The notes under the pieces: generated by a model
What the model saw: the letters and a program-made list of their open reading frames with translations, nothing else
Databases searched by the model: none
Told to the model about the DNA's origin: nothing
Made by a program: the position numbers and the translations under genes
Part shown: positions 1 through 64,000 of the stretch, piece by piece
Layout: every line of letters starts with the position of its first letter
Numbering within the stretch: position 1 is the first letter of the stretch
Assembly (NCBI GenBank): GCA_002778785.1
Contig: PEZS01000006.1
Coordinates: 202,537-266,536 of the forward strand
From: Bdellovibrionales bacterium CG10_big_fil_rev_8_21_14_0_10_45_34
Lineage (GTDB): Bacteria; Bdellovibrionota; Bdellovibrionia; Bdellovibrionales; 1-14-0-10-45-34
Direction: 5' to 3'
Length of the DNA stretch: 64,000 nt

Positions 1-2
1 AA

Positions 3-131
3 GTCAGCAAGGATATTCTAGGACCCAGCGGAAATGCAACGACATCGGCATTTCTCGCCGCTGGTCTTGCCGTTGGCTATTACTTTCCAGAGGGGCGCGA
101 GAAGCTAGTATCTTCGCTGCGTGGAGAATAA
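3..131 (+). CDS. C-terminal end of an unidentified protein (5' end outside the window)
   Basis: An open frame runs from the window edge to a TAA at 129-131 and gives 42 residues. They contain a small-residue-rich hydrophobic stretch (AAGLAVGYYF) followed by a charged tail ending in SSLRGE. This could be the last membrane segment or a C-terminal anchor of a larger protein. The family cannot be named from this fragment. Confidence 0.5.
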   Translation, partial: VSKDILGPSGNATTSAFLAAGLAVGYYFPEGREKLVSSLRGE

Positions 132-189
132 ACCTGTCTTTTTTTCAGGGGTATTGTGGTCCTCTTAGGAAAGGTAGAAAATTGAGCGT

Positions 190-858
190 GTGAATAAAAC
201 CCCGAATCTTCTAACATATTTAATTATAGCAGTTGGGCTCAATTGGTCTGCCGCCGGCTTTGGCGATGATGAGCTACCGCCTCTTCCAGATCACGAGCGG
301 ATCAAGCACAGCTGGGATTTGTATCGAGTTGATTGGATTGAAAAGGTACAGAAGGATGTTAATATACAGAGAAGTATTAGAGAACCCCTTTCTCAGGCGA
401 TGGCAAATGTGAATTCGTCTCCTGGTCCAAATGTTGATCTCAACGAACAGCAGTGGAGTGAGGCTCATGCATTGGTTATGTATGATATTTGGTATTCTCG
501 TGGATTACGCTCTAGGTATTCAGAGCGAGCAGTTTTTGCGGTCGTCTCACTTTTCTTCCTGGAAAACCTGAGTTTGGCAGAGAGCTTTTTGAGGGCCAAC
601 GATCGATATTCGGTATGGCTGCAAGAGGAGTTCTTTGATTCTTGGTGGCAAAATCCTGGGAATAGGCGGCGCACTGTAGCGTATGATTTGTTGTCGGGGT
701 TAGTAAAAACACCTCCGTGGCAAACATTGCCGGCAAGTGCTCCGAGAGGTCTTTGGTATCAGGTCGGGTTGAAGCTGGGTAAAATAAGTCCGCAATCAGG
801 GTCAAAGGGCGGTCTGTCTGTCGATGTGAAGTTCTTGTGTAATCTTTTTCGCCGCTAA
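190..858 (+). CDS. Exported protein of unknown function
   Basis: This 222-residue protein starts at a GTG, with a purine-rich AGGAAAGG about 14 bases upstream. The N-terminus has a hydrophobic core (LLTYLIIAVGL) followed by AAG and an acidic, proline-rich stretch, which reads as a Sec signal peptide. The mature part is rich in Trp and aromatic residues (DSWW, PPWQ, RGLWY) and shows no domain I recognise. A periplasmic or outer-membrane-associated location is inferred from the signal alone. It stands alone, with non-coding sequence on both sides. Confidence 0.65.
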   Translation: MNKTPNLLTYLIIAVGLNWSAAGFGDDELPPLPDHERIKHSWDLYRVDWIEKVQKDVNIQRSIREPLSQAMANVNSSPGPNVDLNEQQWSEAHALVMYDIWYSRGLRSRYSERAVFAVVSLFFLENLSLAESFLRANDRYSVWLQEEFFDSWWQNPGNRRRTVAYDLLSGLVKTPPWQTLPASAPRGLWYQVGLKLGKISPQSGSKGGLSVDVKFLCNLFRR

Positions 859-1043
859 AAAGTACCAGGAACAGGCTGGCGCCAATTAATCCATTACAAC
901 TGTAAAGTCTTTAGACAGTTCAAGCGCAAAATTTTCTCGATTTGATTCACTCTAGTATTGATAAAGTGCAGTTGAGCGCCAAGTCTCACTTTGAACTCTC
1001 TGGCACAAGCCTCGCATTAGATAAGGTCAAAGAGGAGAGTGTT

Positions 1044-1214
1044 ATGAAAAAACTCTTAATAACTAGTTTAACTTTAGTGGGCCTAGCTCTCATATCGAGT
1101 GTCGGTAGCGCTGGCAGCAATACGGATTGCAACAAGCTTTCGAACTCCCGCATGCACAAGAATACCAATGCCACCAGCTCCGGCAGCGACACGGCTCCGA
1201 TTGGCTCTAACTAA
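1044..1214 (+). CDS. Small exported peptide
   Basis: This 56-residue protein starts at an ATG with AGAGGAGAG placed correctly upstream. That start is preferred over an in-frame start about 100 bases further up, because MKKLL followed by a hydrophobic core and SVGSAGS is a textbook signal peptide. The mature part is only about 30 residues, rich in Asn, Ser and Thr, with one Cys. The function is unknown. The coding evidence is the ribosome-binding site plus the signal peptide; the gene is short, so some doubt remains. Confidence 0.5.
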   Translation: MKKLLITSLTLVGLALISSVGSAGSNTDCNKLSNSRMHKNTNATSSGSDTAPIGSN

Positions 1215-1276
1215 GGCGTGTGTTCATTTGGTCGAACTACTGCGAGCGCAAGAACTTCTATTTGAAAGGGGCCTTC

Positions 1277-1295
1277 GCCTTTGAGCGACAAAGGC
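1277..1295. repeat. 7-bp hairpin beside a two-copy tandem repeat
   Basis: GCCTTTG and CAAAGGC form perfect 7-bp arms around a 5-base loop. The right arm belongs to an imperfect tandem repeat of about 21 bases (GACAAAGGCCACTCATC, then GACAAAGGCTATTCATC) that runs to about 1325. It lies just beyond the 3' end of the minus-strand gene. It has no T-tract on either strand, so a terminator role is uncertain. Confidence 0.35.
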
Positions 1296-1315
1296 CACTC
1301 ATCGAGGGACAAAGG

Positions 1316-1645
1316 CTATTCATCTTCCCATCTTCGAGGTGGCTTGCGCCGCGAGGGTTCACTTTTCTTCGGTGAAACAATTCTTGAGTGATCCACTTTT
1401 TCAAACGGCGTTGGAAATTGGCTAGCCGCTTTTTCCATAGAGCTAGTGCTGCCTCTGAGTACTTCGCCAAAAATAAATATGCCGCCTTCAACAGATTTTC
1501 TTAGATGCGTCCCAAACGCTGACGTATGTATCCAGTCATAAACATGATCATCCATCGTGCCTTGGCCCATCGGTACCTGAAGAAAGGCTACTACGATAAT
1601 TGTAAATACAACGCTCATTGCAAGGCTTATAAGTTGAGAAATCAT
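1316..1645 (-). CDS. Small single-pass membrane protein of unknown function
   Basis: The start was set at the ATG at 1645, because GGGGGAAG lies just upstream; an in-frame start 33 bases further up lacks this. The 109-residue product begins MISQLISLAMS and has one hydrophobic segment (residues about 4-24, VVFTIIVVAFL). A soluble tail ends in a strongly basic segment (SRRKPPRRWEDE). The likely topology is an N-terminal anchor with a charged tail. No family was recognised and no operon partner lies within 200 bases. Confidence 0.5.
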   Translation of the reverse strand: MISQLISLAMSVVFTIIVVAFLQVPMGQGTMDDHVYDWIHTSAFGTHLRKSVEGGIFIFGEVLRGSTSSMEKAASQFPTPFEKVDHSRIVSPKKSEPSRRKPPRRWEDE

Positions 1646-1900
1646 GCTTCCCCCAAAGTTTGCGGCGCAAGTAAACACCCAGAGCGCTCACCGAAAGAAT
1701 CTAGTGGGCTTACCCTTAGAGCGTACCAAAAATGCATGAGGCTTTCTTGGTGTGATGCTCGTTTTCGAGTCTATTTAGTCTCTTAGGCCCTGCCCTTTTT
1801 CTATTTTACTCAAGGCGGCCACAGTTGAAACTGTTTCTGTTAGTTGGCACTTTGTCCCCAACTTTAGGCGAGAGAAAGGGACGTTCAAAAGTACCTGAAC

Positions 1901-2269
1901 TCACACTTTGATTCCAACGAGAGAAATAGCCGCTTTGAGGCTATCAAGAGAAAAAGGCTTGGTCAAAAAAACAGCTCCCAGTTCCTCGGCATCTTTGACG
2001 AAAGTGTGAGCCCCCTCAGTAGACATGGCGATGATTTTTGCATCCGAAACTTGCGCTCGGATTTCTTCGATGACTTTAAGTCCACTCTTCACTGGCATTA
2101 CGATATCTAAAAACGTGAGGTCTGGTTTTAGAGAGAGGTATTTCTTGATCGCATCCTCGCCATCAATGGCCTCCGCTACCACGTCAAGACCAAAGTTGTG
2201 AAGGCTCTGCATTAAGAGCTCTCTTACGAAGGGTGTGTCATCGGCAATCAAAACTCTTGTAGGCATCAT
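1901..2269 (-). CDS. Single-domain CheY-like response regulator
   Basis: This 122-residue protein is only a receiver domain with no output domain. The acidic pair is D10-D11, the phosphoacceptor is D55 in LTFLDIVMP, the usual Ser/Thr is S83, and the conserved Lys is K104 in LTKPF. By family knowledge it would be phosphorylated by a histidine kinase and act by protein-protein contact, in chemotaxis or other signalling. No kinase or chemotaxis gene lies beside it, so its partner is unknown. A second Met directly follows the first, so the start could be one codon later. Confidence 0.9.
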   Translation of the reverse strand: MMPTRVLIADDTPFVRELLMQSLHNFGLDVVAEAIDGEDAIKKYLSLKPDLTFLDIVMPVKSGLKVIEEIRAQVSDAKIIAMSTEGAHTFVKDAEELGAVFLTKPFSLDSLKAAISLVGIKV

Positions 2270-2313
2270 ATGATTATATGCTTGCCCTGCCTTCGGTCGA
2301 AAGCTAATTTTTT

Positions 2314-2982
2314 TTGGTGATCACGCATCTTTGGATAAAATTAACCGAACTTATTGAGTTTATAGGCCAATGGATATTTCAGTTGCTCACTGGCTTGTCT
2401 GGCCCCGCGGCTTATGCAGGAATTCTTTTGGTCTTGCTTGCCTGCGGACTGGGAGTTCCCATTCCCGAAGACATCACTCTTTTAGCCGCTGGATTTCTTT
2501 CGGCCACAGGACAAATCTCATACTGGGGAGCCATGATCGTCGGCTTTGTTGGGGTTTTGGCGGGGGACACTTTTTTATTTTTTCTCGGAAGATTTAAAGG
2601 AAGAAAAGCTTTTTCTTGGCCAGTTTTTCGAAAGATATTTACCCCCGAAAGAGTTAGAAAGGCCGAAGAAAAGATTCAATCGAACGCAAAGCTTATTTGC
2701 TTTATGGCAAGGTTTGCACCTGGTCTTCGTGCTCCCGTATATCTCACCGCCGGCGTGATGAAGGTTTCGTTTCCGGTTTTCTTTCTTTCCGACGGATTTG
2801 CAGCGCTCATCAGTGTACCGGTTTGGGTGCACATTGGACGCTGGTTTGGTGACAACATTGAAAATGGTTTTGAGTTTGCAAAACGTATTCATCTCTATAT
2901 TCTTATTGGCCTTGGCATAATCATCGCAGTTGTGCTTTTTAAGAAATTCGTCTTGAAACCAAGGAAGATTGCTTCAAGCTAG
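2314..2982 (+). CDS. DedA-family inner-membrane protein
   Basis: This 222-residue multi-pass protein has the DedA/SNARE-associated (VTT) pattern: GLGVPIPEDI near residue 50, a GD pair in VLAGDTFLFFLGR, and the FMARFAPGLRAPVYLTAG stretch with its conserved Arg and Pro. Family members are thought to move lipids such as undecaprenyl-phosphate or phosphatidylethanolamine across the inner membrane and affect membrane potential. The start is a TTG at 2314 or the adjacent GTG at 2317; neither has a strong ribosome-binding site. It is not obviously in an operon with the next gene 30 bases on. Confidence 0.88.
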   Translation: MVITHLWIKLTELIEFIGQWIFQLLTGLSGPAAYAGILLVLLACGLGVPIPEDITLLAAGFLSATGQISYWGAMIVGFVGVLAGDTFLFFLGRFKGRKAFSWPVFRKIFTPERVRKAEEKIQSNAKLICFMARFAPGLRAPVYLTAGVMKVSFPVFFLSDGFAALISVPVWVHIGRWFGDNIENGFEFAKRIHLYILIGLGIIIAVVLFKKFVLKPRKIASS

Positions 2983-3012
2983 TGATGTGTTGGCTCTAAG
3001 AGGGGGATCTCT

Positions 3013-4698
3013 TTGAGAAGTTTTCGAAAATATTCGCCGATAGTCCGCGTTTTTCTCATGGCGCGTGTTGGTTCATTTGGGACTACGTTCGCGATTGGGT
3101 TAGCTCTTGTGTTTGCGGCCGTCGCCACAGCTTCTGCGCAGTCGAAGAGCGAAATAAATCAGAAGCAAGCGCCGCAAAGTCCGCTCAAGGAACTACCAGA
3201 TAAAGTACCTGCAAAATATGTCAACCCTCTTGACGTTGCTATATCTTTTAAAACTGTCGCGATCCTACCATCACAAGACAATTTGAAATCCATATACTCC
3301 GAACCCCTTCATGAGGTCCTTAAGGGACTTGTCAAAAAAGATCATCGCTGGTCGGAAAAGCCTTTAGAGATCACTGGGGAAGTTCCCACCTGTCGACAGT
3401 TGGTAAACTCACCTCAAACCATTTTGAAATTGGCATCGTCCGCCCAGGTTGATGGAATTTTGTGCTTGCAGTTGATTCGCGAACCCGGCGGAATTCGTCA
3501 AGAGCTGCGCTTGTTCTTTGGCTTTGATGGCAAAGTCTTCGCCGAAGCCGTTTCTGAGCCCGGCCCCGAGCGACAGTTTGTCTTTTACGAAAACTTACTT
3601 GCCGAACAATACCGTTTGCTAAAGGACAGAGTCCCTTATTCGGGCTCGGTGCTGAGTCGCAGTGGCAATCGTTTTACAATAGATCTTGGCGCGCGCGACG
3701 GACTTAAACCTGGGTTTCAGCTTTCGATCATCCAAATTGTTGATCTGGAGCGACATCCAAAGTTTCAATTCGTAACTCAGGCCCACAAACAAATTGTTGG
3801 ATTGGTTCGCGTCTCAAAAGTTGAAGAGAAGTTAGCATTTGCTGATCTCGTTCACGAAAACGATCGAGGTATCATTGAAAAGGGCGCAAAAATTGACCGC
3901 TTTAGTTTGGCAGAATTAGAAAGTGTGAGTCTGCCGGCACCTGTCGAGGGGGCTACAACTGAAGATGAAAATGCCAACAAAGAATGGCGACCGCTCGATC
4001 CGCCAACCTTTGGAAAGTTGGGCCTTGGGCTAGGCCTTGGTTCATTTACGCAGAACCTAGCCCTACAAACCAATGGAGCGATTTCAGGGAAAGAAAAGAT
4101 ATTTCCCTCATTGCTGCTCGCTGGCGAGGTATGGCTAACCCAGAACTGGTTTCTGGCAGGTAAGATTCGCCAAGGCGTTTTAACATTAGAGAACCCTATA
4201 TCAGGTTCCACCCCAGCTGAATTAAATGGGGGCATATCACAGTACGAGCTATTAGGTATTTACAATTGGCTGATCGTCTCGGACTTCTGGGGGCCGAGAG
4301 TGCAATTGAGCGCGGGGTACGCGAAGCATGACCTCAAAGTCGATAGCTCAACTCCGGTTAGCCTTACCTCCGCAAGCTATTCTGGTTTTTTATTTGGTTT
4401 GAAAGGCATTTTTCCCGTGTTTGAAACATGGGAGATTGGTGCTGGGCTCCAGCTGTTTTTAATGAATCGTCTGTCTGAGAGTCCCGTTTCTAATGGTTCA
4501 ACGTCTGAGAGCTCTATTAACCGCTTCCAGGCGTTTGCGGCGAAAAGTCTTAGCCCGAGATTGCGGGCCTTCGGAAACTTGGATTTTGAGTTCTACAACA
4601 GTTCTTATTCTGGCTCAGGGAGTAGAGCGAGCGACGCAGCAACTACCCAAACACAAAATATTTTTGTGCTTACCGGCGGTGTAGAGTGGCTCTTTTGA
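3013..4698 (+). CDS. Exported protein with a putative C-terminal outer-membrane beta-barrel
   Basis: The 561-residue product uses a TTG start with AGAGGGGGA placed correctly upstream; a Met 15 codons in is an alternative. Residues about 15-43 form a signal peptide ending ATASAQS. The middle (about 60-300) is a soluble domain of unknown type. From about residue 330 to the end the sequence alternates short Gly-rich turns with amphipathic strands and ends in VEWLF, the aromatic C-terminus typical of outer-membrane barrels. A surface or outer-membrane role is inferred; no family was recognised. Confidence 0.65.
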   Translation: MRSFRKYSPIVRVFLMARVGSFGTTFAIGLALVFAAVATASAQSKSEINQKQAPQSPLKELPDKVPAKYVNPLDVAISFKTVAILPSQDNLKSIYSEPLHEVLKGLVKKDHRWSEKPLEITGEVPTCRQLVNSPQTILKLASSAQVDGILCLQLIREPGGIRQELRLFFGFDGKVFAEAVSEPGPERQFVFYENLLAEQYRLLKDRVPYSGSVLSRSGNRFTIDLGARDGLKPGFQLSIIQIVDLERHPKFQFVTQAHKQIVGLVRVSKVEEKLAFADLVHENDRGIIEKGAKIDRFSLAELESVSLPAPVEGATTEDENANKEWRPLDPPTFGKLGLGLGLGSFTQNLALQTNGAISGKEKIFPSLLLAGEVWLTQNWFLAGKIRQGVLTLENPISGSTPAELNGGISQYELLGIYNWLIVSDFWGPRVQLSAGYAKHDLKVDSSTPVSLTSASYSGFLFGLKGIFPVFETWEIGAGLQLFLMNRLSESPVSNGSTSESSINRFQAFAAKSLSPRLRAFGNLDFEFYNSSYSGSGSRASDAATTQTQNIFVLTGGVEWLF

Positions 4699-4804
4699 GC
4701 AGAAAAAATCTTGGTCAGACGCTTGACCTTAGGCCGTTCTAAAAGTAGAAATCTCTGTCGCTTTCAGCTTCCAGGGCGGGGTTAACGAAAACAGAGGTTT
4801 ATTC

Positions 4805-4966
4805 ATGAGCCGAACGTTAAGCCATGTATCAAGAAAAACATCTCGTTTGAAGCCACCTTATTCAGCTATCTTAGTCTTGCTCCTTTTGTTTTTCCTTCTA
4901 GCGAGCGAGAGCCTCTTAAAGCCACGAATCCGTGCGGCCACCTCCGTAACTCTCCTAGGGCCCTAG
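4805..4966 (+). CDS. Possible small membrane peptide
   Basis: This frame encodes 53 residues from an ATG with AGAGG about 8 bases upstream. It has a basic N-terminus (SRKTSRLKPP) and one strongly hydrophobic segment (AILVLLLLFFLLA), followed by a short basic tail. The arrangement suggests a single-pass peptide or a signal peptide with a tiny mature part. It lies convergent to the next gene. There is no homology evidence. Confidence 0.35.
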   Translation: MSRTLSHVSRKTSRLKPPYSAILVLLLLFFLLASESLLKPRIRAATSVTLLGP

Positions 4967-4985
4967 TCTCTTTAAGCGTACTGAA

Positions 4986-5285
4986 CTACTGGGCGCCGGT
5001 TGAGGAATCGCTATCATCGGCGCTACGGAATTTGGAGTCTTGCCAAAGCCTGAGATCGTTCCTGCAGTTGCAAGAAGCGGCGCCAGTTGGGAACGCAGCC
5101 TCAGTTTTCGAATCACTAGAAAAAAGGGAAGCCAGCGATTGGCTATCGATAGCAACAGCATCAACTGGTTTAACTGTGTTGGCTTGGGCATTCGCAGCGA
5201 AAACCGTAGCTCCCGCAATTACGAACAAAAGAACCAATAAAAGGTTTCCCATAGGCTGGCGGATTGAATTTAACGACATCTTCAT
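4986..5285 (-). CDS. Small exported protein at the distal end of the Tad locus
   Basis: This 99-residue protein starts at an ATG with AGGAGAG well placed upstream. Residues about 12-35 form a signal peptide (LLLVLLFVIAGATVFAANAQA). The mature part holds a CNC motif and a Ser/Asp-rich tail (SADDSDSSTG). It follows the YD-repeat gene on the same strand after an 85-base gap, so it could be the last cistron of the pilus locus or a separate unit. Function unknown. Confidence 0.55.
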   Translation of the reverse strand: MKMSLNSIRQPMGNLLLVLLFVIAGATVFAANAQANTVKPVDAVAIDSQSLASLFSSDSKTEAAFPTGAASCNCRNDLRLWQDSKFRSADDSDSSTGAQ

Positions 5286-5370
5286 ATATCTCTCCTGACT
5301 TTATCTCCGACTGCACCCACCAGGTGTATATTCCTTGGCTAGTGAGCTAGTGGCCTAATTCCTGATCTCA

Positions 5371-7008
5371 TCAAAGCCCTAAGTTCATGCCAGATGGAGC
5401 AAAAACTTGAATCATGCTACTCAGTGCTGCAGTGATCTGAAGTGCAGCAGATTCTTGCTCCTTGGCCGGAGTTCTCTGAACCACGTTCCCATCCGAATCG
5501 TAGCTCAGATTAATTCTTCCAACTCCTGGGCGTTCTAGGTATTCGGGCCGACCAGTGATTTTGTTGTACTTAATGTGTACCTCGCGCTTAGCCTGATCAA
5601 CCAGCCTTTCAATTTTGCCGCTTCTACCAAATGCAAGAGAAACTTCTTGGCCTTTTGAGTTTTTTGCATGAATTGGGTTTCCGAATCGATCGTATTTAAA
5701 TGTTGTCCAGTCTTTGCCCTCAATAACGCGGGCTATTTTTCGGTGCTTCGGATCGTATTCAAATCGGATACTGTCTTTGCCTTCAATTTTTTCTTCAACA
5801 AGCCCCAGTTTGTCATATTTAAAAAGTGTAGGTTTTCCGTTTCTAACAATTTTTTGAGGCTTTCCAAAATTAGGATGATAATCAATCTCGGTATTCTCTT
5901 CGTTGATTTTCATCTTTAAATGCGCCAGATAAAAACCCAGACCGTCTGGCCGCTTCTCATACTTAAATTCATAGCGACTCTTGTTCGTCACTTTGCCCTG
6001 GCATTTCTTTTCTACGTTGGCCCAGTAGTGATTTTCTGGATCTTTCTTAGAAAACTCGTAATCGTAACTTTCAGCACAGCCATTGGCATCCACAAATCCG
6101 GTGACCCAATCGCGATTAGAATCGTATTTAATTTGCTTTTTAGAACCGTCCTTGAAAGTCATCTTGATCATATTGTGAAGTGAATCATATTCGAATTTGT
6201 AGGTCTCTTTGTCAGCAGCAACTATTTCTGTGAGATCAAATCCTTTGTAGGAAAAGTAAGCCGCCGTCTTTTCTGGCCCCGTGATCTTTTCGACCTTGTT
6301 ATTAGCGGCGCTATAAGAGAAAGTGAGTTTTCGTCCGTTATTATCGACTACCGACACCAGCTTCGATCCTTTATACTCGTACTTTAAATGATTTCCGAGG
6401 CGGTCGGACACACCTATGACATTCCCTTCTAAGTCGAATTTTTGAAAGGTTCCATCTGAATAAGTGCGAATATAAGTTTTCCCTCGAAGCTCTAACCTAT
6501 CTGCCACGCTACCCTCGGCTAAATAGATCGTCGAAGCGGGAGTTTGAAATTTGAGTTTATGCTTCTGTGCAAGGGTCTGCCGGAGCTCATCGTTGTCATC
6601 AAGGTCTTTGGTTAGCTGTTTGAGGTTTTTGTTACCGGACTTCTTTTCCGCAGCCAGGATTGCCGCCTTCAGTTTATCCGCATTTTTTTTTGAGAAATTG
6701 GCAGGCTTAAAAATGATTTCTAGACCGGCACCACACTCGGTGATTTTTTTAGCTCCTTCAGCGAGGTGCTCAAGCTTGGTTTCAAAATCGGTGCACCAAC
6801 CAAAACCTATCAATCCATTGTGAAGCGATCGACTTTGGTAACTGGCCTTAAGGCGAAGATCGTAGCCAGATCCGGGGATCTCTAGAACGTTAAACGACTC
6901 ACTAAAGTTGGCATTTCTCATATCTACAATTGCATAAGAAAATTGGCTGACAACAAGACAGCTGATAAGCGCCAAAGGCGCGCGAGTAAACGTGAAGACA
7001 CTGAACAT
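5371..7008 (-). CDS. Exported YD-repeat (RHS-type) protein
   Basis: The 545-residue protein has an N-terminal signal peptide ending SQFSYA. From about residue 180 to 500 it carries many YD/RHS repeats, visible as G-x3-10-(Y/F)-x-Y-D elements: FKYDKLG, FEYDPKH, FKYDRFGNP and LSYDSDGNV. The N-terminal part (about 30-100, GYDLRLKASYQSRS, GWCTDFETKL) resembles the region that precedes repeats in wall-associated RHS proteins. No C-terminal toxin or protease core is visible. AGGGGGAC precedes the start. The gene begins 11 bases after tadB on the same strand, which suggests co-transcription with the pilus genes and a role in surface adhesion or the pilus; this is inference. Confidence 0.85.
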   Translation of the reverse strand: MFSVFTFTRAPLALISCLVVSQFSYAIVDMRNANFSESFNVLEIPGSGYDLRLKASYQSRSLHNGLIGFGWCTDFETKLEHLAEGAKKITECGAGLEIIFKPANFSKKNADKLKAAILAAEKKSGNKNLKQLTKDLDDNDELRQTLAQKHKLKFQTPASTIYLAEGSVADRLELRGKTYIRTYSDGTFQKFDLEGNVIGVSDRLGNHLKYEYKGSKLVSVVDNNGRKLTFSYSAANNKVEKITGPEKTAAYFSYKGFDLTEIVAADKETYKFEYDSLHNMIKMTFKDGSKKQIKYDSNRDWVTGFVDANGCAESYDYEFSKKDPENHYWANVEKKCQGKVTNKSRYEFKYEKRPDGLGFYLAHLKMKINEENTEIDYHPNFGKPQKIVRNGKPTLFKYDKLGLVEEKIEGKDSIRFEYDPKHRKIARVIEGKDWTTFKYDRFGNPIHAKNSKGQEVSLAFGRSGKIERLVDQAKREVHIKYNKITGRPEYLERPGVGRINLSYDSDGNVVQRTPAKEQESAALQITAALSSMIQVFAPSGMNLGL

Positions 7009-7019
7009 GTGTTGTCCCC

Positions 7020-7898
7020 CTAGATCTTTATTCTAACAATCTTTCGAATCATTAAGCCACCTGCGATCTGCAAGCTCAGCATGACGAAGATCAAAATAAT
7101 GCCCAAAGTCGTGTTGAAGAGAGGCTGTATATAACCTGGATCTACTACCAAAAAGACTATCAGTAAAAAAAACGGGACTAAAGTAATGATAATCCCCTGC
7201 ATAATGCCTTGTGCAGTCAGTGCTTCGATTTTCTTGTGGATTTTTTGCCTCTCCCGAATGGTTTCAGAAATAGTTTGAAAAGTTTCGGCCAGGTTGCCGC
7301 CGGTTTCTTTAAGTATGTTGATGGCCGTAACAAGCATTTGCAGATCAGGTACCTTCACTCGATCTGCCATTTGGTTGAGTGCTTCTTCCACGCTTAATCC
7401 TAAGCGAACTTGCGAAAGCACTAGAGAAAACTCCTGCGTAATTGGGCCCTTCATGTTCTCTGTAACTCGCTCCATAGTTTGCGGAACACTCAGGCCGCTA
7501 CGAATGCCGTTGGCCATGATCGTCACGGCATCTACCATTTGATCTACAACGACGGAGCATCTTTTTGCATAGAGAAAATCGACCACAAAGCGAGGTAGAA
7601 TCCAGCCACCTAACCCTATCGCCACACCTGCAATCACGCCGACCACAAAATTCGGCCAAGCAGCCAAGAATACGGCAAAGCCCAAACCGAAACTCAAAAG
7701 CGAAATAGTCACAGTGAGGCGGCTCTCGCTGATTTCAATGAACATTTGTGACAGCCGCTCTTGAAGGTGAGCTCTCTGCACGCTGACTTTCTCTCGCACG
7801 AATTCGTAGAAAGGCTGCCCCCAAAGGAAGCCAATTAAAAAGATGCTAAAACCGACTGTCAGTGTGAGTACAATTGGCTGATAAAAAAGGTCTAACAT
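7020..7898 (-). CDS. tadB: TadB-like inner-membrane platform protein (GspF domain)
   Basis: This 292-residue protein has N-terminal membrane segments, a GspF/T2SSF domain (residues about 120-245) and two C-terminal membrane segments. The TadB signature is clear: ANGIRSGLSVPQ, GLSVEEALNQMA, LKETGGNLAETF, and IRERQKIHKKIEALTAQG. It should form the inner-membrane platform on which the CpaF ATPase acts. The usual second platform gene, tadC, is absent here; a divergent TadB/C-like pair lies 50 kb away. It starts 4 bases after the fused ATPase gene. Confidence 0.9.
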   Translation of the reverse strand: MLDLFYQPIVLTLTVGFSIFLIGFLWGQPFYEFVREKVSVQRAHLQERLSQMFIEISESRLTVTISLLSFGLGFAVFLAAWPNFVVGVIAGVAIGLGGWILPRFVVDFLYAKRCSVVVDQMVDAVTIMANGIRSGLSVPQTMERVTENMKGPITQEFSLVLSQVRLGLSVEEALNQMADRVKVPDLQMLVTAINILKETGGNLAETFQTISETIRERQKIHKKIEALTAQGIMQGIIITLVPFFLLIVFLVVDPGYIQPLFNTTLGIILIFVMLSLQIAGGLMIRKIVRIKI

Positions 7899-7901
7899 TT
7901 G

Positions 7902-10073
7902 TTATGCTCCTTTCTTCGCCGGGCTGCTGGCGCCTTGTGAGGTGAATAGCGATCTTGGGACTCTAATTCCTTTTCTTTCAAACTCTTCAATGAACGAGGG
8001 GATAAGCCCCATCGCCTGAAACTGCCCCACGATTTTTCTGTTTTTATCGAAGCCCGTTTCTTTAAAGCGAAAGATTTCTTGAAGTGTCACGCTTTCACCC
8101 TGCATGCCAATGACTTCGGTGATGCTGATAATTTTTCGCGAACCGTCTGAAAGGCGAGAGATTTGGACAATCAAATCAACCGCTCCAGCAATCTGCTCCC
8201 GGATGGCTTTTGCAGGAAGGTCCATGCCCGCCATCAAACACAAAGTCTCAAGGCGCCCGATGGCTTCTCGCGGGCTATTGGCATGTACAGTCGTCATTGA
8301 TCCGTCATGGCCCGTGTTCATTGCCGAGAGCATATCGAGAGCTTCGCCTCCTCGGCATTCTCCGACAACGATGCGATCGGGCCGCATCCTCAAGCTATTT
8401 CTAACGAGATCACGAATCGTAATAGAACCTGTGCCTTCCATATTCGCTGGTCTGGTTTCAAGACGCACCACATGTTCTTGCGACAGTTGCAGCTCTGCTG
8501 CGTCTTCGACCGTAATGATTCGCTCCGTGACGGGGATGAAACTAGAAAGCACATTGAGCAGTGTTGTTTTACCAGAGCCAGTTCCGCCGGATACGATCAA
8601 GTTAAGACCGTTTTCAACACACACTCTTAGAAAGTCTATCATTGACTCCGTCATAGAATTCCAAGCGACGTAATCTTTGGGGGTGATTTTCTTTTTGGCA
8701 AACTTTCGAATTGTTATGGAAGGGCCATCGATGGCGATGGGCTCAATGACTGCATTGACTCGGCTTCCGTCTTTGAGACGAGCGTCAACATAAGGGTTCT
8801 TTTCATCAATTCGGCGCCCTAGCGGAGTCACAATGCGCTCGATAACATTTCGCAGCTGCAGATTCGAGGTAAAAGTTACTGTAGTTAGAGTGATGCGTCC
8901 GCTTTTCTCAACAAAAATACGGCTAGGACCGTTGACCATAATCTCTGTGACTTGATCATCGGCGAGCAGGTCTTCAAGTGGTCCTAGTCCAAGCGCCTCA
9001 TCGAGAACTTCTTTAATAATTTGAGATCGCTCTTCACGGCCAAGAGAGGGCGCCTCCTTGTCGAGAATTTGTGAAATGGTAGCTTGTGTTTTTTGCGCAA
9101 GGGCTCGTTCTTTTGCCGGATCGCCCTTCGTGTCGGTGACGCCCTTTTTTAGATCCATGGCTGTGATTAAACCGTTGTGTACCCGCATTTTTAAGAGCGT
9201 CTTCGGTGAGAGGGAATCTGCTTTGCTCGGCCCTTGCAGATTGGATTGGCCGCCTTTTATTTCAACCCGGCTAGCCGTGGCCGTTTTAATTTGTACGTTG
9301 GAGTTTTTTGCGATTTGGCTGAGTTTAGTCAGTACGTTGCTCGTTACAAGCTTTCTAGAAATATCCGTATAGGCCATCGCCAAGGGAGACTTCGGACTTA
9401 GAAGTACTGCAGGCTGACCTCTCTGTAACGCGGCGTTTGAGGTCACTTCATCAAAGGGAAGCACTCCAAGAATTGATCGTCCCAGGTTTTGCTGTATGGA
9501 TTGTGGGCTTGGCTGACCCCGTTGATACTGATTGAGGGCCACCATAAAGATTTCAGAAGGTAAACCTGTAGAAAGCATCTCAGAGAGAAAGCGCTGAACC
9601 TGATTGATTGATATAATATCAGAGCCCGAAACGATGATAGCCAAAGTCACTTCTTTAAGTATCGCCGCCTGAAGATCTCCCATATGGCTACCAAGGTCAC
9701 AAACGATGATCTGAAACGCTGAGCGAAGGTTATTGATAGCTTTAATGCCCAGGTCGGATGAAAGATCTAAGCTTTCGTGCGGTCCTCGAACTGCGCCGAC
9801 ATAGCAAATACCAGAGGGATGGCGTGCAACCAGTGAGGGCAGTGTTTGGGCGTTCACGCTACCTTGAAACTCACTGAGTTCTTTGAGGGTTTTTACAGGC
9901 TTGAGCCCGGTAATGATATTCTGATCGCCGGCGCTTCTAGCATCGACATCGAGAAGTAAAACTGATTTTTGGGTGTCAGCACGCAAGGCAATCGCAAAGT
10001 TAGCGGCAAACACACTCTTACCTGCGCCGCCTTTGGCACCGAGTACGCCAATGAGTAGAGAGCTTGGGTTCAT
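7902..10073 (-). CDS. cpaF: CpaE-CpaF fusion: ParA/MinD-like localisation ATPase joined to the Tad secretion ATPase
   Basis: The 723-residue protein holds two Tad components that are normally separate. Residues about 1-250 are a MinD/ParA-type ATPase like CpaE/TadZ, with a deviant Walker A (GAKGGAGKS, residues 12-20) and LLLDVDA. After a low-complexity linker (about 255-330), residues about 335-700 are a CpaF/TadA secretion ATPase: the N-terminal domain includes EIMVNGPSRIFVE, followed by Walker A GGTGSGKTT (about 493-501), Asp box VEDAAELQL, Walker B RIVVGECRGGEA and TGHDGSMTTVHANS. The C-terminus is basic (SPAKKGA). The reading frame is continuous with no stop between the halves. By family knowledge the first half targets pilus assembly and the second powers it. 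Confidence 0.93.
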   Translation of the reverse strand: MNPSSLLIGVLGAKGGAGKSVFAANFAIALRADTQKSVLLLDVDARSAGDQNIITGLKPVKTLKELSEFQGSVNAQTLPSLVARHPSGICYVGAVRGPHESLDLSSDLGIKAINNLRSAFQIIVCDLGSHMGDLQAAILKEVTLAIIVSGSDIISINQVQRFLSEMLSTGLPSEIFMVALNQYQRGQPSPQSIQQNLGRSILGVLPFDEVTSNAALQRGQPAVLLSPKSPLAMAYTDISRKLVTSNVLTKLSQIAKNSNVQIKTATASRVEIKGGQSNLQGPSKADSLSPKTLLKMRVHNGLITAMDLKKGVTDTKGDPAKERALAQKTQATISQILDKEAPSLGREERSQIIKEVLDEALGLGPLEDLLADDQVTEIMVNGPSRIFVEKSGRITLTTVTFTSNLQLRNVIERIVTPLGRRIDEKNPYVDARLKDGSRVNAVIEPIAIDGPSITIRKFAKKKITPKDYVAWNSMTESMIDFLRVCVENGLNLIVSGGTGSGKTTLLNVLSSFIPVTERIITVEDAAELQLSQEHVVRLETRPANMEGTGSITIRDLVRNSLRMRPDRIVVGECRGGEALDMLSAMNTGHDGSMTTVHANSPREAIGRLETLCLMAGMDLPAKAIREQIAGAVDLIVQISRLSDGSRKIISITEVIGMQGESVTLQEIFRFKETGFDKNRKIVGQFQAMGLIPSFIEEFERKGIRVPRSLFTSQGASSPAKKGA

Positions 10074-10097
10074 CCGTTAAACCATCCTTCACTCTAC

Positions 10098-10105
10098 TTA
10101 TCGGT
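10098..10105 (-). promoter_or_regulatory. ACCGATAA motif upstream of the cpaEF fusion
   Basis: On the minus strand, ACCGATAA lies 25 bases before the cpaEF start, inside AGTGACCGATAAGTAG. The same octamer occurs 22 bases before the Flp pilin start. It resembles a FliA-type -10 element (GCCGATAA), but no convincing -35 TAAA sits at the right distance. A shared promoter or operator is inferred. Confidence 0.4.
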
Positions 10106-10142
10106 CACTTGCCCTAAAACGAGACACGACAAACGTCCAAAG

Positions 10143-10574
10143 GGTGCCAGGTCCTATTCGTGGTCACAGCACGTCATTTTGTCCGATGATAGGTCACTCT
10201 TCCTCCCGAGAAGTCCGCACAATGTACTATAACGGTAGTCTTCGACCTTGCTGACGATTCCTGCGACGACAGGGTTTTGGTAATTGTATTTATAGGCGTT
10301 CAAATAGTTACTCCGACTTTGCAAAATTGTTTTGTAATGTCGACGTGCGAACGTTTCGTTGATGCGATTGCCCGCTTTAGCCAACCGGACACTGACGTTT
10401 TTTATAAAGTAATGCATACATTGGCTGATATTCGATTCGGGTGTCGAAGCGATAAGATGAAAGTGATTGCTCATGAGAACAAACATGTAAATCTGGAGGT
10501 CAAAATTAAACCTGAGTAGAGAATGGGGTGTGTTCGAGAATAACTCGATGCGTCCGCAAATAGGACCTGGCACC
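10143..10574 (-). mobile_element. REP-associated (IS200-like) element with 16-bp perfect inverted ends
   Basis: GGTGCCAGGTCCTATT at 10143-10158 is the exact inverse complement of 10559-10574. Between these ends lies one truncated transposase reading frame. One end abuts the stop codon of the secretin gene (10574-10576), so the element lies exactly between the secretin and cpaEF genes of the pilus locus without interrupting either. Its total length is 432 bases. Confidence 0.75.
10154..10573 (-). pseudogene. N-terminally truncated REP-associated tyrosine transposase (RAYT, Y1_Tnp)
   Basis: The frame gives 139 residues from a GTG inside the terminal repeat. FVLMSNHFHLIAS is the HUH metal-binding motif of Y1 transposases, and the following NISQCMHYFIKNVS, FARRHYKTIL and YKYNYQNPVVAGIV match the RAYT C-terminal half. 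The usual N-terminal 35-45 residues (the segment with the RGN-type motif) are missing, so the protein is probably inactive and mobilised, if at all, in trans. Other full-length relatives are not present in this window. Confidence 0.75.
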
Positions 10575-12055
10575 TAATACCTTAACCGAAATTTCTTTTT
10601 GATTTCATCCGAGCCAGAGCTTGCTGAGCTCTTTATAATGGGAGTCACAAACACCACAAACTGGCTTTGATCTTTTCGAAAACTTTTTGAAGTGTAAAGC
10701 GATATAATGGGGTTGGCGCTCACGTTTTGTGGAAGCTTGTTGTAGTCGGTTCCACTGCTATTTTGTACAAGGCCGCCAATTGCTGCACTCATACCGCTTC
10801 TTACCGTTACTGAGGTCTGAATATTGTTCCTTGATAGCAAAGGCCCTTGATCGGTGATTCCCATTAGGCCAGAAAGCTCAAATGAGATCTGTAGAGAAAC
10901 ACTGTCGGAATTTTCACTCACGAGATTCGGGGTTATATCAGACTTGATGCCCACTTCTTGAAAACTGGTGCTGGGGCTGCCAATTTGATTGATTGTCTGA
11001 AACGGTACCGCTGTCACCGAATTGATAAGTCCCTTGGTTCCGTTTTCAACTATGATAGACGTACTTTGAAGCACACGCGCATGGCCGTGCTGTTTTGCCC
11101 AGTTGAGTTTTGGTAGCAGATTAGAAATGGTTCCGGTAATGGTAGAAAGAATATTGTCGTTCTTATTTGAAAACTGCACTTCAGAGTTGTCTGTCACGTC
11201 AGGAGTCCATTGAAATCGAAAACCTCGCGTGTAGTCTTTCTTGAGCTCTACATAATGGACAACCAACTGAATGATTTTTTTAGGGCCAGCAGCTGGGGCT
11301 GAGCGCACGGAGATCAAGTTGACGACGGGAGCTCTTGCGATATTTCGAACGCCAGGAGCCGACGTCGTGACCGGATCAGGGACATAAGTTTTTGCGATAA
11401 TTTCAGCTCGCTTCTTCTCGTCTTCGCTATTAGAGACGCCCTCTAAGATGAATGTGTCATTGACGCTTCTGACGTGAATTTCAGGGTTATTAATATCTCG
11501 CTCTATAAACTCAGCAATTTTCTTTCTGGCATGCGGAGACATCCGCACAATGTTAGATGCCATATCAGCGTATTGGCTCACAACAGAATGAATGCGGTTG
11601 AGATCTCGCGGAAGCAACACCTCGCCATCAACAATTACTTTGTTATTGATGATCTTAACCGTGATCCCCTCGATTTCTCTGAGCAAAGTAGAGACTTCGC
11701 GAGCGACACGGTTGAGATTACTTTTTCTCACGGTGATCACGTATTCTTTAATTTTTTCACCGCGCAAGTTCTTGATTGTCAGGGTTCCGGATCCGATGTT
11801 CTTAGGGACAAATTTGAGTTGATGGTTGTCAGAGGAGTACGAAACGTTTGTGACCTTTTTAAATTCTCCTTCAAACTTCGGCTTAGTAGGTAAGTCAGGA
11901 ACATTGATGACCTCTTCAAAGCCCTGAGTCAGGTAAACAACTTCTGGCTCAGTGCCCGATTCACCGTCAGAGGCATAGGCCCCGGGAGTAAGAAGGCCCA
12001 AAAGCAAGAGAGAAAAAAAGAACGCTAGGCATACGCGTAAGATTTTTGCCAACAT
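10574..12055 (-). CDS. cpaC: Tad outer-membrane secretin (CpaC/RcpA type)
   Basis: This 493-residue protein has a signal peptide (LLLLGLLTPGAYA), an N-terminal pilus/MSHA-type domain (residues about 35-115) and a BON-like segment (about 120-220, EGITVKIINNKVIVDGEV). Its C-terminal secretin domain (about 260-485) includes DITPNLVSENSDSVSLQISFE, SVTVRSGMSAAIGGLV and FVVFVTPII. It should form the outer-membrane channel through which the Flp pilus emerges. Its start touches the cpaB stop by one base. The stop codon is abutted by a RAYT element. Confidence 0.93.
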   Translation of the reverse strand: MLAKILRVCLAFFFSLLLLGLLTPGAYASDGESGTEPEVVYLTQGFEEVINVPDLPTKPKFEGEFKKVTNVSYSSDNHQLKFVPKNIGSGTLTIKNLRGEKIKEYVITVRKSNLNRVAREVSTLLREIEGITVKIINNKVIVDGEVLLPRDLNRIHSVVSQYADMASNIVRMSPHARKKIAEFIERDINNPEIHVRSVNDTFILEGVSNSEDEKKRAEIIAKTYVPDPVTTSAPGVRNIARAPVVNLISVRSAPAAGPKKIIQLVVHYVELKKDYTRGFRFQWTPDVTDNSEVQFSNKNDNILSTITGTISNLLPKLNWAKQHGHARVLQSTSIIVENGTKGLINSVTAVPFQTINQIGSPSTSFQEVGIKSDITPNLVSENSDSVSLQISFELSGLMGITDQGPLLSRNNIQTSVTVRSGMSAAIGGLVQNSSGTDYNKLPQNVSANPIISLYTSKSFRKDQSQFVVFVTPIIKSSASSGSDEIKKKFRLRY

Positions 12056-12960
12056 TATCTCACCTCCACGAATGATCCATCACGCTTGGGAGCGCGACGA
12101 GTTGGTTGCCTTTGCGGTACTCGTGGTGTCGTAACAGGAGGCGGAATATCTACAGAAGCTGGTCTTCGACTGAACTCTGGGGAATCAGCAATATTTAGAA
12201 GAGATTGGGTACTAGATCTATCAATCGTATTGCGAGAGCGATCTTGAGGATTTCGTAAGGTGAGGTAAATGCTTCCCGGACTCTTTGCCAGAATAAAGAT
12301 GATATCCTGGGACTCTTGAGGTGTGGCTTCGATTGTAACGGTCGAAAATGTCAAATCGCCAATAAGGTTTTTGATTTGAAGTGCATTGGAGTTTTTAGAA
12401 ACTTCCAGAACACCCGGAATATTGTTTGTGACATTGGAGCCAACAGCAAGTACAGGGACATCTTGTAAAAGTGTTTTCACTTCAACACGCGAAGTGGGAC
12501 CGGAACCTACTTCGAGCGCGGTGATAATGTCGATGCGATCTCCGGGGCGAATCAGCTTTGAAACTCCACGAACGTCGTCGACAGGTATTGTGACAGCTCT
12601 TTTATTCGGTGAGACTTGGTAGGCAAGCCCAGAGTTGGGGCCTGGTTTAAGAAGTTTATTTGCAAGAAGTTGCTCGCCCTTTTTCATAGGGCTCCCCGCA
12701 ATTTTGCCAACAGCTAGGTCGGGGGCGTCGATGGCACCGGGCTGAATATAATCTTTTGGCATTTCAATTGTCTGAAGCATTGTATCGTCGATCATGCTGA
12801 GTTCGACAATGTCTTTGGCGGCGACGACAACGCGTTTAGTGGCTCCAAACTGCTTATCGTATTCGGCCTTTTTCTCTTGGGTGTAGCTATAAAGTAAGAA
12901 CATTGAAAATACGGCAAGTCCGAGAGAAATCCATAATGTTTTGCTCTGTTGAAGATTCAC
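12055..12960 (-). CDS. cpaB: CpaB/RcpC pilus assembly protein
   Basis: The 301-residue product has an N-terminal membrane anchor (LWISLGLAVFSMFLLYSY), then a SAF domain (residues about 44-110: VVVAAKDIVELSMID, MPKDYIQPGAI, KKGEQLLANKL) and the RcpC/CpaB domain (RAVTIPVDDVRGVSKLIRPG, DRIDIITAL). The C-terminus is a Pro/Arg-rich tail that could contact envelope or surface polymers. CpaB acts in the periplasm with the secretin. Its start overlaps the upstream pilin-like gene by ATGA, and its stop overlaps the secretin start, so the genes are tightly coupled. Confidence 0.92.
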   Translation of the reverse strand: MNLQQSKTLWISLGLAVFSMFLLYSYTQEKKAEYDKQFGATKRVVVAAKDIVELSMIDDTMLQTIEMPKDYIQPGAIDAPDLAVGKIAGSPMKKGEQLLANKLLKPGPNSGLAYQVSPNKRAVTIPVDDVRGVSKLIRPGDRIDIITALEVGSGPTSRVEVKTLLQDVPVLAVGSNVTNNIPGVLEVSKNSNALQIKNLIGDLTFSTVTIEATPQESQDIIFILAKSPGSIYLTLRNPQDRSRNTIDRSSTQSLLNIADSPEFSRRPASVDIPPPVTTPRVPQRQPTRRAPKRDGSFVEVR

Positions 12961-13475
12961 GGTGCTCCTCCTTGATCTCCGCAGCGTGCATCTAAGCAGA
13001 TGCCGTACACAGCTTTAATCCACACCGGATCTACCTCAGCTTGCTCACGGGCCGGATTGGCTGGGCCCGAGAGCTTTTCAGCATGATATGAGCCCGACGG
13101 GTTTATCTGCTGCGCTCGTGATGGAATCGACAGGGCTCTGCGGGTAGCTCGCCAGGTGGGGTTGCCTCCGGAATCTTCGCCTTCGAAGTTCACTCCGTGG
13201 GCTCTAAAACCATACTCTTTGTAAGAGCCTAGTAGTCCACCAGGAGTATCGCGAAAGTAAGTGAGATCACTTCGGTTTCTAAAAACCTCAAAGGTATAAG
13301 CTCTTGCCGCGATAGAATAATGTATCGATGTGTGCACGATTCCAAACCCACCGATCGCGAAGCTCAGTAGAGTGACAAACACACTCATAAGAACTACCGA
13401 CTCAATTGTCGATAGACCATCCTTGCGCGCTAAAATGTTTTGGCCATTAACAGCCATTGTCTGCGATGGGCGCAT
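12957..13475 (-). CDS. Tad pseudopilin-like protein
   Basis: The 172-residue protein has a basic leader, a Gly cleavage site and a hydrophobic segment: KDG/LSTIESVVLMSVFVTLLSF, with Glu at +5 after the Gly as in class III pilins and TadE-type pseudopilins. The mature domain is soluble and ends in a Cys pair (CLDARCGD). It overlaps the previous gene by 29 bases and cpaB by 4 bases. It should be processed by a prepilin peptidase, which is not encoded in this window. Confidence 0.75.
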   Translation of the reverse strand: MRPSQTMAVNGQNILARKDGLSTIESVVLMSVFVTLLSFAIGGFGIVHTSIHYSIAARAYTFEVFRNRSDLTYFRDTPGGLLGSYKEYGFRAHGVNFEGEDSGGNPTWRATRRALSIPSRAQQINPSGSYHAEKLSGPANPAREQAEVDPVWIKAVYGICLDARCGDQGGAP

Positions 13476-14157
13476 ATTTTGTAGCGTCCTCTCCTTTAAA
13501 AAACTCCGAATACCCGGCGCCTCGCTCTACGCGAAGCTGCTGGATTCTTTGCCATCTTTCATTCACGAATTCCTTGCATTCGAACTCGCTAGGTTCTCTG
13601 CCCAGATAAGAATTGATCGTTGCTTGAAAGCCCTTACCATCTTCACTTGCGGTGGAGCCAAAGAATGGAATGCGCAGCTCAAGGGCTTTAGCCGTAAATG
13701 GGATTTGAACCCCGACGAATTCATTGCGTACACCTTCGTACTCTGTTGTGAAATTATCGATTCTAATGATTGATTCTTCGGAAGAGGGTTCGTGGTTCAG
13801 CGTAATCCATCTAGGCTGGACGAGATTTTTGATCCCCGGAGCACCTAACAGACTGTCAAACTTCGCTTGGGCTCTCGATTTCTGCGCATCCTCAGTGACG
13901 TTAGCTGCAAAATAAGCCCTTGAAGAAGAGTAGGCGACATATTGCACAACCTCTGCAATGGAAAGCGTGTAAGATACGGCTAAAAGAATTGTTGTAAGGC
14001 CTAGTACGAGAACGAGAGCAAAAAGAAAGTCGAGAGTGAGCAGGCCTTCATTAGACAGCAAAGCGTCGACTCGCGACCTCTTGCTTTGCAGTCGACGCGC
14101 GACGGGCTTGGTCTGAAGAGTGGTAGCGACAGTATTTGTGTCAAGAAACCTGCTCAT
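13447..14157 (-). CDS. TadE/F-like pseudopilin
   Basis: This 236-residue protein carries NEG/LLTLDFLFALVLVLGLTTI, a prepilin-type site with Asp rather than Glu at +5, followed by a long hydrophobic helix. The segment VVQYVAYSSSRAYFAAN matches the pattern after the helix in TadE proteins. The C-terminal domain is soluble with two Cys residues. The 35-residue basic leader is long for this family. The start overlaps the preceding gene by ATGA. Confidence 0.75.
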   Translation of the reverse strand: MSRFLDTNTVATTLQTKPVARRLQSKRSRVDALLSNEGLLTLDFLFALVLVLGLTTILLAVSYTLSIAEVVQYVAYSSSRAYFAANVTEDAQKSRAQAKFDSLLGAPGIKNLVQPRWITLNHEPSSEESIIRIDNFTTEYEGVRNEFVGVQIPFTAKALELRIPFFGSTASEDGKGFQATINSYLGREPSEFECKEFVNERWQRIQQLRVERGAGYSEFFKGEDATKYAPIADNGC

Positions 14158-14456
14158 CTTGGCCCCGTGTTATCTTCGACAGGGTACAGAGAAATATGCC
14201 GAGTCAAATGAGCCGGGTGTAGTTTGATTGCTCGATCCTTTTTTTGCCAAGTGCCCGTCTCGATCATCGACACGAGTCTTGTCCAAGGATTGGCAATAAG
14301 ATTTGAGAGCAACTCTCTTTGCCGGAATTCCTTAGAGATAAAGAGTGTTAGCCCAAAGAGAAGGGTTGCGATGAGTACAAACTCAACGGCAATCTGTCCT
14401 TTTTGATGAAAGGAACTTTTAGAGTTTCTCTGTGAACTGTTCGAATCTCTTTTCAT
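14154..14456 (-). CDS. Small TadE-like pilin-type protein
   Basis: In this 100-residue protein a Ser/Lys-rich leader precedes HQKG/QIAVEFVLIATLLFGLTLF, a clear class III prepilin site with Glu at +5 and Phe at +6. The mature part is short and basic. Overlaps of 4 bases on both sides (ATGA) show translational coupling within the pilus operon. It could be a minor pilin that primes or caps the fibre. Confidence 0.75.
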   Translation of the reverse strand: MKRDSNSSQRNSKSSFHQKGQIAVEFVLIATLLFGLTLFISKEFRQRELLSNLIANPWTRLVSMIETGTWQKKDRAIKLHPAHLTRHISLYPVEDNTGPR

Positions 14457-14686
14457 TGATTCTCCGGGTTCCCCTCAGGCACCTGCCATGTAATCGGATC
14501 TCGAATGCTTCCATTTCGAGACTTCTCAGCAAAGCCGCTGCCTACTTCGATATGGCGCTCGAGTCGCGCCCCCAGTCTGGGAGAGGCGTCTCTGAGCGTT
14601 GCTTTAAGGCTAGAGTTCTCACCCAGAAAAGCTCCAACCATTAAAAACGTGAATAAAGAAAGCAGAATGACAAGTTCAGTAGTCAT
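14453..14686 (-). CDS. Small single-pass membrane protein in the Tad operon
   Basis: This 77-residue protein begins MTTELVILLSLFTFLMVGAFLG, a membrane helix directly at the N-terminus with a Glu at position 4 but no leader or cleavage Gly. The mature part is polar. GAGGTG precedes the start at good spacing. It sits between the Flp pilin and the TadE-like genes, so an assembly role is likely, but it matches no family I can name. Confidence 0.65.
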   Translation of the reverse strand: MTTELVILLSLFTFLMVGAFLGENSSLKATLRDASPRLGARLERHIEVGSGFAEKSRNGSIRDPITWQVPEGNPENQ

Positions 14687-14736
14687 CGGCGTTCACCTCG
14701 GCCATTACTTTTGAGCGGCTTCAGATGGACTCAAGT

Positions 14737-14928
14737 TTAATCTCCGTTAAACTCGTTGATCTGGCTGCCCACTTGATCGACTTTGCCCGAAACCACACTC
14801 TTAATTTTGTCTTTGAAGGCGTAAAGAACGGCTACGATCACAACAAGAAGCAGAATGTACTCAGTTGCTCCTTGGCCCCTTTGATTGCGCGGTTTTCTGC
14901 GAAAAAATCTCGCAAGTCTCGATTTCAT
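14737..14928 (-). CDS. flp: Flp-type major pilin
   Basis: The 63-residue prepilin has a basic leader, a Gly cleavage site and the Flp motif: NQRG/QGATEYILLLVVIVAVLY, with Glu +5 and Tyr +6. The start was placed at the ATG at 14928, because GGGAGG lies 6 bases upstream; an in-frame ATG at 14934 directly abuts that ribosome-binding site and is too close. It is the first gene of the pilus locus. The product should polymerise into the Tad fibre after cleavage by a prepilin peptidase encoded elsewhere. Confidence 0.92.
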   Translation of the reverse strand: MKSRLARFFRRKPRNQRGQGATEYILLLVVIVAVLYAFKDKIKSVVSGKVDQVGSQINEFNGD

Positions 14929-14955
14929 ACACATCCTCCCTGGTTCTCCACTTAT

Positions 14956-14963
14956 TTATCGGT
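14956..14963 (-). promoter_or_regulatory. ACCGATAA motif upstream of the Flp pilin
   Basis: ACCGATAA on the minus strand, within AGTCGACCGATAAATAAG, lies 22 bases before the upstream ATG. TATG sits 15 bases before the octamer, half matching a FliA-type -35. The same octamer lies at the same distance before the cpaEF gene, which suggests common control of the two transcription units. Confidence 0.4.
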
Positions 14964-14967
14964 CGAC

Positions 14968-15072
14968 TGTCTCGAAATCATAAGGGGTCCCAAAACAAGA
15001 CCCCACCCGTCTAATGGCGAGACATGGCCCGAGACATCACCGCGGCTGCCCGAGTCGTCTCACTTTGAGACA
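14968..15072. promoter_or_regulatory. Cluster of GAGAC motifs and a hairpin in the flp/protease divergent region
   Basis: Five GAGAC or GTCTC cores occur in about 105 bases (14969, 15019, 15031, 15057, 15067). The pair at 15019 and 15031 are direct repeats 12 bases apart, and the last two form a perfect 6-bp hairpin (GTCTCA, TGAGAC). GGGGTC at 14984-14989 and GACCCC at 14999-15004 form another stem. The region separates the divergent pilin and protease genes and could bind a shared regulator; no known site is matched. Confidence 0.3.
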
Positions 15073-15184
15073 ATGCTGCGACAAGTCATTGGCTGTAGTG
15101 GGGTTTCGCTTGATATCGACCATAGTCTAGGCTGAAATCTCTACATGGTTCCAAAGCGGAACCATATTACCAGGGGGGGGGCAT

Positions 15185-16177
15185 ATGAAGAAGGAATTTC
15201 GGACAAAACCGAAAGTGGGGCTTTGCTCTACTATATGTGCAGCATTGATTATCTTTTTAGAGTGCAGCTCGACCTACTCGGCCGCTCGCTCCATGGAATT
15301 CCCTGGTGATTTTTCCTATAAGCAATTTGTCATTTACGGCGATGACAACAGAAAAGATTACTATGAAGTCACTAGTGAGAACTGGCGGGCACGCATGGAT
15401 TCCTCTGCCATGCTCGTTCCTGCGGGGGCGCTTAAACGAAAGTCTAACGGACAGCTCGAGCTTGTTGCGCAAAAATTTCGGGATCAAAAAATGCACACGC
15501 AAATTGGAGCAGTACCTTTTTGTCAAACTGAGCGTTTTCTGGATCAAAAAACGCCGGGTTTTTGTTCAGGTGCTCTGGTTGGTCCCCAAACTATCATCAC
15601 AGCAGGCCACTGCGTGGACAGTTTTGGTCCGATACAAGGCGGGGCTGCGGCAGATGCTTTTGTTGTCTTCGGTCAGAATATCAAAGTGCAGGGCTCGTCG
15701 GACCCTGGTCTTGTGAACATGGACCAAGTATATGGGGTTAAAAAAGTCATAGCTTCAAACGATGGATACGGTGAGAGTGACTACGCGATCTTACTTTTGG
15801 ACAGACCGGTAACAGTAGCCAAGCCAGTACCCGTTGAGCAGAGCACTGCCATCAGTAAGCTAGATGAACTCACGTTGATCGGAAGTCCCTGGGGTCTGCC
15901 AGTTAAGCTAGCCGAAGGTGCGAAGATAAGAGAAATCACTCAGAGCACTATAGAGGCGTCTACAGATTCTTATGCGGCAAACTCAGGATCGGCTGTTTAT
16001 AACTCAAGAACTGGCCGCGTTGAGGGAATTCTGGTACAAGGCGAGGATGACTTTGAGCTTGATTTTGCTACGGGGGCTCCCTGTATGAAAAGCAAGCGCT
16101 GCCAAGAAACAGAATGTCGTGGCGAGACGATTACGAAAATCTCTGTTGTGCTTCCCTATCTTAAAGGACTAATTTAG
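15185..16177 (+). CDS. Exported trypsin-like serine protease
   Basis: The 330-residue protein has a signal peptide (residues about 10-35). The S1 triad can be read as H142 (ITAGHC), D199 (GESDYAILLL) and S267 (ANSGSAV). The NSGS form resembles V8-like glutamyl endopeptidases rather than the GDSGGP of trypsin. A Gly-rich segment just upstream of the ATG can serve as the ribosome-binding site. It lies divergent from the Tad operon and 5 bases from the next gene. Secretion and protein degradation outside the cell are likely roles. Confidence 0.9.
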   Translation: MKKEFRTKPKVGLCSTICAALIIFLECSSTYSAARSMEFPGDFSYKQFVIYGDDNRKDYYEVTSENWRARMDSSAMLVPAGALKRKSNGQLELVAQKFRDQKMHTQIGAVPFCQTERFLDQKTPGFCSGALVGPQTIITAGHCVDSFGPIQGGAAADAFVVFGQNIKVQGSSDPGLVNMDQVYGVKKVIASNDGYGESDYAILLLDRPVTVAKPVPVEQSTAISKLDELTLIGSPWGLPVKLAEGAKIREITQSTIEASTDSYAANSGSAVYNSRTGRVEGILVQGEDDFELDFATGAPCMKSKRCQETECRGETITKISVVLPYLKGLI

Positions 16178-16182
16178 CCGGC

Positions 16183-16770
16183 ATGTGGTCCGGAATTATT
16201 ATTGATACCCCTGGGGGAGCGAGAGCTTACAAAAAGATTAATGATCGCCTTAAGTCTTCTAGCGATATGAGACTTGTGGAGTGCGTTGAGCTCTACCCCG
16301 ATCGCGCACTTACAATTTTTGAGATAAAGCCAGATAAGGCACTGGACGTGGAAAGGCTTTCAGCCTCTCTAGGATTTCAGATTCTTGACAGCGACTTTGC
16401 CACTTATGACGAGCAGATTTCAAATTCGCGCTTTCAAGAAATGGATATCGGAGTTGTTTGCAGTGGCCCTATTAAAGAGAGGTTTTTGGATGCTCTCCAC
16501 GGTTTAGGGACACAGCCACTAGCTAACGGAATCGTCTTTATCGAAAGTGGAAATCTTATGTCGCTCGTCGGTTTGTTTCAGACCCTCCCGGACAATGCAA
16601 AGATTGTTGAGTTCAGAACTGGGAGAAGCTTTCAAAATCGACCACTTCTTGTTTTAGATTTTCCGATTGATACACAAACTTCTAGGTGGTTGAAGCAAGT
16701 GGGTGAGAGCGCCGAATTTGACACCGTCGTGCTGGATTCGATGCACGAAGATCTTAAGAATTATTTTTAG
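16183..16770 (+). CDS. Protein of unknown function, probably coupled to the protease
   Basis: This 195-residue soluble protein has no signal peptide and starts 5 bases after the protease stop. Two segments (about 1-65 and 105-180) show a similar alternating strand/helix layout that begins with a Gly-hydrophobic strand (SGIIIDTPGG; NGIVFIESGN). This weakly recalls tandem BMC-type or ferredoxin-like folds. No catalytic motif is visible. The 3' end overlaps the convergent TPR gene by 17 bases. Confidence 0.7.
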   Translation: MWSGIIIDTPGGARAYKKINDRLKSSSDMRLVECVELYPDRALTIFEIKPDKALDVERLSASLGFQILDSDFATYDEQISNSRFQEMDIGVVCSGPIKERFLDALHGLGTQPLANGIVFIESGNLMSLVGLFQTLPDNAKIVEFRTGRSFQNRPLLVLDFPIDTQTSRWLKQVGESAEFDTVVLDSMHEDLKNYF

Positions 16771-17965
16771 GCAAACTTAGCGCGCTACATTTGTTGGCAG
16801 TTGAATCAAATTTTTCGCCCAGTTCCTCTTTGCCCGCTGTTCTCGATTCGCTGGCTAGTTTTCTAAGTTCGTAAACGAGTTGCCTATTGTTTTTGCAGGC
16901 GGCGAAGTAGGCATCAGAGGCTTTTTCGAATTGTCTCGATTTGTAGAGCGAGCGCGCGAGCCCTTCTTTGGATCTTTGTGAGCTCGGATCAGCTCGAAGT
17001 GCACGCTCAAAGGCTAGAGCTGCTTTTTCGTAAGCTAAGTTTTCTTGTTGATGTGATCCCCATTCGTATTGAGCAGACTCGGATGCCGGAAACCGACTTG
17101 CCGCAGACTTAAGAACTTTCTCCCCACGACCAGACTCCGAAATCTTCATCAATGTCATTCCAAGATAAACATGATTCTCTGCAATTTTAGCATTAACTGT
17201 AACCGCGTCTTCGCAGGCCGCTCTCGCCTCCGGAAACAATCCGTTCTCATAAAGTCGTCTGCAGAGCTGGCTCAACGCGTATCCGTCCTTTGGAAAGTAC
17301 TTGAGCATATCGTTAAGGAGCACGCGAGTTTCGTAAAAATTTTGCTGGCTTTCATAAACCTCAAGCAGACCTATGTAAGCCTTGCGGTACTTTGGAGATG
17401 TCTTTATAGCGTGTCGATAATGCTTGATCGATTCGTCGACTTTCGACGAAAGAAAATAGGCGCGAGCTAGCAAAGTTTGTGTCTGGAATCGAGAGGGATG
17501 CTTGCGAAGTGCTAGCTCGAGAGCTCGAATTTGCTCAAGGTGGTCTTTTTTTGCTTCAAATGCCTCAGCGAGTAACACGAGGGCATCGAAAGAGAAGTTT
17601 GCCCCAAAGTGGTTTTTAATCTGACTGATGGCTTTGTTCGGATCTTTCGTTTTTAGGTAAATACGAGCAAGCTCCAGATTCAATTTGTCGCTTTTTGGAT
17701 TTTTCTCAAGAGCAGCCTTCAGCTTAATAAGAGCACTTTCGTCGCTAGACGCTGGAAGCCTGGTGGCCCGCTCTTTTTCAACCGATTCCTGAGGCTTTTG
17801 TCTGGCGTTTCCAATGTGAGCTATCAGAAAGACGAGGCAGAAGGTAGTGCACAGTTGTCTAGTAGAAAGCTGTTTTACAAACAGCTTTCCAGCAATTTGC
17901 TGAACAGCAACCCGCAGCCACTCCGACCCCTGCCGAACCAGAAGAGTTGTTACTTTTAGGCGCAT
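16754..17965 (-). CDS. TPR-repeat protein with an N-terminal anchor
   Basis: The 403-residue product has a hydrophobic segment near residues 40-55 (LCTTFCLVFLIAHIG), then tetratricopeptide repeats from about residue 80 to 370 (for example SKVDESIKHYRHAIKTSPKY and KAALAFERALRADPS). The start was chosen at the third in-frame ATG (17965), because its first codons mirror those of the divergent gene; two Met codons lie up to 30 bases upstream. The position beside the Tad locus makes a TadD-like assembly role possible, but TadD is normally a lipoprotein and no lipobox is seen. Confidence 0.8.
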   Translation of the reverse strand: MRLKVTTLLVRQGSEWLRVAVQQIAGKLFVKQLSTRQLCTTFCLVFLIAHIGNARQKPQESVEKERATRLPASSDESALIKLKAALEKNPKSDKLNLELARIYLKTKDPNKAISQIKNHFGANFSFDALVLLAEAFEAKKDHLEQIRALELALRKHPSRFQTQTLLARAYFLSSKVDESIKHYRHAIKTSPKYRKAYIGLLEVYESQQNFYETRVLLNDMLKYFPKDGYALSQLCRRLYENGLFPEARAACEDAVTVNAKIAENHVYLGMTLMKISESGRGEKVLKSAASRFPASESAQYEWGSHQQENLAYEKAALAFERALRADPSSQRSKEGLARSLYKSRQFEKASDAYFAACKNNRQLVYELRKLASESRTAGKEELGEKFDSTANKCSALSLPKNNS

Positions 17966-18034
17966 TGATCTCATACTTATCTCTTTTCGGTACATCTCCG
18001 ATACAGATTAAGTGTATGGCGCTAAAAGTAACAA
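17947..18034. repeat. Inverted repeat covering the start codons of two divergent genes
   Basis: TTGTTACTTTTAG at 17947-17959 is repeated inverted at 18022-18034, and each arm extends to an ATG (17965 on minus, 18016 on plus). As a result the two divergent genes begin with nearly the same codons (M-R-L-K-V-T and M-A-L-K-V-T). The spacer is about 50 bases and should hold both promoters. Confidence 0.6.
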
Positions 18035-19002
18035 TTTTACCAACTTCTCTAATTAGCGGACGTCCTACCATCTTGCCGGGGCGCCTCTGCAATGATTCTG
18101 CAGTGTCTTACCTGCAGCCTGAGTATAGGGTAAGGCGAACAGGTGTTAATCAGCGCGGCCAAGGTCTCCTTGAGTATATTCTTATTCTCGTCGTAGTAGT
18201 GGGACTGGGTACCGGTGTACTGACCCTATTCGGTCAGTCTTTTCAAAGATTCGCACAGGGGTATTTTGGGGAGTACTTAACTTGTTTACTTGAGGCTGGG
18301 GAGCTTCCGAGCCTGGGCCTACAGGGCCTTCAGGTGAGTGTGTGCGACGCTGACTTTGAGCCATTTAGTTTGGGGAGAGGTCGGCCAGCAGTGCCTTCAC
18401 GAAACCCGAGCTCCTTATCGAACTCTAGCAATTCGGGAGGGTCCTCGAAGTCACCCTCTCCCAGTAGTGACGGCCAAAATGAAAGTGACGGCCAAAATGA
18501 AAGTGACGGCACTGGAAGATTGTCTCAAAGGGGTGGTCACCCGAATTCTGAATCTGCCGGAGGTAGAGGTTCAAGAGCTGCTGATGGAGCAGGCAGTGGT
18601 TCAAGCCCCCGGGTAATTCGCCTCTCTCAGGAGGATTCTTCTGACATCAGTGATCCAAAAAGCTTAAGAGTGGTAAAACTTTCTGAAAACTTTTCGGGGC
18701 AGAGTTCAGAAACGGATCGCCCACGGCTAGTTGGGTTTTCAGGCAGCGTCGATGGCGGTGAAGATTCCCAGTCAGGGGAAGCCGCATCTTTGGTGTCTCC
18801 ATCGGGAACCAGAGGTAGTCGTAAAAAGAATTCAATTGTTCCAATTACAATAAGAGAGCAGACGCCTAGCGATGTCGATGTCGACCTCTCAATTTCAAAC
18901 GTTCTTCGTTGGATTCTGATTATATGCATCCTACTTGTATTACTGATTTTCCTTGGAGGGCAGGCGCTGCAGGCGAAAAAGAGCTTGGAAGGGTCAGGTT
19001 AA
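18016..19002 (+). CDS. Large pilin-like protein with Ser/Gly-rich stalk and C-terminal membrane segment
   Basis: The 328-residue protein carries a class III prepilin site, NQRG/QGLLEYILILVVVVGLGTG (Glu +5, Tyr +6), almost the same as the Flp pilin in this window. The helix is followed by a Cys-containing segment, a long Ser/Gly/Asp-rich region (about 120-290) with two tandem SDGQNE repeats, and a second hydrophobic helix near the C-terminus (LRWILIICILLVLLIFLGG). The ATG at 18016 was chosen by symmetry with the divergent gene; it leaves an unusually long leader of about 45 residues. Two membrane helices and the length are atypical for a pilin. Confidence 0.75.
   Translation: MALKVTILPTSLISGRPTILPGRLCNDSAVSYLQPEYRVRRTGVNQRGQGLLEYILILVVVVGLGTGVLTLFGQSFQRFAQGYFGEYLTCLLEAGELPSLGLQGLQVSVCDADFEPFSLGRGRPAVPSRNPSSLSNSSNSGGSSKSPSPSSDGQNESDGQNESDGTGRLSQRGGHPNSESAGGRGSRAADGAGSGSSPRVIRLSQEDSSDISDPKSLRVVKLSENFSGQSSETDRPRLVGFSGSVDGGEDSQSGEAASLVSPSGTRGSRKKNSIVPITIREQTPSDVDVDLSISNVLRWILIICILLVLLIFLGGQALQAKKSLEGSG
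18466..18510 (+). repeat. 18-bp in-frame tandem repeat in the pilin-like gene
   Basis: The unit AGTGACGGCCAAAATGAA occurs twice exactly (18466-18483 and 18484-18501), followed by a partial third copy to 18510. It encodes SDGQNE repeats in the stalk region. Copy number could vary between strains, since the unit is a multiple of three. Confidence 0.85.
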
Positions 19003-19202
19003 GCCACACCACGTATCTTTTTACTTCTGCCATGAGTAAAGAACTGGGTTAAGTCAATGTGGCTCATAGACTAAGCCTGCTAGTACGAAGAGAGCGCTGA
19101 ATCTAAAAGCGAACCTACAAAAAAAATACAATTAGAAACTATTCATAGTGTTCGCTTTTTAAGTTGAAACTTCGCTTTATCTAAGTGATAAGCGCATTAA
19201 CT

Positions 19203-19634
19203 ATGAGTCAGGTGATCGAACTAGGCAAACGACGAGTATTCTCCCACCAGCAGGCTGAAGAGCTTTTGCCCATAATTTTGCGTGTGACAAAAAAGTTTAG
19301 CGACATCGTTGAGGCTCACATGAATCAGCTAAATGCCAACAAAGATCTTTCGGTCGAAGCTGTTCAGTTTATTGATGACGAGATCAATAGACACATACAT
19401 CTTTGGCAAAATCAGTTGGAGCGCCTCGGTGTCATGCCAAAAGGTCTTTGGATAGCGGATTTCGATTCTGGAGATGGCTTTTTTTGTTGGAAGTATCCAG
19501 AGAAAGAAATTTCTTACTGGCACAGGCATTGCGACGGCTTTAGTGGCCGAGTTCGGCTTTCATCAGTGACACGGTTAAATACCGATGGTACTCTTTACGC
19601 ATTAAATTCTCGTGATGAATCTTTGAATTCTTAA
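19203..19634 (+). CDS. DUF2203 family protein
   Basis: The 143-residue product from the ATG at 19203 matches the DUF2203 layout: RVFSHQQAEELLPIILRV at the N-terminus, a helical middle with KGLWIADF, then FFCWKYPEKEISYWHRHCDGFSGRV, the conserved C-terminal block with Cys-Trp, Tyr-Trp-His and Gly-Phe. The biochemical role of the family is unknown. An in-frame GTG 18 bases upstream is an alternative start. NadE follows after 15 bases. Confidence 0.85.
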   Translation: MSQVIELGKRRVFSHQQAEELLPIILRVTKKFSDIVEAHMNQLNANKDLSVEAVQFIDDEINRHIHLWQNQLERLGVMPKGLWIADFDSGDGFFCWKYPEKEISYWHRHCDGFSGRVRLSSVTRLNTDGTLYALNSRDESLNS

Positions 19635-19649
19635 TGTTAGGCTCTAGTT

Positions 19650-21404
19650 ATGCGAGTCGCCTTGGCTCAAATCAATCCCGTCCCAGGGGATTTTCGACGA
19701 AATTATTCACTCGTTCTTAATGAAGTCTCGCGAGTCAGTGAGAAAAGTGCCGACCTTGTTGTTTTTCCAGAGTTAACTCTCTTCGGATATTGGCCCCGAG
19801 ACCTCTTGGAGCGGGAGTTTCTTGTTAAAGAGCAAGACAAAGCTCTTAAACTTCTCTTAAAAAAACTTCCGACGAATTTGACGGTATTGCTGGGTGCGGT
19901 GACTCGAAATCCAGGCAAAGGCAAACCTTATAGAAACTCAGCTCTTTTGATTCAAAAAGGTCGCATTGTTTCAGTTTTTCACAAAGAATTGCTCCCTACT
20001 TACGATATTTTTGATGAAGCTCGTTTCTTCCATCCTGGCCGCTTAGAAGATAATATTTTTCGCTTCAAGGGCTACAAGGTTCTCGTAACCATTTGCGAAG
20101 ATATCTGGGCTTGGAATCCCAAATGGGCATCGGTTGGCGACTACGACAATCCGATTACTCGTTTGGCAAAAAAGGCTAAAAGCGGGCGGCGATCAAAAGG
20201 GTCAGCGGCGGCAGTTTGCGACTTAGTTGTTAATTTGAGTGCCTCACCCTATGAAAAAGGTAAGGCGGCAAGTCGCGCCAAAGTAGTTTCAAAGACTTCA
20301 AAAACTTTGGGTGCACCTATGATATATGTGAATCAGGTGGGGGCTCAAGACGAGGTCCTTTTTGATGGAAGATCAATTTTAAGTAACAGCTCTGGTAAAA
20401 TTGCTTTCACAGCGACAGCTTTTAGTTCTGCTACTTGTGTCTTTGATTTTGATAAATCTAGAAAGAATTGCTGGGAGCTTGTCGACGAAACGACAATCAA
20501 AGGTTTGTCACAGCAGGCGTCGAAAGCTACTTCCTCGACAATAGGTAGGGGTGGAGTCACTTCAGCTGCCGCGATGTCAGGGAGTTATGTGAGAGACCAT
20601 ATAGACGCAATAACTATGGGGATTGAAGATTTCTGTGAAAAAAACAGCTTAGCTCGTGCTCATTTGGGGTTAAGTGGTGGAGTAGATTCCGCTTTAGTCT
20701 GCGTGTTGGCCGTCCGTGCGCTTGGTAAAGAGAATGTGACTGCTATTTATATGCCGGGACCCTATTCAAGTGAGCTAAGTCAGCGTTTAGCGAGTGAGCT
20801 CGCGACGTCATTGGGGATTGAGTACCATGAACTTTCTATTCAGTCGGTATACAAAACAATGATTGGCGCGTTTGATAGCAAATTTACTCACAACAAGTTT
20901 GACTTGGTGAATGAAAATATCCAGGCAAGATTGCGAGCCGTGTATCTTATGGCCTATTCCAATCTGCGTGGATCACTCCTTCTTAATACGAGTAACAAAA
21001 CCGAGACGGCGGTTGGGTATACTACCTTGTATGGGGATATGTGCGGAGGACTGGCTCCGATTGCTGACCTTCTTAAACGTGAAGTTTACGAACTTTGTAG
21101 AGAGCTCAACACGATGGGGTATTCCATTGCTGAAGAAATCTTTAGTCGCGCACCCTCAGCCGAACTTCGAGAGGGGCAAGAAGATGAAAAGAGTTTGCCT
21201 CCGTACAAATTGCTAGACGAATCTGTCGAAAAAATAATTACCCGAGCCGAAGCTCCGTCTTCGGAGGTTGATGAATTTGTTTGGAATGCGATGTCTAAGA
21301 GTGAGTTTAAAAGGTGGCAGGCTCCGCCCATCTTGAGAGTTTCTAATCATGCCTTCGGTAGAGGTCGTAGATATCCTATTCGTGTGCCACCTGCCCACTT
21401 TTAA
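19650..21404 (+). CDS. nadE: Glutamine-dependent NAD+ synthetase
   Basis: This 584-residue two-domain enzyme makes NAD+ from nicotinic acid adenine dinucleotide. The N-terminal nitrilase-type glutaminase domain has the triad E41 (FPELTLFGY), K112 (HKELLPTYDIFDE) and C149 (TICEDIW). The C-terminal synthetase has the PP-loop LGLSGGVDSALVC near residue 345, and NTSNKTETAVGYTTLYGD. The C-terminus holds RAPSAELREGQEDEKSLPPY. Its length and domain order are normal for the glutamine-using form. Confidence 0.96.
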   Translation: MRVALAQINPVPGDFRRNYSLVLNEVSRVSEKSADLVVFPELTLFGYWPRDLLEREFLVKEQDKALKLLLKKLPTNLTVLLGAVTRNPGKGKPYRNSALLIQKGRIVSVFHKELLPTYDIFDEARFFHPGRLEDNIFRFKGYKVLVTICEDIWAWNPKWASVGDYDNPITRLAKKAKSGRRSKGSAAAVCDLVVNLSASPYEKGKAASRAKVVSKTSKTLGAPMIYVNQVGAQDEVLFDGRSILSNSSGKIAFTATAFSSATCVFDFDKSRKNCWELVDETTIKGLSQQASKATSSTIGRGGVTSAAAMSGSYVRDHIDAITMGIEDFCEKNSLARAHLGLSGGVDSALVCVLAVRALGKENVTAIYMPGPYSSELSQRLASELATSLGIEYHELSIQSVYKTMIGAFDSKFTHNKFDLVNENIQARLRAVYLMAYSNLRGSLLLNTSNKTETAVGYTTLYGDMCGGLAPIADLLKREVYELCRELNTMGYSIAEEIFSRAPSAELREGQEDEKSLPPYKLLDESVEKIITRAEAPSSEVDEFVWNAMSKSEFKRWQAPPILRVSNHAFGRGRRYPIRVPPAHF

Positions 21405-21506
21405 TCTAGGCCTAAGTCGCGAAAACGATTGTCAATCGGCAGATCAAAGATTTGCAGTTAGGATTATTGCTGGGGACTTCCGGTGCTAGAGAAAGGGTTT
21501 GGGGAT

Positions 21507-21674
21507 ATGAAATCGAAGATTACTGCGGTTGCTTTAACAATGTTCACACTACTCTTTCTTGCAGGTTGTTCGTCATCCGGTGATAAACCCTCTTGCGCGA
21601 GCGAGTGTGAGAGGCAGTATTCCCATCCCGATAAAATTACGCAGTGTCGTCACATGTGCCGCAAATACGAATAA
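21507..21674 (+). CDS. Small lipoprotein
   Basis: The 55-residue product starts with MKSKITAVALTMFTLLFLAGCSSS, a signal peptide with a lipobox (LAGC). Four more Cys residues follow in a spaced pattern (CASEC, QCRHMC), suggesting two disulfides or a small metal-binding fold in the periplasm. A GTG 24 bases upstream in frame is a less likely start. No homologue was recognised. Confidence 0.7.
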   Translation: MKSKITAVALTMFTLLFLAGCSSSGDKPSCASECERQYSHPDKITQCRHMCRKYE

Positions 21675-21833
21675 ACTTTCCGTTGCGAAAAGATCTGAGC
21701 GATAGATATTGAGAGCCGCTCTATTCGGTGAGTGGTGCGGGCTGAGAAAAATTTGCGGTACAAACAGTGTGCAGTAGATGCGACCCGAGAAGCTCGGGCC
21801 GAATTGGTTTCTGTGACTTTTTTTACGAATTGG

Positions 21834-22292
21834 CTATCGGCAGTAATGCGAGGCCGTTTGCCATCTCGCAGAGGTGTCGATTCGGCAGTCACTCACTGGC
21901 TCCAAGCGAAAGGGGCGGCGAGGATTCCCGGTGGGGATTCGCACTGCGGACGGCACGGCAACTGAAAGATAGTTGAAGCCGTTTATGACTATTCGAACGG
22001 GCACCCTATTGCCTCGACAATAGACCGCGCCAACATCAAACTGTCGGTTTCCTAGAGACGTTCCTACTGAAACATCGAAATCATACCTGCCATAAAGAGT
22101 GTAGTAGTTCTCTCCGTTGAATTGTGAATCGTAGCTGCAGTTACCGTAGCTAGGCATAGGTGGTGGCATCGGTTGTGGTATGGGTCGCACTGGTGGGTAC
22201 GGCCTCGGGCGTGGTCGCCTTTGGGCCTCGACAGTACTAAACGCAGAAGCGCAGACAGCAAAGCAAATCAGATGTGTGATAAATTTCTTCAT
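21834..22292 (-). CDS. Exported Pro-rich protein of unknown function
   Basis: The start was chosen at the ATG at 22292, preceded by AAGGGGGAA; the open frame extends 168 bases further up without a signal. The 152-residue product has a signal peptide (FAVCASAFSTVEA), a Pro/Arg-rich segment (residues about 25-50) and a beta-rich domain with four Cys residues (NCSYDSQ, VYCRGNR, SDCRIDT, HYCR), probably two disulfides. No family was recognised. Confidence 0.65.
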   Translation of the reverse strand: MKKFITHLICFAVCASAFSTVEAQRRPRPRPYPPVRPIPQPMPPPMPSYGNCSYDSQFNGENYYTLYGRYDFDVSVGTSLGNRQFDVGAVYCRGNRVPVRIVINGFNYLSVAVPSAVRIPTGNPRRPFRLEPVSDCRIDTSARWQTASHYCR

Positions 22293-22518
22293 TGGTTCCC
22301 CCTTATTCAGATGTTGTGGTCGGCCCTGTTGGCTAACACCGCTCTTTCGGTACCACCCGACGCGAGATACTTTCAAGAGATGAGACGGTTTGGTAAAAAT
22401 TTCCTGTAGACGAAGAGCTACAAAAAACCTCGCATACGCTGAAAATAGGCTTAATTCCACTCTGAGCTAAGCGTCTCAGATTTGTACGAGCTATCCGGCC
22501 AAGCACATCGTTTCAAAG

Positions 22519-23127
22519 CTAAATGAAAGCAAGCTGTTTGGGCTGACGCTCAATCTTCGGAAATCGCAAAAGCTGATTGTTTGAAAGTGCGACGAGATTC
22601 TCGATGACGGGTAACCCGTCAGCACTGCCAGTTTTCTTAAGAATTTCTTGAAACAAATGCCCACAATTGATGGCGTCGGCCTCGGCCCGATGAAATACGC
22701 TAGTGGGAATTTTTAAATGCTGAACAACGGTTCCAAGCTTATAGTTAAGTAGTCCGGGGAATACCTTTCGAGACATAGCACAAGTATCCAAGACAAGGGA
22801 ATCCGGAGCAGTTACTTCGTATTTTTTAAAGTCTGCGAGCAAAAACTGGAAATCAAAGGGAGCGTTGTGTGCCACCATGACTGCGTTCTCGACAAAATTA
22901 GTCAGTGGCTCAAGCAAGTCTTCAATAACAGGCGCATCCTTGACCATTTCGTCTGTGATTCCAGAAACTCTTATTGCACCCTCGGGAATAGACCTTCTGG
23001 GGTTAACCAATGTGCAATATTTCTCTATGGGTTTGCCGCCCTGAAAGCGAACCAGACCCACTTCAGTAATTTGATCAACGCCAGCAAGGAAACCAGTAGT
23101 TTCAAGGTCAAAAGCAATGTAATCCAT
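22519..23127 (-). CDS. DnaQ-like 3'-5' exonuclease (DEDDh)
   Basis: The 202-residue protein has all DEDDh residues: D7 and E9 (FDLETTGF), D92 (AHNAPFDFQFL), H146 and D151 (FHRAEADA). It resembles the epsilon proofreading domain and the PolC exonuclease domain. It could be a free-standing proofreading subunit or a DNA/RNA trimming enzyme. It starts 4 bases from the divergent ferredoxin gene, so the two promoters must overlap the opposite coding regions. Confidence 0.92.
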   Translation of the reverse strand: MDYIAFDLETTGFLAGVDQITEVGLVRFQGGKPIEKYCTLVNPRRSIPEGAIRVSGITDEMVKDAPVIEDLLEPLTNFVENAVMVAHNAPFDFQFLLADFKKYEVTAPDSLVLDTCAMSRKVFPGLLNYKLGTVVQHLKIPTSVFHRAEADAINCGHLFQEILKKTGSADGLPVIENLVALSNNQLLRFPKIERQPKQLAFI

Positions 23128-23131
23128 ATCT

Positions 23132-23464
23132 ATGTTTCGTAGTCGAAAACCGAGCGATCATCAATCCTCACTTCAGACTTTCAGACTTGAGACGTCAGAT
23201 GGTGTGCGAAGCGTTACCTTTGAATCGGGAGAGACCTTTTTAGAGGCTATTAAGAGGGCCGAGGTAGAGATTGACAATTCTTGTGGCGGAATGGGTAGTT
23301 GCGGTACCTGCCGGGTCGATATTGTTGCGGGTGGGGAGCGCTTTCTCGCTCCGGGTCAGCTTGAAACTGAAATATTTCAAGATCGAAAGTGGAAAGAAAA
23401 CCGGCGCCTCTCCTGCCAAAATCTTGCGGTAACTGGTGTTACTCTTAAAATCCCTAACGATTGA
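23132..23464 (+). CDS. Plant-type [2Fe-2S] ferredoxin
   Basis: The 110-residue protein carries the plant-type cluster motif with C51, C57, C60 and C95 (NSCGGMGSCGTC and LSCQN). About 15 residues precede the usual first strand. It should carry electrons in the cytoplasm; the partner enzyme is not evident from the neighbours. No good ribosome-binding site is seen before the ATG, so the start could lie further in. Confidence 0.9.
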   Translation: MFRSRKPSDHQSSLQTFRLETSDGVRSVTFESGETFLEAIKRAEVEIDNSCGGMGSCGTCRVDIVAGGERFLAPGQLETEIFQDRKWKENRRLSCQNLAVTGVTLKIPND

Positions 23465-23486
23465 GCGTGCAGCTATCGGAGTGAGT

Positions 23487-24686
23487 TTACTCGACGAAAA
23501 ACGAGTTGGTGTAGATCCACGGCATCCATTTTTTGCCAAAAGGAAGCGGGAGCTCCAAAAGAAAGCGCACAACAACTCTGTAGATGCCGGGTCTTGTGAT
23601 CTCAAACTCGCCTGGGCGTGAATGAAGAAAAGCTTCGTGGACTCCGTCTCTTAAGAGGGTGACTTCGTAAACCACAGGAGTACTCGGCATGTCGACCACG
23701 ATCCTGTCTCCGGCTTTTCTAGCAATCTTCTCCCCGATCATATAGTTCTTACGACCCTTAACATAAGCCGCCGAAAACTCATCGGGGCGTCCAAGTAAGT
23801 CGAAGGCCATAAACGAATTCCCGTGCTTTAGTGCGCTGATAATCTTCTTCGCATCTTGGTCCGAGTTTCCTGTTAGTTCGGACTTAAGTAAAACGTAATT
23901 GCTACCCACTGCAAATGTTTGCTCATAGGAGGGAATCTTTAAGTGGGTGTTTCCAAATATAATTGCCTTCGCTGTAGCATCTGAGCCGAACATGCCAGTA
24001 ATGGACCTCTCTGCTTGGGCCCGATCCAGCAGGGCAAACTCTTCATCAGGGTTTTGATAGAGATTAATTAGCGCGAGCTGAGGGCTAATCGGGAACAAGA
24101 GAGAACTGAGAACAAATGAGAATTTGCGGGATGTCCAGCTCGCTTCTATCATTCGTTTTAAGTTTACGACTTCAATTGCGTCCATTCCTTTCGGGAGATC
24201 CCCACTCCAAGCGTGATTGCGCAACAAAGGATGAGCTAGTGCGATGAAGCCTTCTTCGTCAGAAAGCCTTTGAGACATTCGGTCTGCAAAATAAATCTGA
24301 GATTGTCCGCGCGTCTCTGGTGGATTCTTTGCAGAAACGTTGTATTGCAAGATCCTTGAATCCATATAAGTGTATTCCCCGCCCGGGATGACGAGCAAAT
24401 CTTCGCTGTAATAGGGAGCGCTCGGTTTTTGTTCGCGGGGATTCACTTCAGTAAAAAAAATGAAATCAAATCCCATGTCTTTGGCGACTTGAATAATGTA
24501 AGCCTGAGACTCACTGCCCGTGCTTTCAAGAGAATGAATATGTGTAATACCTCTGTAGCGGTGGTGTGCCCTTTTCTTAGGCGCCTCAAGCGACTCGGTA
24601 AAAGTCGCGGCACGATAAGTGCTCAGATAAAGAAAGTAAGCCAAAGAAAACGTTACGCAAAGCCCTAACAAAGCAATTCGCTTCAT
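23487..24686 (-). CDS. Membrane-anchored PHP-like phosphoesterase
   Basis: The 399-residue protein has an N-terminal membrane anchor (ALLGLCVTFSLAYFLYL) and a PHP-type domain: THIHS (H49, H51), GGEYT and IALAHPL. Two motifs that normally supply metal ligands are altered: the TDH motif reads FFTEVN, and GSDAH reads GSDATA. The fold is therefore likely but the metal site may be incomplete. The C-terminal part is beta-rich. Its ATG overlaps the end of the GT39 gene by 4 bases, so the two are co-translated. Confidence 0.7.
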   Translation of the reverse strand: MKRIALLGLCVTFSLAYFLYLSTYRAATFTESLEAPKKRAHHRYRGITHIHSLESTGSESQAYIIQVAKDMGFDFIFFTEVNPREQKPSAPYYSEDLLVIPGGEYTYMDSRILQYNVSAKNPPETRGQSQIYFADRMSQRLSDEEGFIALAHPLLRNHAWSGDLPKGMDAIEVVNLKRMIEASWTSRKFSFVLSSLLFPISPQLALINLYQNPDEEFALLDRAQAERSITGMFGSDATAKAIIFGNTHLKIPSYEQTFAVGSNYVLLKSELTGNSDQDAKKIISALKHGNSFMAFDLLGRPDEFSAAYVKGRKNYMIGEKIARKAGDRIVVDMPSTPVVYEVTLLRDGVHEAFLHSRPGEFEITRPGIYRVVVRFLLELPLPFGKKWMPWIYTNSFFVE

Positions 24687-25993
24687 GGTTTTTCCAGCTT
24701 TAATATGACAAAGCGAGGTTCAATGCGAGTGGCAACGGTGACTTTGTATTCTCTCGTCCAAGCGGGAGGCTGATTGCTCTCCCAAATTGCAAGAAAGAAC
24801 ACATCACTTGTAGGCAGGCTTCCATCAAGAAAATCAAAATGATCAGCCCGGCCCATGCCTCTTAGTTTATAAATACTTTTGCCGGAGTAATAACTCAGCG
24901 ATGAGGCCATTTGAAAGGAAGATGCATAAAGAGGTGCGTGGCTATGAACGACCGGGAGGATGCTTTCATACGTGTAGGCCTCTTGGGTTTTTAGCTTCCA
25001 TCGAAGAGAACTGTCATAAGGGAGTTTCCAAAAACTGGCGATGGCAAGCACCCCGAGTGTTACCCACAGAATAAGTGTCCACTTGAATGTTTTTTGAGAA
25101 AACCCTCTTACGGCAATAGCTAAAAAAGCTGGGTAGGCCACAATTGGCCAGTTGGCTTCTACATGGCCTTTGAACGAGGTGATAAAAAAGAAAAACAGCG
25201 GAAATAGCGCATTCCATTTTATTAGCGGATCCATGCGCCCAACCCACTTTCTGGCAGCCCATATAGTAGTCGGAAACAGCAAGCCAATTTGGCCTAACAA
25301 GTAAAGTAAAGTCCAACTTGGCCTCCATGACTCTCCGCCAAGTCCATGCCGAAATTGAAATAAAAATGAGACCCAGTCATTGGAGTAATTCCACGCGATC
25401 ACAGGGAGTGACCCAACAATACCGAAGATAGCCATTAGCGGAGTATATTTGGCAACGCTTACTAAGCGGTGTGTTTGGTAGGCTGCCGCCACAAAAATAG
25501 GCACAAGTAGTACAGCATGATACTTAGAGCAAAAGGCCAATCCCATCGAAAGCCCCAGCAGAGAAAAGTGCTTCCAATTCGGCGCCTCTGTTGCTCTATC
25601 AAAGAGATATATGCAGATTGACCAAAACAACAACAACGGGGCGTCGGGTGTAACAATTAGTGATCCAAAACCCGTAATCGGATTGAGCAATACCAATAGT
25701 AGCCAATACTTTATCTGATCGCCCGATAGTCTGCGCTCTAAAATTTTTATCCAAAAGAGCAGCGAAACATGAGAGACGATGATGCCGGGCCAGCGTTCGA
25801 TTTGTCCTATGTGAAGGCCCAAAAAATCTGACACCCAAAAGAGCCACCCAACCATCGGGGGATGATCGTAGTAGCTCAACGAAGGATTTTGACCCCAAAC
25901 CCAATAGTAGAACTCATCTGATAAAAAAGGCAGAAAGCCGCCCACGGCCAACTTGATTACTAGTGAAACTAGCCAAATATGAACGATCTTCAC
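24683..25993 (-). CDS. GT39/PMT-family membrane glycosyltransferase
   Basis: The 436-residue multi-pass protein begins with the ArnT/PMT_2 arrangement: an acidic pair in FLSDEFYYWVWGQNPSLSYYDHPP, where the Asp-Glu after the first helix is the catalytic region, then about ten membrane segments. Such enzymes move a sugar from a polyprenyl-phosphate carrier to lipid A, protein or polysaccharide at the periplasmic face. The acceptor is unknown. The stop overlaps the PHP-like gene, and the RodZ-like gene ends immediately upstream. Confidence 0.88.
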   Translation of the reverse strand: MKIVHIWLVSLVIKLAVGGFLPFLSDEFYYWVWGQNPSLSYYDHPPMVGWLFWVSDFLGLHIGQIERWPGIIVSHVSLLFWIKILERRLSGDQIKYWLLLVLLNPITGFGSLIVTPDAPLLLFWSICIYLFDRATEAPNWKHFSLLGLSMGLAFCSKYHAVLLVPIFVAAAYQTHRLVSVAKYTPLMAIFGIVGSLPVIAWNYSNDWVSFLFQFRHGLGGESWRPSWTLLYLLGQIGLLFPTTIWAARKWVGRMDPLIKWNALFPLFFFFITSFKGHVEANWPIVAYPAFLAIAVRGFSQKTFKWTLILWVTLGVLAIASFWKLPYDSSLRWKLKTQEAYTYESILPVVHSHAPLYASSFQMASSLSYYSGKSIYKLRGMGRADHFDFLDGSLPTSDVFFLAIWESNQPPAWTREYKVTVATRIEPRFVILKLEKP

Positions 25994-27001
25994 TTAAGGG
26001 AATCTCACCTTTTTTGGCTGCCCGAGCGTTCCCACGATGCCGAGTGCTTTGCCGTTGTGAGTTAAGCTAACAGCCGCCCCATCAGTGATTTCCAGCTCTA
26101 CGAGATTTCCTCGAATCACCTGAGTCTGTTGTGGATTTAGCGTGAACGTTTGTGGCGCGGCGCCGTTTATTCGTGCTTTTACAATCACATTGTCCATCGC
26201 ATCGATGATGACTTCTTGTATCGGCCCACTAGCGGCAGCTATCGGTGAGGGAGCCGGGCTCGGCGTGACGGTTGGTTTCGGGGCGGGAGTCGCCGTCGGC
26301 GCAGGAGTTGTCGTAGGTGTGGGAGCCGGAGTTATCATCGGAGTTGCTGTAGGTTTCGGAGTGGCAGTTGGAGCGAGCGTGGGATTCGGCGTTACTGTAG
26401 GGCTTGGTGCCGGTGAAGCAGCTCGAGCCTCAGTGGGAGTCGGTGCTGATACCGGTTGCGGAGTTTCCGGTTTATCAACTGCGGCTGCTGTTGTTGGCGG
26501 CTTTGTTGTGTCTGTTTCTGACTCAGCCTCGTTGACGCCCTCAGGGTCGTTGGCCAAAGCTATTTGCGATGTTATTTCACTATCTGAGGCAACTTGGGAC
26601 TCGCGCTCATACTTTTCAATAGTTTTCTTCACCACGATCAGCAAGACGAACAACAATGCTATAGATATGGCAATGGCCACTTTCACAATTGCAGGTCGAC
26701 TGCGATCCGATTGAACGTGCACATCGACAGGTGCGTCGTCTTGTTGCTTTTTCGGCTTCGGCTTTGTGGTCCCGTAGACCTGCTGAAATTCTTCTAAGAC
26801 TTCAGTGACATCAAGTTTTAAAAAGGAGGCGTAGCTACGTATGAACCCTCTTAGAAAAGTTTTCTGGGGCAAGCTTTCCGTATCGCCTTCTTCAATTGCA
26901 GAAAGTACTTTTATATTAATCTTTGTAGCAATGGATACATCATCCAGGTTAACGCGAAGTTCTTCGCGCCTTCGTTTTAATTTCTGACCCAAATCCAACA
27001 T
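25994..27001 (-). CDS. RodZ-like protein (HTH_25, membrane segment, DUF4115)
   Basis: The 335-residue product has a cytoplasmic HTH_25 domain (residues about 5-72: LGQKLKRRREELRVNLDDVS, FLRGFIRSYASFLKLD), one membrane helix (about 105-125), a Pro/Thr-rich linker of about 70 residues (PTPTEARA, TATPKPTATP) and a C-terminal DUF4115-like domain with beta-strands (NVIVKARINGA, VELEITDGAAVSLTHNG). RodZ links MreB to the cell-wall machinery. The long PT linker could span the periplasm. The PilF-like gene follows the typical pairing seen in proteobacteria. Confidence 0.88.
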   Translation of the reverse strand: MLDLGQKLKRRREELRVNLDDVSIATKINIKVLSAIEEGDTESLPQKTFLRGFIRSYASFLKLDVTEVLEEFQQVYGTTKPKPKKQQDDAPVDVHVQSDRSRPAIVKVAIAISIALLFVLLIVVKKTIEKYERESQVASDSEITSQIALANDPEGVNEAESETDTTKPPTTAAAVDKPETPQPVSAPTPTEARAASPAPSPTVTPNPTLAPTATPKPTATPMITPAPTPTTTPAPTATPAPKPTVTPSPAPSPIAAASGPIQEVIIDAMDNVIVKARINGAAPQTFTLNPQQTQVIRGNLVELEITDGAAVSLTHNGKALGIVGTLGQPKKVRFP

Positions 27002-27032
27002 AGTTGCTTCCTTTTATCGCACTCCAACAAAA

Positions 27033-27791
27033 CTATTGCGTGCTAACGGCCTTAAGCAATTGAGCGGCTTTCTTTGTAATATCGCTTTCCGGATAAATTT
27101 TTGTGACCTCTTCGAGTCTAATAATAGCTTCTTCTTTGTGGCCAGAATGAAGTCGAGCCAGTGCCGAAAAATAGTGAGCTGCAGGATACTTGTTTTGGCA
27201 CATTTTTAGGGCACGATCAAAACCCTCAGCGGCAACATCAAACTTATTCTGCCGATAGAAAATTTGCCCGATATAAAACTGAGCTGTGCACATAGAAGAA
27301 CTAATCTTTAAGGCCTCCAAAAAGTCAGCTTTGGCTTCGGCGTACTTCCCTTTTTCAAGTAAGCACATACCCTTATGTAAATAACCTTTTTCGGGTGTTG
27401 AATAGGTGAGATCTTTTACGACTTCGGCTGCCATACTAATGCAAGCATCGTACTGCCCAGTGTCGTGATAAGTGCGCGCCAAATTATTTTTAGCTTCGGT
27501 GAATTTCGGATCAATTTCCAGCGCTCGTTTTAAATGTTCTTCTGCTTTCAAATGCCTTTCTCGGACAAAGTAGGCCAGTGCGAGATTATTCTGAATTTCT
27601 GCATTATTCGGATCTAACTTTGCCGCAATCTGAAGTTCTTTTAACGCCGCAGGATAGTTTCCGTTTTCGAGGTGACCCGCCCCAATCTGCATATGTAGGG
27701 CCGCAGACTGTTCGTCTCTTGGCGTGGTTGCACAAGCATTAACCAATAAAAAAGCAACCAGCACAATATGCGAACCAAAGAATTTTGCCAT
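27033..27791 (-). CDS. pilF: TPR lipoprotein, PilF/PilW-like
   Basis: The 252-residue protein has a lipobox (LLVNAC at residues about 15-20) and five or six TPR units, including YPAALKELQIAAKLDPNN and HLKAEEHLKRALEIDPKF. In other bacteria PilF/PilW is an outer-membrane lipoprotein that helps type IV pilin secretin assembly. Linkage with the RodZ-like gene supports this call, but it could serve the Tad secretin or another system. Confidence 0.82.
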   Translation of the reverse strand: MAKFFGSHIVLVAFLLVNACATTPRDEQSAALHMQIGAGHLENGNYPAALKELQIAAKLDPNNAEIQNNLALAYFVRERHLKAEEHLKRALEIDPKFTEAKNNLARTYHDTGQYDACISMAAEVVKDLTYSTPEKGYLHKGMCLLEKGKYAEAKADFLEALKISSSMCTAQFYIGQIFYRQNKFDVAAEGFDRALKMCQNKYPAAHYFSALARLHSGHKEEAIIRLEEVTKIYPESDITKKAAQLLKAVSTQ

Positions 27792-27828
27792 TGACGAAAG
27801 TCTCTCTTAAAATCCTTAAGAATCCAAT

Positions 27829-28965
27829 TCAAAAAGCAGATTGCTTAAGCTCTAAGTATCCCGCAGATTCGAGGTGGTGCGTTTGCGGGAACATATCGAA
27901 CGCCTTAACCTCTAGAAGTTCATATACTTCGGTGAGCGAGCTGAGATCACGGGCGAAATTTGCAACGTCACAGCCGATCAAGATGAGCCGCTTGATACGC
28001 ATTTTTAAAAGCATTTGCTTCACTTGAGGGCTCAGGCCTTCTCGCGGTGGATCAAGCAGGGCTAACTCGGGGCACTCAAGTCTAGTGTGTTTGAGAAATC
28101 GCTCAACTCTGCTGCATTCAAAGCGCACTCTTGAGTCGAGCTTCGCAGACTGAGCGAGTTTATGGCCGGTTCGCACGTTGTACGCAGAGCTCTCGACGGC
28201 CAGCACCTCAGCGTCGCCTGTTTGTTTAGCTAGCACCAAAGAAAAGTTCCCAGCTCCCGCATAGAGATCCCAAATTTTTTGAGCTCCCAGCGCTTTTTTC
28301 ACAACCCAATCGACAAGCAGACTGTTTACCTCTTGGTTTATCTGCGAAAATCTCTTTAAGGACCGACCGCGGGGAGTATTGAAAGATTCATGAAGATGGC
28401 CATCTTCATCCAGAAAGAGTTCAAAGCGATCGGGCAGTTTTTTGTTTGAATCTTGCTTCATCCAATCGTTGATCTGTGGATCTGCTATGGCGCATTGATC
28501 AATTTCAACGAGTTGATTTGACCGTAGGGAATGAAAACCCACTTTCTTGTTAATGCTGTGTAGCTGTATTCGATTTCTGTAATGAAATTCCTTGGGCGAA
28601 GCAATCACGTCACTCGAACGCGCAGGAATATTTACCTTTTGAAGAGCGTGCTGCAGAATCTGGGATTTCTGCCTGAGTTGTTCGAGGTAGGGTAAATGTT
28701 GCCACTGACACCCACCGCAGCTTCCAAAATAAGGGCAATGGGGCAGTCGCCTTTCTCCTGGTTTTAGCACTTCTAAAAGAGTGGCCTCACCATACCGTTT
28801 GTGCTGGCGATCTACTTGGATTCGGCAAATGTCTCCGGGGGCTCCGTAGTAAAAGAAAAGAACAAATCCGTTGTGTCTCGCAACTGCTTGTCCTCCACTG
28901 GCCATCCGCTCTACGGTGACCTCCAATGTGGCGCCTACGAATATTTCTGTGCCGAAATCTTCCAA
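27829..28965 (-). CDS. RumA/TrmA-type 5-methyluridine methyltransferase
   Basis: The 378-residue enzyme has a TRAM domain (residues about 8-70), a [4Fe-4S] cluster set (C77, C83, C86 and C158) as in RumA, an SAM-binding motif WDLYAGAGNFS (about 232-242), DPPREG (305-310), and the nucleophile C332 (LIGCDVANFARDL). The C-terminus has QTHHLES with the catalytic Glu. It should methylate uridine in 23S rRNA; whether the site is U1939 or U747 cannot be told here. Confidence 0.92.
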   Translation of the reverse strand: MEDFGTEIFVGATLEVTVERMASGGQAVARHNGFVLFFYYGAPGDICRIQVDRQHKRYGEATLLEVLKPGERRLPHCPYFGSCGGCQWQHLPYLEQLRQKSQILQHALQKVNIPARSSDVIASPKEFHYRNRIQLHSINKKVGFHSLRSNQLVEIDQCAIADPQINDWMKQDSNKKLPDRFELFLDEDGHLHESFNTPRGRSLKRFSQINQEVNSLLVDWVVKKALGAQKIWDLYAGAGNFSLVLAKQTGDAEVLAVESSAYNVRTGHKLAQSAKLDSRVRFECSRVERFLKHTRLECPELALLDPPREGLSPQVKQMLLKMRIKRLILIGCDVANFARDLSSLTEVYELLEVKAFDMFPQTHHLESAGYLELKQSAF

Positions 28966-29034
28966 TTTTTACCTGAGATTGAGAGATACCAAGGGAGGCT
29001 AACTGCACTCCCCTGATCGAGTCGAGTTTAAAGT

Positions 29035-29460
29035 CTATTTATTTACTATTTCGCCTTTTTCGAAGAAAAGCTGAATTTCGCGAGCCGCGCTTTGGGGGCT
29101 GTCGCTGCCATGAACGGCATTCTCACCGACATTGTCCCCAAAAAGAGCTCGAATAGTTCCGGGGGCCGCCTTGCTTGGGTCTGTGGCTCCCATAATTTCG
29201 CGGTTTCTTGAAACAGCGTTTTCTCCGCTTAAAACCATCAAAAGGACAGGGCCAGAGGTCATAAAATCAACCAGCTCTCCAAAAAAGGGTCTGGCGCTGT
29301 GCTCTTGATAGAACTCTTCGCACTTTTTTCGAGATAAATGAACCATTTTGGCGGCCGCCACCTTGAGCTCGTTCTTTTCAAATTGCGTAATGATAGCTCC
29401 AACAGCGTTCTTTTTCACCGCATTCGGCTTGATGATGCTAAAAGTCTCTTCGTTTGCCAC
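29035..29460 (-). CDS. ndk: Nucleoside diphosphate kinase
   Basis: The start was set at the GTG at 29460, preceded by TGAGGT; the frame is open for 45 bases more, but homologues start at this position. The 141-residue enzyme transfers phosphate between nucleoside tri- and diphosphates through a phospho-histidine, H117 in NAVHGSDS. The N-terminal FSIIKPNAV and the [15 protein letters not shown] block are standard. Confidence 0.96.
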
Positions 29461-29602
29461 ATGTACCTCACAGGGGTTTGAGTTTGACCCTCTACTTGCC
29501 AACACTCTTTCAAGTTCGCAAGGTTAAATCTAACGAAAGCCTAATAGAGTAACGCGTCGCAAAGGTTTATAATCAGGCCCAATAAAACTTGTAGGAGGTT
29601 TT

Positions 29603-30607
29603 GTGGGTAAAGCCAGGCTAACAGCGTTTTTCGGCATTTTAGCATTTTCAGCTAGTGCCCATTCGGCTTTGATAAACGGAGCCGGCGCGACTTTTCCGTA
29701 CCCTCTATACTCCAAGTGGATCAGTGAATTTACTGCTAAGAACACCGATGTGAGGCTCAATTACCAAAGCATGGGAAGTGGCACCGGTATCAGTAAGCTC
29801 ATTGATCAAACAATCGATTTTGGAGCCTCCGATGCTCCAATGACAGAAGAGCAGCTTAAATCAGCACCGAGAGAGGTGATTCACGTGCCTACTGTACTGG
29901 GCGCTGTTGCTTTGACGTTTAACGTACCTGGGGTGAGAGAGCTTAAGCTTTCACCTGACGTGCTCGCGGCAATATATCTTGGCAACATCACCAAGTGGTC
30001 CGACGCAAAACTGAAAGAGCTTAATCCAGACCTAAAACTTCCTAGCACTCCAATCATTCTTATTAATCGTTCAGATGGCAGTGGGACTACCGCAATTTTC
30101 ACCGATTACCTGCAAAAGGTATCGCCAGAATTTAAGAAAAAAGTGGGATACGGAACGTCAGTAAGATGGCCGGTTGGCTTGGGTGCACGCGGAAACGAAG
30201 GCGTGACTTCCTTTGTGAAGAAAACCCAAGGAGCCATCGGTTATGTGGAGTTTATTTACGCAAAAAGCAACGGGCTTGCGGTTGCATCGATCAAAAACTC
30301 TTCTGGGGTATTCGTTAACCCTTCTGTGGAGTCGGTTAGCGCCGCTGCCGATGGAGTTAAAATTCCCGAGGACTTTCGCGTTTCGCTGACCAACCCGGAA
30401 TCTCAGAAAGCGTATCCCATTTCGGGCTTCACGTATTTGCTTGTTTATAAATCGATGTCGAAAGAAAAGGGTGAACCACTCTTAAAGTTTATTCAATGGG
30501 CGCTTTCGGAAGGTCAAACTATGGCATCTGCACTTAATTATGCGCCACTTCCGAAAAGTTTGCTCCCGAGAGTTAAAGCTAAAGTGGATGAAATTAACTT
30601 GAATTGA
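29603..30607 (+). CDS. pstS: Periplasmic phosphate-binding protein of the Pst transporter
   Basis: The 334-residue protein starts at a GTG with TAGGAGG upstream. It has a signal peptide ending SAHSA, then the phosphate-binding fold: GAGATFPYPLYSKW, YQSMGSGTGISK, FGASDAPMT, NRSDGSGTTAIFTDYL. It is the first gene of pstSCAB-phoU-phoB-phoR, all on the plus strand with short gaps. By analogy the operon is expected to respond to phosphate starvation through its own PhoB. Confidence 0.96.
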   Translation: MGKARLTAFFGILAFSASAHSALINGAGATFPYPLYSKWISEFTAKNTDVRLNYQSMGSGTGISKLIDQTIDFGASDAPMTEEQLKSAPREVIHVPTVLGAVALTFNVPGVRELKLSPDVLAAIYLGNITKWSDAKLKELNPDLKLPSTPIILINRSDGSGTTAIFTDYLQKVSPEFKKKVGYGTSVRWPVGLGARGNEGVTSFVKKTQGAIGYVEFIYAKSNGLAVASIKNSSGVFVNPSVESVSAAADGVKIPEDFRVSLTNPESQKAYPISGFTYLLVYKSMSKEKGEPLLKFIQWALSEGQTMASALNYAPLPKSLLPRVKAKVDEINLN

Positions 30608-30620
30608 GCGAGTTTTTAGT

Positions 30621-31550
30621 TTGGTGAGAAAAAAAGACTTTCATCGTTCAGACAAAATTTTTCGGCTCATACTCAAGGGATTCGCTTTTTCTTTAATTGG
30701 ACTTATCTTGCTGACAGCATGGGAACTCTTTCGTCTCGGCCAACCCGTTCTTTCACAAATTGGCTTTCGTACTATTGTAGATTCTGTCTGGAATCCCTAT
30801 ACGAATGAATATGGTATGCTCCCATTCATATACGGAACTCTCATAACTTCGTTTTTAGCATTGGTGATCGCCGCTCCCCTGAGTATAGGAGCCGCGCTTT
30901 TTCTCAGTGAGCTCGCTCCAGTGTTTGTATCAAGGGCGATTTCATTTTTGGTAGAGATGTTGGCAGCAATTCCAAGTGTCGTCTATGGGCTTTGGGCAAT
31001 ATTCGTTATAGTGCCGGAAATGCAAATGACGATTCAGCCGTGGATCATAGAGAACCTCGGATTCTTGCCTATTTTTGATGGCGCTCCCTACGGTGTAGGA
31101 GTTATGACGGCTTCAATTGTGCTAGCAATAATGATTCTTCCCACAGTGACCGCGATCACCCGCGAAGTGTTTAAAAGTGTTCCCACGGCAATGAGAGAAG
31201 CTGCCTTAGGACTAGGCGCTACCCGATGGGAATCAATACGTTTAGGGGTTCTCAGTAGCTCGGTCTCGGGAATGATAGGTGCGTTGATGTTAGGGCTTGG
31301 GCGCGCTCTTGGGGAGACCATGGCAGTAACAATGGTCATAGGAAATCGCGCTGATATTTCGTGGTCTTTATTGGCTCCAGCTCAGACAATGGCAAGTGTT
31401 ATCGCTAACGAATATCCAGAAGCGGGCACTTTGCTTCACCAGTCGGCGCTTGGAGCTGTAGGTTTGGTACTTCTTTTTGTCTCGCTAATTGTTAATGGTG
31501 CGGCCAGGCTTATTGTTTGGGGATATTCAAGAAACCGAGGGGCTATATGA
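30621..31550 (+). CDS. pstC: Phosphate ABC transporter permease PstC
   Basis: The 309-residue inner-membrane protein has six membrane helices and the permease EAA loop (AMREAALGLGATRWESIRLGV). LGRALGETMAVTMVIGN is the PstC signature. The start is a TTG at 30621 or the next GTG. Its stop overlaps the pstA start by ATGA, indicating translational coupling. Confidence 0.95.
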   Translation: MVRKKDFHRSDKIFRLILKGFAFSLIGLILLTAWELFRLGQPVLSQIGFRTIVDSVWNPYTNEYGMLPFIYGTLITSFLALVIAAPLSIGAALFLSELAPVFVSRAISFLVEMLAAIPSVVYGLWAIFVIVPEMQMTIQPWIIENLGFLPIFDGAPYGVGVMTASIVLAIMILPTVTAITREVFKSVPTAMREAALGLGATRWESIRLGVLSSSVSGMIGALMLGLGRALGETMAVTMVIGNRADISWSLLAPAQTMASVIANEYPEAGTLLHQSALGAVGLVLLFVSLIVNGAARLIVWGYSRNRGAI

Positions 31551-32404
31551 AGCTATCTCGGGAACTTTTGGGAATTCAAGATTTTCGTAGACGTCTCTTT
31601 AACAGGCTGATGGTGTTTCTTATTTGGTTGGCGGGTTTTTTGGTGGTATTGCCTCTGTTTTATATTTTGTACTACGTGACGCAAAAGGGTTTCGTGGCTC
31701 TTAGTTGGGATCTGGTGACTTCGCTCCCTGCTCCACCGGGAGAGGAAGGCGGCGGAATCGTAAACTCGATCGTGGGAAGTTTAAAGATTGTTACGCTTGC
31801 TGCTGCGATTGCAATCCCTTGGGGGATAGCAACCGGAGTTTACCTTTCAGAGTTTGGCATTGGCCCAACAGCAAAGATTTTGAGAATGGCAATAGATCTT
31901 ATGATGAGCGTTCCTAGTATTGTGGTGGGCCTATTCATCTATGCATTGACCGTAAAGCCGGTCGGCCATTTCTCAGCCTATGCTGGTTCCGCTGCTCTGG
32001 CTTACGTGATGATTCCTATTGTCGCGCGCTCGACAGAAGAGATGCTCAAGCTTGTGCCGAATCATATTCGTGAGGCGGGATTGGCCTTAGGGGTGTCGCG
32101 GTGGAAGGTTATTTTGAAAATAGTGCTTCAGGGGAGCTTGCCAGGAGTTATGACCGGAGTCGTTCTGGCAATTGCAAGAGTTGCAGGAGAAACCGCACCA
32201 CTGCTTTTGACATCCTTAAACAACAGTGGTTTTTCGGAAGGGTTCTCGGAGCCGACCTCGTCGCTTCCAGTACAAATTTACACTTATGCGATCGGGCCAT
32301 ACGAAGAGTGGCATGCTATGGCTTGGGCGAGTTCTCTGGTGTTGGTGGCATTTGTACTGTTAACAAATGTCGTGATAAGGGCTGCGTTTGTATGGAGAAA
32401 ATAA
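31547..32404 (+). CDS. pstA: Phosphate ABC transporter permease PstA
   Basis: The start at 31547 was chosen for the ATGA overlap with pstC. The 285-residue product has six helices, the [14 protein letters not shown] segment, [11 protein letters not shown], the EAA loop ([20 protein letters not shown]) and [12 protein letters not shown], all typical of PstA. It forms the channel with PstC in the inner membrane. Confidence 0.95.
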
Positions 32405-32426
32405 CAATTATAAGGACTCAGTTTTA

Positions 32427-33224
32427 ATGGCCGGCTTAACGAATTCGGAAAACCAAAATCCTCCTGTCGAGCCCTTGCTCTCAGTCGACAAGCTCAGCGC
32501 TTGGTTCGGGAAGCAACAGGCGCTTTTTGATGTGTCTCTCAACGTCTCAAGACACACCGTTTTAGCTCTTATTGGCCCGTCGGGATGTGGAAAGTCGACA
32601 TTTATCCGATGTTTAAACCGACTCCACGAAGAGGTGCCCGGCGCTAGATCCGAAGGAGTGGTAAAGTTAAATGGACAGAATATTTACGGTGCAACTGTCG
32701 ATCCTGTGAAAGTGAGGCGCCAGATAGGTATGGTGTTTCAGAAACCCAACCCCTTTCCGGGAATGTCTATTTTTGACAACGTAGCAGTTGGTTTGAGGCT
32801 CGCGGGAACACGAAAGCGTTCCATTCTTGCGGATCAAGTGGAGCAGGCACTAGAGCAGGCGGCACTTTTTAAAGAAGTAAAAGACAAACTCAAAGCTCCA
32901 GGTACAAGTCTTTCTGGGGGGCAGCAACAACGACTTTGTATTGCTCGCACTCTTGCCGTGCGTCCGCCCATTATTCTTATGGATGAGCCCACCTCGGCGC
33001 TAGATCCAATTTCTACTGCTCGCATCGAGGAACTGGTGATAGAACTTAAGAGAAACGTAACAATAATTATTGTGACACACAATATGGGACAGGCGGCGAG
33101 AGTTTCTGACGACACGGCATTCTTTTTGTCTGGCAAGCTTATCGAAAAGTCGCAGACCTCGCAATTGTTCACAAAACCTAAGGACTCGCAAACGGAAGCC
33201 TACATTACCGGGCGATTTGGTTGA
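32427..33224 (+). CDS. pstB: Phosphate ABC transporter ATPase PstB
   Basis: The 265-residue ATPase starts at the ATG at 32427 after a modest purine stretch (AAGGACTC). Motifs include Walker [10 protein letters not shown] (residues 50-58), [11 protein letters not shown], the Q-loop VFQKPNPFP, signature LSGGQQQR, Walker [13 protein letters not shown] and the H-loop IIVTHN. The [11 protein letters not shown] stretch is specific to PstB. Confidence 0.96.
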
Positions 33225-33236
33225 TAGGATAATAAA

Positions 33237-33899
33237 ATGGAAAGACAGTCGGATCAGCTGTTATCAAAATTAAGGGCCAAAGTTGTGACAATGGGGGGAC
33301 TTGTTGAAAAGGCTGTGTCTACTGTGGTCACATCATTTATTGAGCACAAGGCAGAAGGCTTTAAATTATCACGTGAGATTGAAAATGAAATTAACCAACT
33401 TCACCTTGAGATAGACGAAGAGTGTCTTCAGTTTCTCGCCCTTACGTCCCCGAGAGCGGGAGATCTTCGTCAAATTTTGGCGGTCATAAAAATTAATACA
33501 GATTTAGAGCGAATGGGCGATCAAGCTATGAATATCTCCTTCAACGCTTCTGACTACGCCTCGCAGGAGCCGTTAGATGAGCGGCTACTTGGTTTTGAAG
33601 AAATGTCTAAGCATGTTCAGCAAATGATTCGAAAAAGTTTGGACGCTTTCACTAAGCTAGATGCAGATCTTGCCAAGGAAGTGCTCCGTGAAGATGATGA
33701 AGTTGATCAGGCGAAGAACCAAATTTTTAAGAAGCTTACGGCCATGATCGAAGTGAATCCCTTCATCACAAAGCGGGCCCTCGACCTGATCTTGATCGCG
33801 CGTAACTTAGAGCGCCTTGGAGATCATGCAACAAATATAGCAGAGGATGTGATTTTTATTCAAACGGGTGAAGATGTCCGGCACAAACCAAGAGAATAG
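33237..33899 (+). CDS. phoU: PhoU phosphate signalling regulator
   Basis: The 220-residue all-helical protein shows two PhoU repeats with metal-binding E/DxxxD patterns (LERMGDQAMNIS and LERLGDHATNIAEDV). PhoU couples the Pst transporter to the PhoR kinase and dampens signalling when phosphate is plentiful. It sits 12 bases after pstB. Confidence 0.95.
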   Translation: MERQSDQLLSKLRAKVVTMGGLVEKAVSTVVTSFIEHKAEGFKLSREIENEINQLHLEIDEECLQFLALTSPRAGDLRQILAVIKINTDLERMGDQAMNISFNASDYASQEPLDERLLGFEEMSKHVQQMIRKSLDAFTKLDADLAKEVLREDDEVDQAKNQIFKKLTAMIEVNPFITKRALDLILIARNLERLGDHATNIAEDVIFIQTGEDVRHKPRE

Positions 33900-33912
33900 G
33901 GGGGTGAGTGAA

Positions 33913-34620
33913 ATGGAAAAACCTATTTTACTCGTAGAAGACGAAAAGGACATTCGTGAATTGATGGCCCTTCACATTCGAAGGGCGGGGTTCGAAGTAG
34001 ACGAAGCCTCTGATGGTGCAGAAGGGATTAAAAAAATTGATTCGAAAGATTACAAGCTTATCGTCGTCGACTGGATGGTACCCCTTGCTTCTGGCCTAGA
34101 AATTCTTCGCTATGTGCGCGAGAAATCGAAGTCGCCTCAAACGCCTGTATTGATGGTCACAGCTAGGGTGACCACCCAAGACATCGTATTCGGTTTGGAG
34201 TCGGGTGCAGATGACTACGTGACCAAGCCATTCGATCCTACAGTGTTGGTCGCAAGGGTTCGGGCTCTCGTTAGGCGCAGCCCAGGTAAGAAATCACAAG
34301 GTGCTATAAACGAAGGGCAAGAAATTTCTTTAGGGGAGTTAAAAATAAACCCGGGCTCGCACGAGGTATTTGTAAATGGAGAACACGTACTTTTGACGCC
34401 ATCCGAGTTTAAACTTCTTCATGCACTAGCCGCCAATCAAGGTCGTGTCCTCACTCGGGATCAGCTTATCCACCTCGTGCAGGGTGAAGGCGTTATGGTT
34501 GTGGATCGCGCCATCGACACCCACGTGTTTGGCCTTAGAAAGAAATTGGGTGACTGGGCTAACTTTGTAGAGACAGTTCGCGGTGTGGGTTACAGAATAA
34601 ATTACTCCATGGATCTTTAA
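33913..34620 (+). CDS. phoB: PhoB-type response regulator
   Basis: The start at 33913 has GGGGGG upstream. The 235-residue protein has a receiver domain (acidic residues E9-D10, phosphoacceptor D53 in VVDWMVP, K101 in VTKPF) and an OmpR/PhoB winged-helix DNA-binding domain (about 135-232, LTPSEFKLLHALAANQGRVLTRDQL, RAIDTHVFGLRKKLG, VRGVGYRI). It is cognate to the downstream kinase. Confidence 0.95.
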   Translation: MEKPILLVEDEKDIRELMALHIRRAGFEVDEASDGAEGIKKIDSKDYKLIVVDWMVPLASGLEILRYVREKSKSPQTPVLMVTARVTTQDIVFGLESGADDYVTKPFDPTVLVARVRALVRRSPGKKSQGAINEGQEISLGELKINPGSHEVFVNGEHVLLTPSEFKLLHALAANQGRVLTRDQLIHLVQGEGVMVVDRAIDTHVFGLRKKLGDWANFVETVRGVGYRINYSMDL

Positions 34621-34720
34621 AACCCTCGGTGGTGTCAATTGTACACTGCGATGTTGGCCTGGTTTTTGAAGTTCGCTAAATAGGAGTGTAACTCGTTTTG
34701 GATGGGCGGCGCAGTTGAAC

Positions 34721-36199
34721 ATGCTAGGTAAGTTATCGTCGAAGTTAACAGAGAAAGATGCAGCTCAGCTTCCGTGGCGACTATTTCGCGAGTTCTTGAT
34801 CACTCTTCTTATTGTCATTTCATTCGGTCTTATTATTGGCTTTGTTTTTTGGTCGTGGATTGTTGATCAGGTAAAAGACATTCCCGGGTCTGAATTCGTA
34901 GTTCAAGAAGTAGAGTCATTGATTTGGATACTCCCGCTCCTTTGTCTGCTCGTGGTTTTGTGGATGGGTCTGTGGACACTTCGTAACCTCGTGCGCCCCT
35001 TAGGTCAGTTTATTTCTCGAGCTAAGGGTCTTCTCGATTTTGACAGGGATGTCGGCGAACATGAGCTTTCTGAAGATGAGCCAGAAGAGTGGGCAGAGAT
35101 AACCATTGCATTCAATCAGTTAAAGAAAGAGTTACTCGCAAACCGAAATTCCCTAACAGAAAAGGCGATTCAGTTAGAAGCATTCGTGCAGTCATTGTCT
35201 GATGCCATCGTTATTGTTGATTTGAAAGGACATTGCATTCTAGTGAACCCCGCCTTTGAGAGACTGTTTTTGCTCGAGGAGCGAAATGACATTGCAGAAA
35301 ACAAAACTTTGCTGAAAGAGGTTGTAAGAAGTCCAGATGTTATTGCTCTTATCGAGACAACTATGAAAAGTGGCGAAGTAAAACGAGAGCATATATCTGT
35401 ATGGAGAAAGAACAAAGAGGTTCATCTTTCGCTTACAACCGCCCCACTCAGGCACCCTGACGGAACACTTTTCGGTGTTTTAGGAGACTTTCATGATGTC
35501 TCAGATATCAAAAGGGCAGAGAAGAATCGAATTGAGCTAGTAGGCAATGTATCCCATGACATTCGCACTCCCCTAACCGCAATTAAAGGTTATTTCGCTA
35601 CACTTGAAGCAGACATAAAGGCTGGGCGAGCTGAGTATGTAGAAAGATATTTGCAGGTTATAGAAAAGAATGTCGATCGAATACTCAGTCTCACAAATGA
35701 CCTATTAGAGTTGTCATCTCTCGAATCCGGAATACAACTGAGGCGCGAATGGGTATCAACCGAAGAAATGTCTTTGTCAGCGGTAGAGCAGGTTCGAAAA
35801 AAACATCCTAGCAAAAACCATCGCATCACCGTCGAATGCATAGAAAAGTCCGTTTATGTTGATAGTCGCCGCATCGAGCAAGTCATTATGAACCTCGTTG
35901 AAAATTCATTAAAATACATCCCTGAAGATCGAGAAATTTTGGTGAAGTGGGATCGAAAGCCTAATGGCTGGCAGCTCGTAGTCTCCGACAACGGCCCTGG
36001 TATTGAACCTCAACATCTCGAAAGAATCTTTGAACGCTTCTACCGCGTCGACTCCGCTCGATCAAATCAGATAGAAGGTTCTGGTCTTGGGCTCGCCATT
36101 GTCAAACACGTCATGCTCCGCCATGGGGGGGAAGTTGAGGTGAATAGTGTGCAGGGTAAGGGGACCCAATTCATCTGCCACTTCCCCAGCTTCAGATAG
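34721..36199 (+). CDS. phoR: PhoR-type sensor histidine kinase
   Basis: The 492-residue kinase has two membrane helices (about 25-48 and 68-88) with a short periplasmic loop, a HAMP-like linker, a PAS domain (about 150-260), HisKA with H279 (NVSHDIRTPLTAIKGY), and HATPase motifs: N-box NLVENSLKYI, G1 DNGPGIE, F-box ERFYRVD and G2 GSGLGLAIVKHV. Its 3' end is partly duplicated 2.2 kb downstream as a degenerate relic beyond module 1. Confidence 0.95.
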   Translation: MLGKLSSKLTEKDAAQLPWRLFREFLITLLIVISFGLIIGFVFWSWIVDQVKDIPGSEFVVQEVESLIWILPLLCLLVVLWMGLWTLRNLVRPLGQFISRAKGLLDFDRDVGEHELSEDEPEEWAEITIAFNQLKKELLANRNSLTEKAIQLEAFVQSLSDAIVIVDLKGHCILVNPAFERLFLLEERNDIAENKTLLKEVVRSPDVIALIETTMKSGEVKREHISVWRKNKEVHLSLTTAPLRHPDGTLFGVLGDFHDVSDIKRAEKNRIELVGNVSHDIRTPLTAIKGYFATLEADIKAGRAEYVERYLQVIEKNVDRILSLTNDLLELSSLESGIQLRREWVSTEEMSLSAVEQVRKKHPSKNHRITVECIEKSVYVDSRRIEQVIMNLVENSLKYIPEDREILVKWDRKPNGWQLVVSDNGPGIEPQHLERIFERFYRVDSARSNQIEGSGLGLAIVKHVMLRHGGEVEVNSVQGKGTQFICHFPSFR

Positions 36200-36267
36200 A
36201 CTTCGTATCTCGTCGTTCTCGTCGCTCGACGTGCTAGTTGCACGCCTTCGCTTCTCGAACTTAGAGA

Positions 36268-36356
36268 TACTTGTCTCTCTTCTCTGGGCCAGCTTCAGAT
36301 AGCCGTGATTGAAAGGACGCCATCTGCTGCGGTCTCGCTTCTTCATCTCCCTCCGA
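36268..36356. repeat. 89-bp direct repeat, left copy (module 1 boundary)
   Basis: This 89-bp segment just downstream of phoR is repeated at 38376-38464 in the same orientation with one mismatch that I can see. The two copies flank the first regulator/exported-protein pair. Read on the minus strand, both contain a short open frame that encodes KKRDRSRWRPFNHGYLKLA, so the repeat might be part of a small gene. Confidence 0.9.
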
Positions 36357-36425
36357 CGTATTGACATACGCCTCCGGTCGATTAAGAAGCTGCCAATACA
36401 TTTTACATACAGGTAGAATATTCAC

Positions 36426-36444
36426 GTGCCATTGAGATTGGCAC
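36426..36444. promoter_or_regulatory. Inverted repeat upstream of the module 1 regulator
   Basis: GTGCCA and TGGCAC form perfect 6-bp arms with a 7-base spacer, 57 bases before the regulator start. It could be an operator. No clear sigma-54 or sigma-70 promoter could be assigned at this place. Confidence 0.35.
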
Positions 36445-36500
36445 ACTTTGTATCCAAAACAGTATGGCGATCTTTTGTGTCGTGAGATACTGCAACCGCC

Positions 36501-37289
36501 ATGAAAAAAGAAATTAACCCTACTGATAGATTAGAGCCCGACTTTAGAACTTTTTTGCAGAAAGAGCTCCTCAATAGGTGTCGAAAAAATCCAAACTATT
36601 CATTGAGATCATTTGCGAAGTCTTTAAGTATTAGCCCGTCGGCACTTTCAGCAATGCTAAATTCCAAAAGATCCATAACTCCTAAAATGAAGCTTCGATT
36701 AGGGACGAACCTCGGTTTACAGAGGGAAGAAGTACTCGAAATGATAGCGCTCCAAGACGGCGGGCAGTGGCATGAAAGACAAAGGCTTCAATTAGATACC
36801 TTTGCCGTAATTTCTGATTGGTACCATTATGCAATACTAGAGCTGACTCACGTTCAAGGTTTTAAAGGAGACCCTAAATGGATCTCTTGCAAACTAGGTA
36901 TTACCAAATCCGAAGTCAACATTGCATGCGAAAGACTGGTAAACCTGGGCCTACTCGAAATCACTTCAGACCACCAGTGGAAGGATACATCTGAAAATGG
37001 CTTCATCACAAATGCATATGATGAGCTAACCACTGCCGCCTCAAAGAAGCTACAGAAGCAAATGTTAGAGTTGTCTATTAGAGCACTCATGGAATTGCCA
37101 CTTCACTCAAGGAGTCACAGCTCAATAACAATGGCAATCGATCCTGATGATTTACCGGAGGCCAAAGAAAAGATTAAGAGATTTAGAAGGGACCTTTGTT
37201 CATACTTTGAGAAAAAGAAGAAGCGAAAGCAAGTTTTTAACCTGAGTATTGGATTGTATCCAATATCTAAAGAAAGCGAGGAAGCATGA
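36501..37289 (+). CDS. DUF4423/TIGR02147-like transcriptional regulator (module 1)
   Basis: The 262-residue protein has an N-terminal helix-turn-helix (about 30-75: YSLRSFAKSLSISPSALSAMLNSKRSITPKM, split as LRSFAKSL and PSALSAMLN). The DUF4423-like C-terminal domain holds ISDWYHYAILELT, PKWISCKLGITKSEVN, LVNLGLLE, SSITMAIDPDDL and KIKRFRRDL. The order matches the family known from Bdellovibrio and Fibrobacter. Two similar genes lie at 42123 and 46429. Its stop (TGA) overlaps the ATG of the exported-protein gene, so both are probably translated together. Confidence 0.88.
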   Translation: MKKEINPTDRLEPDFRTFLQKELLNRCRKNPNYSLRSFAKSLSISPSALSAMLNSKRSITPKMKLRLGTNLGLQREEVLEMIALQDGGQWHERQRLQLDTFAVISDWYHYAILELTHVQGFKGDPKWISCKLGITKSEVNIACERLVNLGLLEITSDHQWKDTSENGFITNAYDELTTAASKKLQKQMLELSIRALMELPLHSRSHSSITMAIDPDDLPEAKEKIKRFRRDLCSYFEKKKKRKQVFNLSIGLYPISKESEEA

Positions 37290-38263
37290 AAAATAAATTA
37301 TCTCCTATACTTTTTGCCATCGTGATTGCGACCGTACAAGCCGGATTTGCCGGAAAAGAGGGGAGCGGTTCGAGAAAACCAATAACTGATATTGGTATTT
37401 CAAATCTAAAGGCTGCGCTAAGTAAGGAAATCGTTCAGATCATTGGAGATTGGGATATTACTAAGATCAGATTGATCGATAGGTCTCGGTCCCTTCACAA
37501 ATACCTAATTGTTGCAGAAGGAGAAGCTGCAAACACATCTTGTGAATTGAAAGTCACAATATTTAATTCCGTGACTGGCTCGGCGGAGGACGGTGAAATT
37601 AGACGGGTGGAGCAGGATTCTCCGTGTTCGTCGGCCAATTCTAGCGGTGAATTTAGCAATTTTGAGCAATTGAGATCAGTTCTTAAAAGTACGGATCTTG
37701 TTAAAAGATTGGGTATGAATTTTGAGCCCAAAGAAATCGAACGCATTGGACAGGACGCACATACAACACATTACAAGATTACAGCCTCTACGATTTCCAG
37801 CGCCGATGTATGTGAATTACGGGCAACAGTTTCAAACAAGATAGATGCGAAAGACGCTGATTTTGGAGTAAACATATCACCGGCAAACTGCACAGCATCA
37901 ATGACAGTCCCGAGAAGTGTTTTCGTGGAGTTTGAAGACGAGTTAGAGGTTTTTGCCAACATTCTTTTCACTGAAGGGAATGCGTATTCAAAATATATTA
38001 CGGCAGCTCAGCGTATTCCAAAGGAAAAACGCGCTGAAATTCGCGGGTTTATGAAAAGTTCAAACGAATCCAAATTCGCTGAAGTCTTTGAAAAACGTAA
38101 ATACGAAATGAAGGAAAAGTTTGTCAATAATCCAGATATAACCATTTACGAATTTTATATTTATTTGGGCAGAGAAATAATGGGCCTAAATGTTGGGCAA
38201 GGCGGAATTGTAAGCCCCGTGATTGCAGGATTATCTTTGGCCGCATTGTACATTGTAGACTGA
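37286..38263 (+). CDS. Exported protein of module 1
   Basis: The 325-residue protein starts in an ATGA overlap with the regulator and has a signal peptide (SPILFAIVIATVQAGFAG). The mature protein contains two similar halves (about 35-125 and 130-215), each with a Cys pair (TSCELKVT and DSPCSS; DVCELRAT and PANCTAS). It looks like a tandem repeat of a disulfide-bonded domain. A helical segment and a hydrophobic C-terminal stretch (VSPVIAGLSLAALYIV) follow. It is not similar to the exported proteins of modules 2 and 3. Confidence 0.75.
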   Translation: MKNKLSPILFAIVIATVQAGFAGKEGSGSRKPITDIGISNLKAALSKEIVQIIGDWDITKIRLIDRSRSLHKYLIVAEGEAANTSCELKVTIFNSVTGSAEDGEIRRVEQDSPCSSANSSGEFSNFEQLRSVLKSTDLVKRLGMNFEPKEIERIGQDAHTTHYKITASTISSADVCELRATVSNKIDAKDADFGVNISPANCTASMTVPRSVFVEFEDELEVFANILFTEGNAYSKYITAAQRIPKEKRAEIRGFMKSSNESKFAEVFEKRKYEMKEKFVNNPDITIYEFYIYLGREIMGLNVGQGGIVSPVIAGLSLAALYIVD

Positions 38264-38281
38264 GTTTTTGAGACTCGGTTA

Positions 38282-38352
38282 TTTGAATGCTTTTGTCGCA
38301 TCGACTCCGCCGTTCGAAGCAAATAGAAGGCTCTGGCCTTGCATCTGTCGCC
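38282..38352 (+). pseudogene. Degenerate copy of the phoR 3' end
   Basis: The stretch TTTGAATGCTTTTGTCGC, TCGACTCCGC, AATAGAAGGCTCTGG parallels phoR at about 36029-36106 (F-box to G2 region) with many substitutions and at least one indel. It no longer encodes the kinase motif. In phoR the corresponding segment is followed, after about 170 more bases, by the 89-bp repeat; here the repeat follows after about 25 bases. Confidence 0.65.
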
Positions 38353-38375
38353 TTTTGAATCACGGCGGAGTTGAC

Positions 38376-38464
38376 TACTTGTCTCTCTTCGCTGGGCCAG
38401 CTTCAGATAGCCGTGATTGAAAGGACGCCATCTGCTGCGGTCTCGCTTCTTCATCTCCCTCCGA
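38376..38464. repeat. 89-bp direct repeat, right copy (module 1 boundary)
   Basis: This is the second copy of the segment at 36268-36356, same orientation, start-to-start distance 2108 bases. It ends 45 bases before the stop of the ATPase gene on the minus strand. Together with the adjacent phoR relic it indicates duplication of the phoR 3' region around module 1. Confidence 0.9.
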
Positions 38465-38508
38465 TACAGTAAGGGTGAGGCCAAATGCTCTCTCTTTGCG
38501 ATTGATAC

Positions 38509-39708
38509 CTAGGTCTCAAAATATTTGAGTAAATAGTTCGCCAACTTCTTGATGGGTACGGCCGTAGTCTCTGAACCGAGCCCCTTGCTTTCGCCGCCTG
38601 CTGTGACGACGATAAGTTCGTAATCTTTCGTGAAAACTTTTTTCGCCTCGGGATCTAAAACAATCGGACGCGCACTTTGAATTCCCAGCTTTGCTTCAAT
38701 AAGCAATTTCTTATTGCCTTGAGCAACAATAAAGTCGATTTCTGCACCGTCCTTCGTTCTCCAAGTGAAGATTTGCCAGTCGCGTACGAAATGATCACGG
38801 GTCTTAAGAATCTCTGAATAGACTAAGGATTCAAAAAGTGCACCTGACTGAGGGGAGTTCCAAAGAGCCTCTTGTTCGACGTGTCCCTGAAGGCGTGAGC
38901 ACAGCCCCAAGTCAAGAAAGTGTAGTTTCGGCATCTTTACAATTCTTGAAGAAAGGTTTGTTAAATAGGGAGTTACCAAATCGACTATACGGTTCTGCAC
39001 CAAAAGATGAATCCAAGAATTTACGGTGCTATGATTGACCCGGCTTGCCTGGCAAATGTCCGACACATTTAAGAACTGGGCGGTGCGAGCGCCAAGAAGT
39101 CTCATGAACGTCTCGTACTCCCCCACTTTCTGAATGCCCGCAGAGAGAGCTATGTCTTTTTCAAGGTAGCTCGTAATGTAATCATTTAGGTAATGGATCG
39201 GGCTCAATTGCTCTGTCGTGTAAAGTTGTGGGAAGCCGCCTTTGATTAATATTTGCTTGATTGTTATATCAGGAAAGGCTCGAGAGACTTCATTTACGGA
39301 CAACCCATGAAGAGTAAAGAGCTGACATCGACCAGCTAGAGACTCCTTTACATTGAGGTCGAGCAAAGTTTTATTCGACCCAGTAAAATAATAAAGAGTG
39401 GTGAGGGACTTCTTATTGTGAAGTTCCTCTCTGCGTTTACGATCAATCAACTTTTTTACTTCAGGAAATAGATTCGGCGCATACTGAACTTCATCTATCA
39501 AGCAAGGGAGAGCTGATTCACTCAATAAAAACTCCGGGTCGGTTTGCGCTCGATGTCTCAGATGGAGATCGTCAAGGTAGATCTCACTTTTCATTGGCAG
39601 TTGAGACAGCATCGTAGTCTTGCCCACTTGGCGAGGGCCCCAAACCATTACGGCCTCAAGCGTTGCAACCGAGCTAATTGTGCTAAAAAGATCCCTAATT
39701 ACATACAT
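38509..39708 (-). CDS. AAA_14/DUF4143 ATPase
   Basis: The 399-residue protein has Walker A GPRQVGKTT (24-32) and Walker B LPCLIDEVQ (about 68-76). The middle contains YYFTGSNKTLL and LAGRCQLFTLHGLS, and the C-terminal DUF4143 domain (about 190-350) includes KDGAEIDFIVAQGNKKLLIEAKLG, a PD-(D/E)xK-like segment. Such ATPases are widespread in accessory regions and may act in defence or DNA-linked functions, but the role is not settled. A 38-bp piece of its 3' half is duplicated at 40990. Confidence 0.92.
   Translation of the reverse strand: MYVIRDLFSTISSVATLEAVMVWGPRQVGKTTMLSQLPMKSEIYLDDLHLRHRAQTDPEFLLSESALPCLIDEVQYAPNLFPEVKKLIDRKRREELHNKKSLTTLYYFTGSNKTLLDLNVKESLAGRCQLFTLHGLSVNEVSRAFPDITIKQILIKGGFPQLYTTEQLSPIHYLNDYITSYLEKDIALSAGIQKVGEYETFMRLLGARTAQFLNVSDICQASRVNHSTVNSWIHLLVQNRIVDLVTPYLTNLSSRIVKMPKLHFLDLGLCSRLQGHVEQEALWNSPQSGALFESLVYSEILKTRDHFVRDWQIFTWRTKDGAEIDFIVAQGNKKLLIEAKLGIQSARPIVLDPEAKKVFTKDYELIVVTAGGESKGLGSETTAVPIKKLANYLLKYFET
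38643..38680. repeat. 38-bp exact repeat, copy inside the ATPase gene
   Basis: TCGCCTCGGGATCTAAAACA and the 18 bases that follow are identical to 40990-41027. This copy is coding sequence of the DUF4143 domain, so it is the probable source. Confidence 0.95.
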
Positions 39709-39952
39709 TTGGCCATTTTACGGTGAGAACATAAAATCGTCAAACATTATCACTGGTCGATAGTCGGTTTGAATTTTCTGAGTTCTACCGCTCTTGATAT
39801 GTAAACGAAACTAGAACTCTCGCGCGTAGGGTTACTACACCAAAGATGGTAATCATTACTCTCACACCCAGGCCTCGGATCCAGTATAATCAGCGCAACA
39901 CTAATCATTAGCCGTACTTTTCCGAAGTTGTTTTTCAACAAACTTTGGGTCA

Positions 39953-40981
39953 GTGCCAACCTCGGAGTTAAATGTGCTAGTATATCGGTCGCTGGTTACC
40001 GTTCTCTACCTTGCATTCACCGCATCTAGCGCTTGGGCTCAGGCTGAGGCTTATCGGCAAGCCGACACTTTACCGCTCTCTGAGCGCCCAGCATGGCTTG
40101 AACGAGCGTCGCGGTCCGTCGGGCGGGTGAACATGGGAAGCTATTGTACGGCGACGCGTATCTCGCCCCAGGGCCATATTCTCACTGCGTTCCACTGCAT
40201 TTCGGCCTGCATGTATGGAGCGGAATTCGAAACCATGGTAAGAGAGTTTTCTCAGGGTGGTAGCGCGTGGGAATTTACACGGCCAGGCGGACAGCTTGGC
40301 AACCTGCGATGCACTTCACGTCGCCATGGCATTCTTGAGCCAAAGCACTATGAGTGGCGGAGGCCAATGGTAGTGCTTGCGGTCGCTGGCCGCGGCTATC
40401 TTTCCCCAAAGGCTTCGGTAATGTTGCCTTTGCTTGATAATGATTTGTTCCATGAGTTCCGGAAGGAAGGTTTCACCGCGCTAGGGGATTATGACGATTT
40501 CGCTATTCTGAAGGAAGTGGAAGTTGATCAGGCGGCACCTTTCTTAAAGGTCTCCTGTAAGAAAGGTTTTACTAAAGACGAGAGAGTTTGGTCGTACGGG
40601 TACCCCTACTATCATGAGGGCCGGAACAGGCACTACTACACGCCCGCATACAGCCATGGGCAGGTACTTGAACGTATCGAGTACACATCGGCTATAGAAG
40701 ATGTAAACTCCGGCAGGTTGTCACGTGATAGCGCACTTCGCACCTATTTCGATCCAAAGCTCTTCTGGACATCCCTTGACGTCGGAGTAGGAGCAAGCGG
40801 TGCCCCGGTGCTGAACGAGCAAGGTGAGATAAGCGGGATAACGATTATGAAATACACGGGAAATACTCGTTATACGTACGACCGAGGGGCACACATCGCG
40901 GTTTCGATCAATCACATTCGCACGGAATTGAGTCGTCTATTGCCGAAAACTGATTACGAGGCAATCGTCGACTGCCCCTAG
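39953..40981 (+). CDS. Exported trypsin-like serine protease (second in window)
   Basis: The 342-residue protein starts at a GTG without a strong ribosome-binding site and has a signal peptide (VTVLYLAFTASSAWA). The triad is H81 (LTAFHC), D182 (GDYDDFAILKE) and S282 (GVGASGAPV). Extra Cys pairs suggest disulfides. It differs clearly from the protease at 15185. Its G+C content and codon use look higher than those of the genes beside it, which may indicate separate acquisition. Confidence 0.88.
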   Translation: MPTSELNVLVYRSLVTVLYLAFTASSAWAQAEAYRQADTLPLSERPAWLERASRSVGRVNMGSYCTATRISPQGHILTAFHCISACMYGAEFETMVREFSQGGSAWEFTRPGGQLGNLRCTSRRHGILEPKHYEWRRPMVVLAVAGRGYLSPKASVMLPLLDNDLFHEFRKEGFTALGDYDDFAILKEVEVDQAAPFLKVSCKKGFTKDERVWSYGYPYYHEGRNRHYYTPAYSHGQVLERIEYTSAIEDVNSGRLSRDSALRTYFDPKLFWTSLDVGVGASGAPVLNEQGEISGITIMKYTGNTRYTYDRGAHIAVSINHIRTELSRLLPKTDYEAIVDCP

Positions 40982-40989
40982 CGGCGACG

Positions 40990-41027
40990 TCGCCTCGGGA
41001 TCTAAAACAATCGGACGCGCACTTTGA
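40990..41027. repeat. 38-bp exact repeat, displaced copy of part of the ATPase gene
   Basis: This copy lies 9 bases after the protease stop and is identical to 38643-38680, same orientation. The matches stop abruptly on both sides. It may be a scar of recombination or the remnant of a second ATPase gene that once followed the protease. Confidence 0.95.
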
Positions 41028-41147
41028 GGCATGGGGGCATTGCGAGCTCAAAAACACAGCATTCGAGATGATTACCGCAGATAATTTTCAGAACCATTGC
41101 TAGTTGACACTTTTAAGGTAAAACAGGTTTACACAAAAGGAGTAGAA

Positions 41148-41594
41148 ATGTTGTTTATAAAACTAATTGCACTTGGCCTTGTTTTTGTAACTTCAAGCGC
41201 GATGGCCGCCCAAACAATTAAATGTCAGAGTGAGGTTATGTCGGGCTCGTTGGAAGTAAAATTGTACTTTAATAGAGCGGGCCAGCTTCAGCCGATTGAA
41301 CCTAAAATAAAACTTCGCGGTTATTACCAAAACGGTTCTCCGTTCGGTCAAAAGTTTCAATCCATAAGTATTGTTTCCGACGGATCAGGTTACACGCAGA
41401 TTGATTTTGTGGATCAATATGATTCTCCGAATGATGATTACCCTAGGCAGAGACTTCAGCTCCAGTTTGCGACAAACATATTAAATAGGGACTTTAGCCA
41501 AACTGCCGCTTTATTGGTTTCTGGTGAGGATAGGGGCAGCACAGAAAAGCTAGAAAATTACGCTTTACATATGAATTGCTCGGGGCGAAAATAA
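41148..41594 (+). CDS. Small exported protein
   Basis: The ATG at 41148 has AAAGGAGT upstream and is preferred over an in-frame start 51 bases earlier. The 148-residue product has a signal peptide ending SSAMAA and a mature beta-rich domain with two Cys residues (IKCQSE and MNCSGRK) placed near its ends, probably one disulfide. Function unknown; it is not part of a regulator pair. Confidence 0.7.
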   Translation: MLFIKLIALGLVFVTSSAMAAQTIKCQSEVMSGSLEVKLYFNRAGQLQPIEPKIKLRGYYQNGSPFGQKFQSISIVSDGSGYTQIDFVDQYDSPNDDYPRQRLQLQFATNILNRDFSQTAALLVSGEDRGSTEKLENYALHMNCSGRK

Positions 41595-41624
41595 CTCCCC
41601 CTATTTAGGTTGGAAAAAAGTCCT

Positions 41625-42002
41625 ATGAGACAGTCAAGTTCCGTCGAACATCTGCGACTTTGCGGGTCAAACACTTGTACTATCGAAACAGACTTGAAAC
41701 CGACACCATCAACTTTTTAACCAAGAAGTTTACAACTGAAAAGCTGAATACACTCATGAAGTGGATGACGAAGTACTGCTGCGACACTCTACGCCTTCGT
41801 TAAATCCAATGTGGAGCCGACCAACAACAATGCTGAGCGAGAACTCAGGCCGGCAGTGCTGATGAGGAAAACCTCGTACTGCAACCGCTCAGAGCGGGGT
41901 AAGCAGAGTCAGGCAATACTTATGAGCACAATTGCCTCTTCAAAAAAACAAGACCGTAATTTTATGAGATACGCCTCAGATCGACTTAAAACTCGAATTT
42001 AG
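41625..42002 (+). pseudogene. Frameshifted remnant of an IS66-type transposase
   Basis: The 3' part encodes VEPTNNNAERELRPAVLMRK, then SERGKQSQAILMST, the conserved C-terminal block of IS66 transposases. The 5' part continues in another frame (TVKFRRTSATLRVKHLYYRN, LNTLMKWMTKY) and breaks at about 41795. Most of the element is missing and no terminal repeats were found. It lies just before module 2. Confidence 0.7.
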
Positions 42003-42122
42003 GTGAGTAGTTACGTTTTGTTCCCGCCTTTCGGGTTTTTCTTGAATTGGGATCACTTTGTTCCCAAAAAAGTTGTGCATCGAAGCTGAAGCCACTAAAT
42101 CTATATACGAAGGCGGGACAAA

Positions 42123-42890
42123 ATGTCAGCAAAACGGTCATGCCATAGCGGCGCAGAGCTACTTTCAAATGTCTTGTCCCAGAAAAAGCAAAAGAATGCC
42201 AATTACACCCTAAGAGCATTTGCTAGGGATCTAGAGATACCTCCAGGACGGCTTTCTGAGTTCATATCGGGCAAAAGAAAGGTCTCAAAGCGAATGTATA
42301 ATCGTTTGATTGAGAAGCTGAGTATCTCGCCTTCAGAAGCGAGAAAAGTTTTTGACCAGGCATTGATAGAACAGTCTGATTCTCATTTCTATCAAATGAG
42401 TGATGATCAGTTTTTTACTTTGGCAGATCCCATCCACTTTTTCATATTGTGTCTTTTTGACACGGAGGACTTTCAATCCAACACCAAATGGATGGCAAAA
42501 CGACTCAACGCAGACGTCGTAGAGGTGAAACTTGCTTTTGAGCGTTTAGTTAGAGTGGGATTAGTTGAAACTAGAGACGGGGTCTTAGTTAAACGAAAAA
42601 AGAATATCGCAACGACAGATCAAATTGCTAATGTGGCATTGAGAAAGTCTCACGAACAAACACTCAAACATGCGGAAGAGGCATTGTGGACAACAGAGAT
42701 CGAAGATAGAGACATTTCTTCGGTAACAATGGCGGCAGATATCAGTCAGATTCCGCGGGTTAAAAAAGAAATCAAAAAATTCAGAAGACGAATTATGGCA
42801 CTCTTAGAAAACGAGAAAGCTAGTGAAGTTTACAATTTAAATATTCAGTTGGTACCAGTAACAAGAAAAATAAAGGAGAATGTGTCGTGA
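42123..42890 (+). CDS. DUF4423/TIGR02147-like transcriptional regulator (module 2)
   Basis: The 255-residue protein has the HTH segment (about 25-70: YTLRAFARDLEIPPGRLSEF, ISGKRKVSKRMYNRL) and the same C-terminal domain as the regulators at 36501 and 46429: TKWMAKRLNADVVEVKLAFE, LVRVGLVE, SSVTMAADISQIP, KEIKKFRRRIM. The conserved DWYH motif of the other two is changed to ADPIHFF, so ligand or contact specificity may differ. Its stop overlaps the GTG of the exported-protein gene (GTGA). Confidence 0.87.
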   Translation: MSAKRSCHSGAELLSNVLSQKKQKNANYTLRAFARDLEIPPGRLSEFISGKRKVSKRMYNRLIEKLSISPSEARKVFDQALIEQSDSHFYQMSDDQFFTLADPIHFFILCLFDTEDFQSNTKWMAKRLNADVVEVKLAFERLVRVGLVETRDGVLVKRKKNIATTDQIANVALRKSHEQTLKHAEEALWTTEIEDRDISSVTMAADISQIPRVKKEIKKFRRRIMALLENEKASEVYNLNIQLVPVTRKIKENVS

Positions 42891-44362
42891 AACAATTCTT
42901 ATGTTGTCTGTCTATCGTAATATGCACCGGTTTGGCAGCTCAAGCACAGCGTGGACCGCTTATGGGTGGTGAAAGAGGCAACGGCGGTGACGTCGACGAA
43001 ATTCTCATTCACTCGATAGCGACAGAGATTGCGCGATACTTGCAAACGGCAGAAGGATCGCAGCTGATACCCGAGGTTAATGGAGCAGATATGCAAAAGC
43101 TGTTAGATGAAGTGAAGGTATCTGTAGACGAACAAGATTTAGAGAACGAATTAGGCCACTCGCGCACAGCGATCAATCAGCCTGAAAGACAAAGAGTGTT
43201 AGTTGATAGACGTCGATTTACACCGTACAGGTTAACTGGAAAAGTTGTGGTGCCTCTTGTGGCTCATGAATTTTTTGGTTTGATGGGCGTCGAAATCGAG
43301 GAGTACAGTCTATCAAGCCGTCTGTCCGCGATTAGCGATAAGATATTGGACAGTGCGCTTTCCACGCAGGAGAATATTTATTACTTCTCTGCAGAAAAAC
43401 TAAAAAGGCCTATCGCCCTCTTTAGAACTTCGATTGTGCTTGATGAGAAAGGGAAGTTAAAAAGGGGAATCTTTGCGCGGCCTACGCGAATTATCTCTGA
43501 TCAGATTGGTATAGTTGTAGAGCAAGGCTCTTGCTTTTACGTTTCTTTAAACCTTATACATCTCTGCGGGACTAAAGAGCCTTATAAAGTAAAAATACGA
43601 TACACTGAGGCGGATAGTTGGAAGGAAGCGACACTACTATTTCGCAGTTCAAGTATCTCATTTTTTAGAGATTTCACGTTGAGTAGTGTTTATATTCGGG
43701 CGGGTTCTGCCTTTTCGTTTGGTAACATTTCGGGTCAGATACAAATGATTACCCAGGGCGAAAAAGGTAATCTTTTGACGGTAAGCTGTTATTCCTATCT
43801 TGAGAGGGATTTTGGAAAGTGTGAGACGACTCTGCAGAGCCAGAAAATATACTTTAGTTTTTTGAAGTTTCATTCTCGCAGACTACTAGAAAGACTGGAG
43901 TCGTTTGATGATCAGGCGGTTAGGCTACGGGTTCCGCAAATCACTCCCCAGATGAATTTTAATAGTAAACAGGCAATACTCTTCGACTTAAACGGCAATG
44001 TTGTAAAGGGGCAGCTGTGGGGAACAGCTAACATAAGAGTTGAAGGGCGTCTTTACTCAATCAAAAAGGCAAGTTTTGATTATAACGGAAGGGTTCATTT
44101 TTCGAGCAATAAAGAGATGCCGACGAGTTACTCGGGTGCTCCAATTGTTGCTTCAGAAGCCTCAGCATCTGCTTATTGCAGAAGCATAGACCATGACCTT
44201 GCGGAATCATCTAGTCGTATTGTGCATTTCACAGGTGAAATGACTTTCTACGATTACACGAGAGAAGAATTCGTGACCCACAGTCGCGGCTCTCAAGAAG
44301 TTTTTGATAAGCTAATTTGTAAGAAAGATTTGGTTGGCAACTCCGCCGACATAATTCAATAG
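42887..44362 (+). CDS. Exported protein with an HExxG motif (module 2)
   Basis: The 491-residue protein starts in a GTGA overlap with its regulator and has a signal peptide (CLSIVICTGLAAQA). Its N-terminal domain shares with the module 3 protein the blocks ERGNGGDVDEILI, SRTAINQP, VLVDRRRF, VVVPLVAHEFFGLMGVEIEE and SSRL. The His-Glu in AHEFFG recalls metal-dependent active sites but is not an HExxH zincin motif. The C-terminus ends in TGEMTFYDYTREEFVTHSRG, also shared. The rest is beta-rich. A periplasmic or secreted role is inferred. Confidence 0.82.
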   Translation: MKQFLCCLSIVICTGLAAQAQRGPLMGGERGNGGDVDEILIHSIATEIARYLQTAEGSQLIPEVNGADMQKLLDEVKVSVDEQDLENELGHSRTAINQPERQRVLVDRRRFTPYRLTGKVVVPLVAHEFFGLMGVEIEEYSLSSRLSAISDKILDSALSTQENIYYFSAEKLKRPIALFRTSIVLDEKGKLKRGIFARPTRIISDQIGIVVEQGSCFYVSLNLIHLCGTKEPYKVKIRYTEADSWKEATLLFRSSSISFFRDFTLSSVYIRAGSAFSFGNISGQIQMITQGEKGNLLTVSCYSYLERDFGKCETTLQSQKIYFSFLKFHSRRLLERLESFDDQAVRLRVPQITPQMNFNSKQAILFDLNGNVVKGQLWGTANIRVEGRLYSIKKASFDYNGRVHFSSNKEMPTSYSGAPIVASEASASAYCRSIDHDLAESSSRIVHFTGEMTFYDYTREEFVTHSRGSQEVFDKLICKKDLVGNSADIIQ

Positions 44363-44367
44363 CCACG

Positions 44368-44383
44368 CGCGCCCTGGAGCGCG
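44368..44383 (+). terminator. Possible terminator after module 2
   Basis: CGCGC and GCGCG form a 5-bp all-GC stem with a 6-base loop, starting 6 bases after the stop codon, followed by GGCATTTTACC. The T-run is short, so this is a weak candidate. Confidence 0.4.
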
Positions 44384-44774
44384 GGCATTTTACCGGAGTC
44401 GATTAGCCTTAATGACGTCAAACTTAGAGATAAGACTATCGATTCAGAGGTACTATTGTAATACGTCCGTCGTTAGAGCTGAAGTTAAAAGCCAAGCAGT
44501 TCGGCCAAGAATTTCTATTGAGATACAAAGAGAAAACTGTGTTCCCCCGCTTAGTAAAACTTTCGAGCGTAAGCTTTTAAAAAAATCACCATTGATATTG
44601 ACTTAGTTGAGACCGCCAAATTAAGAGCTAATACTTATTGGCTTCGAACTACTCAGCCCACAGAGTGTACCCGCTCTAAAATACGAAGTGCTGACCAAAA
44701 TCCAAGTGCGCCCAATAGTTCGTGTGGAAAACTTCTTTGACACTGCCTTAAGTAAAAAGTAGACCCTGCAACTG
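44384..44774. other. Non-coding or decayed stretch between module 2 and the glycosyltransferase
   Basis: About 390 bases with no supported gene. A 64-codon frame on the plus strand has no ribosome-binding site and no recognisable sequence. The composition is AT-rich. TTGACA at about 44737 could be a -35 element for the glycosyltransferase, but no good -10 follows at 17 bases. Confidence 0.4.
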
Positions 44775-45521
44775 ATGCAAATTATTGTTGGCGTTCTGAG
44801 CTTTAATCATCCTCATCTCACTTTGTCGTGTATTGAATCAGTGCCCAAGGATTGTCCAGTTTTGCTCGTTCACAATGGTAGTAGTCGTGAAAACGTGGAG
44901 TTAATAAAAAGTAAAACCGTCGAACGGAACTTTCTTCATATCGTTATCGAAGAAAACAAAGGCTTCACAGGAGGCATAAACCGACTCCTGACTGAAGCCT
45001 TTCAAAGTTTTGATGTTTGTCTTTTTTTGAGTAATGACACGAAAGTTTTACAGTTTGATCTAGCTGAAATTGCACATTCAAAGGATTCAGTTGGCGTTCC
45101 TCAAATAAAATATCGCTCAGGAAAAGTCGCAAGCATAGGCGCTAAAGTTAACCTTTCCAATAAAAAGCTCATTCACTGTAAATCAAAAGAAGAATTTGAA
45201 TGCGATTCTGAAGACTATAATCGGTATGTTCCAGGGGCGTCCTTCGCTATAAGCAAAAATGTTTTTCAAAAGGTTGGCCCGTTCGATGAGTCGCTGCATA
45301 CTTACTGGGAAGACGTCGATTGGTCTTTGAGAGCGACTTCGTTAGGAGTGGATTTTAAAGTTCTCAAAGGCACGGTCATTGAGCATGGAGTCGCGAAGAC
45401 AACGCGCAAAGATCCGTTTTACTCAAACTACCTCTTTCATCGCAACAAAGAGATCGTGTGCAGTCGCTGGAGCCAGAAACCAGTAGGGCGTTCAGCTGGA
45501 ATCACTTTTGTAGACGGATGA
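44775..45521 (+). CDS. GT2-family glycosyltransferase
   Basis: The 248-residue protein has the GT-A layout: IIVGVLSFNHPHLTLSCIES, VLLVHNGSS, NKGFTGGINRLL, LSNDTKV (the DXD-like position), then YVPGASFAISKNVFQKVGPFD and YWEDVDWSLRATSLG. It resembles rhamnosyl- and other GT2 transferases that build surface polysaccharide. It stands alone without other polysaccharide genes. Part of an accessory island; its AT-rich sequence differs from the core genes. Confidence 0.88.
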   Translation: MQIIVGVLSFNHPHLTLSCIESVPKDCPVLLVHNGSSRENVELIKSKTVERNFLHIVIEENKGFTGGINRLLTEAFQSFDVCLFLSNDTKVLQFDLAEIAHSKDSVGVPQIKYRSGKVASIGAKVNLSNKKLIHCKSKEEFECDSEDYNRYVPGASFAISKNVFQKVGPFDESLHTYWEDVDWSLRATSLGVDFKVLKGTVIEHGVAKTTRKDPFYSNYLFHRNKEIVCSRWSQKPVGRSAGITFVDG

Positions 45522-45579
45522 AAGAATTCAAGCTGTCGGCCGCAATGTTTATTACCTGAGCCGCTTGCGGTAGGCGCAT

Positions 45580-45618
45580 GCGAATAACGAAAGCGCGGTA
45601 CCAAATGGAAACAGGTAC
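45580..45618. repeat. Dispersed GGAAxCAGGTAC repeat, copy 1
   Basis: GCGAATAACGAAAGCGCGGT followed by ACCAAATGGAAACAGGTAC resembles copy 2 at 46311-46351 over about 40 bases. GTACC and GGTAC can pair as arms. It lies between the glycosyltransferase and the antitoxin gene. Confidence 0.6.
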
Positions 45619-45622
45619 AGGG

Positions 45623-45970
45623 TTAGGCTCCGGTTCTTCTTATTATTTTCGGCGCTTGTCGCGCTCTTTCAATATACTTTATTGCACGTCTTTCAATAGT
45701 CTGAAGGTCCTTGGATTTTCGAAATGTGTTATTCGGGTATAAAAATGCCGTAGGATGCAAGCCAAAAGCGGCGGCAAACACTTCCGCATAGTGTTGGCTC
45801 ATATCGACTTTGCCGTTCTCGATAGCGCTGAGATGAGATTCACGAATGCCCGTGACGTCTTCGACCTCCTTTAAAGTCATGCCCAAACCTTTTCGAAATA
45901 TCCGCACCAATTCGTTTGGCGTCGCTTCATCCACTTCAAGCTCTTTCAGCATTTTTCTTAAGGATGACAT
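45623..45970 (-). CDS. XRE-family HTH antitoxin-like protein
   Basis: The 115-residue protein has an XRE helix-turn-helix (about 25-80: LVRIFRKGLGMTLKEVEDVT, GIRESHLSAIENGK) and a short basic tail. AGGAGAAG precedes the ATG. A RelE-like toxin relic lies 12 bases upstream on the same strand, giving the toxin-first order of HigBA-type systems. A perfect palindrome lies before the toxin relic. It may still repress its own promoter. Confidence 0.85.
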   Translation of the reverse strand: MSSLRKMLKELEVDEATPNELVRIFRKGLGMTLKEVEDVTGIRESHLSAIENGKVDMSQHYAEVFAAAFGLHPTAFLYPNNTFRKSKDLQTIERRAIKYIERARQAPKIIRRTGA

Positions 45971-45982
45971 AAGGTTCTTCTC

Positions 45983-46135
45983 CTATTTTTTATTGTTGTG
46001 GGTCGCCGTCACTCGGACCACCATCACAATCAGCTTCCGGCCTTCGAAAGGATAGATGACCCTTCCTCTGTACGAAAAACTTGCAGAGCGAAGACGAGTC
46101 CACTCGGCTTCAAGCGGGTGATCGTTCCCACGTTC
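45983..46135 (-). pseudogene. Truncated RelE/ParE-family toxin remnant
   Basis: A frame of 50 codons encodes HPLEAEWTRLRSASFSYRGR and VIYPFEGRKLIVMVVRVTAT, the C-terminal half of RelE/HigB-type toxins, and ends 12 bases before the antitoxin start. It has no ATG, GTG or TTG in frame before these blocks and meets a TAG 12 bases upstream of its first codon. The N-terminal part (about 35-45 residues) is missing. A GTG in another frame follows a good GGGAGGTG site, which could be the original start before a frameshift. Confidence 0.7.
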
Positions 46136-46149
46136 CTCACCTCCCTATC

Positions 46150-46175
46150 TTAACTTACATAAAAGTGTAAGTTAA
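46150..46175. promoter_or_regulatory. Perfect palindrome, probable operator of the toxin-antitoxin locus
   Basis: TTAACTTACA (46150-46159) and TGTAAGTTAA (46166-46175) are perfect 10-bp inverted arms with a 6-base spacer. They lie upstream of the toxin-relic reading frame and its GGGAGGTG site. Such a site fits binding by a dimer of the XRE protein. Confidence 0.75.
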
Positions 46176-46310
46176 CACGCTAGAAGGCCATTTGTGAACT
46201 GGGAGCATCTGAAATCAAATTTGAGAGAAGGTGAAGACTGGAATACTCCTGAAGTTGTAGTATGGCATTGAAGCCCCATCGTTTAGTTTCGGAGAAATGT
46301 GTCAACGAAC

Positions 46311-46351
46311 GCAAATAACGCCAGCGCGCTTCCAAGAGGAAGCAGGTACCT
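46311..46351. repeat. Dispersed GGAAGCAGGTACC repeat, copy 2
   Basis: GCAAATAACGCCAGCGCGCT followed by TCCAAGAGGAAGCAGGTACC. GCTTCC and GGAAGC form a 6-bp stem with a 4-base loop. It lies directly upstream of module 3; copy 3 lies directly downstream of it. Confidence 0.65.
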
Positions 46352-46428
46352 AAAGTGATTCATTTTTGGATCAGTTTGAATCTATAGTTCTTGCCATTGC
46401 AAAAAAGTCTATTGAGGATAAAGGCTTC

Positions 46429-47226
46429 ATGGAAGCAACTCTTGTACATTTCCTCAAAAACGAATTAGCAAAACGTGTTTCTAAGAACAGTCGCTACTCC
46501 ATGCGGTCGTATGCAAAGTCGTTGGGGCTAAGCATCGGCGCCATATCTGGAATTTTAAGCGGGTCTCGTCCGTTGACGGCAAAGGGAGCCGAGAAAATTT
46601 GCGATAAGTTGGGTCTTTCACCAGCTAAGAAGTCTGAATATATCTACGATCTGGTTTCAAAAATGAATGGGAGAAACGGACTAGATAAACCAGAATACAA
46701 TCGATTAGAAATCGATGAAGAAACTTTTCGTATCATTTCTGATTGGTATCATTGGGCTATCATGCAGCTAGTGCGAACTCGGAGGTACTTGTCGAACCCT
46801 AGTCATTCACAACCAAAATGGGTAGCCAAACAGCTTGGTATTTCACTTTTAGAAGCGAAGCTTGCTTTGGAACGCTTACAGAAGCTAGGGTTTCTTAGAT
46901 TAGAGAAAACTGGATTTTACAGTAGAACCTCCAAGAGTTTTACGACTTCTAACAAGTCAGTTACTAATGAGGCTTTCAAAAAATGGCAGATGCAAGTCAG
47001 AGAAAAAGCGCTTGTTTCATTGCGAGATGATCCGATTGAAGTTCGAAGTATGACTTCCATGACTATGGCCATTGATCCAGAAAAATTAGAGCAAGCAAAA
47101 CTAAAGATCGATCGTTTTCAAGAAGAGTTGGCGGATTTCTTAGAGTCGGATGGGCGTTATGAAGTCTACCAACTTTGCGTGAGCTTATTTCCATTACAAA
47201 TAAAGGAGGATGAAACGAATGTCTAA
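46429..47226 (+). CDS. DUF4423/TIGR02147-like transcriptional regulator (module 3)
   Basis: The start at 46429 has AAAGG upstream and gives 265 residues; the frame stays open to a TTG at 46366. The HTH segment is YSMRSYAKSLGLSIGAISGI, LSGSRPLTAKG. The C-terminal domain has ISDWYHWAIMQLV, PKWVAKQLGISLLEAKLALE, LQKLGFLRLE, SMTSMTMAIDPEKL and LKIDRFQEEL, close to the module 1 regulator. The gene overlaps the exported-protein gene by 8 bases. Confidence 0.87.
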   Translation: MEATLVHFLKNELAKRVSKNSRYSMRSYAKSLGLSIGAISGILSGSRPLTAKGAEKICDKLGLSPAKKSEYIYDLVSKMNGRNGLDKPEYNRLEIDEETFRIISDWYHWAIMQLVRTRRYLSNPSHSQPKWVAKQLGISLLEAKLALERLQKLGFLRLEKTGFYSRTSKSFTTSNKSVTNEAFKKWQMQVREKALVSLRDDPIEVRSMTSMTMAIDPEKLEQAKLKIDRFQEELADFLESDGRYEVYQLCVSLFPLQIKEDETNV

Positions 47227-48745
47227 AAACAATTTGCAATTAAGGGGCGAAAGGAAGCCTGGTCTTTGCGGCTCGAATTGGCTATTGGCACTTTTGATAC
47301 TTGCTTCGTTTATTGCGGGCACCCATGAATCATTAGCGGGGGATAGCGGTCACGGCGGCGATGCTGATGAAGTGCTTATACAAGCTGTTGGCGGTGCAAT
47401 TTCAACTTTTTTAAGTACGCCATCGGGTGCGGCGCTGTTTCCAGAGGTTGATTCCCAAAAGTTCAAATCAGTTTTTGAAGAAATCAAAGTCATAGTCGAC
47501 GAAAAGGCCGTTTATAATCGAGCTGGGCTTAGAAGAACTGCGATTAATATCCCCGAAGAAAAAGAGATTCGAGTCGATCGTACTTTGTGGAGTCCGATTA
47601 AGGAGCAGGCGGGAGTGATGGTTCCCTTAGTGTTTCATGAAATACTGGGGGTTTTAGAGATTGAAATAGAAGAGTTGACTATTTCAGGCAGAATCCGCCC
47701 CTTCGCCGCCGACATCCTAGCAAATGCTCTACAATCCACACAGGGTATTTGGTTTCTTGATCATGAAAATTTAGCCAAACCTATCCCACTCTTTAAAACT
47801 TCTGTGAAATTCGACAGCAAGGGGAGATTTAGTGATGGCGTGGTTGCTAGACCCAGCAAGCTTAAACTATCGAATCTAAATTTGATTCTACTTGAGGGTG
47901 ATAAGATTCTTGTATTTCCTAGTGATGAAAGATTTTTGAGAATCATCATGCAGGATCTAGAGGCTGATAGGGACGGCTCTGTCATGCTGGGAAGATCTGG
48001 GTGGGTGAGATTCCAGAATGTTGATACAGTCAATTTTTTCAATATGTTTACATTGAAGAATCTTTATCTAGCGAGTGGAATTCCCTTAAAGCTGGGGAAT
48101 GTTACGGGCAGACCTCGGGGGTTTGATTTAAACAAATTAGGAGGATTGAAAATAATATATTGTGAACGATTAGACTGTGAAGCCAAGGTGCAGGGGCAAG
48201 CAATCCCCGTTCGGGTTGCCGCCTTTCACGAAGACGGGTCATTGCATTATTTGTCAAACTCTCAAGATAAGAGTTTGACAGTTCCACTCAAAATTGGCGA
48301 TGCAGCTACTCAGATTCAAGTGAGCGTATCTGGCCTTGAATTTAGTCGGAGGGGCGAAATTTTGAGGGCAGAGCCTATTCCCGCAGCAAGTGCTGAAAAG
48401 TATGGGTTTAGATTCGATTTTTTCGTAATTACCGTTAATGAAATGTCGGGCGCCATCCCAATCTCGCGGGCTGATAGGTTCCCTGTCAATTATGCCAATG
48501 TCCCAGTGTTGGCTGAAACCGGGACTTCAGATTTTTTAAGGGAGATTTGCGTAAAAAATGGCCATCCGGTTGAGTCCAGGCCTGAATCAATTTTTTATGA
48601 TAGCATCCACTATAGCGGCGAAAAAACATTCTACAGTGCCAGACAGAAAGAGTTCGTTACTCGCAGAGAGGGTTCCACGCAAACAATTAAATCTATTGAA
48701 TGTTGGCTCAAAGGCCACATTAAAGGATCAGAGCTCAGGCAGTAG
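47219..48745 (+). CDS. Exported protein with an HExxG motif (module 3)
   Basis: The ATG at 47219 was chosen because AAAGGAGG lies 9 bases upstream; the ATG at 47210 abuts that site. The 508-residue protein has a signal peptide (LLALLILASFIAGTHESLAG) and is a full-length homologue of the module 2 protein: DSGHGGDADEVLI, RRTAINIP, IRVDRTLW, VMVPLVFHEILGVLEIEIEE, and SGEKTFYSARQKEFVTRREG near the end. Between these blocks the two diverge strongly. Function unknown. Confidence 0.82.
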   Translation: MSKNNLQLRGERKPGLCGSNWLLALLILASFIAGTHESLAGDSGHGGDADEVLIQAVGGAISTFLSTPSGAALFPEVDSQKFKSVFEEIKVIVDEKAVYNRAGLRRTAINIPEEKEIRVDRTLWSPIKEQAGVMVPLVFHEILGVLEIEIEELTISGRIRPFAADILANALQSTQGIWFLDHENLAKPIPLFKTSVKFDSKGRFSDGVVARPSKLKLSNLNLILLEGDKILVFPSDERFLRIIMQDLEADRDGSVMLGRSGWVRFQNVDTVNFFNMFTLKNLYLASGIPLKLGNVTGRPRGFDLNKLGGLKIIYCERLDCEAKVQGQAIPVRVAAFHEDGSLHYLSNSQDKSLTVPLKIGDAATQIQVSVSGLEFSRRGEILRAEPIPAASAEKYGFRFDFFVITVNEMSGAIPISRADRFPVNYANVPVLAETGTSDFLREICVKNGHPVESRPESIFYDSIHYSGEKTFYSARQKEFVTRREGSTQTIKSIECWLKGHIKGSELRQ

Positions 48746-48760
48746 CACTGAAAGGTTCGC

Positions 48761-48801
48761 CTGGTACACCAAACGGAAGCAGGTACCCCGGGGTGGGTAC
48801 C
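48761..48801. repeat. Dispersed GGAAGCAGGTACC repeat, copy 3, with hairpin
   Basis: CTGGTACACCAAACGGAAGC then AGGTACCCC. It shares GGAAGCAGGTACC exactly with copy 2. GGTACCC (48782-48788) and GGGTACC (48795-48801) form perfect 7-bp arms, so this copy may also end transcription between the convergent module 3 and sucD genes, although no T-tract follows. Confidence 0.65.
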
Positions 48802-48809
48802 GTGGGGTG

Positions 48810-49664
48810 TTATAGAGTTGAGGCGAGGTCAGCAGGGCTGCGAGCAATTTTGCAGCCGGCTGAAGCTAGCGCTTCAAACTTCGCTTCAGCAGTGCCTTTG
48901 CCGCCACTAATGATCGCGCCAGCATGGCCCATGCGTTTACCTTTAGGAGCGGTAGCACCAGCAATAAACGCAACCACAGGTTTTTTAAATTCACGCCTGA
49001 TATACTCGGCAGCTTCCTCTTCTGCGGTGCCGCCAATTTCGCCAATCATAATTACGGCTTCGGTATTTGCATCGCGATTATATAGCTCCAGCACATCAAT
49101 GAAGTTTGTGCCATTGACGGGATCGCCACCAATGCCTACGCAGGTACTCTGTCCCATACCTCTATTTGTCAGCTGCCAAACAGCTTCGTAGGTGAGTGTA
49201 CCTGATCGTGATAGAACACCTACCTTACCAGGTTTGTGGATGTGCCCTGGCATAATACCAATTTTGCACTCACCGGGAGTAATGACTCCCGGGCAATTTG
49301 GCCCTACAAGACGCGTCTTCTTGCCGTTCATTGCTCTTCGAACTTTCACCATGTCCATAACAGGAATGCCTTCGGTAATGCACACTACGAGGTCTAATTC
49401 AGCGTCAACAGCTTCTAAAATAGCATCGGCAGCAAAAGGAGGCGGAACATAAACAACAGAAGCCGTACATCCTGTTTTCTCGCGAGCCTCTAAAACTGTG
49501 TCGAACACAGGTAGATTCAAGTGTTTTGTGCCGCCTTTACCTGGCGTAACACCGCCGACCATTTTTGTGCCATAAGCGATAGCTTGTTCAGAATGAAATG
49601 TTCCTTGAGCTCCAGTGAACCCTTGGCAAATCACTTTTGTATCTTTGTTCACAATGATCGACAT
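48810..49664 (-). CDS. sucD: Succinyl-CoA ligase (ADP-forming) alpha subunit
   Basis: The 284-residue subunit has the CoA-binding N-terminal domain ([20 protein letters not shown]), the phospho-histidine region GHAGAI with the active His ([16 protein letters not shown]), and [16 protein letters not shown]. With SucC it converts succinyl-CoA to succinate with substrate-level phosphorylation. It overlaps the sucC stop by one base. Confidence 0.97.
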
Positions 49665-50830
49665 TAAACACCTCTCGCTGCTGCAACCACTTTTTTCGCG
49701 GCGTCAGTTAAACCATCTGCTGGCGTGATATTGAGTCCGCTTTTAGCTAAAATTTCTTTTCCCTTTTCGACATTAGTTCCTTCAAGGCGCACCACCAAAG
49801 GTACCTTGAGACCAATTTCTTTAGATGCAGCGATCACACCCTCCGCAATAATGTCACACTTCATGATCCCGCCAAAGATATTGACCAAAATCGCCTTCAC
49901 ATTGGGATCTTTTAAAATGATCGAAAACGCCGCGGTAACCTTTTCTTTGTTGGCCCCTCCGCCCACATCCAAAAAGTTAGCAGGCTCGCCTCCGTGAAGC
50001 TTAATAATATCCATGGTGGCCATAGCAAGACCGGCTCCGTTGACGAGGCATCCAATTTGTCCATCAAGTTTGATGAAGGCCAAATCATATTTTGAAGCTT
50101 CAATCTCGGCGGGATCTTCCTCAGTGAGATCGCGCATTTCAAGGATGTCAGAGTGCCTAAAGAGCGCATTTGAATCGAAGTTCATTTTCGCATCAAGAGC
50201 AATAAGATCGCCTTCTTTTGTCAGAACCAAAGGATTGATTTCTGCTATGGAGCAGTCTTTCTCGACAAACGCATTGTAGAGGCCCGAAAAAAACTTAACT
50301 GCTTTTGACACAAGTGTCGCCGGGATACCAAGCGCAAATGCAAGTTGACGTCCTTGATAAGGCATAAAGCCAGCAGCCGGATCAACCACAACTTTAAAAA
50401 TCTTTTCGGGGTTTTTAGCAGCCACTTCCTCTATTTCTACTCCGCCTTCGCGGCTAGCCATAAGGATCACGCGCTGAGTTTGGCGGTCTAACACAGCCGC
50501 AACATAAAATTCTTTTTCGATATTGCAGGCTGCTTCAATATAAACTTGATTGACTGCCTTTCCTTCTGGACCTGTTTGATGAGTGATCAAATTCATACCG
50601 ATCATCTTGCCAGCAAGTTCTTCGACCTCTTTTACGGATTTAGCAATCTTAACTCCGCCGCCCTTGCCGCGCCCGCCAGCATGTATCTGAGCTTTAACCA
50701 CCCAAATATTGCCGCCAATTTTTTCAGCAGCAGCTGCCGCTTCTTTGCCTGTTTTTGCGAGTTGCCCACTAAGGGTGGCAACTCCATACTTTCTCAACAC
50801 TTCTTTGGCCTGATACTCATGAATGTTCAC
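49664..50830 (-). CDS. sucC: Succinyl-CoA ligase (ADP-forming) beta subunit
   Basis: The GTG start at 50830 (AAGGTG upstream) gives the family N-terminus [16 protein letters not shown] and 388 residues, the usual length; an ATG 18 bases up is possible. ATP-grasp motifs are present: [39 protein letters not shown] and [22 protein letters not shown]. It is the nucleotide-binding subunit. Confidence 0.97.
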
Positions 50831-50922
50831 GTGCTGCACCTTTCTCATCAGGAGAGGCAGTTATCTAAACTATCTCAAGTTAATTGAACAAAAGATTTAA
50901 AATCTGGTGCCAATGTCTCTTA

Positions 50923-51861
50923 TTACATCATTCCCTTAACGGCATTCACAAGTTCTCTCACCGCATTTACGGAGTTTTCTAGTCCAGCTTTTTCTGTTTC
51001 GTTAAGTTTGATCTCGATGACTTTTTCTAAGCCATTGCCGCCCAACTTGCAGGGAACTCCCACAAAAAGACCTTTTACTCCATACTCACCGTCTAGTTCG
51101 GCAGCACAAGGGAGAATCCTCTGTTGATCCTTTAATATTGCTTCTGCCATTTGCACGGCGCTTGCCGCAGGAGAGTAAAAAGCTGAGCCGGTTTTCAGTA
51201 GTCCAACAATTTCTGCGCCACCCTTACGCGTGCGATCAACAAGTGCTTCTATGCGATCAGCACTCATCATTTCTTGAAGGGGCACTCCTCCTATGGAGCA
51301 ATGTCGTGGCATTGGAACCATCGTGTCGCCGTGGCCACCCAAGACGAAAGCCTGAATATCTTCTACGCTGACGTTCAATTCTTGAGAAATGAATGTGCGA
51401 AATCTGGCGCTATCAAGTACGCCAGCCATACCAATGACCCGGTTACGCGGAAAGCCGAGAGTTTCTTTGGCGACATAGGCCATGGCATCGAGGGGATTAC
51501 TAACGACGATGACTACAGAATTAGGGGCATATTGCCGGATCCCTTGGCAAACCTCTTTCATAATTTTAGCGTTCGTGGCCAACAAATCGTCTCGGCTCAT
51601 TCCGGGCTTGCGGGGTATTCCCGCAGTTATAATCACTATGTCAGAGTCTTTTGTGTCAGCATAGTCGCTCGTACCAATGACATTAACAGGGAAGTTTTCA
51701 ACCGGCGATGCTTGAAGCAAATCGAGGGCCTTGCCTTTGGCAGTGCCTTCATTTACGTCAAGAAGTACAACGTCCCCAAGCTCTTTAGCGGCGGCCCAAT
51801 GGGCACAAGTGGATCCAACAAATCCGGCACCAATAACCGATATTTTTTTACGTTTATGCAT
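50923..51861 (-). CDS. mdh: Malate dehydrogenase (LDH-like type)
   Basis: The start at 51861 has GAGGTG upstream. The 312-residue NAD-dependent enzyme has the Rossmann motif [30 protein letters not shown] with Arg residues of the substrate loop, [12 protein letters not shown], and the catalytic His in [11 protein letters not shown]. The RKPGMSR loop marks malate rather than lactate specificity. It completes a TCA-cycle gene group with icd, sucC and sucD. Confidence 0.96.
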
Positions 51862-51917
51862 TTTTATCACCTCATCCTGTATTAAATTTCATTGGGCCAA
51901 TTAGAGTCGCTTTTTTC

Positions 51918-53156
51918 TTACATGTTCTTAATTATTTCATCTCCAAATTCGGAGCATTTCAAAAGTGTAGCGCCTTCCATTTGTCTGTGGAAATCATAAG
52001 TCACTCTTTTACTTTGAATGGCTTTTGCTAGACCTTCTTCGACTTTCGTTGAGGCTTCTGACCAACCCATATACTCAAGCATCATGGCTCCAGAAAGAAT
52101 CACTGATCCTGGATTAACCTTATCTTGCCCCGCATATTTAGGAGCGGTGCCATGTGTTGCTTCAAACACGGCGAATCCATCGCCGACGTTCCCGCCTGGC
52201 GCAATGCCGAGGCCTCCAACTTGAGCGGCCAGGGCATCGCTTATGTAGTCGCCATTAAGATTAGGCGTCGCTAAAACAGAATACTCTTCTGGTCGCAAGA
52301 GAGCCTGCTGAAACATGTTGTCAGCAATGCGATCTTTGATAACGACTTTTCCGTCCGTCGAGGCTCCGCTCCAAGTTTCTTCTTCAGTGACGATTCTGTC
52401 TCTGAAGTTCTTCTTAGCAATATTGTAGCCCCAATCCCGAAAAGCTCCTTCAGTGAATTTCATGATATTGCCTTTATGAACCAGCGTCACACTAGGTAAC
52501 TTGTTTTCAAGAGCATATTCGATAGCCTTAACGACAAGACGTTCGCTACCGAACTGACTCATAGGCTTGATACCAATCGCAGAATGAGGGCGTATTTTCT
52601 TACCCCACTTTGCAATCGTTTCGATAAGCTCATTGGCTTCTTTCGAATCTGCTTGCCACTCAATGCCGGCATAAACGTCTTCGGTGTTTTCTCTAAAAAT
52701 AGTCATGTTGACTTTGTTGGGCTCTTTTACCGGAGCTGGTACACCCTGATACCACTTCACTGGCCTGATGCAGGCGAAAAGATCGAGCTCTTTTCTGAGT
52801 GCCACATTGATTGAGCGAATTCCTTTTCCAACAGGAGTGCCGAGCGGGCCCTTAAGGCACACAACAAATTCCTTGATTGCCGTAAGAGTTTCTTCTGGCA
52901 AATATTCGCCGCCGTAGGTGCTGACGGCCTTCTCTCCGGCGTAAACTTCACACCAATGGATTTTCTTTTTGCCTCCGTAGGCTTTCTCTACGGCTTTATC
53001 TAAAACTTTTTGAGAGGCTGCCCATATATCCGGCCCGGTTCCATCACCTTCGATAAATGTAACAATTGGTTGATCAGGAACTTCGATCTTTCCATTTGTT
53101 GTGATTTTGATTTTAGAGCCGGCAGACGGTACTTTGACTTTGTTGTAATTTCCCAT
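51918..53156 (-). CDS. icd: NADP-type isocitrate dehydrogenase
   Basis: The ATG at 53156 follows GAGAGGAAA at good spacing; the frame is open upstream. The 412-residue enzyme resembles the E. coli type: [32 protein letters not shown] region (seen as [12 protein letters not shown]), [55 protein letters not shown] and [24 protein letters not shown] includes the Ser-equivalent regulatory loop region nearby. It oxidises isocitrate to 2-oxoglutarate. Confidence 0.96.
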
Positions 53157-53283
53157 AGATTTCCTCTCAAATTTTGATTTTCTAAGAATAGCCATTGTTT
53201 CTAAGATGTTAACGTAGAACAATCAAATTAATCATGGAGCCATACTCTCGAAGTATTGCTTCGCATTAGGACAAAAACTGCGA

Positions 53284-54042
53284 ATGATAGAAGCAAAAAA
53301 TCTGTCGATACTGTTTGGCCGAAAGGTGATCTTCGAGAATCTGAATCTTTCTATTGAAAAAGGAGAGAGATTCACATTGATCGGGCCAAGTGGAGCCGGT
53401 AAGTCCGTCCTGTTGAAGTCTCTATGTGGAGTGCTCAAGCCTGCGAGCGGCACAGTAACTGTAGACGGAATCTCTATTTATGAGGCTTCCGATGCAGAGC
53501 GAAATAAAATATTAAGAAAGATAGGGGTTTTGTTTCAGAAAAATGCATTGTTTGATTCACTGACTGCCATTGAAAATGTTTGCTTCCCCTTAAGAGAAGT
53601 TACCACGTTGCAAAAACAAAACATTAGCGAGATTGGTTCAAATTTTTTAGAAGCCGTGGGTTTGGCAGAGGCCGCGCCACTGATGCCAAGTGAAATGAGC
53701 GGTGGAATGCAAAAGCGATTGGGCATCGCCCGCGCTTTGGCGTTGCGGCCCCAGATTATTTTCTATGACGACCCGACTGCGGGGCTCGACCCGATTACTA
53801 GTAAAAAGATCATCGACTTGATTCTGGGCTTACAAAAAAAAGATTCCTCAACAGTACTGGCAATTACAAATGACATGAACCGGGCATTTCAAATGAATGG
53901 ACGTATCGCCATGTTGGTAGATGGCGAGCTCATCGTTTCAGGAGGACAAAAAGACATACTCGATTCGCAGGATCCGAGGGTCTATCAGTTTGTAAGGGGG
54001 CTTCGCGATGGCCCGCTTTCTGTGAGGAGCGCGGTTGTATGA
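53284..54042 (+). CDS. Mla-type ABC transporter ATPase with a degenerate catalytic site
   Basis: The 252-residue ATPase has Walker A GPSGAGKSV (about 39-47), Q-loop LFQKNALFDSLT, and an intact signature MSGGMQKR. Its Walker B reads IIFYDDPTAGLD, with Asp in place of the catalytic Glu, and its H-loop reads AITNDM, with Asn in place of His. It should bind ATP but hydrolyse poorly. The next gene encodes a second ATPase with the complementary pattern. It overlaps that gene by ATGA. Confidence 0.92.
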   Translation: MIEAKNLSILFGRKVIFENLNLSIEKGERFTLIGPSGAGKSVLLKSLCGVLKPASGTVTVDGISIYEASDAERNKILRKIGVLFQKNALFDSLTAIENVCFPLREVTTLQKQNISEIGSNFLEAVGLAEAAPLMPSEMSGGMQKRLGIARALALRPQIIFYDDPTAGLDPITSKKIIDLILGLQKKDSSTVLAITNDMNRAFQMNGRIAMLVDGELIVSGGQKDILDSQDPRVYQFVRGLRDGPLSVRSAVV

Positions 54043-54794
54043 GCTCCATCGCCATTTCGTTTGAAAATGTTGTGAAAAGTTTCGGGGCAAAAACCATCTT
54101 GCGTGGAGTCAGCTTTGAAATTTCAGCGGGGGAAATTGCATTCATTTTAGGTACGTCAGGCACTGGCAAATCGGTCACTCTCAAGAACATCGTGGGATTA
54201 ATGAAGCCAGACAGTGGCAAAATCTTTATCGAAGGAAGCAACATAGCCGAATATAGTGAGGATGAACTTTTCGAAGTCAGAAAGATCTGCGGAATGGTAT
54301 TTCAGCATCCCGCTTTGTTTGATTCGCTGAGCGTCTATGAAAATGTGGCTTACGGAGTCCGGCGCCACTTTCGTGTGGACGAAGCGGAGCTAAGGTTGAG
54401 AGTCGAAAAAAGTCTAACTGCTGTCAACGTTTCGGGGCTCGACGATGAGCTTCCGGCGGCGCTTTCGTATGGAATGCAAAAACGGGTGAGCCTTGCTCGA
54501 ACTTTAGCTGTGCAGCCGCGTATCTTGCTTTTCGATGAGCCAACAACAGGGCTTGACCCCGTGACGACGAGTGCAGTGAACTACTTAATTCAGAATCTCT
54601 CAAGAGAACTTAAAACAACCTCAGTAGTTGTTAGTCACGATATGAGGTGCGCGCTCGAAATCGCTGATCGCGTGATCGTACTAGATAAAGGACAAGTCAT
54701 CGAAAACAGCTCTGTCACAGATATAAAGAAATCTCGGCATCCCCTTGTCCAAGAGTTCCTTGCAGAAATTCTCGCTGAGGAGAATATGGTTTGA
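54039..54794 (+). CDS. Mla-type ABC transporter ATPase with a degenerate signature motif
   Basis: The 251-residue ATPase has Walker A LGTSGTGKSV, a canonical Walker B ILLFDEPTTGLD and H-loop VVSHDM, but its signature is LSYGMQKR instead of LSGGMQKR. Paired with the preceding ATPase this gives one consensus and one degenerate ATP site, as in heterodimeric ABC transporters. It overlaps both neighbours by 4 bases. Confidence 0.93.
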   Translation: MSSIAISFENVVKSFGAKTILRGVSFEISAGEIAFILGTSGTGKSVTLKNIVGLMKPDSGKIFIEGSNIAEYSEDELFEVRKICGMVFQHPALFDSLSVYENVAYGVRRHFRVDEAELRLRVEKSLTAVNVSGLDDELPAALSYGMQKRVSLARTLAVQPRILLFDEPTTGLDPVTTSAVNYLIQNLSRELKTTSVVVSHDMRCALEIADRVIVLDKGQVIENSSVTDIKKSRHPLVQEFLAEILAEENMV

Positions 54795-55576
54795 GAGCCT
54801 GGGCTGGTTCAATACAACTGATTGTTGCGGATATGGGCGGCTGCATGTTGTTCTTGGGGGAGGTTTATCGCCGGTTTTACGCCTTAGCACAGCGGCGCCA
54901 CCTTGTATTTGATCAAATCTATCAAGTTACACTTCAAAGTTTGGCAACAACAGCCCTTGCAGGTTTCTTTGTTGGCGCGATTATGACGGTCCAGTTTACT
55001 CTTCAGGCAAAATCTTTTGGCGCCTTAGGATTTCTTGGAGGTCTTGCTACAAGCGCGACCTTTCGCGAGGTAGGCCCTTTGTTAATTGCTTTCATGTTAA
55101 GCGGAAAAGTGGGCGCTTATACAGCAGCCGAACTTGCAACTATGAAGGTGACCGAACAAATTGATGCCATCCGCTGCCTAGGGGCAGATCCCATCGTAGA
55201 AATTATTCTTCCCCGGTTTGTTGGCATCATCATAGCCAGTTTTTTCTTACTACTTATGGGGCTCATTATGTCAACCGTTGGTGGTACTTTGCTAGCTATC
55301 ATGTTTTCTGGGGTCAGCGTTGAGGAGTATTTGCGGCACATACCCACAATACTTAACCCGCTGTCTGTTTTGAGCGGGGTATTTAAATGTGCTGTTTTTG
55401 CGTTCACGCTCGCTGCCATCTGTACTTACAAAGGCTACACAGCCACAGGGGGCGCCCGTGGGGTTGGAAGAGCTGTAGTGAACACGGCAGTGGCGACGAT
55501 GATAGGCATTGTGTTAACTGATTGGTTGACCAGCTATATTTTGGATCAAATTTTAAAGGCATTTATTTTATCTTGA
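54791..55576 (+). CDS. MlaE-like permease 1
   Basis: The 261-residue inner-membrane protein starts at a TTG overlapping the ATPase stop (TTGA); an ATG 42 bases in is an alternative. It has the MlaE pattern: an N-terminal interfacial helix, GFFVGAIMTVQFTLQAKSFG, REVGPLLIAFMLSGKVGA, MKVTEQIDAIRCLGADP and a Gly-rich C-terminus (CTYKGYTATGGARGVGRAVV). MlaE homologues move phospholipid with an MCE protein. Confidence 0.93.
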   Translation: MRAWAGSIQLIVADMGGCMLFLGEVYRRFYALAQRRHLVFDQIYQVTLQSLATTALAGFFVGAIMTVQFTLQAKSFGALGFLGGLATSATFREVGPLLIAFMLSGKVGAYTAAELATMKVTEQIDAIRCLGADPIVEIILPRFVGIIIASFFLLLMGLIMSTVGGTLLAIMFSGVSVEEYLRHIPTILNPLSVLSGVFKCAVFAFTLAAICTYKGYTATGGARGVGRAVVNTAVATMIGIVLTDWLTSYILDQILKAFILS

Positions 55577-55589
55577 ACAGAGGTCAAGT

Positions 55590-56363
55590 GTGATTGAGGC
55601 GATAGGCCGAAATGTCATCTTTTCGTGGGAATGGTTAAAAGATTTCTTACTGCTTTGGGTGAATGCATTCGCCAATGCAATTACTCCTCCGTTTCGGAAA
55701 AAAGACATTTTAGCTCAGCTTTACTTTGTGGCGAATCAAAGCCTGCCAATAGTCGCACTTTGTGTCAGTTTTGCGGCCATAGTTACAATTATTGAAGCCT
55801 CATTTCACATGAAGCTAGTGGTGAAAGATGATTCTCTTGTACCGGGTTTTGCAGCTCTTCTTATTTTAAGAGAGCTTGGCGCGGTGCTTGCGGCGTTACT
55901 TGTTACTTCGCGCGTAGGCGCCGGGCTCGCCGCCGAAGTCGGTAGCATGAAAATAACTGAGCAAATCGATGCATTAAAGGCGTTAGGAATCGACCCAGTT
56001 CGTTTTTTGGTGGTCCCCCGACTGATTGCATCGATTTTAGGGGTGATGGTCCTTACGATTTTTTCGAACTTCGTCTGTATTCTTGGAGCCATGTTGGTGT
56101 CAATATTCTCTCTCGGCTTTACCGCGGGCGCATTTCTCTCTGCGATGAACCAATTCGTCGAGTTCAAAGATTTGCTTTTTGCTATGATTAAAGGAGCCTG
56201 CTTCGGAGCTGTGATCCCTATAGTAAGTTGTCACTATGGTTTTCGTTGTGAAGCGGGCGCAGAGGGAGTCGGACGAGCAACAACTAACAGCGTGGTTGCA
56301 AGCTCGATACTGATTATTATTTTAGATTTCATTTTAGCCTGGATTTTTTCGCACTTTTACTGA
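55590..56363 (+). CDS. MlaE-like permease 2
   Basis: The 257-residue protein starts at a GTG with AGAGGT upstream. It has the same MlaE blocks as the previous gene (LRELGAVLAALLVTSRVGA, MKITEQIDALKALGIDPVRF, YGFRCEAGAEGVGRATTNSV) but is clearly divergent. Two permeases and two ATPases in one operon suggest a heteromeric transporter. Confidence 0.92.
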   Translation: MIEAIGRNVIFSWEWLKDFLLLWVNAFANAITPPFRKKDILAQLYFVANQSLPIVALCVSFAAIVTIIEASFHMKLVVKDDSLVPGFAALLILRELGAVLAALLVTSRVGAGLAAEVGSMKITEQIDALKALGIDPVRFLVVPRLIASILGVMVLTIFSNFVCILGAMLVSIFSLGFTAGAFLSAMNQFVEFKDLLFAMIKGACFGAVIPIVSCHYGFRCEAGAEGVGRATTNSVVASSILIIILDFILAWIFSHFY

Positions 56364-56447
56364 GATGCTAGGATATGGAGAATCACAAATTTCGTTCGCT
56401 GAACGCAAACATATAAAAAGTCGAGAACGCGTAGGAGTTTTCTTTTC

Positions 56448-57224
56448 ATGAAGTCTGAATACAAAGTCGGGTTGTTGTTTCTTGTCTCTGTAGGGTTGGT
56501 TATCGTATTTGCATTTGCGATCGGAGCTTTAGGTCCTTTTCGAGATTCCTACAAGTTAACCGTACTCTATAATTTTGCCGGCGGGATAGAAGAGGGCTCA
56601 CCTGTTCGCGTGATGGGCATTAAAGTCGGAAAGGTGCAGCGAATTCGCTTCGAGCCGGGCTTAATCTCCCCAAGCGGGGAAGAAGTTCAGCTCGCTATCG
56701 ATATCGCGGTCGATAAAAAAGCATGGCGCACAGTTCGTAGTGACAGCCAGTTTTTTATTAATATTGCAGGGTTAATAGGAGAGAAGTTTGTAGAAATCAC
56801 CCCTGGTCGCCAAGAAAGCCCTCAGCTCGCTGATGGGCAACTTGTCCGCGGCGAAGATCCCCCTCGCGTCGACCAGTTACTTTCTCAAGGATACGGATTA
56901 GCCGGAAAGATCCTAGAAATGGTCGAAAAGAATGAGGGCAAGTTTAGCGACACGATTTTCAAACTCAACGATCTCGTAAAGAACGTTAATAAGACTTTAG
57001 TTCTACTAGAAAAGGCCACACATAAAGTTGAAGTGAACCGCCTGCTCCAAAATATGGTGAAAATCACTGATGATGTCGCAAAAGTCAGTTCGAAAATGAG
57101 TTCAGAAGAAGCTCAAAAGACCTACGATTTTATCCATACCCTTATCTGGCGATTGGAGCCTCTTGATAAAGAGGCGATTAAGGAGTTTTTGCAGGAGGAA
57201 GGGGTTCGCGCCCGCATCTTCTAA
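56448..57224 (+). CDS. mlaD: MlaD-like MCE-domain protein
   Basis: The 258-residue protein has one membrane helix (about 5-27, VGLLFLVSVGLVIVFAFAIG) and an MCE domain (about 38-120: YNFAGGIEEGSPVRVMGIKVGKV, SQFFINIAGLIGEKFVEITPG). The C-terminal half is helical. MCE proteins form rings that carry lipids across the periplasm between the membranes. No mlaB or mlaC homologue is adjacent. An 84-base gap with no stem-loop separates it from permease 2. Confidence 0.93.
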   Translation: MKSEYKVGLLFLVSVGLVIVFAFAIGALGPFRDSYKLTVLYNFAGGIEEGSPVRVMGIKVGKVQRIRFEPGLISPSGEEVQLAIDIAVDKKAWRTVRSDSQFFINIAGLIGEKFVEITPGRQESPQLADGQLVRGEDPPRVDQLLSQGYGLAGKILEMVEKNEGKFSDTIFKLNDLVKNVNKTLVLLEKATHKVEVNRLLQNMVKITDDVAKVSSKMSSEEAQKTYDFIHTLIWRLEPLDKEAIKEFLQEEGVRARIF

Positions 57225-57418
57225 TCCTGCTTCAGATAAGCTTCGTATTTCTTCGTCAGCTTCAGGTTCTCCCTCGTTGCGGCGTGGTTAATCCACGCCT
57301 CACTCGCTCGCCCTTTGCTTCCTTGAACTACTTGCTTGATCGCGCGTGGGGGTACCACGCCTCGAAACTCTCGAGCTGCGCCTGCTTTTCTGCTCGTAAT
57401 CTGTACGTGCGTGATCAT
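57221..57418 (-). CDS. Possible small basic protein
   Basis: A 65-codon frame convergent with the MlaD gene encodes a strongly basic sequence (SRKAGAAREFRGVVPPRAIK, ENLKLTKKYEAYLKQD). AGAAG lies close before the ATG, too close for an ideal site. The 3' segment resembles, at DNA level, the sequence at the end of phoR (GCTTCAGATA, CTTCGTAT). Coding status is uncertain. Confidence 0.35.
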   Translation of the reverse strand: MITHVQITSRKAGAAREFRGVVPPRAIKQVVQGSKGRASEAWINHAATRENLKLTKKYEAYLKQD

Positions 57419-57512
57419 ATCTTCTGGACTAATGGTCTGGAATTAACAGAAAAATCTTACGTTTTAAACTCAGATTCGAGTTTCGAAACCCGCGAATGCA
57501 GATTTCGGACAC

Positions 57513-57543
57513 AAAAAAAGCCCCTGGTTTCCCAGGAGCTTTT
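57513..57543 (-). terminator. Rho-independent terminator of the histone-like gene
   Basis: On the minus strand AGCTCCTGG, loop GAAA, CCAGGGGCT form a 9-bp stem with one G-T pair, followed directly by a run of seven T. It lies 27 bases after the stop of the Lys/Ala-rich gene. A run of A and T on the other side could let it work in both directions. Confidence 0.88.
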
Positions 57544-57569
57544 GGTTTTCGTAAGCAACCAATGGCGAC

Positions 57570-57776
57570 TTACATCTCAACAGCGGCTTTAGCTGTCTTT
57601 CTACGAGTTGCTTTGCGGCGAGTAGCCTTTTTCTTTCCAGCTTTACGAGTCGCCTTCTTAGTGGCTTTCTTCGTAGCTTTGCGGCGAGTGGCTTTTTTCG
57701 CTGCCTTCTTAGTTGCCTTCTTTCTTGTAGCTTTCTTAGTTGCTTTCTTCCTTGTTGCTTTCTTCCTTGCTGCCAT
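57570..57776 (-). CDS. Histone H1-like Lys/Ala-rich DNA-binding protein
   Basis: The 68-residue protein consists almost wholly of KKATRKKATKKA-type repeats with scattered Arg, ending KAAVEM. It starts at an ATG preceded by TAGGAGGA and has a strong terminator downstream, so it is a single-gene unit. It resembles the C-terminal tails of histone H1 and bacterial H1-like proteins (Hc1/HctB, AlgP). It should bind and condense nucleic acid. In cells with a compact non-growing phase it could help nucleoid compaction; that link is inference. Confidence 0.85.
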   Translation of the reverse strand: MAARKKATRKKATKKATRKKATKKAAKKATRRKATKKATKKATRKAGKKKATRRKATRRKTAKAAVEM

Positions 57777-57908
57777 TCAGTCCTCCTAGGATAGGCAATG
57801 TTGTTCTATACAAAGCGTTCGCTTATCTAAAAGTCTTCACGCTGTGATTATGATCGTCAACATAAAGTTTCTACTTAAATGTTTTTTTTTGCACTTTCTC
57901 GATAATGT

Positions 57909-58643
57909 ATGCTTTCAAACTTCATCATCACATTCTTGCTTTCGATTTTCGGTTTTCAATCCGTCATTCGAAGTTTGTATCAATTTTTGTCATCGAAGTT
58001 GCGTGCAGAAAAAGCGAAGACAATTTTTGTCATCGCAATTTCACTGCTTTTGCTCGTAACTGTGTACTTCACGACGATATTTCTGCTGTTTATCTATTTC
58101 GGTTCACTCGTCACAGAATCAAAACTGTGGAATGCGTGGAAATTTCGCAACACTCAACGCAAATTTGTCAGAGAAATTCCGCACTTTTTGGACATGTCGA
58201 TATTAGTGATGAGATCTGGAGCTTCCGTTCGACAGGCTTTGGTGTTTGGTTTTGAGTCCTCTCAAATCCCGATACCTGACTTATCCGTTAACAATGTGAC
58301 TCACTTTCAGCGCAGAGGTGAGAAACTTCAGGTGAACAATGAAGATGTCATACTGCTCGTCGAGAATTTGGTGATTGTTTTGCAGTCGCCCCATATTGCG
58401 CTTAACTCGCTGGTAGAATTGCGTGAGCATTTTCAGAGAATCAATGACTGTCGCCGCAAGTCCAAGGTCTTACTGAGGGGTTCAAAGATTCAAAGTGGTT
58501 TCATGGTTGGGATTTATCTGCTTCTCGCCGCCTTCGTGATCAGCCACTTCCCCTTTGAGCGAGTCGCGGGATACCTGGGCAGTTCATTCGTGCTCTTCTT
58601 AATCGGAACGGTCGGAGTCTTTAAAGATCCAAAAATCCTATGA
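57909..58643 (+). CDS. Divergent TadB/TadC-like membrane protein (GspF type)
   Basis: The 244-residue protein has membrane segments near the N-terminus (two, about 1-15 and 42-70) and two near the C-terminus. The middle is GspF/TadB-like: FVREIPHFLDMSILVMRSGASVRQAL, LREHFQRINDCRRKSKVLLRGSKIQ. The conserved GGN block of TadB is not seen. It lies upstream of another TadC-like fragment, far from the main pilus locus, and may supply the second platform subunit missing there. Confidence 0.65.
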   Translation: MLSNFIITFLLSIFGFQSVIRSLYQFLSSKLRAEKAKTIFVIAISLLLLVTVYFTTIFLLFIYFGSLVTESKLWNAWKFRNTQRKFVREIPHFLDMSILVMRSGASVRQALVFGFESSQIPIPDLSVNNVTHFQRRGEKLQVNNEDVILLVENLVIVLQSPHIALNSLVELREHFQRINDCRRKSKVLLRGSKIQSGFMVGIYLLLAAFVISHFPFERVAGYLGSSFVLFLIGTVGVFKDPKIL

Positions 58644-58745
58644 TGAAAAATGCGAGTAAGTTTGAGGAGCAAAGCATAATGAGGAGCAGGAGTAAATTTG
58701 AGGGTCCAAAAATCCTATAATGAAAGAGCGGGAGTAAGTTTGTGG
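58629..58745 (+). repeat. Three imperfect tandem copies of a 37-40-bp ribosome-binding-site region
   Basis: Copies begin at about 58629, 58669 and 58706. Each contains (A/G)TGA, then a GGAGTAA or GAGTAA and TTTG(A/T)GG. The first overlaps the end of the TadB-like gene (PKIL-stop), and the second copy ends in an in-frame GPKIL-stop as well. Only the third reads GTG at the position used as the start of the next gene. Confidence 0.75.
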
Positions 58746-59200
58746 TAGCAATAGGCAAGAGAAGAAAGAGAATTTCAACTTTGAATGAACAAATAACCCT
58801 CTTCTCTCACGTGAGATTAAGTATGATGTTGGGCAAGTCGTTCCGCTCGTCGCTGCAAGCCTTTTGCAGACGTTACAGCAGAACTCGAACGGCTTTAGCT
58901 CTGCTTGGTTGGCTAGTCCAAAAGGACATAAAAGCACATCAGACTGATAATGAGCTCAATGCCGACCTAAAACCCTTTGAATCGCTCTTTTCATTGGGTC
59001 TCGAAGGTCATGCGGTCTTTGAGTTACTCGGCACTCTGCGCAGCGAGCTTTCTTCTAACTTAGATGCCCTTTTGCAGGAGGAGCTACAAGAGAGTCCGTA
59101 CTGGCAGCTTTTACCACTGCTATTGTTTCAGTTTCCGGCGATATTCTTGCTTTTGTTTGGTCCTATAGTTGATGAACTGGTTCGTCACTTGAGTATGTGA
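58742..59200 (+). CDS. TadC-like C-terminal GspF-type protein
   Basis: The 152-residue product starts at a GTG with GGGAGTAAG upstream. It contains SMMLGKSFRSSLQAF, FSLGLEGHAVFELLGTLRSE, LDALLQEELQESPYWQLLPL and a final membrane helix (LLLFQFPAIFLLLFGPIV), a layout like the C-terminal part of TadB/TadC. The usual N-terminal helices are missing, so it may work only with the upstream protein. Confidence 0.55.
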   Translation: MVAIGKRRKRISTLNEQITLFSHVRLSMMLGKSFRSSLQAFCRRYSRTRTALALLGWLVQKDIKAHQTDNELNADLKPFESLFSLGLEGHAVFELLGTLRSELSSNLDALLQEELQESPYWQLLPLLLFQFPAIFLLLFGPIVDELVRHLSM

Positions 59201-59272
59201 TGATTGCAAGGATGCTGTCGCACAGGTTTTGATGCCAATTGCTTGGCTCAACAGAAAATACGAAAGGAAATC

Positions 59273-59620
59273 ATGGAAAATTTTTCGACAAACTACTTTG
59301 GCACCTCAGGGCTTCGTCGGTTTACTAAACTTCAGATCTGTCTATATATATGTATTGTCTTCGGAGGCTCTATTGAAGGGGAGAGTTCTCCGAGAGTAAA
59401 AAACATACTTCGTGCTAAGAGTCTCGAGGAGTATCGGCAACTAGAGGCAAGTGATTTCGGAAAACCTGCAGTTAATTCCAAAGTCTGCGAGAAATCCTAC
59501 GTCCAGTTGATGACTCGAGGTCAGGCTATGAATTTATTGAAACGAAGCAATCGACTGACGAAATCGTGTACCGAAGACCTCCGATCGCAGATTGAAAGGC
59601 TTGATTACGCCAGTTACTGA
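59273..59620 (+). CDS. Small exported protein behind the orphan Tad-like pair
   Basis: The ATG at 59273 has AAAGGAAAT upstream and is preferred over a start 69 bases earlier. The 115-residue product has a hydrophobic stretch (LQICLYICIVFGGSI at about 22-36) after 20 polar residues, so it is a signal peptide or an anchor. The mature part is basic with Cys residues (SKVCEKSY, LTKSCTED), possibly one disulfide. It follows the TadC-like gene and may belong to the same unit. Confidence 0.55.
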   Translation: MENFSTNYFGTSGLRRFTKLQICLYICIVFGGSIEGESSPRVKNILRAKSLEEYRQLEASDFGKPAVNSKVCEKSYVQLMTRGQAMNLLKRSNRLTKSCTEDLRSQIERLDYASY

Positions 59621-59700
59621 GTGAAACTCCGACCCCATGCGCAATTAAACCCAAGATAAACGACATTGATCAGCAATATTGTCGCGGATATATTGAATGC

Positions 59701-59946
59701 GTGGGGAATACAAAATCCAGTTCTGCTGACAAAAGGAAAGAGCAAGTTTCGACCCAAGCTCTGCTAAACTCTATTGAAACGCCACGTAGCGAAAGCAAGC
59801 GCAGTTTCGAACCTATATTAAAAGAGCTTGGTATCTTAGAAATTCAAAGAGATCCCGTAAAATCCGCCGAAGCAATCCTGGCAGCCCTGGGCTATCAGCC
59901 CCAAGAAGAGGCAGATTCCAAGGATGCTGTCATAGACGCAGAATAA
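59701..59946 (+). CDS. Small acidic protein of unknown function
   Basis: The 81-residue frame from a GTG encodes a Ser/Lys-rich N-terminus and an acidic helical part (FEPILKELGILEIQRDPVKS, AEAILAALGYQPQEEADSKD). It has no signal peptide. No strong ribosome-binding site precedes the GTG. It ends 50 bases before the cysteine synthase-type gene on the same strand and could be translated with it. Confidence 0.5.
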   Translation: MGNTKSSSADKRKEQVSTQALLNSIETPRSESKRSFEPILKELGILEIQRDPVKSAEAILAALGYQPQEEADSKDAVIDAE

Positions 59947-59995
59947 AATCTAGAATAAGACAGACTTCGAGAAGGATTCTCTCAAGGAGGTAGCT

Positions 59996-61183
59996 TTGCG
60001 TACGGCTGATAATTTGTTGGACCTCATCGGTCACACCCCCCTAGTTAAGCTAAACAGGTGTATACCGGAATCTTCACCGCACGAGTTCTATGCAAAACTA
60101 GAATTTATGAACCCCGGCGGCAGCGTGAAAGATAGGATGGCGCGAAATATTATCGAAGACGCCGAGAAACGCGGACTCTTGAAGTCAGGTGGTACAATCA
60201 TCGAAGCTACATCGGGAAATACCGGAGTCGGTTTGGCGATGGTTGCATCAATTAAAGGATACAAGTGCATATTTACCATTTCCGAGAAAATGAGCGACGA
60301 GAAAATCAATACGCTGAAGACTCTCGGCGCGACAGTGATCGTCACGCCAAAGGGCGTTGAGCCGGAAGACTCAAGAAGCGTTTACTCCGTGGCGGAAAAG
60401 CTCGCCAAGGAGATTCCAAACAGCTACCTCACAAATCAGTACCACAATAGTGCCAACCCTGAAGCTCACTACAAAACAACTGGACCTGAAATATGGGAGC
60501 AAATGAACGGGAAGATCGACCTCTTTGTTGATGGTGCTGGAACGGGCGGCACAATTTCAGGTACGGGTCGCTTTCTTAAAGAAAAGAATCCAGATGTAAA
60601 GATTGTTTGTGCTGACCCGGTTGGAAGCATTTTGTACGACCTTTTCTATCACAAAGAAATCAAACAGCCCCCGGCACCCTTTCTCGTAGAGGGAATTGGA
60701 GAGGACATGCTTCCTAAGAACGTGCAGATGGATGTTCTTGATGACTTTGTACAAGTATCTGATCGCGACACCTTTCAGACCACTCTCGAAATAGTAAAGA
60801 AAGAGGGAGTCTTTGCCGGACCTTCCTCTGGCTGTGCTTTGAGTGCAGCGATTCAATACTCAAAGAGATGGACTCAAAAGAAAAGGATTGTTGTGATTTT
60901 TCCTGACTCTGGTTCAAAGTATTTGAGCAAAATAGGCAATAGCCAGTGGCTCTTTGAGAATGGTATTTTTGACCAAGAAAATCCCGAGCGCCGATTTTCT
61001 CATCTCGAAAATCAGCTCACAAAGATGAACGTGCCTTCTGAGGGGTTGCCAAAAGTGGCGAGAGAAGACTTGGCGACTGTTGCGCTACTAAAGTCTATAG
61101 ATTCTGAGTATTTTGTCGTTGAAGGATCGCAAAAAGATTTTAATGTCTATTCAACTAAAGAACTCATGCGCTCTCTCAATTAG
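59996..61183 (+). CDS. Cystathionine beta-synthase/cysteine synthase-type PLP enzyme
   Basis: The 395-residue protein starts at a TTG after AAGGAGG. The PLP Lys is K45 (MNPGGSVKDRMA); ATSGNTGVGLAM and GAGTGGTISGTG bind substrate and phosphate. EGIGEDMLP and GPSSGCALSAA are typical of the CBS-type branch. The C-terminal 60 residues replace the two CBS domains of full-length enzymes with a short tail that resembles at most half of one. With the next gene it should form the reverse transsulfuration route from homocysteine to cysteine. Confidence 0.92.
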   Translation: MRTADNLLDLIGHTPLVKLNRCIPESSPHEFYAKLEFMNPGGSVKDRMARNIIEDAEKRGLLKSGGTIIEATSGNTGVGLAMVASIKGYKCIFTISEKMSDEKINTLKTLGATVIVTPKGVEPEDSRSVYSVAEKLAKEIPNSYLTNQYHNSANPEAHYKTTGPEIWEQMNGKIDLFVDGAGTGGTISGTGRFLKEKNPDVKIVCADPVGSILYDLFYHKEIKQPPAPFLVEGIGEDMLPKNVQMDVLDDFVQVSDRDTFQTTLEIVKKEGVFAGPSSGCALSAAIQYSKRWTQKKRIVVIFPDSGSKYLSKIGNSQWLFENGIFDQENPERRFSHLENQLTKMNVPSEGLPKVAREDLATVALLKSIDSEYFVVEGSQKDFNVYSTKELMRSLN

Positions 61184-61232
61184 AACTTCCTCTAGAGGTC
61201 AGAATAGAAACTGAGTATAAGGACAACATCAA

Positions 61233-62399
61233 ATGAAAAAGAATTTGGAATTTGGATTTGAAACGCTCGCTATTCACGCGGGACAAGCCCCTGACCCATC
61301 GACGGGAGCCATAATGACGCCGATTACATTGGCATCGACTTTTGTTCAGGACTCCCCCGGTGAGCATAAGGGTTACGATTACAGTCGCGCCGGAAATCCT
61401 ACGAGAAAAGCATTAGAAGATTGTATAGCGGCGCTTGAGGGCGGCAAATACGGTTTTGCGTTCGCCTCGGGCTGTGCTGCTACTTCGACGTTGGCAAGCC
61501 TTTGGAAGTCGGGAGACCACATCATTTGTGGTGACGATGTTTACGGCGGCACTTTTCGTCTTTTTGATAAAGTGATTAAAAACTTTGGAATCGATATTTC
61601 CTATGTAGATTTAACAACGGCAAAATCTTTTGAGTCAGCAGTTCGCCCGAACACTAAGATGGTTTGGATGGAGACGCCAACAAACCCTATGTTAAAGTTG
61701 GCCCCGATAGAGGAGATATGCTCAGTTGCTAAAAAGAAGGGTATCGTCACGGTAGTAGACAACACTTTTATGAGCCCATTTTTTCAAAACCCATTGGCAT
61801 TGGGTGCCGATGTTGCTTACCACTCCACAACGAAGTTCCTTAATGGACACAGCGATGTGATTGGGGGGGCGGTAGTCCTTAACGACATCAATCTTGCCGA
61901 GCGAATCCAGTTTTTGCAAAAATCAATTGGAGCGATTGCAAGCCCTTTTGATTCTTACATGTGTTTGAGAAGTATCAAGACTTTGCCTCTTAGAATGCGA
62001 GCCCACGAAAAAAACGCGATTGCAGTGGCCCACTTTTTGGAAGCCCATCCAGGTGTGGATAGCGTTATTTATCCTGGTCTTGAATCGCACCCTCAGCATG
62101 AGCTTGCCAAAAAGCAAATGAGCGGTTTTGGAGGTATGATAACCTTTAAACTAAATGGTGGCATTGAAGAATCTCAGAAGTTTCTTAAAGGTTTTCAGAT
62201 TTTTGCTCTTGCAGAAAGTCTCGGTGGTGTGGAGTCACTCATCGAGCACCCCGCCATCATGACCCACGCAAGTATTCCAGCGGAGAACCGCAAAGCATTG
62301 GGGATCGCCGATAATTTGATTCGAGTGAGCGTAGGCGTGGAGACTCTCGAAGATCTTTTGGGAGACCTGAGCGAAGCCTTTGCTCGAATAGGTTACTGA
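61233..62399 (+). CDS. Cystathionine gamma-lyase/synthase-type PLP enzyme
   Basis: The 388-residue protein belongs to the Cys/Met metabolism family. The PLP Lys is K201 (AYHSTTKFLNGHSD). YDYSRAGNPTRKALE, YGGTFRLFDKV, WMETPTNPML and SLGGVESLIEHPA are conserved. The pairing with a beta-synthase gene 50 bases upstream favours cystathionine gamma-lyase. A gamma-synthase role cannot be excluded from sequence alone. Confidence 0.93.
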   Translation: MKKNLEFGFETLAIHAGQAPDPSTGAIMTPITLASTFVQDSPGEHKGYDYSRAGNPTRKALEDCIAALEGGKYGFAFASGCAATSTLASLWKSGDHIICGDDVYGGTFRLFDKVIKNFGIDISYVDLTTAKSFESAVRPNTKMVWMETPTNPMLKLAPIEEICSVAKKKGIVTVVDNTFMSPFFQNPLALGADVAYHSTTKFLNGHSDVIGGAVVLNDINLAERIQFLQKSIGAIASPFDSYMCLRSIKTLPLRMRAHEKNAIAVAHFLEAHPGVDSVIYPGLESHPQHELAKKQMSGFGGMITFKLNGGIEESQKFLKGFQIFALAESLGGVESLIEHPAIMTHASIPAENRKALGIADNLIRVSVGVETLEDLLGDLSEAFARIGY

Positions 62400-62510
62400 A
62401 CGGCGGAGGTTCGTTAGGGTATCTGCCCGGTAAAATCGTAAAACACATGAAACGGCAAAATAGCTGGCGCTTGCGGGCAGCAGGCTTCCATGAAGGCCGC
62501 CGCTAGCCTA

Positions 62511-63980
62511 CTAATCCCAAGCCTTGGCGCCTTTGGCCATCAATACGTCTTGCCGCGTATTCATTGAAGCATCAGAGCAGTAGGATTCTTCATTCAATCT
62601 GTAGTCGTCCCATAGTGGTTCTGACAATCGGCCATGGGCGCTTGCCTCTAGCTGGCGATGGACCTGTGGATGAAGACCTCGCGACGCCATTTTTGAGAGA
62701 GCTTCCGCAATCTCAGTTTTCGCTAACATCAGGTGAGCTGGCAGCACTCCAGTCACAATATCCATCTCTTCACCGAGATCTCTAACTACTTTGAAATAAT
62801 TTTCGCGCATCTCGTTGAAGAGTTCGTAAGGATCGTGGTCGACCTTGGATACATTTACGATGTTCTTGCTCTTTTCAACGTTAAGAGCTGCTTGGCTCAG
62901 TTGATCAGCCAATTCAACCTGCCGTTGCTCAAGGTGTACTATAGAGGGGTACAACGGGTTGGACTTCGTAGGGTAGAGCGCAGCCCTTGCGACGGCTCTT
63001 GTTAAATACCATCTGTGATGATGGTATTTGGAAGTCTTTTCAACTTTACCAGCTTCACTATTCCAGGAATTATAAAAAAGGAATTGGGATTGAGTAGGTA
63101 AAGTTTCCCAGCCTCCAACTTTTTGTCGGTAATCAGGCTTCATTTGCTCAAACGGAAAAAGGTTGCCAGTAACGCCCACGTCTGAGTCAACCAACACCAT
63201 GAAAATCGTTCCGTCGGCTTCTTTATTTTTATAAGAATGAGACAGCGTCTGATATATACGGTCGTCCCTAATCTTTACGAGGTCTTCTCTTTGTGGCTCG
63301 TCCAAGTCGTCACCATTTTCCGGACTGAGCAATGATCCCGGATAGGCTATTCTTCCAACATCAAAAGTTATTTTCGTGCCGCAGGTTTTTTCTACAATTT
63401 TCTTTATAGGCAAGAACATGCTTTCGGCTAATTTAAAGTCGCTATGTTTCTCAATATTCTTTTGTTCATTGAGGTCTGAATAAGCTTTAGCTGCATAAGC
63501 ATCCAGGCTTTTGTGTTTTTTGATTTTCTTATTTGATAGCTCTTCAACAATTACGAGCACGACGTGAATGTGTCTTCCCCCTTGGTTACTCGGGGCAGAT
63601 GAATAATAAGACTTACCGCGAGAAAAACTCGATTTTATCAAATGTGAATCAGCACCAGGAAAATTATAACTCCTTTGGGTGCTTTCGGCGGTGGTAACGG
63701 AGGGCCCGTCTGCTACCGCTGATGCGACGCGGTTTTCGTCGATGATGCAGAATAAATCACTGTTTTCAGAAGCCCCCGCGCCTCCCCCCAACCCCTGAGC
63801 GGCAACCCCCTGAGCGGATTTAAAGCATTTATACCCAGTTGGTATTTTTGACCCCGACTGGGAAATCGCAGTGAACAAAGAAATCGAGCCAATGACGAGA
63901 GCATACTTACCAAGCACTTTGCGGGTGTTTTTTGACTTTCGAGGGTCCACAAGTGAGGGAGTCTTGACAATCGAAAACAC
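62511..63980 (-). CDS. Large exported or anchored protein of unknown function (possibly 5'-incomplete)
   Basis: The 489-residue product begins at a GTG 20 bases from the window edge. The frame stays open to the edge, so the true start may lie outside. A hydrophobic segment (ALVIGSISLFTAI, about 27-39) could anchor it or end a signal peptide. The body contains GGGAGASENSD, HIHVVLVIVEEL, TIFMVLVDSDVGVTGNLFP and a helical segment (HLEQRQVELADQLSQAALNV). Four or five Cys residues are scattered. No family was recognised. Confidence 0.75.
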   Translation of the reverse strand: MFSIVKTPSLVDPRKSKNTRKVLGKYALVIGSISLFTAISQSGSKIPTGYKCFKSAQGVAAQGLGGGAGASENSDLFCIIDENRVASAVADGPSVTTAESTQRSYNFPGADSHLIKSSFSRGKSYYSSAPSNQGGRHIHVVLVIVEELSNKKIKKHKSLDAYAAKAYSDLNEQKNIEKHSDFKLAESMFLPIKKIVEKTCGTKITFDVGRIAYPGSLLSPENGDDLDEPQREDLVKIRDDRIYQTLSHSYKNKEADGTIFMVLVDSDVGVTGNLFPFEQMKPDYRQKVGGWETLPTQSQFLFYNSWNSEAGKVEKTSKYHHHRWYLTRAVARAALYPTKSNPLYPSIVHLEQRQVELADQLSQAALNVEKSKNIVNVSKVDHDPYELFNEMRENYFKVVRDLGEEMDIVTGVLPAHLMLAKTEIAEALSKMASRGLHPQVHRQLEASAHGRLSEPLWDDYRLNEESYCSDASMNTRQDVLMAKGAKAWD

Positions 63981-64000
63981 TCTTTTGACCCTTGTTTTTC

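Follow-up and report, generated by a model that had tools for sequence, protein, structure and literature searches.

Within the window, that is, the whole stretch of 64,000 nucleotides of Bdellovibrionales bacterium CG10_big_fil_rev_8_21_14_0_10_45_34 that was analysed, three modules each combine an HTH regulator gene with a downstream gene for an exported protein (Table 1). The regulator stop codon overlaps the start of the exported gene by 4 nt in module 1 (ATGA) and module 2 (GTGA), as an earlier note on this DNA had stated. The partner gene of module 3 has two possible starts, ATG 47210 with a 17-nt and 47219 with an 8-nt overlap, and the latter, chosen in the earlier note, is preferable given AGGAGG at 47204-47209, 9 nt ahead of it. 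The regulator ORF of this module probably begins too early at 46366, since an operator-like and a -35-like stretch lie inside it, and ATG 46429 is the likely start.

Signal peptides, called by a hydropathy heuristic throughout this work, are found in all three partners, in agreement with the earlier note. Its view of their relationships also holds: the proteins encoded at 42887 and 47210 share 29-30% identity and are homologous, and that at 37286 shows 16% identity and no detectable relationship to the other two.

Table 1. Genes and operator- or promoter-like elements of the three modules (positions in the window)
Feature	Position	Strand	Remarks
Module 1 operator-like element: GTGCCA (36426-36431), 7 nt, TGGCAC (36439-36444)	36426..36451	+	
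Module 1 core ACACTTTGT	36443-36451	+	continues from the TGGCAC half
Module 1 promoter-like stretch: -35 place TATGGC (no TTG), -10 place GATACT	36463..36491	+	weak at -35
Module 1 regulator: HigA-like HTH and DUF4423 (winged-helix-like)	36501..37289	+	ORF list, profile matches
Module 1 exported protein, 325 aa	37286..38263	+	signal peptide by hydropathy heuristic
Module 2 additional upstream half-site TTGTTCCC	42018..42025	+	recurs at 42058 within the operator
Module 2 predicted operator TTGGGATCACTTTGTTCCCAA	42047..42067	+	score 12.5
Module 2 promoter-like stretch: -35 TTGTGC (42073-42078), -10 place TAAATC (42096-42101)	42073..42101	+	
Module 2 regulator	42123..42890	+	ORF list, PF14394 and TIGR02147 matches
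Module 2 exported protein: GNGGD stretch, zincin-like N-terminal domain, HEFFG replacing HExxH	42887..44362	+	
Module 3 operator-like dyad TTTGGATCAGTTTGAATCTAT	46365..46385	+	weak, score 10.0
Module 3 -35-like TTGCCA, usual 16 nt spacing	46391..46396	+	expected -10 place GAGGAT
Module 3 regulator ORF	46366..47226	+	likely start ATG 46429
Module 3 exported protein: GHGGD stretch, HEILG	47210..48745	+	likely start 47219

Regulator family and its pairing with exported genes

The regulators had been described as homologous to each other, and all three exceed the curated cut-offs of PF14394 (136.4, 135.4 and 132.9 bits; cut-off 30) and TIGR02147 (120.7, 100.4 and 107.9 bits; cut-off 50). They stay below the cut-off of the HigA antitoxin model TIGR02607 (31.5, 18.5 and 14.3 against 47.7 bits), and their Pfam hits listed at E ≤ 1 include DUF4423 instead of a TPR peptide-binding domain. 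A toxin-antitoxin system was considered and rejected: the HTH similarity to HigA is only weak, the small cytosolic RelE-like toxin of HigBA is absent, and the window partners are proteins of 325-511 aa with signal peptides. A defence system was likewise discarded, PADLOC giving weak partial matches, the best of which (PDC-M21A, E 1.2e-05) covers a stretch of the first regulator. The source genome harbors 14 regulators of the PF14394/TIGR02147 family, PF14394 is present in 127 of 144 genomes sampled across the phylum, and a single genome contains up to 32 members. The literature searched describes no partner, operator or function for TIGR02147/PF14394 (DUF4423).

An exported gene lies within -17 to +28 nt after nine of the 14 regulators of the source genome, and the five unpaired regulators are the five lowest-scoring ones. 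Tight exported neighbours follow 84/122 regulators against 26/375 other gene pairs, or 84/110 against 26/217 when only same-strand pairs are considered. Among 175 regulators sampled from relatives (after removal of those whose last 90 aa are 90% alike, which reduced 190 to 176, and of one without room), 140 have an exported ORF at their stop, 89 of them overlapping and 69 at exactly -4; this count includes six ORFs later judged to be chance (L025, L039, L042, L084, L088 and L138) and misses exported genes visible by eye (e.g., L187, L188 and L153). A tally to which nine such genes were added manually comes to 200/230 and does not count as evidence here. The corresponding figures for the held-out loci, which come partly from genomes sampled before, are 52/58, 36 and 27, with the probably fortuitous L213 included and the lipoprotein-like L228 missed. 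Four bases is the commonest overlap in both sets. Because most loci were drawn from the head of lists sorted by score, the weaker members of the family are under-represented. The earlier note had made its proposal depend on an enrichment of overlapping exported genes downstream of homologous regulators; with this enrichment found across relatives and held-out loci, there is strong support for the view that regulator and exported protein work as one unit.

The same note suggested that only the exported part is exchanged, which is not borne out, as regulators that are more alike share homologous partners more often. Partners are homologous (blastp E<1e-3) for 71 of 184 nearest regulators compared with 6.5% of all pairs, and for 59% of the 34 regulator pairs at ≥270 bits compared with 3-4% of those at 30-90 bits; the six chance ORFs and L213 were excluded here and from the glycine-motif counts below. 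The pairs thus partly evolve together. Partner replacement also occurs, since for 26 of 69 nearest-regulator pairs at ≥250 bits no homology between the partners is detectable.

A predicted operator with a shared core and locus-specific arms

Part of the regulators are preceded by an odd-centred dyad whose centre lies 16 nt ahead of a TTG (-35); the core of the dyad, ACACTTTGT, is shared, and its arms differ between loci. The exact core, on either strand, occurs in 31/174 upstream regions, 0/174 coding stretches and a mean of 0.3 in shuffles, and in 6/56 held-out upstream regions, the last count being without a control. Perfect palindromes with arms of 8 and gaps of 3, 5 and 7 number 31, 30 and 25 upstream against 2, 1 and 0 in coding stretches, where one palindrome can score at several gaps. 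Some enrichment is also seen for palindromes with even or single-base centres (3-9 against 0.4-1.8 shuffled), and the weaker even-centred excess may represent terminators. Terminators or RNA hairpins as the source of the dyads themselves were judged unlikely, because the dyads occupy a constant position ahead of a -35-like TTG and are preferentially odd-centred.

The spacing is distinctive: 37 strong dyads of the first set lie 16 nt before a TTG, with a median of 5 and a maximum of 15 at other offsets, and the held-out loci give 17 against 0-5. Pooled, this arrangement accompanies 54 of 1565 TTGs (34.5 per 1000) compared with 93 of 42015 (2.2 per 1000) in other locus DNA. Operator scores of at least 10.5 are reached by 56/174 regions against 2.4 from shuffles (held-out, 20/56 against 0.8), and 32 of 33 sites scoring at least 11.5 precede a regulator with a partner. 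A -10-like T and A at +39/+40, positions that were not used in picking sites, occur in 53% and 62% of 99 sites. Since core and spacing came to light in the first set, only the 56 held-out regions test both cleanly. A clear operator was found in part of the loci only (54/230 by the strict dyad test, 76/230 at a score of at least 10.5), and in one group of orthologues another palindrome lies farther upstream. Another candidate, GGTAATTACC, was rejected as the common operator with 1/174 in the de-duplicated set; it is exact in five of the eight NNWYDRGN orthologues and varied in three.

In the window, module 1 has the exact core within asymmetric flanks (arm score 0) and a best operator-scan score of 8.0. 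The inner 17 nt of the operator ahead of 42123 occur once without mismatch in the genome, at two places with 2 mismatches, and at 12 with up to 3 against 7 in the reversed control. The score of the module 3 dyad is attained by 6.6/174 in shuffled sets.

The arms co-vary with the HTH of their own regulator when DUF4423 is controlled for (71 sites with r 0.16 and p 0.0005; 28 held-out sites with r 0.27 and p 0.001); the correlation of the arms with DUF4423 given the HTH yields p 0.08 and 0.21, respectively. These Mantel correlations are modest in size, and DUF4423 alone also correlates with the arms (r 0.13, p 0.019). The first arm starts with TC for 16/22 regulators with E51, 4/23 with Q51 and 0/11 with K51 (held-out part alone, 4/6 for E51 and 2/5 for Q51), and in both sets the floor p value of residue 51 is also reached by several other columns. 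A few residues of the recognition helix seem to allow the operator address to be read in part. Operators of the same genome differ no more than those of different genomes (mean arm distance 0.660 and 0.657), and near-identical pairs, 1/104 within against 3.3% between, are too few for a claim.

Divergent, possibly zincin-like partners

Pfam at E ≤ 1 gives nothing for the three window partners, whose sole NCBIfam match is a signalling-peptide N-terminus (E 0.31). The module 1 partner has no HE motif and carries GKEGSG just after its signal peptide. Across the sampled loci partners are mostly 100-600 aa long, many carry a stretch resembling G-N-G-G-D behind the signal peptide, and many look zincin-like, usually with a degraded HExxH (HExxY, HExxG). 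HExxH is kept in 30/184 partners, some of them reading HExxHHxGIxD, and in none of the three in the window (HEFFG, HEILG, none). The strict glycine motif occurs in 127/194 partners at residues 15-65 against 4/194 at residues 66-116, and in 15/241 other exported ORFs, several being missed partners or partner-like. Both partner alignments have an invariant Gly-Gly alongside His-Glu; their rows were selected for an HE motif, which accounts for the invariance of His-Glu but not for that of Gly-Gly. Exact DNA matches to GNGGD number 4 in the source genome against 3 in the reversed control, and the motif was rejected as a genome-wide exported-protein tag. Some of the control exported ORFs look partner-like, and orphan or second partners may exist; a search of the source genome for orphan genes of the same type as the window partners matched only the two window genes.

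Good models were obtained for N-terminal parts only, that of 42950-44359 being confident for about residues 20-140. The eight best structural matches of this domain are zinc peptidases (Z 5.2-6.8, all below 8; 8-15% identity), with aspzincins (M35 deuterolysin) and minigluzincins (selecase, jannalysin and abylysin) as nearest structures, and many zincins are among the matches of an HExxY member, L161 (Z 3-5, 5.1 at best). Foldseek alone found no convincing zincin for the 470-residue model: its single match below E 0.001 was GldM (TM-score 0.08), and an archaeal zinc peptidase and abylysin ranked 22 and 34. A Pfam scan of 104 partners (the three in the window and 101 of a set of 123) placed at most seven members on any one peptidase model among the families listed (25 of 45), namely PhageMetallopep with a best E of 0.0026, and a PDB sequence search with the partner profile returned one row (E 0.19), not a peptidase. 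Iterated-profile clustering gathers 77/99 partners, to which the signal peptides may have contributed. These data suggest that many exported partners form one very divergent zincin-like group. Because the second zinc histidine is often lost, the partners are probably binding proteins or pseudo-proteases, and those that keep HExxH may be active proteases.

Proposed mechanism and alternatives

We favour, with a probability of about 0.68 and on the basis of sequence, the interpretation that each module is a privately addressed and self-regulated two-gene operon, probably self-activating, with coupled translation of partners that would often be pseudo-proteases. A regulator dimer would bind the predicted operator ahead of its own gene, conserved residues reading the shared core and variable recognition-helix residues, among them probably residue 51 of the 36501 protein, reading the private arms. 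Each regulator would act mainly on its own single promoter, translation of the exported protein would be coupled to that of the regulator, and the operons of one genome could presumably be switched one by one.

The modules may instead be timed effectors of the predatory cycle under outside regulators, with the self-operator merely sharpening the response, a possibility that we take seriously: the DUF4423 protein Bd3700 has a table value of 2.67 in the section of PMC12546842 that deals with predator proteins upregulated while growing inside prey. Self-repression, in which the regulator shuts its own operon through the same private operator until some cue releases it, is rather less to be expected, although the operator evidence fits either sign. 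XRE/HigA-type HTH proteins are often autorepressors, and a fixed upstream site outside -35/-10 combined with a poor -35 is more usual for activators. The dyad centre lies outside -35/-10 at constant spacing, and only TTG is conserved at -35; this position, about -51 and upstream of a poor -35 box, by itself makes self-activation likelier.

We consider it improbable that the regulator is informed of outside conditions, in an RNPP-like manner, by the exported partner or by a peptide derived from the conserved G-N-G-G-D end of that partner. The frequent pairing, the placement of the glycine motif and one in-frame fusion of regulator, signal segment and M48-like domain (L134) agree with such a sensor or pheromone, but the regulators lack a TPR domain hit, the fusion, seen once, may result from misassembly, and the glycine motif, invariant together with His-Glu, may serve the partner's own fold. 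That the partner is a protease cleaving its own regulator and thereby releasing repression, as in ImmR/ImmA, is suggested by the adjoining, overlapping zincin-like gene and a weak likeness to IrrE (Z 3.1); the predicted signal peptide and the scarcity of intact HExxH make it very improbable. Local duplication or chance, to which the homology of two of the three window partners might be attributed, is practically excluded by the pairing counts above and by a pattern kept in many families of the phylum as well as in the held-out loci.

Self-activating operons would also permit a more speculative and rather doubtful extension, in which up to about thirty mutually insulated switches, each having a readable DNA address and controlling one exported (pseudo)protease, would be fixed in different combinations by single cells, giving combinatorial surface or secretome variation that is encoded in transcription-factor specificity and involves no DNA rearrangement.

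Significance and relation to known systems

The phylum is described as predator-rich, and this two-gene unit is present in it in many copies. The analysis turns a nameless DUF4423/TIGR02147 family into a testable system with regulator, operator, promoter and target in a unit of about 2.5 kb. If the proposed operon model is true, it would provide a natural collection of many insulated transcription factors that combine a common core with private arms, from which one could learn how paralogues avoid cross-talk, and a list of exported, often protease-like proteins, mostly without a family hit, that are under individual control.

By curated cut-offs, the window regulators belong to the TIGR02147/PF14394 (DUF4423) paralogous family. 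In RNPP circuits (ComR/ComS, Rgg/SHP), an XRE-type HTH regulator is encoded beside the gene for an exported product, and a palindromic box is found just upstream of -35, features that the modules share; here, however, the partner is an exported protein rather than a peptide, and the regulator carries a winged-helix-like DUF4423. With ImmR/ImmA of ICEBs1 and DdrO/IrrE the modules have in common an HTH regulator gene that overlaps a zincin-like gene. ImmA and IrrE are cytosolic and keep HExxH, whereas the partners described here are predicted to be exported and their HExxH is mostly degenerate. Aspzincins and minigluzincins are the best structural neighbours of the 42887 N-terminal domain (Z 6.8 to 5.2), from which the window partners differ in reading HEFFG and HEILG. 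New in this analysis are the zincin-like partners with a degraded HExxH and a glycine stretch, the dyad built on the ACACTTTGT core, and the co-variation of its arms with the HTH.

Conservation of the regulator and exported-protein pairs

The three pairs of a regulator gene and a signal-peptide protein gene that the earlier note had claimed for the island are all confirmed as described, and its assignment of the regulators as DUF4423/TIGR02147-like also holds, since all three score above curated cut-offs. The window regulators have an N-terminal HTH, with HigA antitoxins as the nearest solved relatives (best E 4.6e-06), and the stretch behind it bears a weak likeness to ArsR and MarR proteins of the winged-helix type (E values from 0.002 upward). 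Domain searches gave no match to a sensor or peptide-binding domain in the three proteins.

The same genome contains 14 PF14394 matches. With downstream regions read singly, an exported gene was found at -17 to +28 nt of the regulator stop for nine of the 14 (L001-L009), and none at that place for the five lowest-scoring regulators (L010-L014). PF14394 is present in 29/29 genomes of the relatives search and in 127/144 sampled across the phylum. Named loci fetched by the regulator alone were paired in 36 of 45 cases, partial matches counted and Bdellovibrio bacteriovorus kdesi (L125) included, as were 19/24 phylum loci. Using one automatic gene caller and including convergent pairs (12 and 158, respectively), an exported next gene overlapping or at most 30 nt away was observed in 84 of 122 regulator cases versus 26 of 375 other gene pairs from the same loci and the window.

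It had also been asked whether regulator homologues are enriched for an overlapping exported neighbor; they are, with an exported ORF starting at -60 to +120 for 140 of 175 regulators in the pooled de-duplicated set (89 overlapping the regulator, 69 of these by exactly 4 nt). For 60 loci held out, with tests fixed in writing beforehand, 52 of the 58 distinct regulators were accompanied by an exported ORF (27 at -4). Because all loci except those of the own genome were drawn from the upper portion of lists ranked by score, these pairing rates hold for the better-scoring members.

Predicted operator and promoter

After a palindrome proved to be conserved upstream of the orthologues of one regulator group, 174 upstream regions were scanned. 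Among perfect palindromes, enrichment was greatest at odd centers, those with arm 8 and gap 3 numbering 31 upstream versus 2 in coding DNA and 1.8 in shuffled sequence, and even-gap ones 3-8 upstream versus 0.4-1.8 shuffled. Lined up, they share the core ACACTTTGT, present in 31/174 upstream regions versus 0/174 coding stretches and flanked by inverted-repeat arms that differ from locus to locus, such as TTTGTC-core-GACAAA (L001), TATTGCC-core-GGCAATA (L130) and, around a variant core, TTGTCC-ACACTCTGT-GGACAA (L144). Farther upstream of eight orthologous regulators (L015, L017, L166-L171) stands GGTAATTACC, in five exact copies and three variants, unlike the common core and perhaps a second operator type.

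A TTG lies 16 nt after the dyad center and a TA a further 23 nt on, which is sigma-70 promoter spacing. Strong dyads peak at this one offset from TTG (37, versus a median of 5 and a maximum of 15 at other offsets), and held-out regions gave 17 at that offset versus 0-5. Per 1000 TTGs, the dyad-TTG combination was counted 34.5 times in the upstream regions and 8.3 times on their opposite strand, versus 2.2 times in the remaining DNA of the loci and 1.8 times across the whole window. In the own genome, sites scoring at least 10 accompany seven regulators, and the innermost 17 nt of the operator of module 2 are found mismatch-free at one place only.

Features of the island (window positions)
Feature	Positions	Strand	Remark
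Module 1 regulator; exported protein	36501-37289; 37286-38263	+	
Module 1 operator-like element	36426-36451		exact core and shifted arm pair, yet best score 8.0
Module 2 regulator; exported protein	42123-42890; 42887-44362	+	
Module 2 operator	42047-42067		clear site
Module 3 regulator; exported protein	46366-47226; 47210-48745	+	
Module 3 operator-like site	46365-46385		weak
Direct repeat, 89 nt	36268-36356; 38376-38464		99% identical, on both sides of module 1
Exact duplication, 38 nt	38643-38680; 40990-41027		one copy within the ORF below, the other just past the trypsin-like gene
ORF	38509-39708	-	
Trypsin-like protein	39953-40981		exported-looking, between modules 1 and 2; Trypsin_2 E 8e-10, Peptidase_S46 8e-9

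The arms are expected to follow the HTH if each operator is recognized by the regulator encoded behind it. They co-vary with it in partial Mantel tests (r 0.16, p 0.0005, 71 sites; held-out set, r 0.27, p 0.001, 28 sites), and the DUF4423 part retains no significant share (p 0.08 and 0.21, respectively). Of the residues named ahead of the held-out test (numbering of the 36501 protein), 51 gave p 0.001, 48 p 0.045 and 57 p 0.093; other columns reach floor p too, so there is no clean residue-to-arm map. The pooled table for residue 51 nevertheless resembles a rough code: the first arm starts with TC in 16/22 E51, 4/23 Q51 and 0/11 K51 regulators (held-out part alone, E51 4/6 and Q51 2/5), and with GG or GT in 9/11 K51 regulators.

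Regulation and evolution of the units

The simplest reading is that each unit would regulate itself through a private DNA address of its own regulator, the exported protein being translated from the same message, presumably by coupled translation. The operator position, with the dyad center near -51 and the -35 element reduced to TTG, favors activation; in a bold reading, each unit, if it activates itself, could work as a two-state switch. The proposal that only the exported part is exchanged did not stand, as partner homology rises with regulator similarity and the pairs are thus partly inherited together; partner replacement occurs too. We found no description of such units among the listed titles and abstract beginnings of open-licence papers.

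The 89-nt repeat could mark how module 1 was gained; 35-36 nt of it recur at two further genome places (94% and 86%). The 38-nt duplication gives the impression of an inserted segment.

Exported partners

Clustering placed 55/99 partners in one cluster with phmmer and 77/99 with an iterated profile, the latter possibly inflated by signal peptides. Two subfamily alignments, their rows chosen for the HE motif, have invariant Gly-Gly and His-Glu pairs (G12 G13 H106 E107 in 11 rows; G33 G34 H172 E173 in 13 rows). The strict Gly-rich motif lies at residues 15-65 in 127/194 partners and at 66-116 in 4/194; it also occurs in 15/241 other exported ORFs, some being missed partners or partner-like. GNGGD and LLDYYEA-like stretches also occur in a few exported proteins outside the partner record, which may be missed, orphan or second partners. 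Lipoprotein-like partners with TGNP or TGDP near the N-terminus (6/99) are a second, smaller class beside the Gly-motif class; the motif follows shortly after the signal peptide in L004, L022, L037, L081, L107 and L108.

Counted where a hydrophobic stretch stands before it, HExxx has as its fifth residue Y in 49, H in 30, G in 17, W in 12, R in 8 and others in 23 of 184 partners, and is absent from 45. Among HExxH partners, L018, L172 and L174 have a metzincin-like HExGHxxGxxH and L106, L110 and L119 the form HExxHHxGIxD. Among the window partners, the 42887 protein reads HEFFG and the 47210 protein HEILG in this place, which makes zinc catalysis doubtful. In locus L134 (2988-5696), a DUF4423 regulator, a hydrophobic signal-like stretch containing GQESHG and a peptidase (HELGH) that we take to be M48-like share a single frame of 903 aa, either a natural fusion or an assembly error.

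In the AlphaFold2 model of 42950-44359, confidence is limited to about residues 20-140, and Foldseek alone gave no convincing match for this model. For the HExxY partner L161, many zincins are among the structural matches listed, headed by anthrax lethal factor entries (Z 5.1, 6.9 A), with deuterolysin at Z 4.5; these would bear on the fold at most, not on function. The best VIA neighbor of the 42950-44359 model is deuterolysin (Z 6.8, 3.3 A, 117 residues), followed by selecase (6.6), a Grifola zinc peptidase (6.5), jannalysin and abylysin; as all Z values are below 8, a zincin-like fold is likely, not proven.

Follow-up and report, generated by a model that had tools for sequence, protein, structure and literature searches.

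Does an operon that carries two ATPase genes and two permease genes encode a single MCE transporter with two unequal ATP sites? This question is raised by five plus-strand genes in the window (the whole 64,000-nucleotide stretch of the Bdellovibrionales bacterium CG10_big_fil_rev_8_21_14_0_10_45_34 genome analyzed here), which form an MCE/Mla-type operon with the order A1-A2-P1-P2-D (Table 1). The D gene, encoding an MCE protein, is part of the operon and lies just beyond the interval 53284-56363 considered in the initial annotation. The two ATPases are 35% identical and their reading frames share an ATGA overlap; the best NCBIfam model for A1 was MlaF, with a score under the model cut-off. 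The two diverged permeases that had been noted in the operon both proved to be MlaE proteins, far exceeding the PF02405 cut-off and sharing 30% identity. P1 was called from a TTG start at the end of A2, and an ATG start further in is possible.

Genes of the TCA cycle (isocitrate dehydrogenase, malate dehydrogenase, and sucC) adjoin the operon divergently at window positions 49664-53222, and malate dehydrogenase and/or sucC were found beside the operon in many relatives (L054, L062, L063, L069, L071, and L075), indicating a conserved neighborhood. Several relatives also carry, just 3' of D, a gene of approximately 190-230 residues with a signal-peptide-like start, which may encode a periplasmic or outer-membrane partner; no clear comparable signal-peptide gene was found right after D in the window.

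The initial annotation had described A1 as carrying Asp-Asp in Walker B and Asn in the H-loop beside an intact signature, and A2 as carrying the signature LSYGM beside an intact Walker B and H-loop. Each of these residues was located in the reading frames (Table 1). Additionally, the Q-loop Gln is present in A1, and the Walker A motif of A2 is GTSGTGKS.

Table 1. Genes and diagnostic ATPase residues of the operon in the window, and putative partner genes in loci of relatives
Feature	Position	Strand	Description
ATPase 1 (A1)	53284..54042	+	MlaF-like ABC ATPase, 252 aa; ORF; PF00005; catalytic residues altered, signature intact
A1 Walker A	53383..53406	+	GPSGAGKS, intact
A1 signature	53695..53718	+	MSGGMQKR, SGG intact
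A1 D163	53770..53772	+	GAC; Asp where the Walker B catalytic Glu is expected; Walker B IIFYDDPTAG
A1 N196	53869..53871	+	AAT; Asn for H-loop His
ATPase 2 (A2)	54039..54794	+	MlaF-like ABC ATPase, 251 aa; ORF; PF00005, NCBIfam; catalytic residues intact, signature altered
A2 signature	54462..54485	+	LSYGMQKR
A2 Y144	54468..54470	+	TAT; replaces first Gly of SGG
A2 E167	54537..54539	+	Walker B catalytic Glu intact, FDEP
A2 H200	54636..54638	+	H-loop His intact, SHD
Permease 1 (P1)	54791..55576	+	MlaE family; PF02405, E 2.6e-57
Permease 2 (P2)	55590..56363	+	MlaE family; PF02405, E 4.6e-65
MCE protein (D)	56448..57224	+	MlaD-type, 258 aa; PF02470, E 3.6e-17; fifth gene of the conserved order
Putative partner gene downstream of D	L054 10233-10907
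Putative partner gene downstream of D	L053 562-1257
Putative partner gene downstream of D	L069 105-677
Putative partner gene downstream of D	L075 154-756

Each ATP site of an ABC dimer forms where Walker A, Walker B, and the H-loop of one subunit meet the signature of its partner (PMC7756269). With this head-to-tail geometry, one site of an A1/A2 dimer would have two or three altered motifs, and the other would be canonical. These motifs suggested that the operon very probably encodes an MCE-family ABC lipid transporter with a heterodimeric ATPase pair, in which one ATP site is degenerate and the other active. The membrane core of the predicted transporter would be heteromeric, with the A1 and A2 ATPases seated on the P1 and P2 permeases and a ring of one MCE protein; both the A1/A2 dimer and its pairing with P1/P2 are parts of the prediction, and lipid is the presumed substrate by analogy with the family. 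Site 1, in which the signature of A2 faces the Walker A, Walker B, and H-loop motifs of A1, would be degenerate, probably binding ATP with slow or no hydrolysis. Site 2, composed of the corresponding motifs of A2 and the signature of A1, would be canonical and drive the cycle, and one ATP might be hydrolyzed per cycle.

To follow the motifs beyond this genome, we searched 60 genomes of this order and 369 of its phylum and scanned named genomes, which yielded approximately 100 distinct relatives, including Bdellovibrio bacteriovorus strain kdesi. The gene order A1-A2-P1-P2-D was found in nearly all of their loci. In the 95 A1 orthologues of distinct pairs, the signature was invariably SGG, the Walker B catalytic position was occupied by Asp (76), Glu (18), or Ser (1), and the H-loop position by Asn (82), Ser (9), Thr (1), or His (3); every one of the 95 lacked at least one of the catalytic Glu and the H-loop His. 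The third signature residue of the 100 A2 orthologues was Tyr (88) or Phe (12), and all 100 retained both the catalytic Glu and the H-loop His, with the reservation that the Glu count in the named set is biased because the search pattern contained FDEPTTGL, the His and signature counts being unbiased. Accompaniment of the A2 signature change by a catalytic change in A1, the co-occurrence that the initial annotation had suggested checking, was thus observed in 95/95 pairs, drawn from many Bdellovibrionota families. The signature change extends across the phylum, and so, nearly always, does the H-loop change (His in 3/95 A1), but the replacement of Glu by Asp does not, since Glu is kept in 18/95. 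Only 1 of 77 single-ATPase MlaF homologues, counted after removal of duplicate rows of the heteromeric set, deviated, and in the signature only (LSIGM), a contrast that sets the complementary pattern apart from chance. Its carrier was the single-ATPase homologue at L127 5986-6753 from Rhodospirillaceae SAT42; the further apparent exceptions in this canonical set were duplicate rows of the heteromeric set and were discarded.

The complementary motifs in all 95 pairs uphold the proposal of two unequal sites, although the word "dead" that had been applied to one of them may be too strong, as Asp-bearing degenerate sites can still hydrolyze ATP slowly (PMC7756269). The same property lends some weight to a heterodimer in which both sites hydrolyze ATP, LSYGM and the Asp/Asn pair merely slowing site 1 as a regulatory difference. 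The signature Ser and second Gly are retained in nearly all A2, so that the impairment of site 1 may be partial, and the A1 orthologues that keep the catalytic Glu are a counterpoint to a degenerate site 1. Against two hydrolyzing sites stand the at least two deviations in site 1 of every pair and the repeated loss of Glu or His in A1 only. We consider this alternative unlikely, while giving it more weight than those below.

The distribution of the genes bears on whether A1 and A2 act together. Of the 60 genomes of the order, 44 have orthologues of A1 and A2 alike and 16 have neither, as read from search E-values and loci (A1 is cut by the contig end in G002); loss of the second ATPase alone, named beforehand as evidence that would speak against the heterodimer, was therefore seen in none of these genomes. 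In G006 and G217, A1 is unlinked from A2-P1-P2-D and lies elsewhere in the genome with its Asp-Asp and Asn residues retained. Overall, A1 does not adjoin A2 in five loci, and an A1 with Asp-Asp and Asn was located elsewhere in four of the five genomes; in the fifth (G266, 78% complete), A2 lies at a contig edge. In one relative (L077 6717-8456, genome G050), a linker of approximately 65 residues joins A2 to P1 within a single 580-residue open frame, and this fusion supports the placement of A2 and P1 in one complex.

Solo A1-like ATPase genes were found at L078, L080, L084, L091, and L092 (genomes G046, G031, G005, G054, and G017). Their Walker B has Asp-Asp and their H-loop has His, Ser, or Pro; no permease gene adjoins them, and they branch within the order's A1 clade. 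A1-type proteins may therefore also work without A2, which agrees with a reading of A1 and A2 as separate homodimers serving different permeases or functions, the sequence changes being the tuning of separate enzymes. Retention of the Walker A Lys and Q-loop Gln in both ATPases would also fit two separate enzymes. However, an A2 dimer would combine two altered signatures and an A1 dimer two altered catalytic sets, giving two impaired sites in either case, yet the motifs that would meet in trans in a heterodimer are untouched in every pair; this counts for the A1/A2 heterodimer. Together with the joint loss of the two genes, it makes separate homodimers improbable.

Myxococcota have a related operon in which the order is A1-P1-P2-A2 and an MCE gene often comes next. 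Matches of the A2 type at an E-value of 1e-75 or better occurred in 80 of 189 Myxococcota genomes; at further loci (e.g., L344 and L348), A2 adjoins an MCE gene and the other operon genes fall outside the stretch examined. Complementarity was present in all 30 complete Myxococcota pairs, through residues other than those used in Bdellovibrionota. In these pairs, the A2 signature is altered without exception (LGDG, LSDG, FGDG, IGDG, VGPS, etc.) with Glu and His intact, and the A1 signature is SGG, although this signature comparison is circular because the signature was the criterion for telling A1 from A2; the tree and the gene position agree with the sorting. The A1 of 14 pairs has a GxxAxGK Walker A and Ser for the H-loop His, and that of the other 16 has Asp for the catalytic Glu with His retained.

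In an ATPase tree from which the motif columns had been left out (branch supports here and below are SH-aLRT values obtained with a quick search), the A1 sets of Bdellovibrionota and Myxococcota formed one side of a branch with a support of 97, and the A2 sets of both phyla one side of another with a support of 90. The signature change mapped once on this tree; the Walker B and H-loop changes mapped several times, only within the A1 clade. A test of all heteromeric ATPases as one clade gave p 0.642. Among the permeases, P1 orthologues formed one side of a branch with a support of 100, and P2 orthologues likewise with 97. P1 grouped with the first Myxococcota permease (support 81), and P2 with the second (support 96); the orthology of P1 is favored rather than proven, because the AU test does not reject its alternative pairing with the second Myxococcota permease (p 0.377).

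In Bdellovibrionota, 807 of 820 locus comparisons showed faster divergence of A1 than of A2, as did all 435 in Myxococcota, with mean identities for A1 versus A2 of 0.45 versus 0.55 and 0.46 versus 0.59, respectively. Such lower conservation is expected if the catalytic site of A1 is relaxed. The faster evolution would also suit an ATPase decaying toward loss, an explanation we find scarcely credible given that Walker A, the Q-loop, and SGG are kept in essentially all A1 orthologues across the phylum and that A1 is retained even where unlinked from the operon.

The favored interpretation of these trees and motifs is that the Bdellovibrionota and Myxococcota operons share ancestry and descend from one ancient heteromeric transporter. 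A broader scenario, for and against which we see the balance as even, is that of an ancient MCE branch in which both ATPases and permeases are heteromeric and one catalytic site is degenerate. This branch would have had a single origin before the split of Bdellovibrionota and Myxococcota, or have been passed between them, and its degenerate site would later have been remodeled along several routes that differ in their chemistry; in a system that has no MlaB, MlaC, or MlaA, the asymmetric site would act as an inbuilt clamp or regulator.

The closest solved chains to the operon proteins were MlaF, MlaE, YrbE1A/B, and the Mce1 ATPase, and for the A1 family the best solved matches were MlaF chains together with the ATPase in entries 8fed-8fef (mycobacterial Mce1). 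Like E. coli MlaFEDB, the operon combines an MlaF-like ATPase, an MlaE permease, and an MlaD-type MCE protein. The E. coli complex is MlaF2E2D6B2, with two copies each of one ATPase and one permease (PMC7790496), which agrees with the homodimeric description in the initial annotation. Here, in contrast, the window and the operons of relatives contain two different ATPases and two different permeases, and the genome lacks matches to MlaA, MlaC, and STAS_2, all of them components of the E. coli system (with MlaB as the STAS_2 protein): the whole-genome search gave no match to PF04333 or PF05494 (MlaA and MlaC) and none to PF13466 (MlaB/STAS_2), with positive E. coli controls. "Mla" is a loose name in view of these undetected components, and "heteromeric MCE transporter" fits the operon better.

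Across the whole genome, there were four MCE and five MlaE matches. Three further MCE loci have one MlaE each (G000:C8:107077-108880, G000:C11:101209-102946, and G000:C13:171066-172997); two of them have a canonical MlaF-like ATPase, and the ABC ATPase of the third (L099 5410-6357) is strongly diverged. The two other MlaF-like genes of this genome (L097 and L098) belong to the 77 single-ATPase homologues described above.

The three altered positions correspond to LSHGH, S573, and S605 of CFTR. The motif logic is also that of known heterodimeric ABC proteins with one degenerate site, as the initial annotation had recognized: in TAP, TM287/288, CFTR, and ABCG5/G8, one ATPase domain has an altered signature, and in the other the Walker B Glu and/or the H-loop His (or Walker A) is changed, all within the same composite site, CFTR having Ser for the catalytic Glu (PMC7756269). 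Those proteins are for the most part exporters, or a channel, whose transmembrane folds differ from the MCE-linked MlaE fold of the operon. In human degenerate sites, the signature is changed in all, replacement of Glu by Asp ranks second in frequency, Walker B changes often accompany H-loop changes, and ABCG5/G8 uses Walker A instead (PMC7756269). The Bdellovibrionota type follows this pattern of signature and Walker B/H-loop changes, and one Myxococcota type touches Walker A too. Mycobacterial Mce1 (YrbE1A/YrbE1B, MceG, and Mce1A-F) is an MCE transporter with a heterodimeric permease, as predicted for the operon, combined with an MceG homodimer (PMC9882608); unlike Mce1, the operon also has two different ATPase genes, and it has a single MCE gene in place of Mce1A-F.

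Among open-licence papers, none was found that describes a heterodimeric MlaF/MCE ATPase, or Mla in Bdellovibrio or Myxococcus, and a phylogeny-minded Mla paper mentions neither Bdellovibrionota nor Myxococcota (PMC10665443). The operon would thus extend the design with one degenerate site to a transporter fold for which this literature yielded no report of it. The separate roles of the ATP sites are hard to take apart in MlaFEDB and Mce1 because two copies of one ATPase make the sites identical. A naturally asymmetric MCE transporter, in Bdellovibrio bacteriovorus and many Myxococcota, would allow single-site mutants to be made by changing one gene, and would bear on how ATP is coupled to lipid movement and on the disputed direction of that movement.
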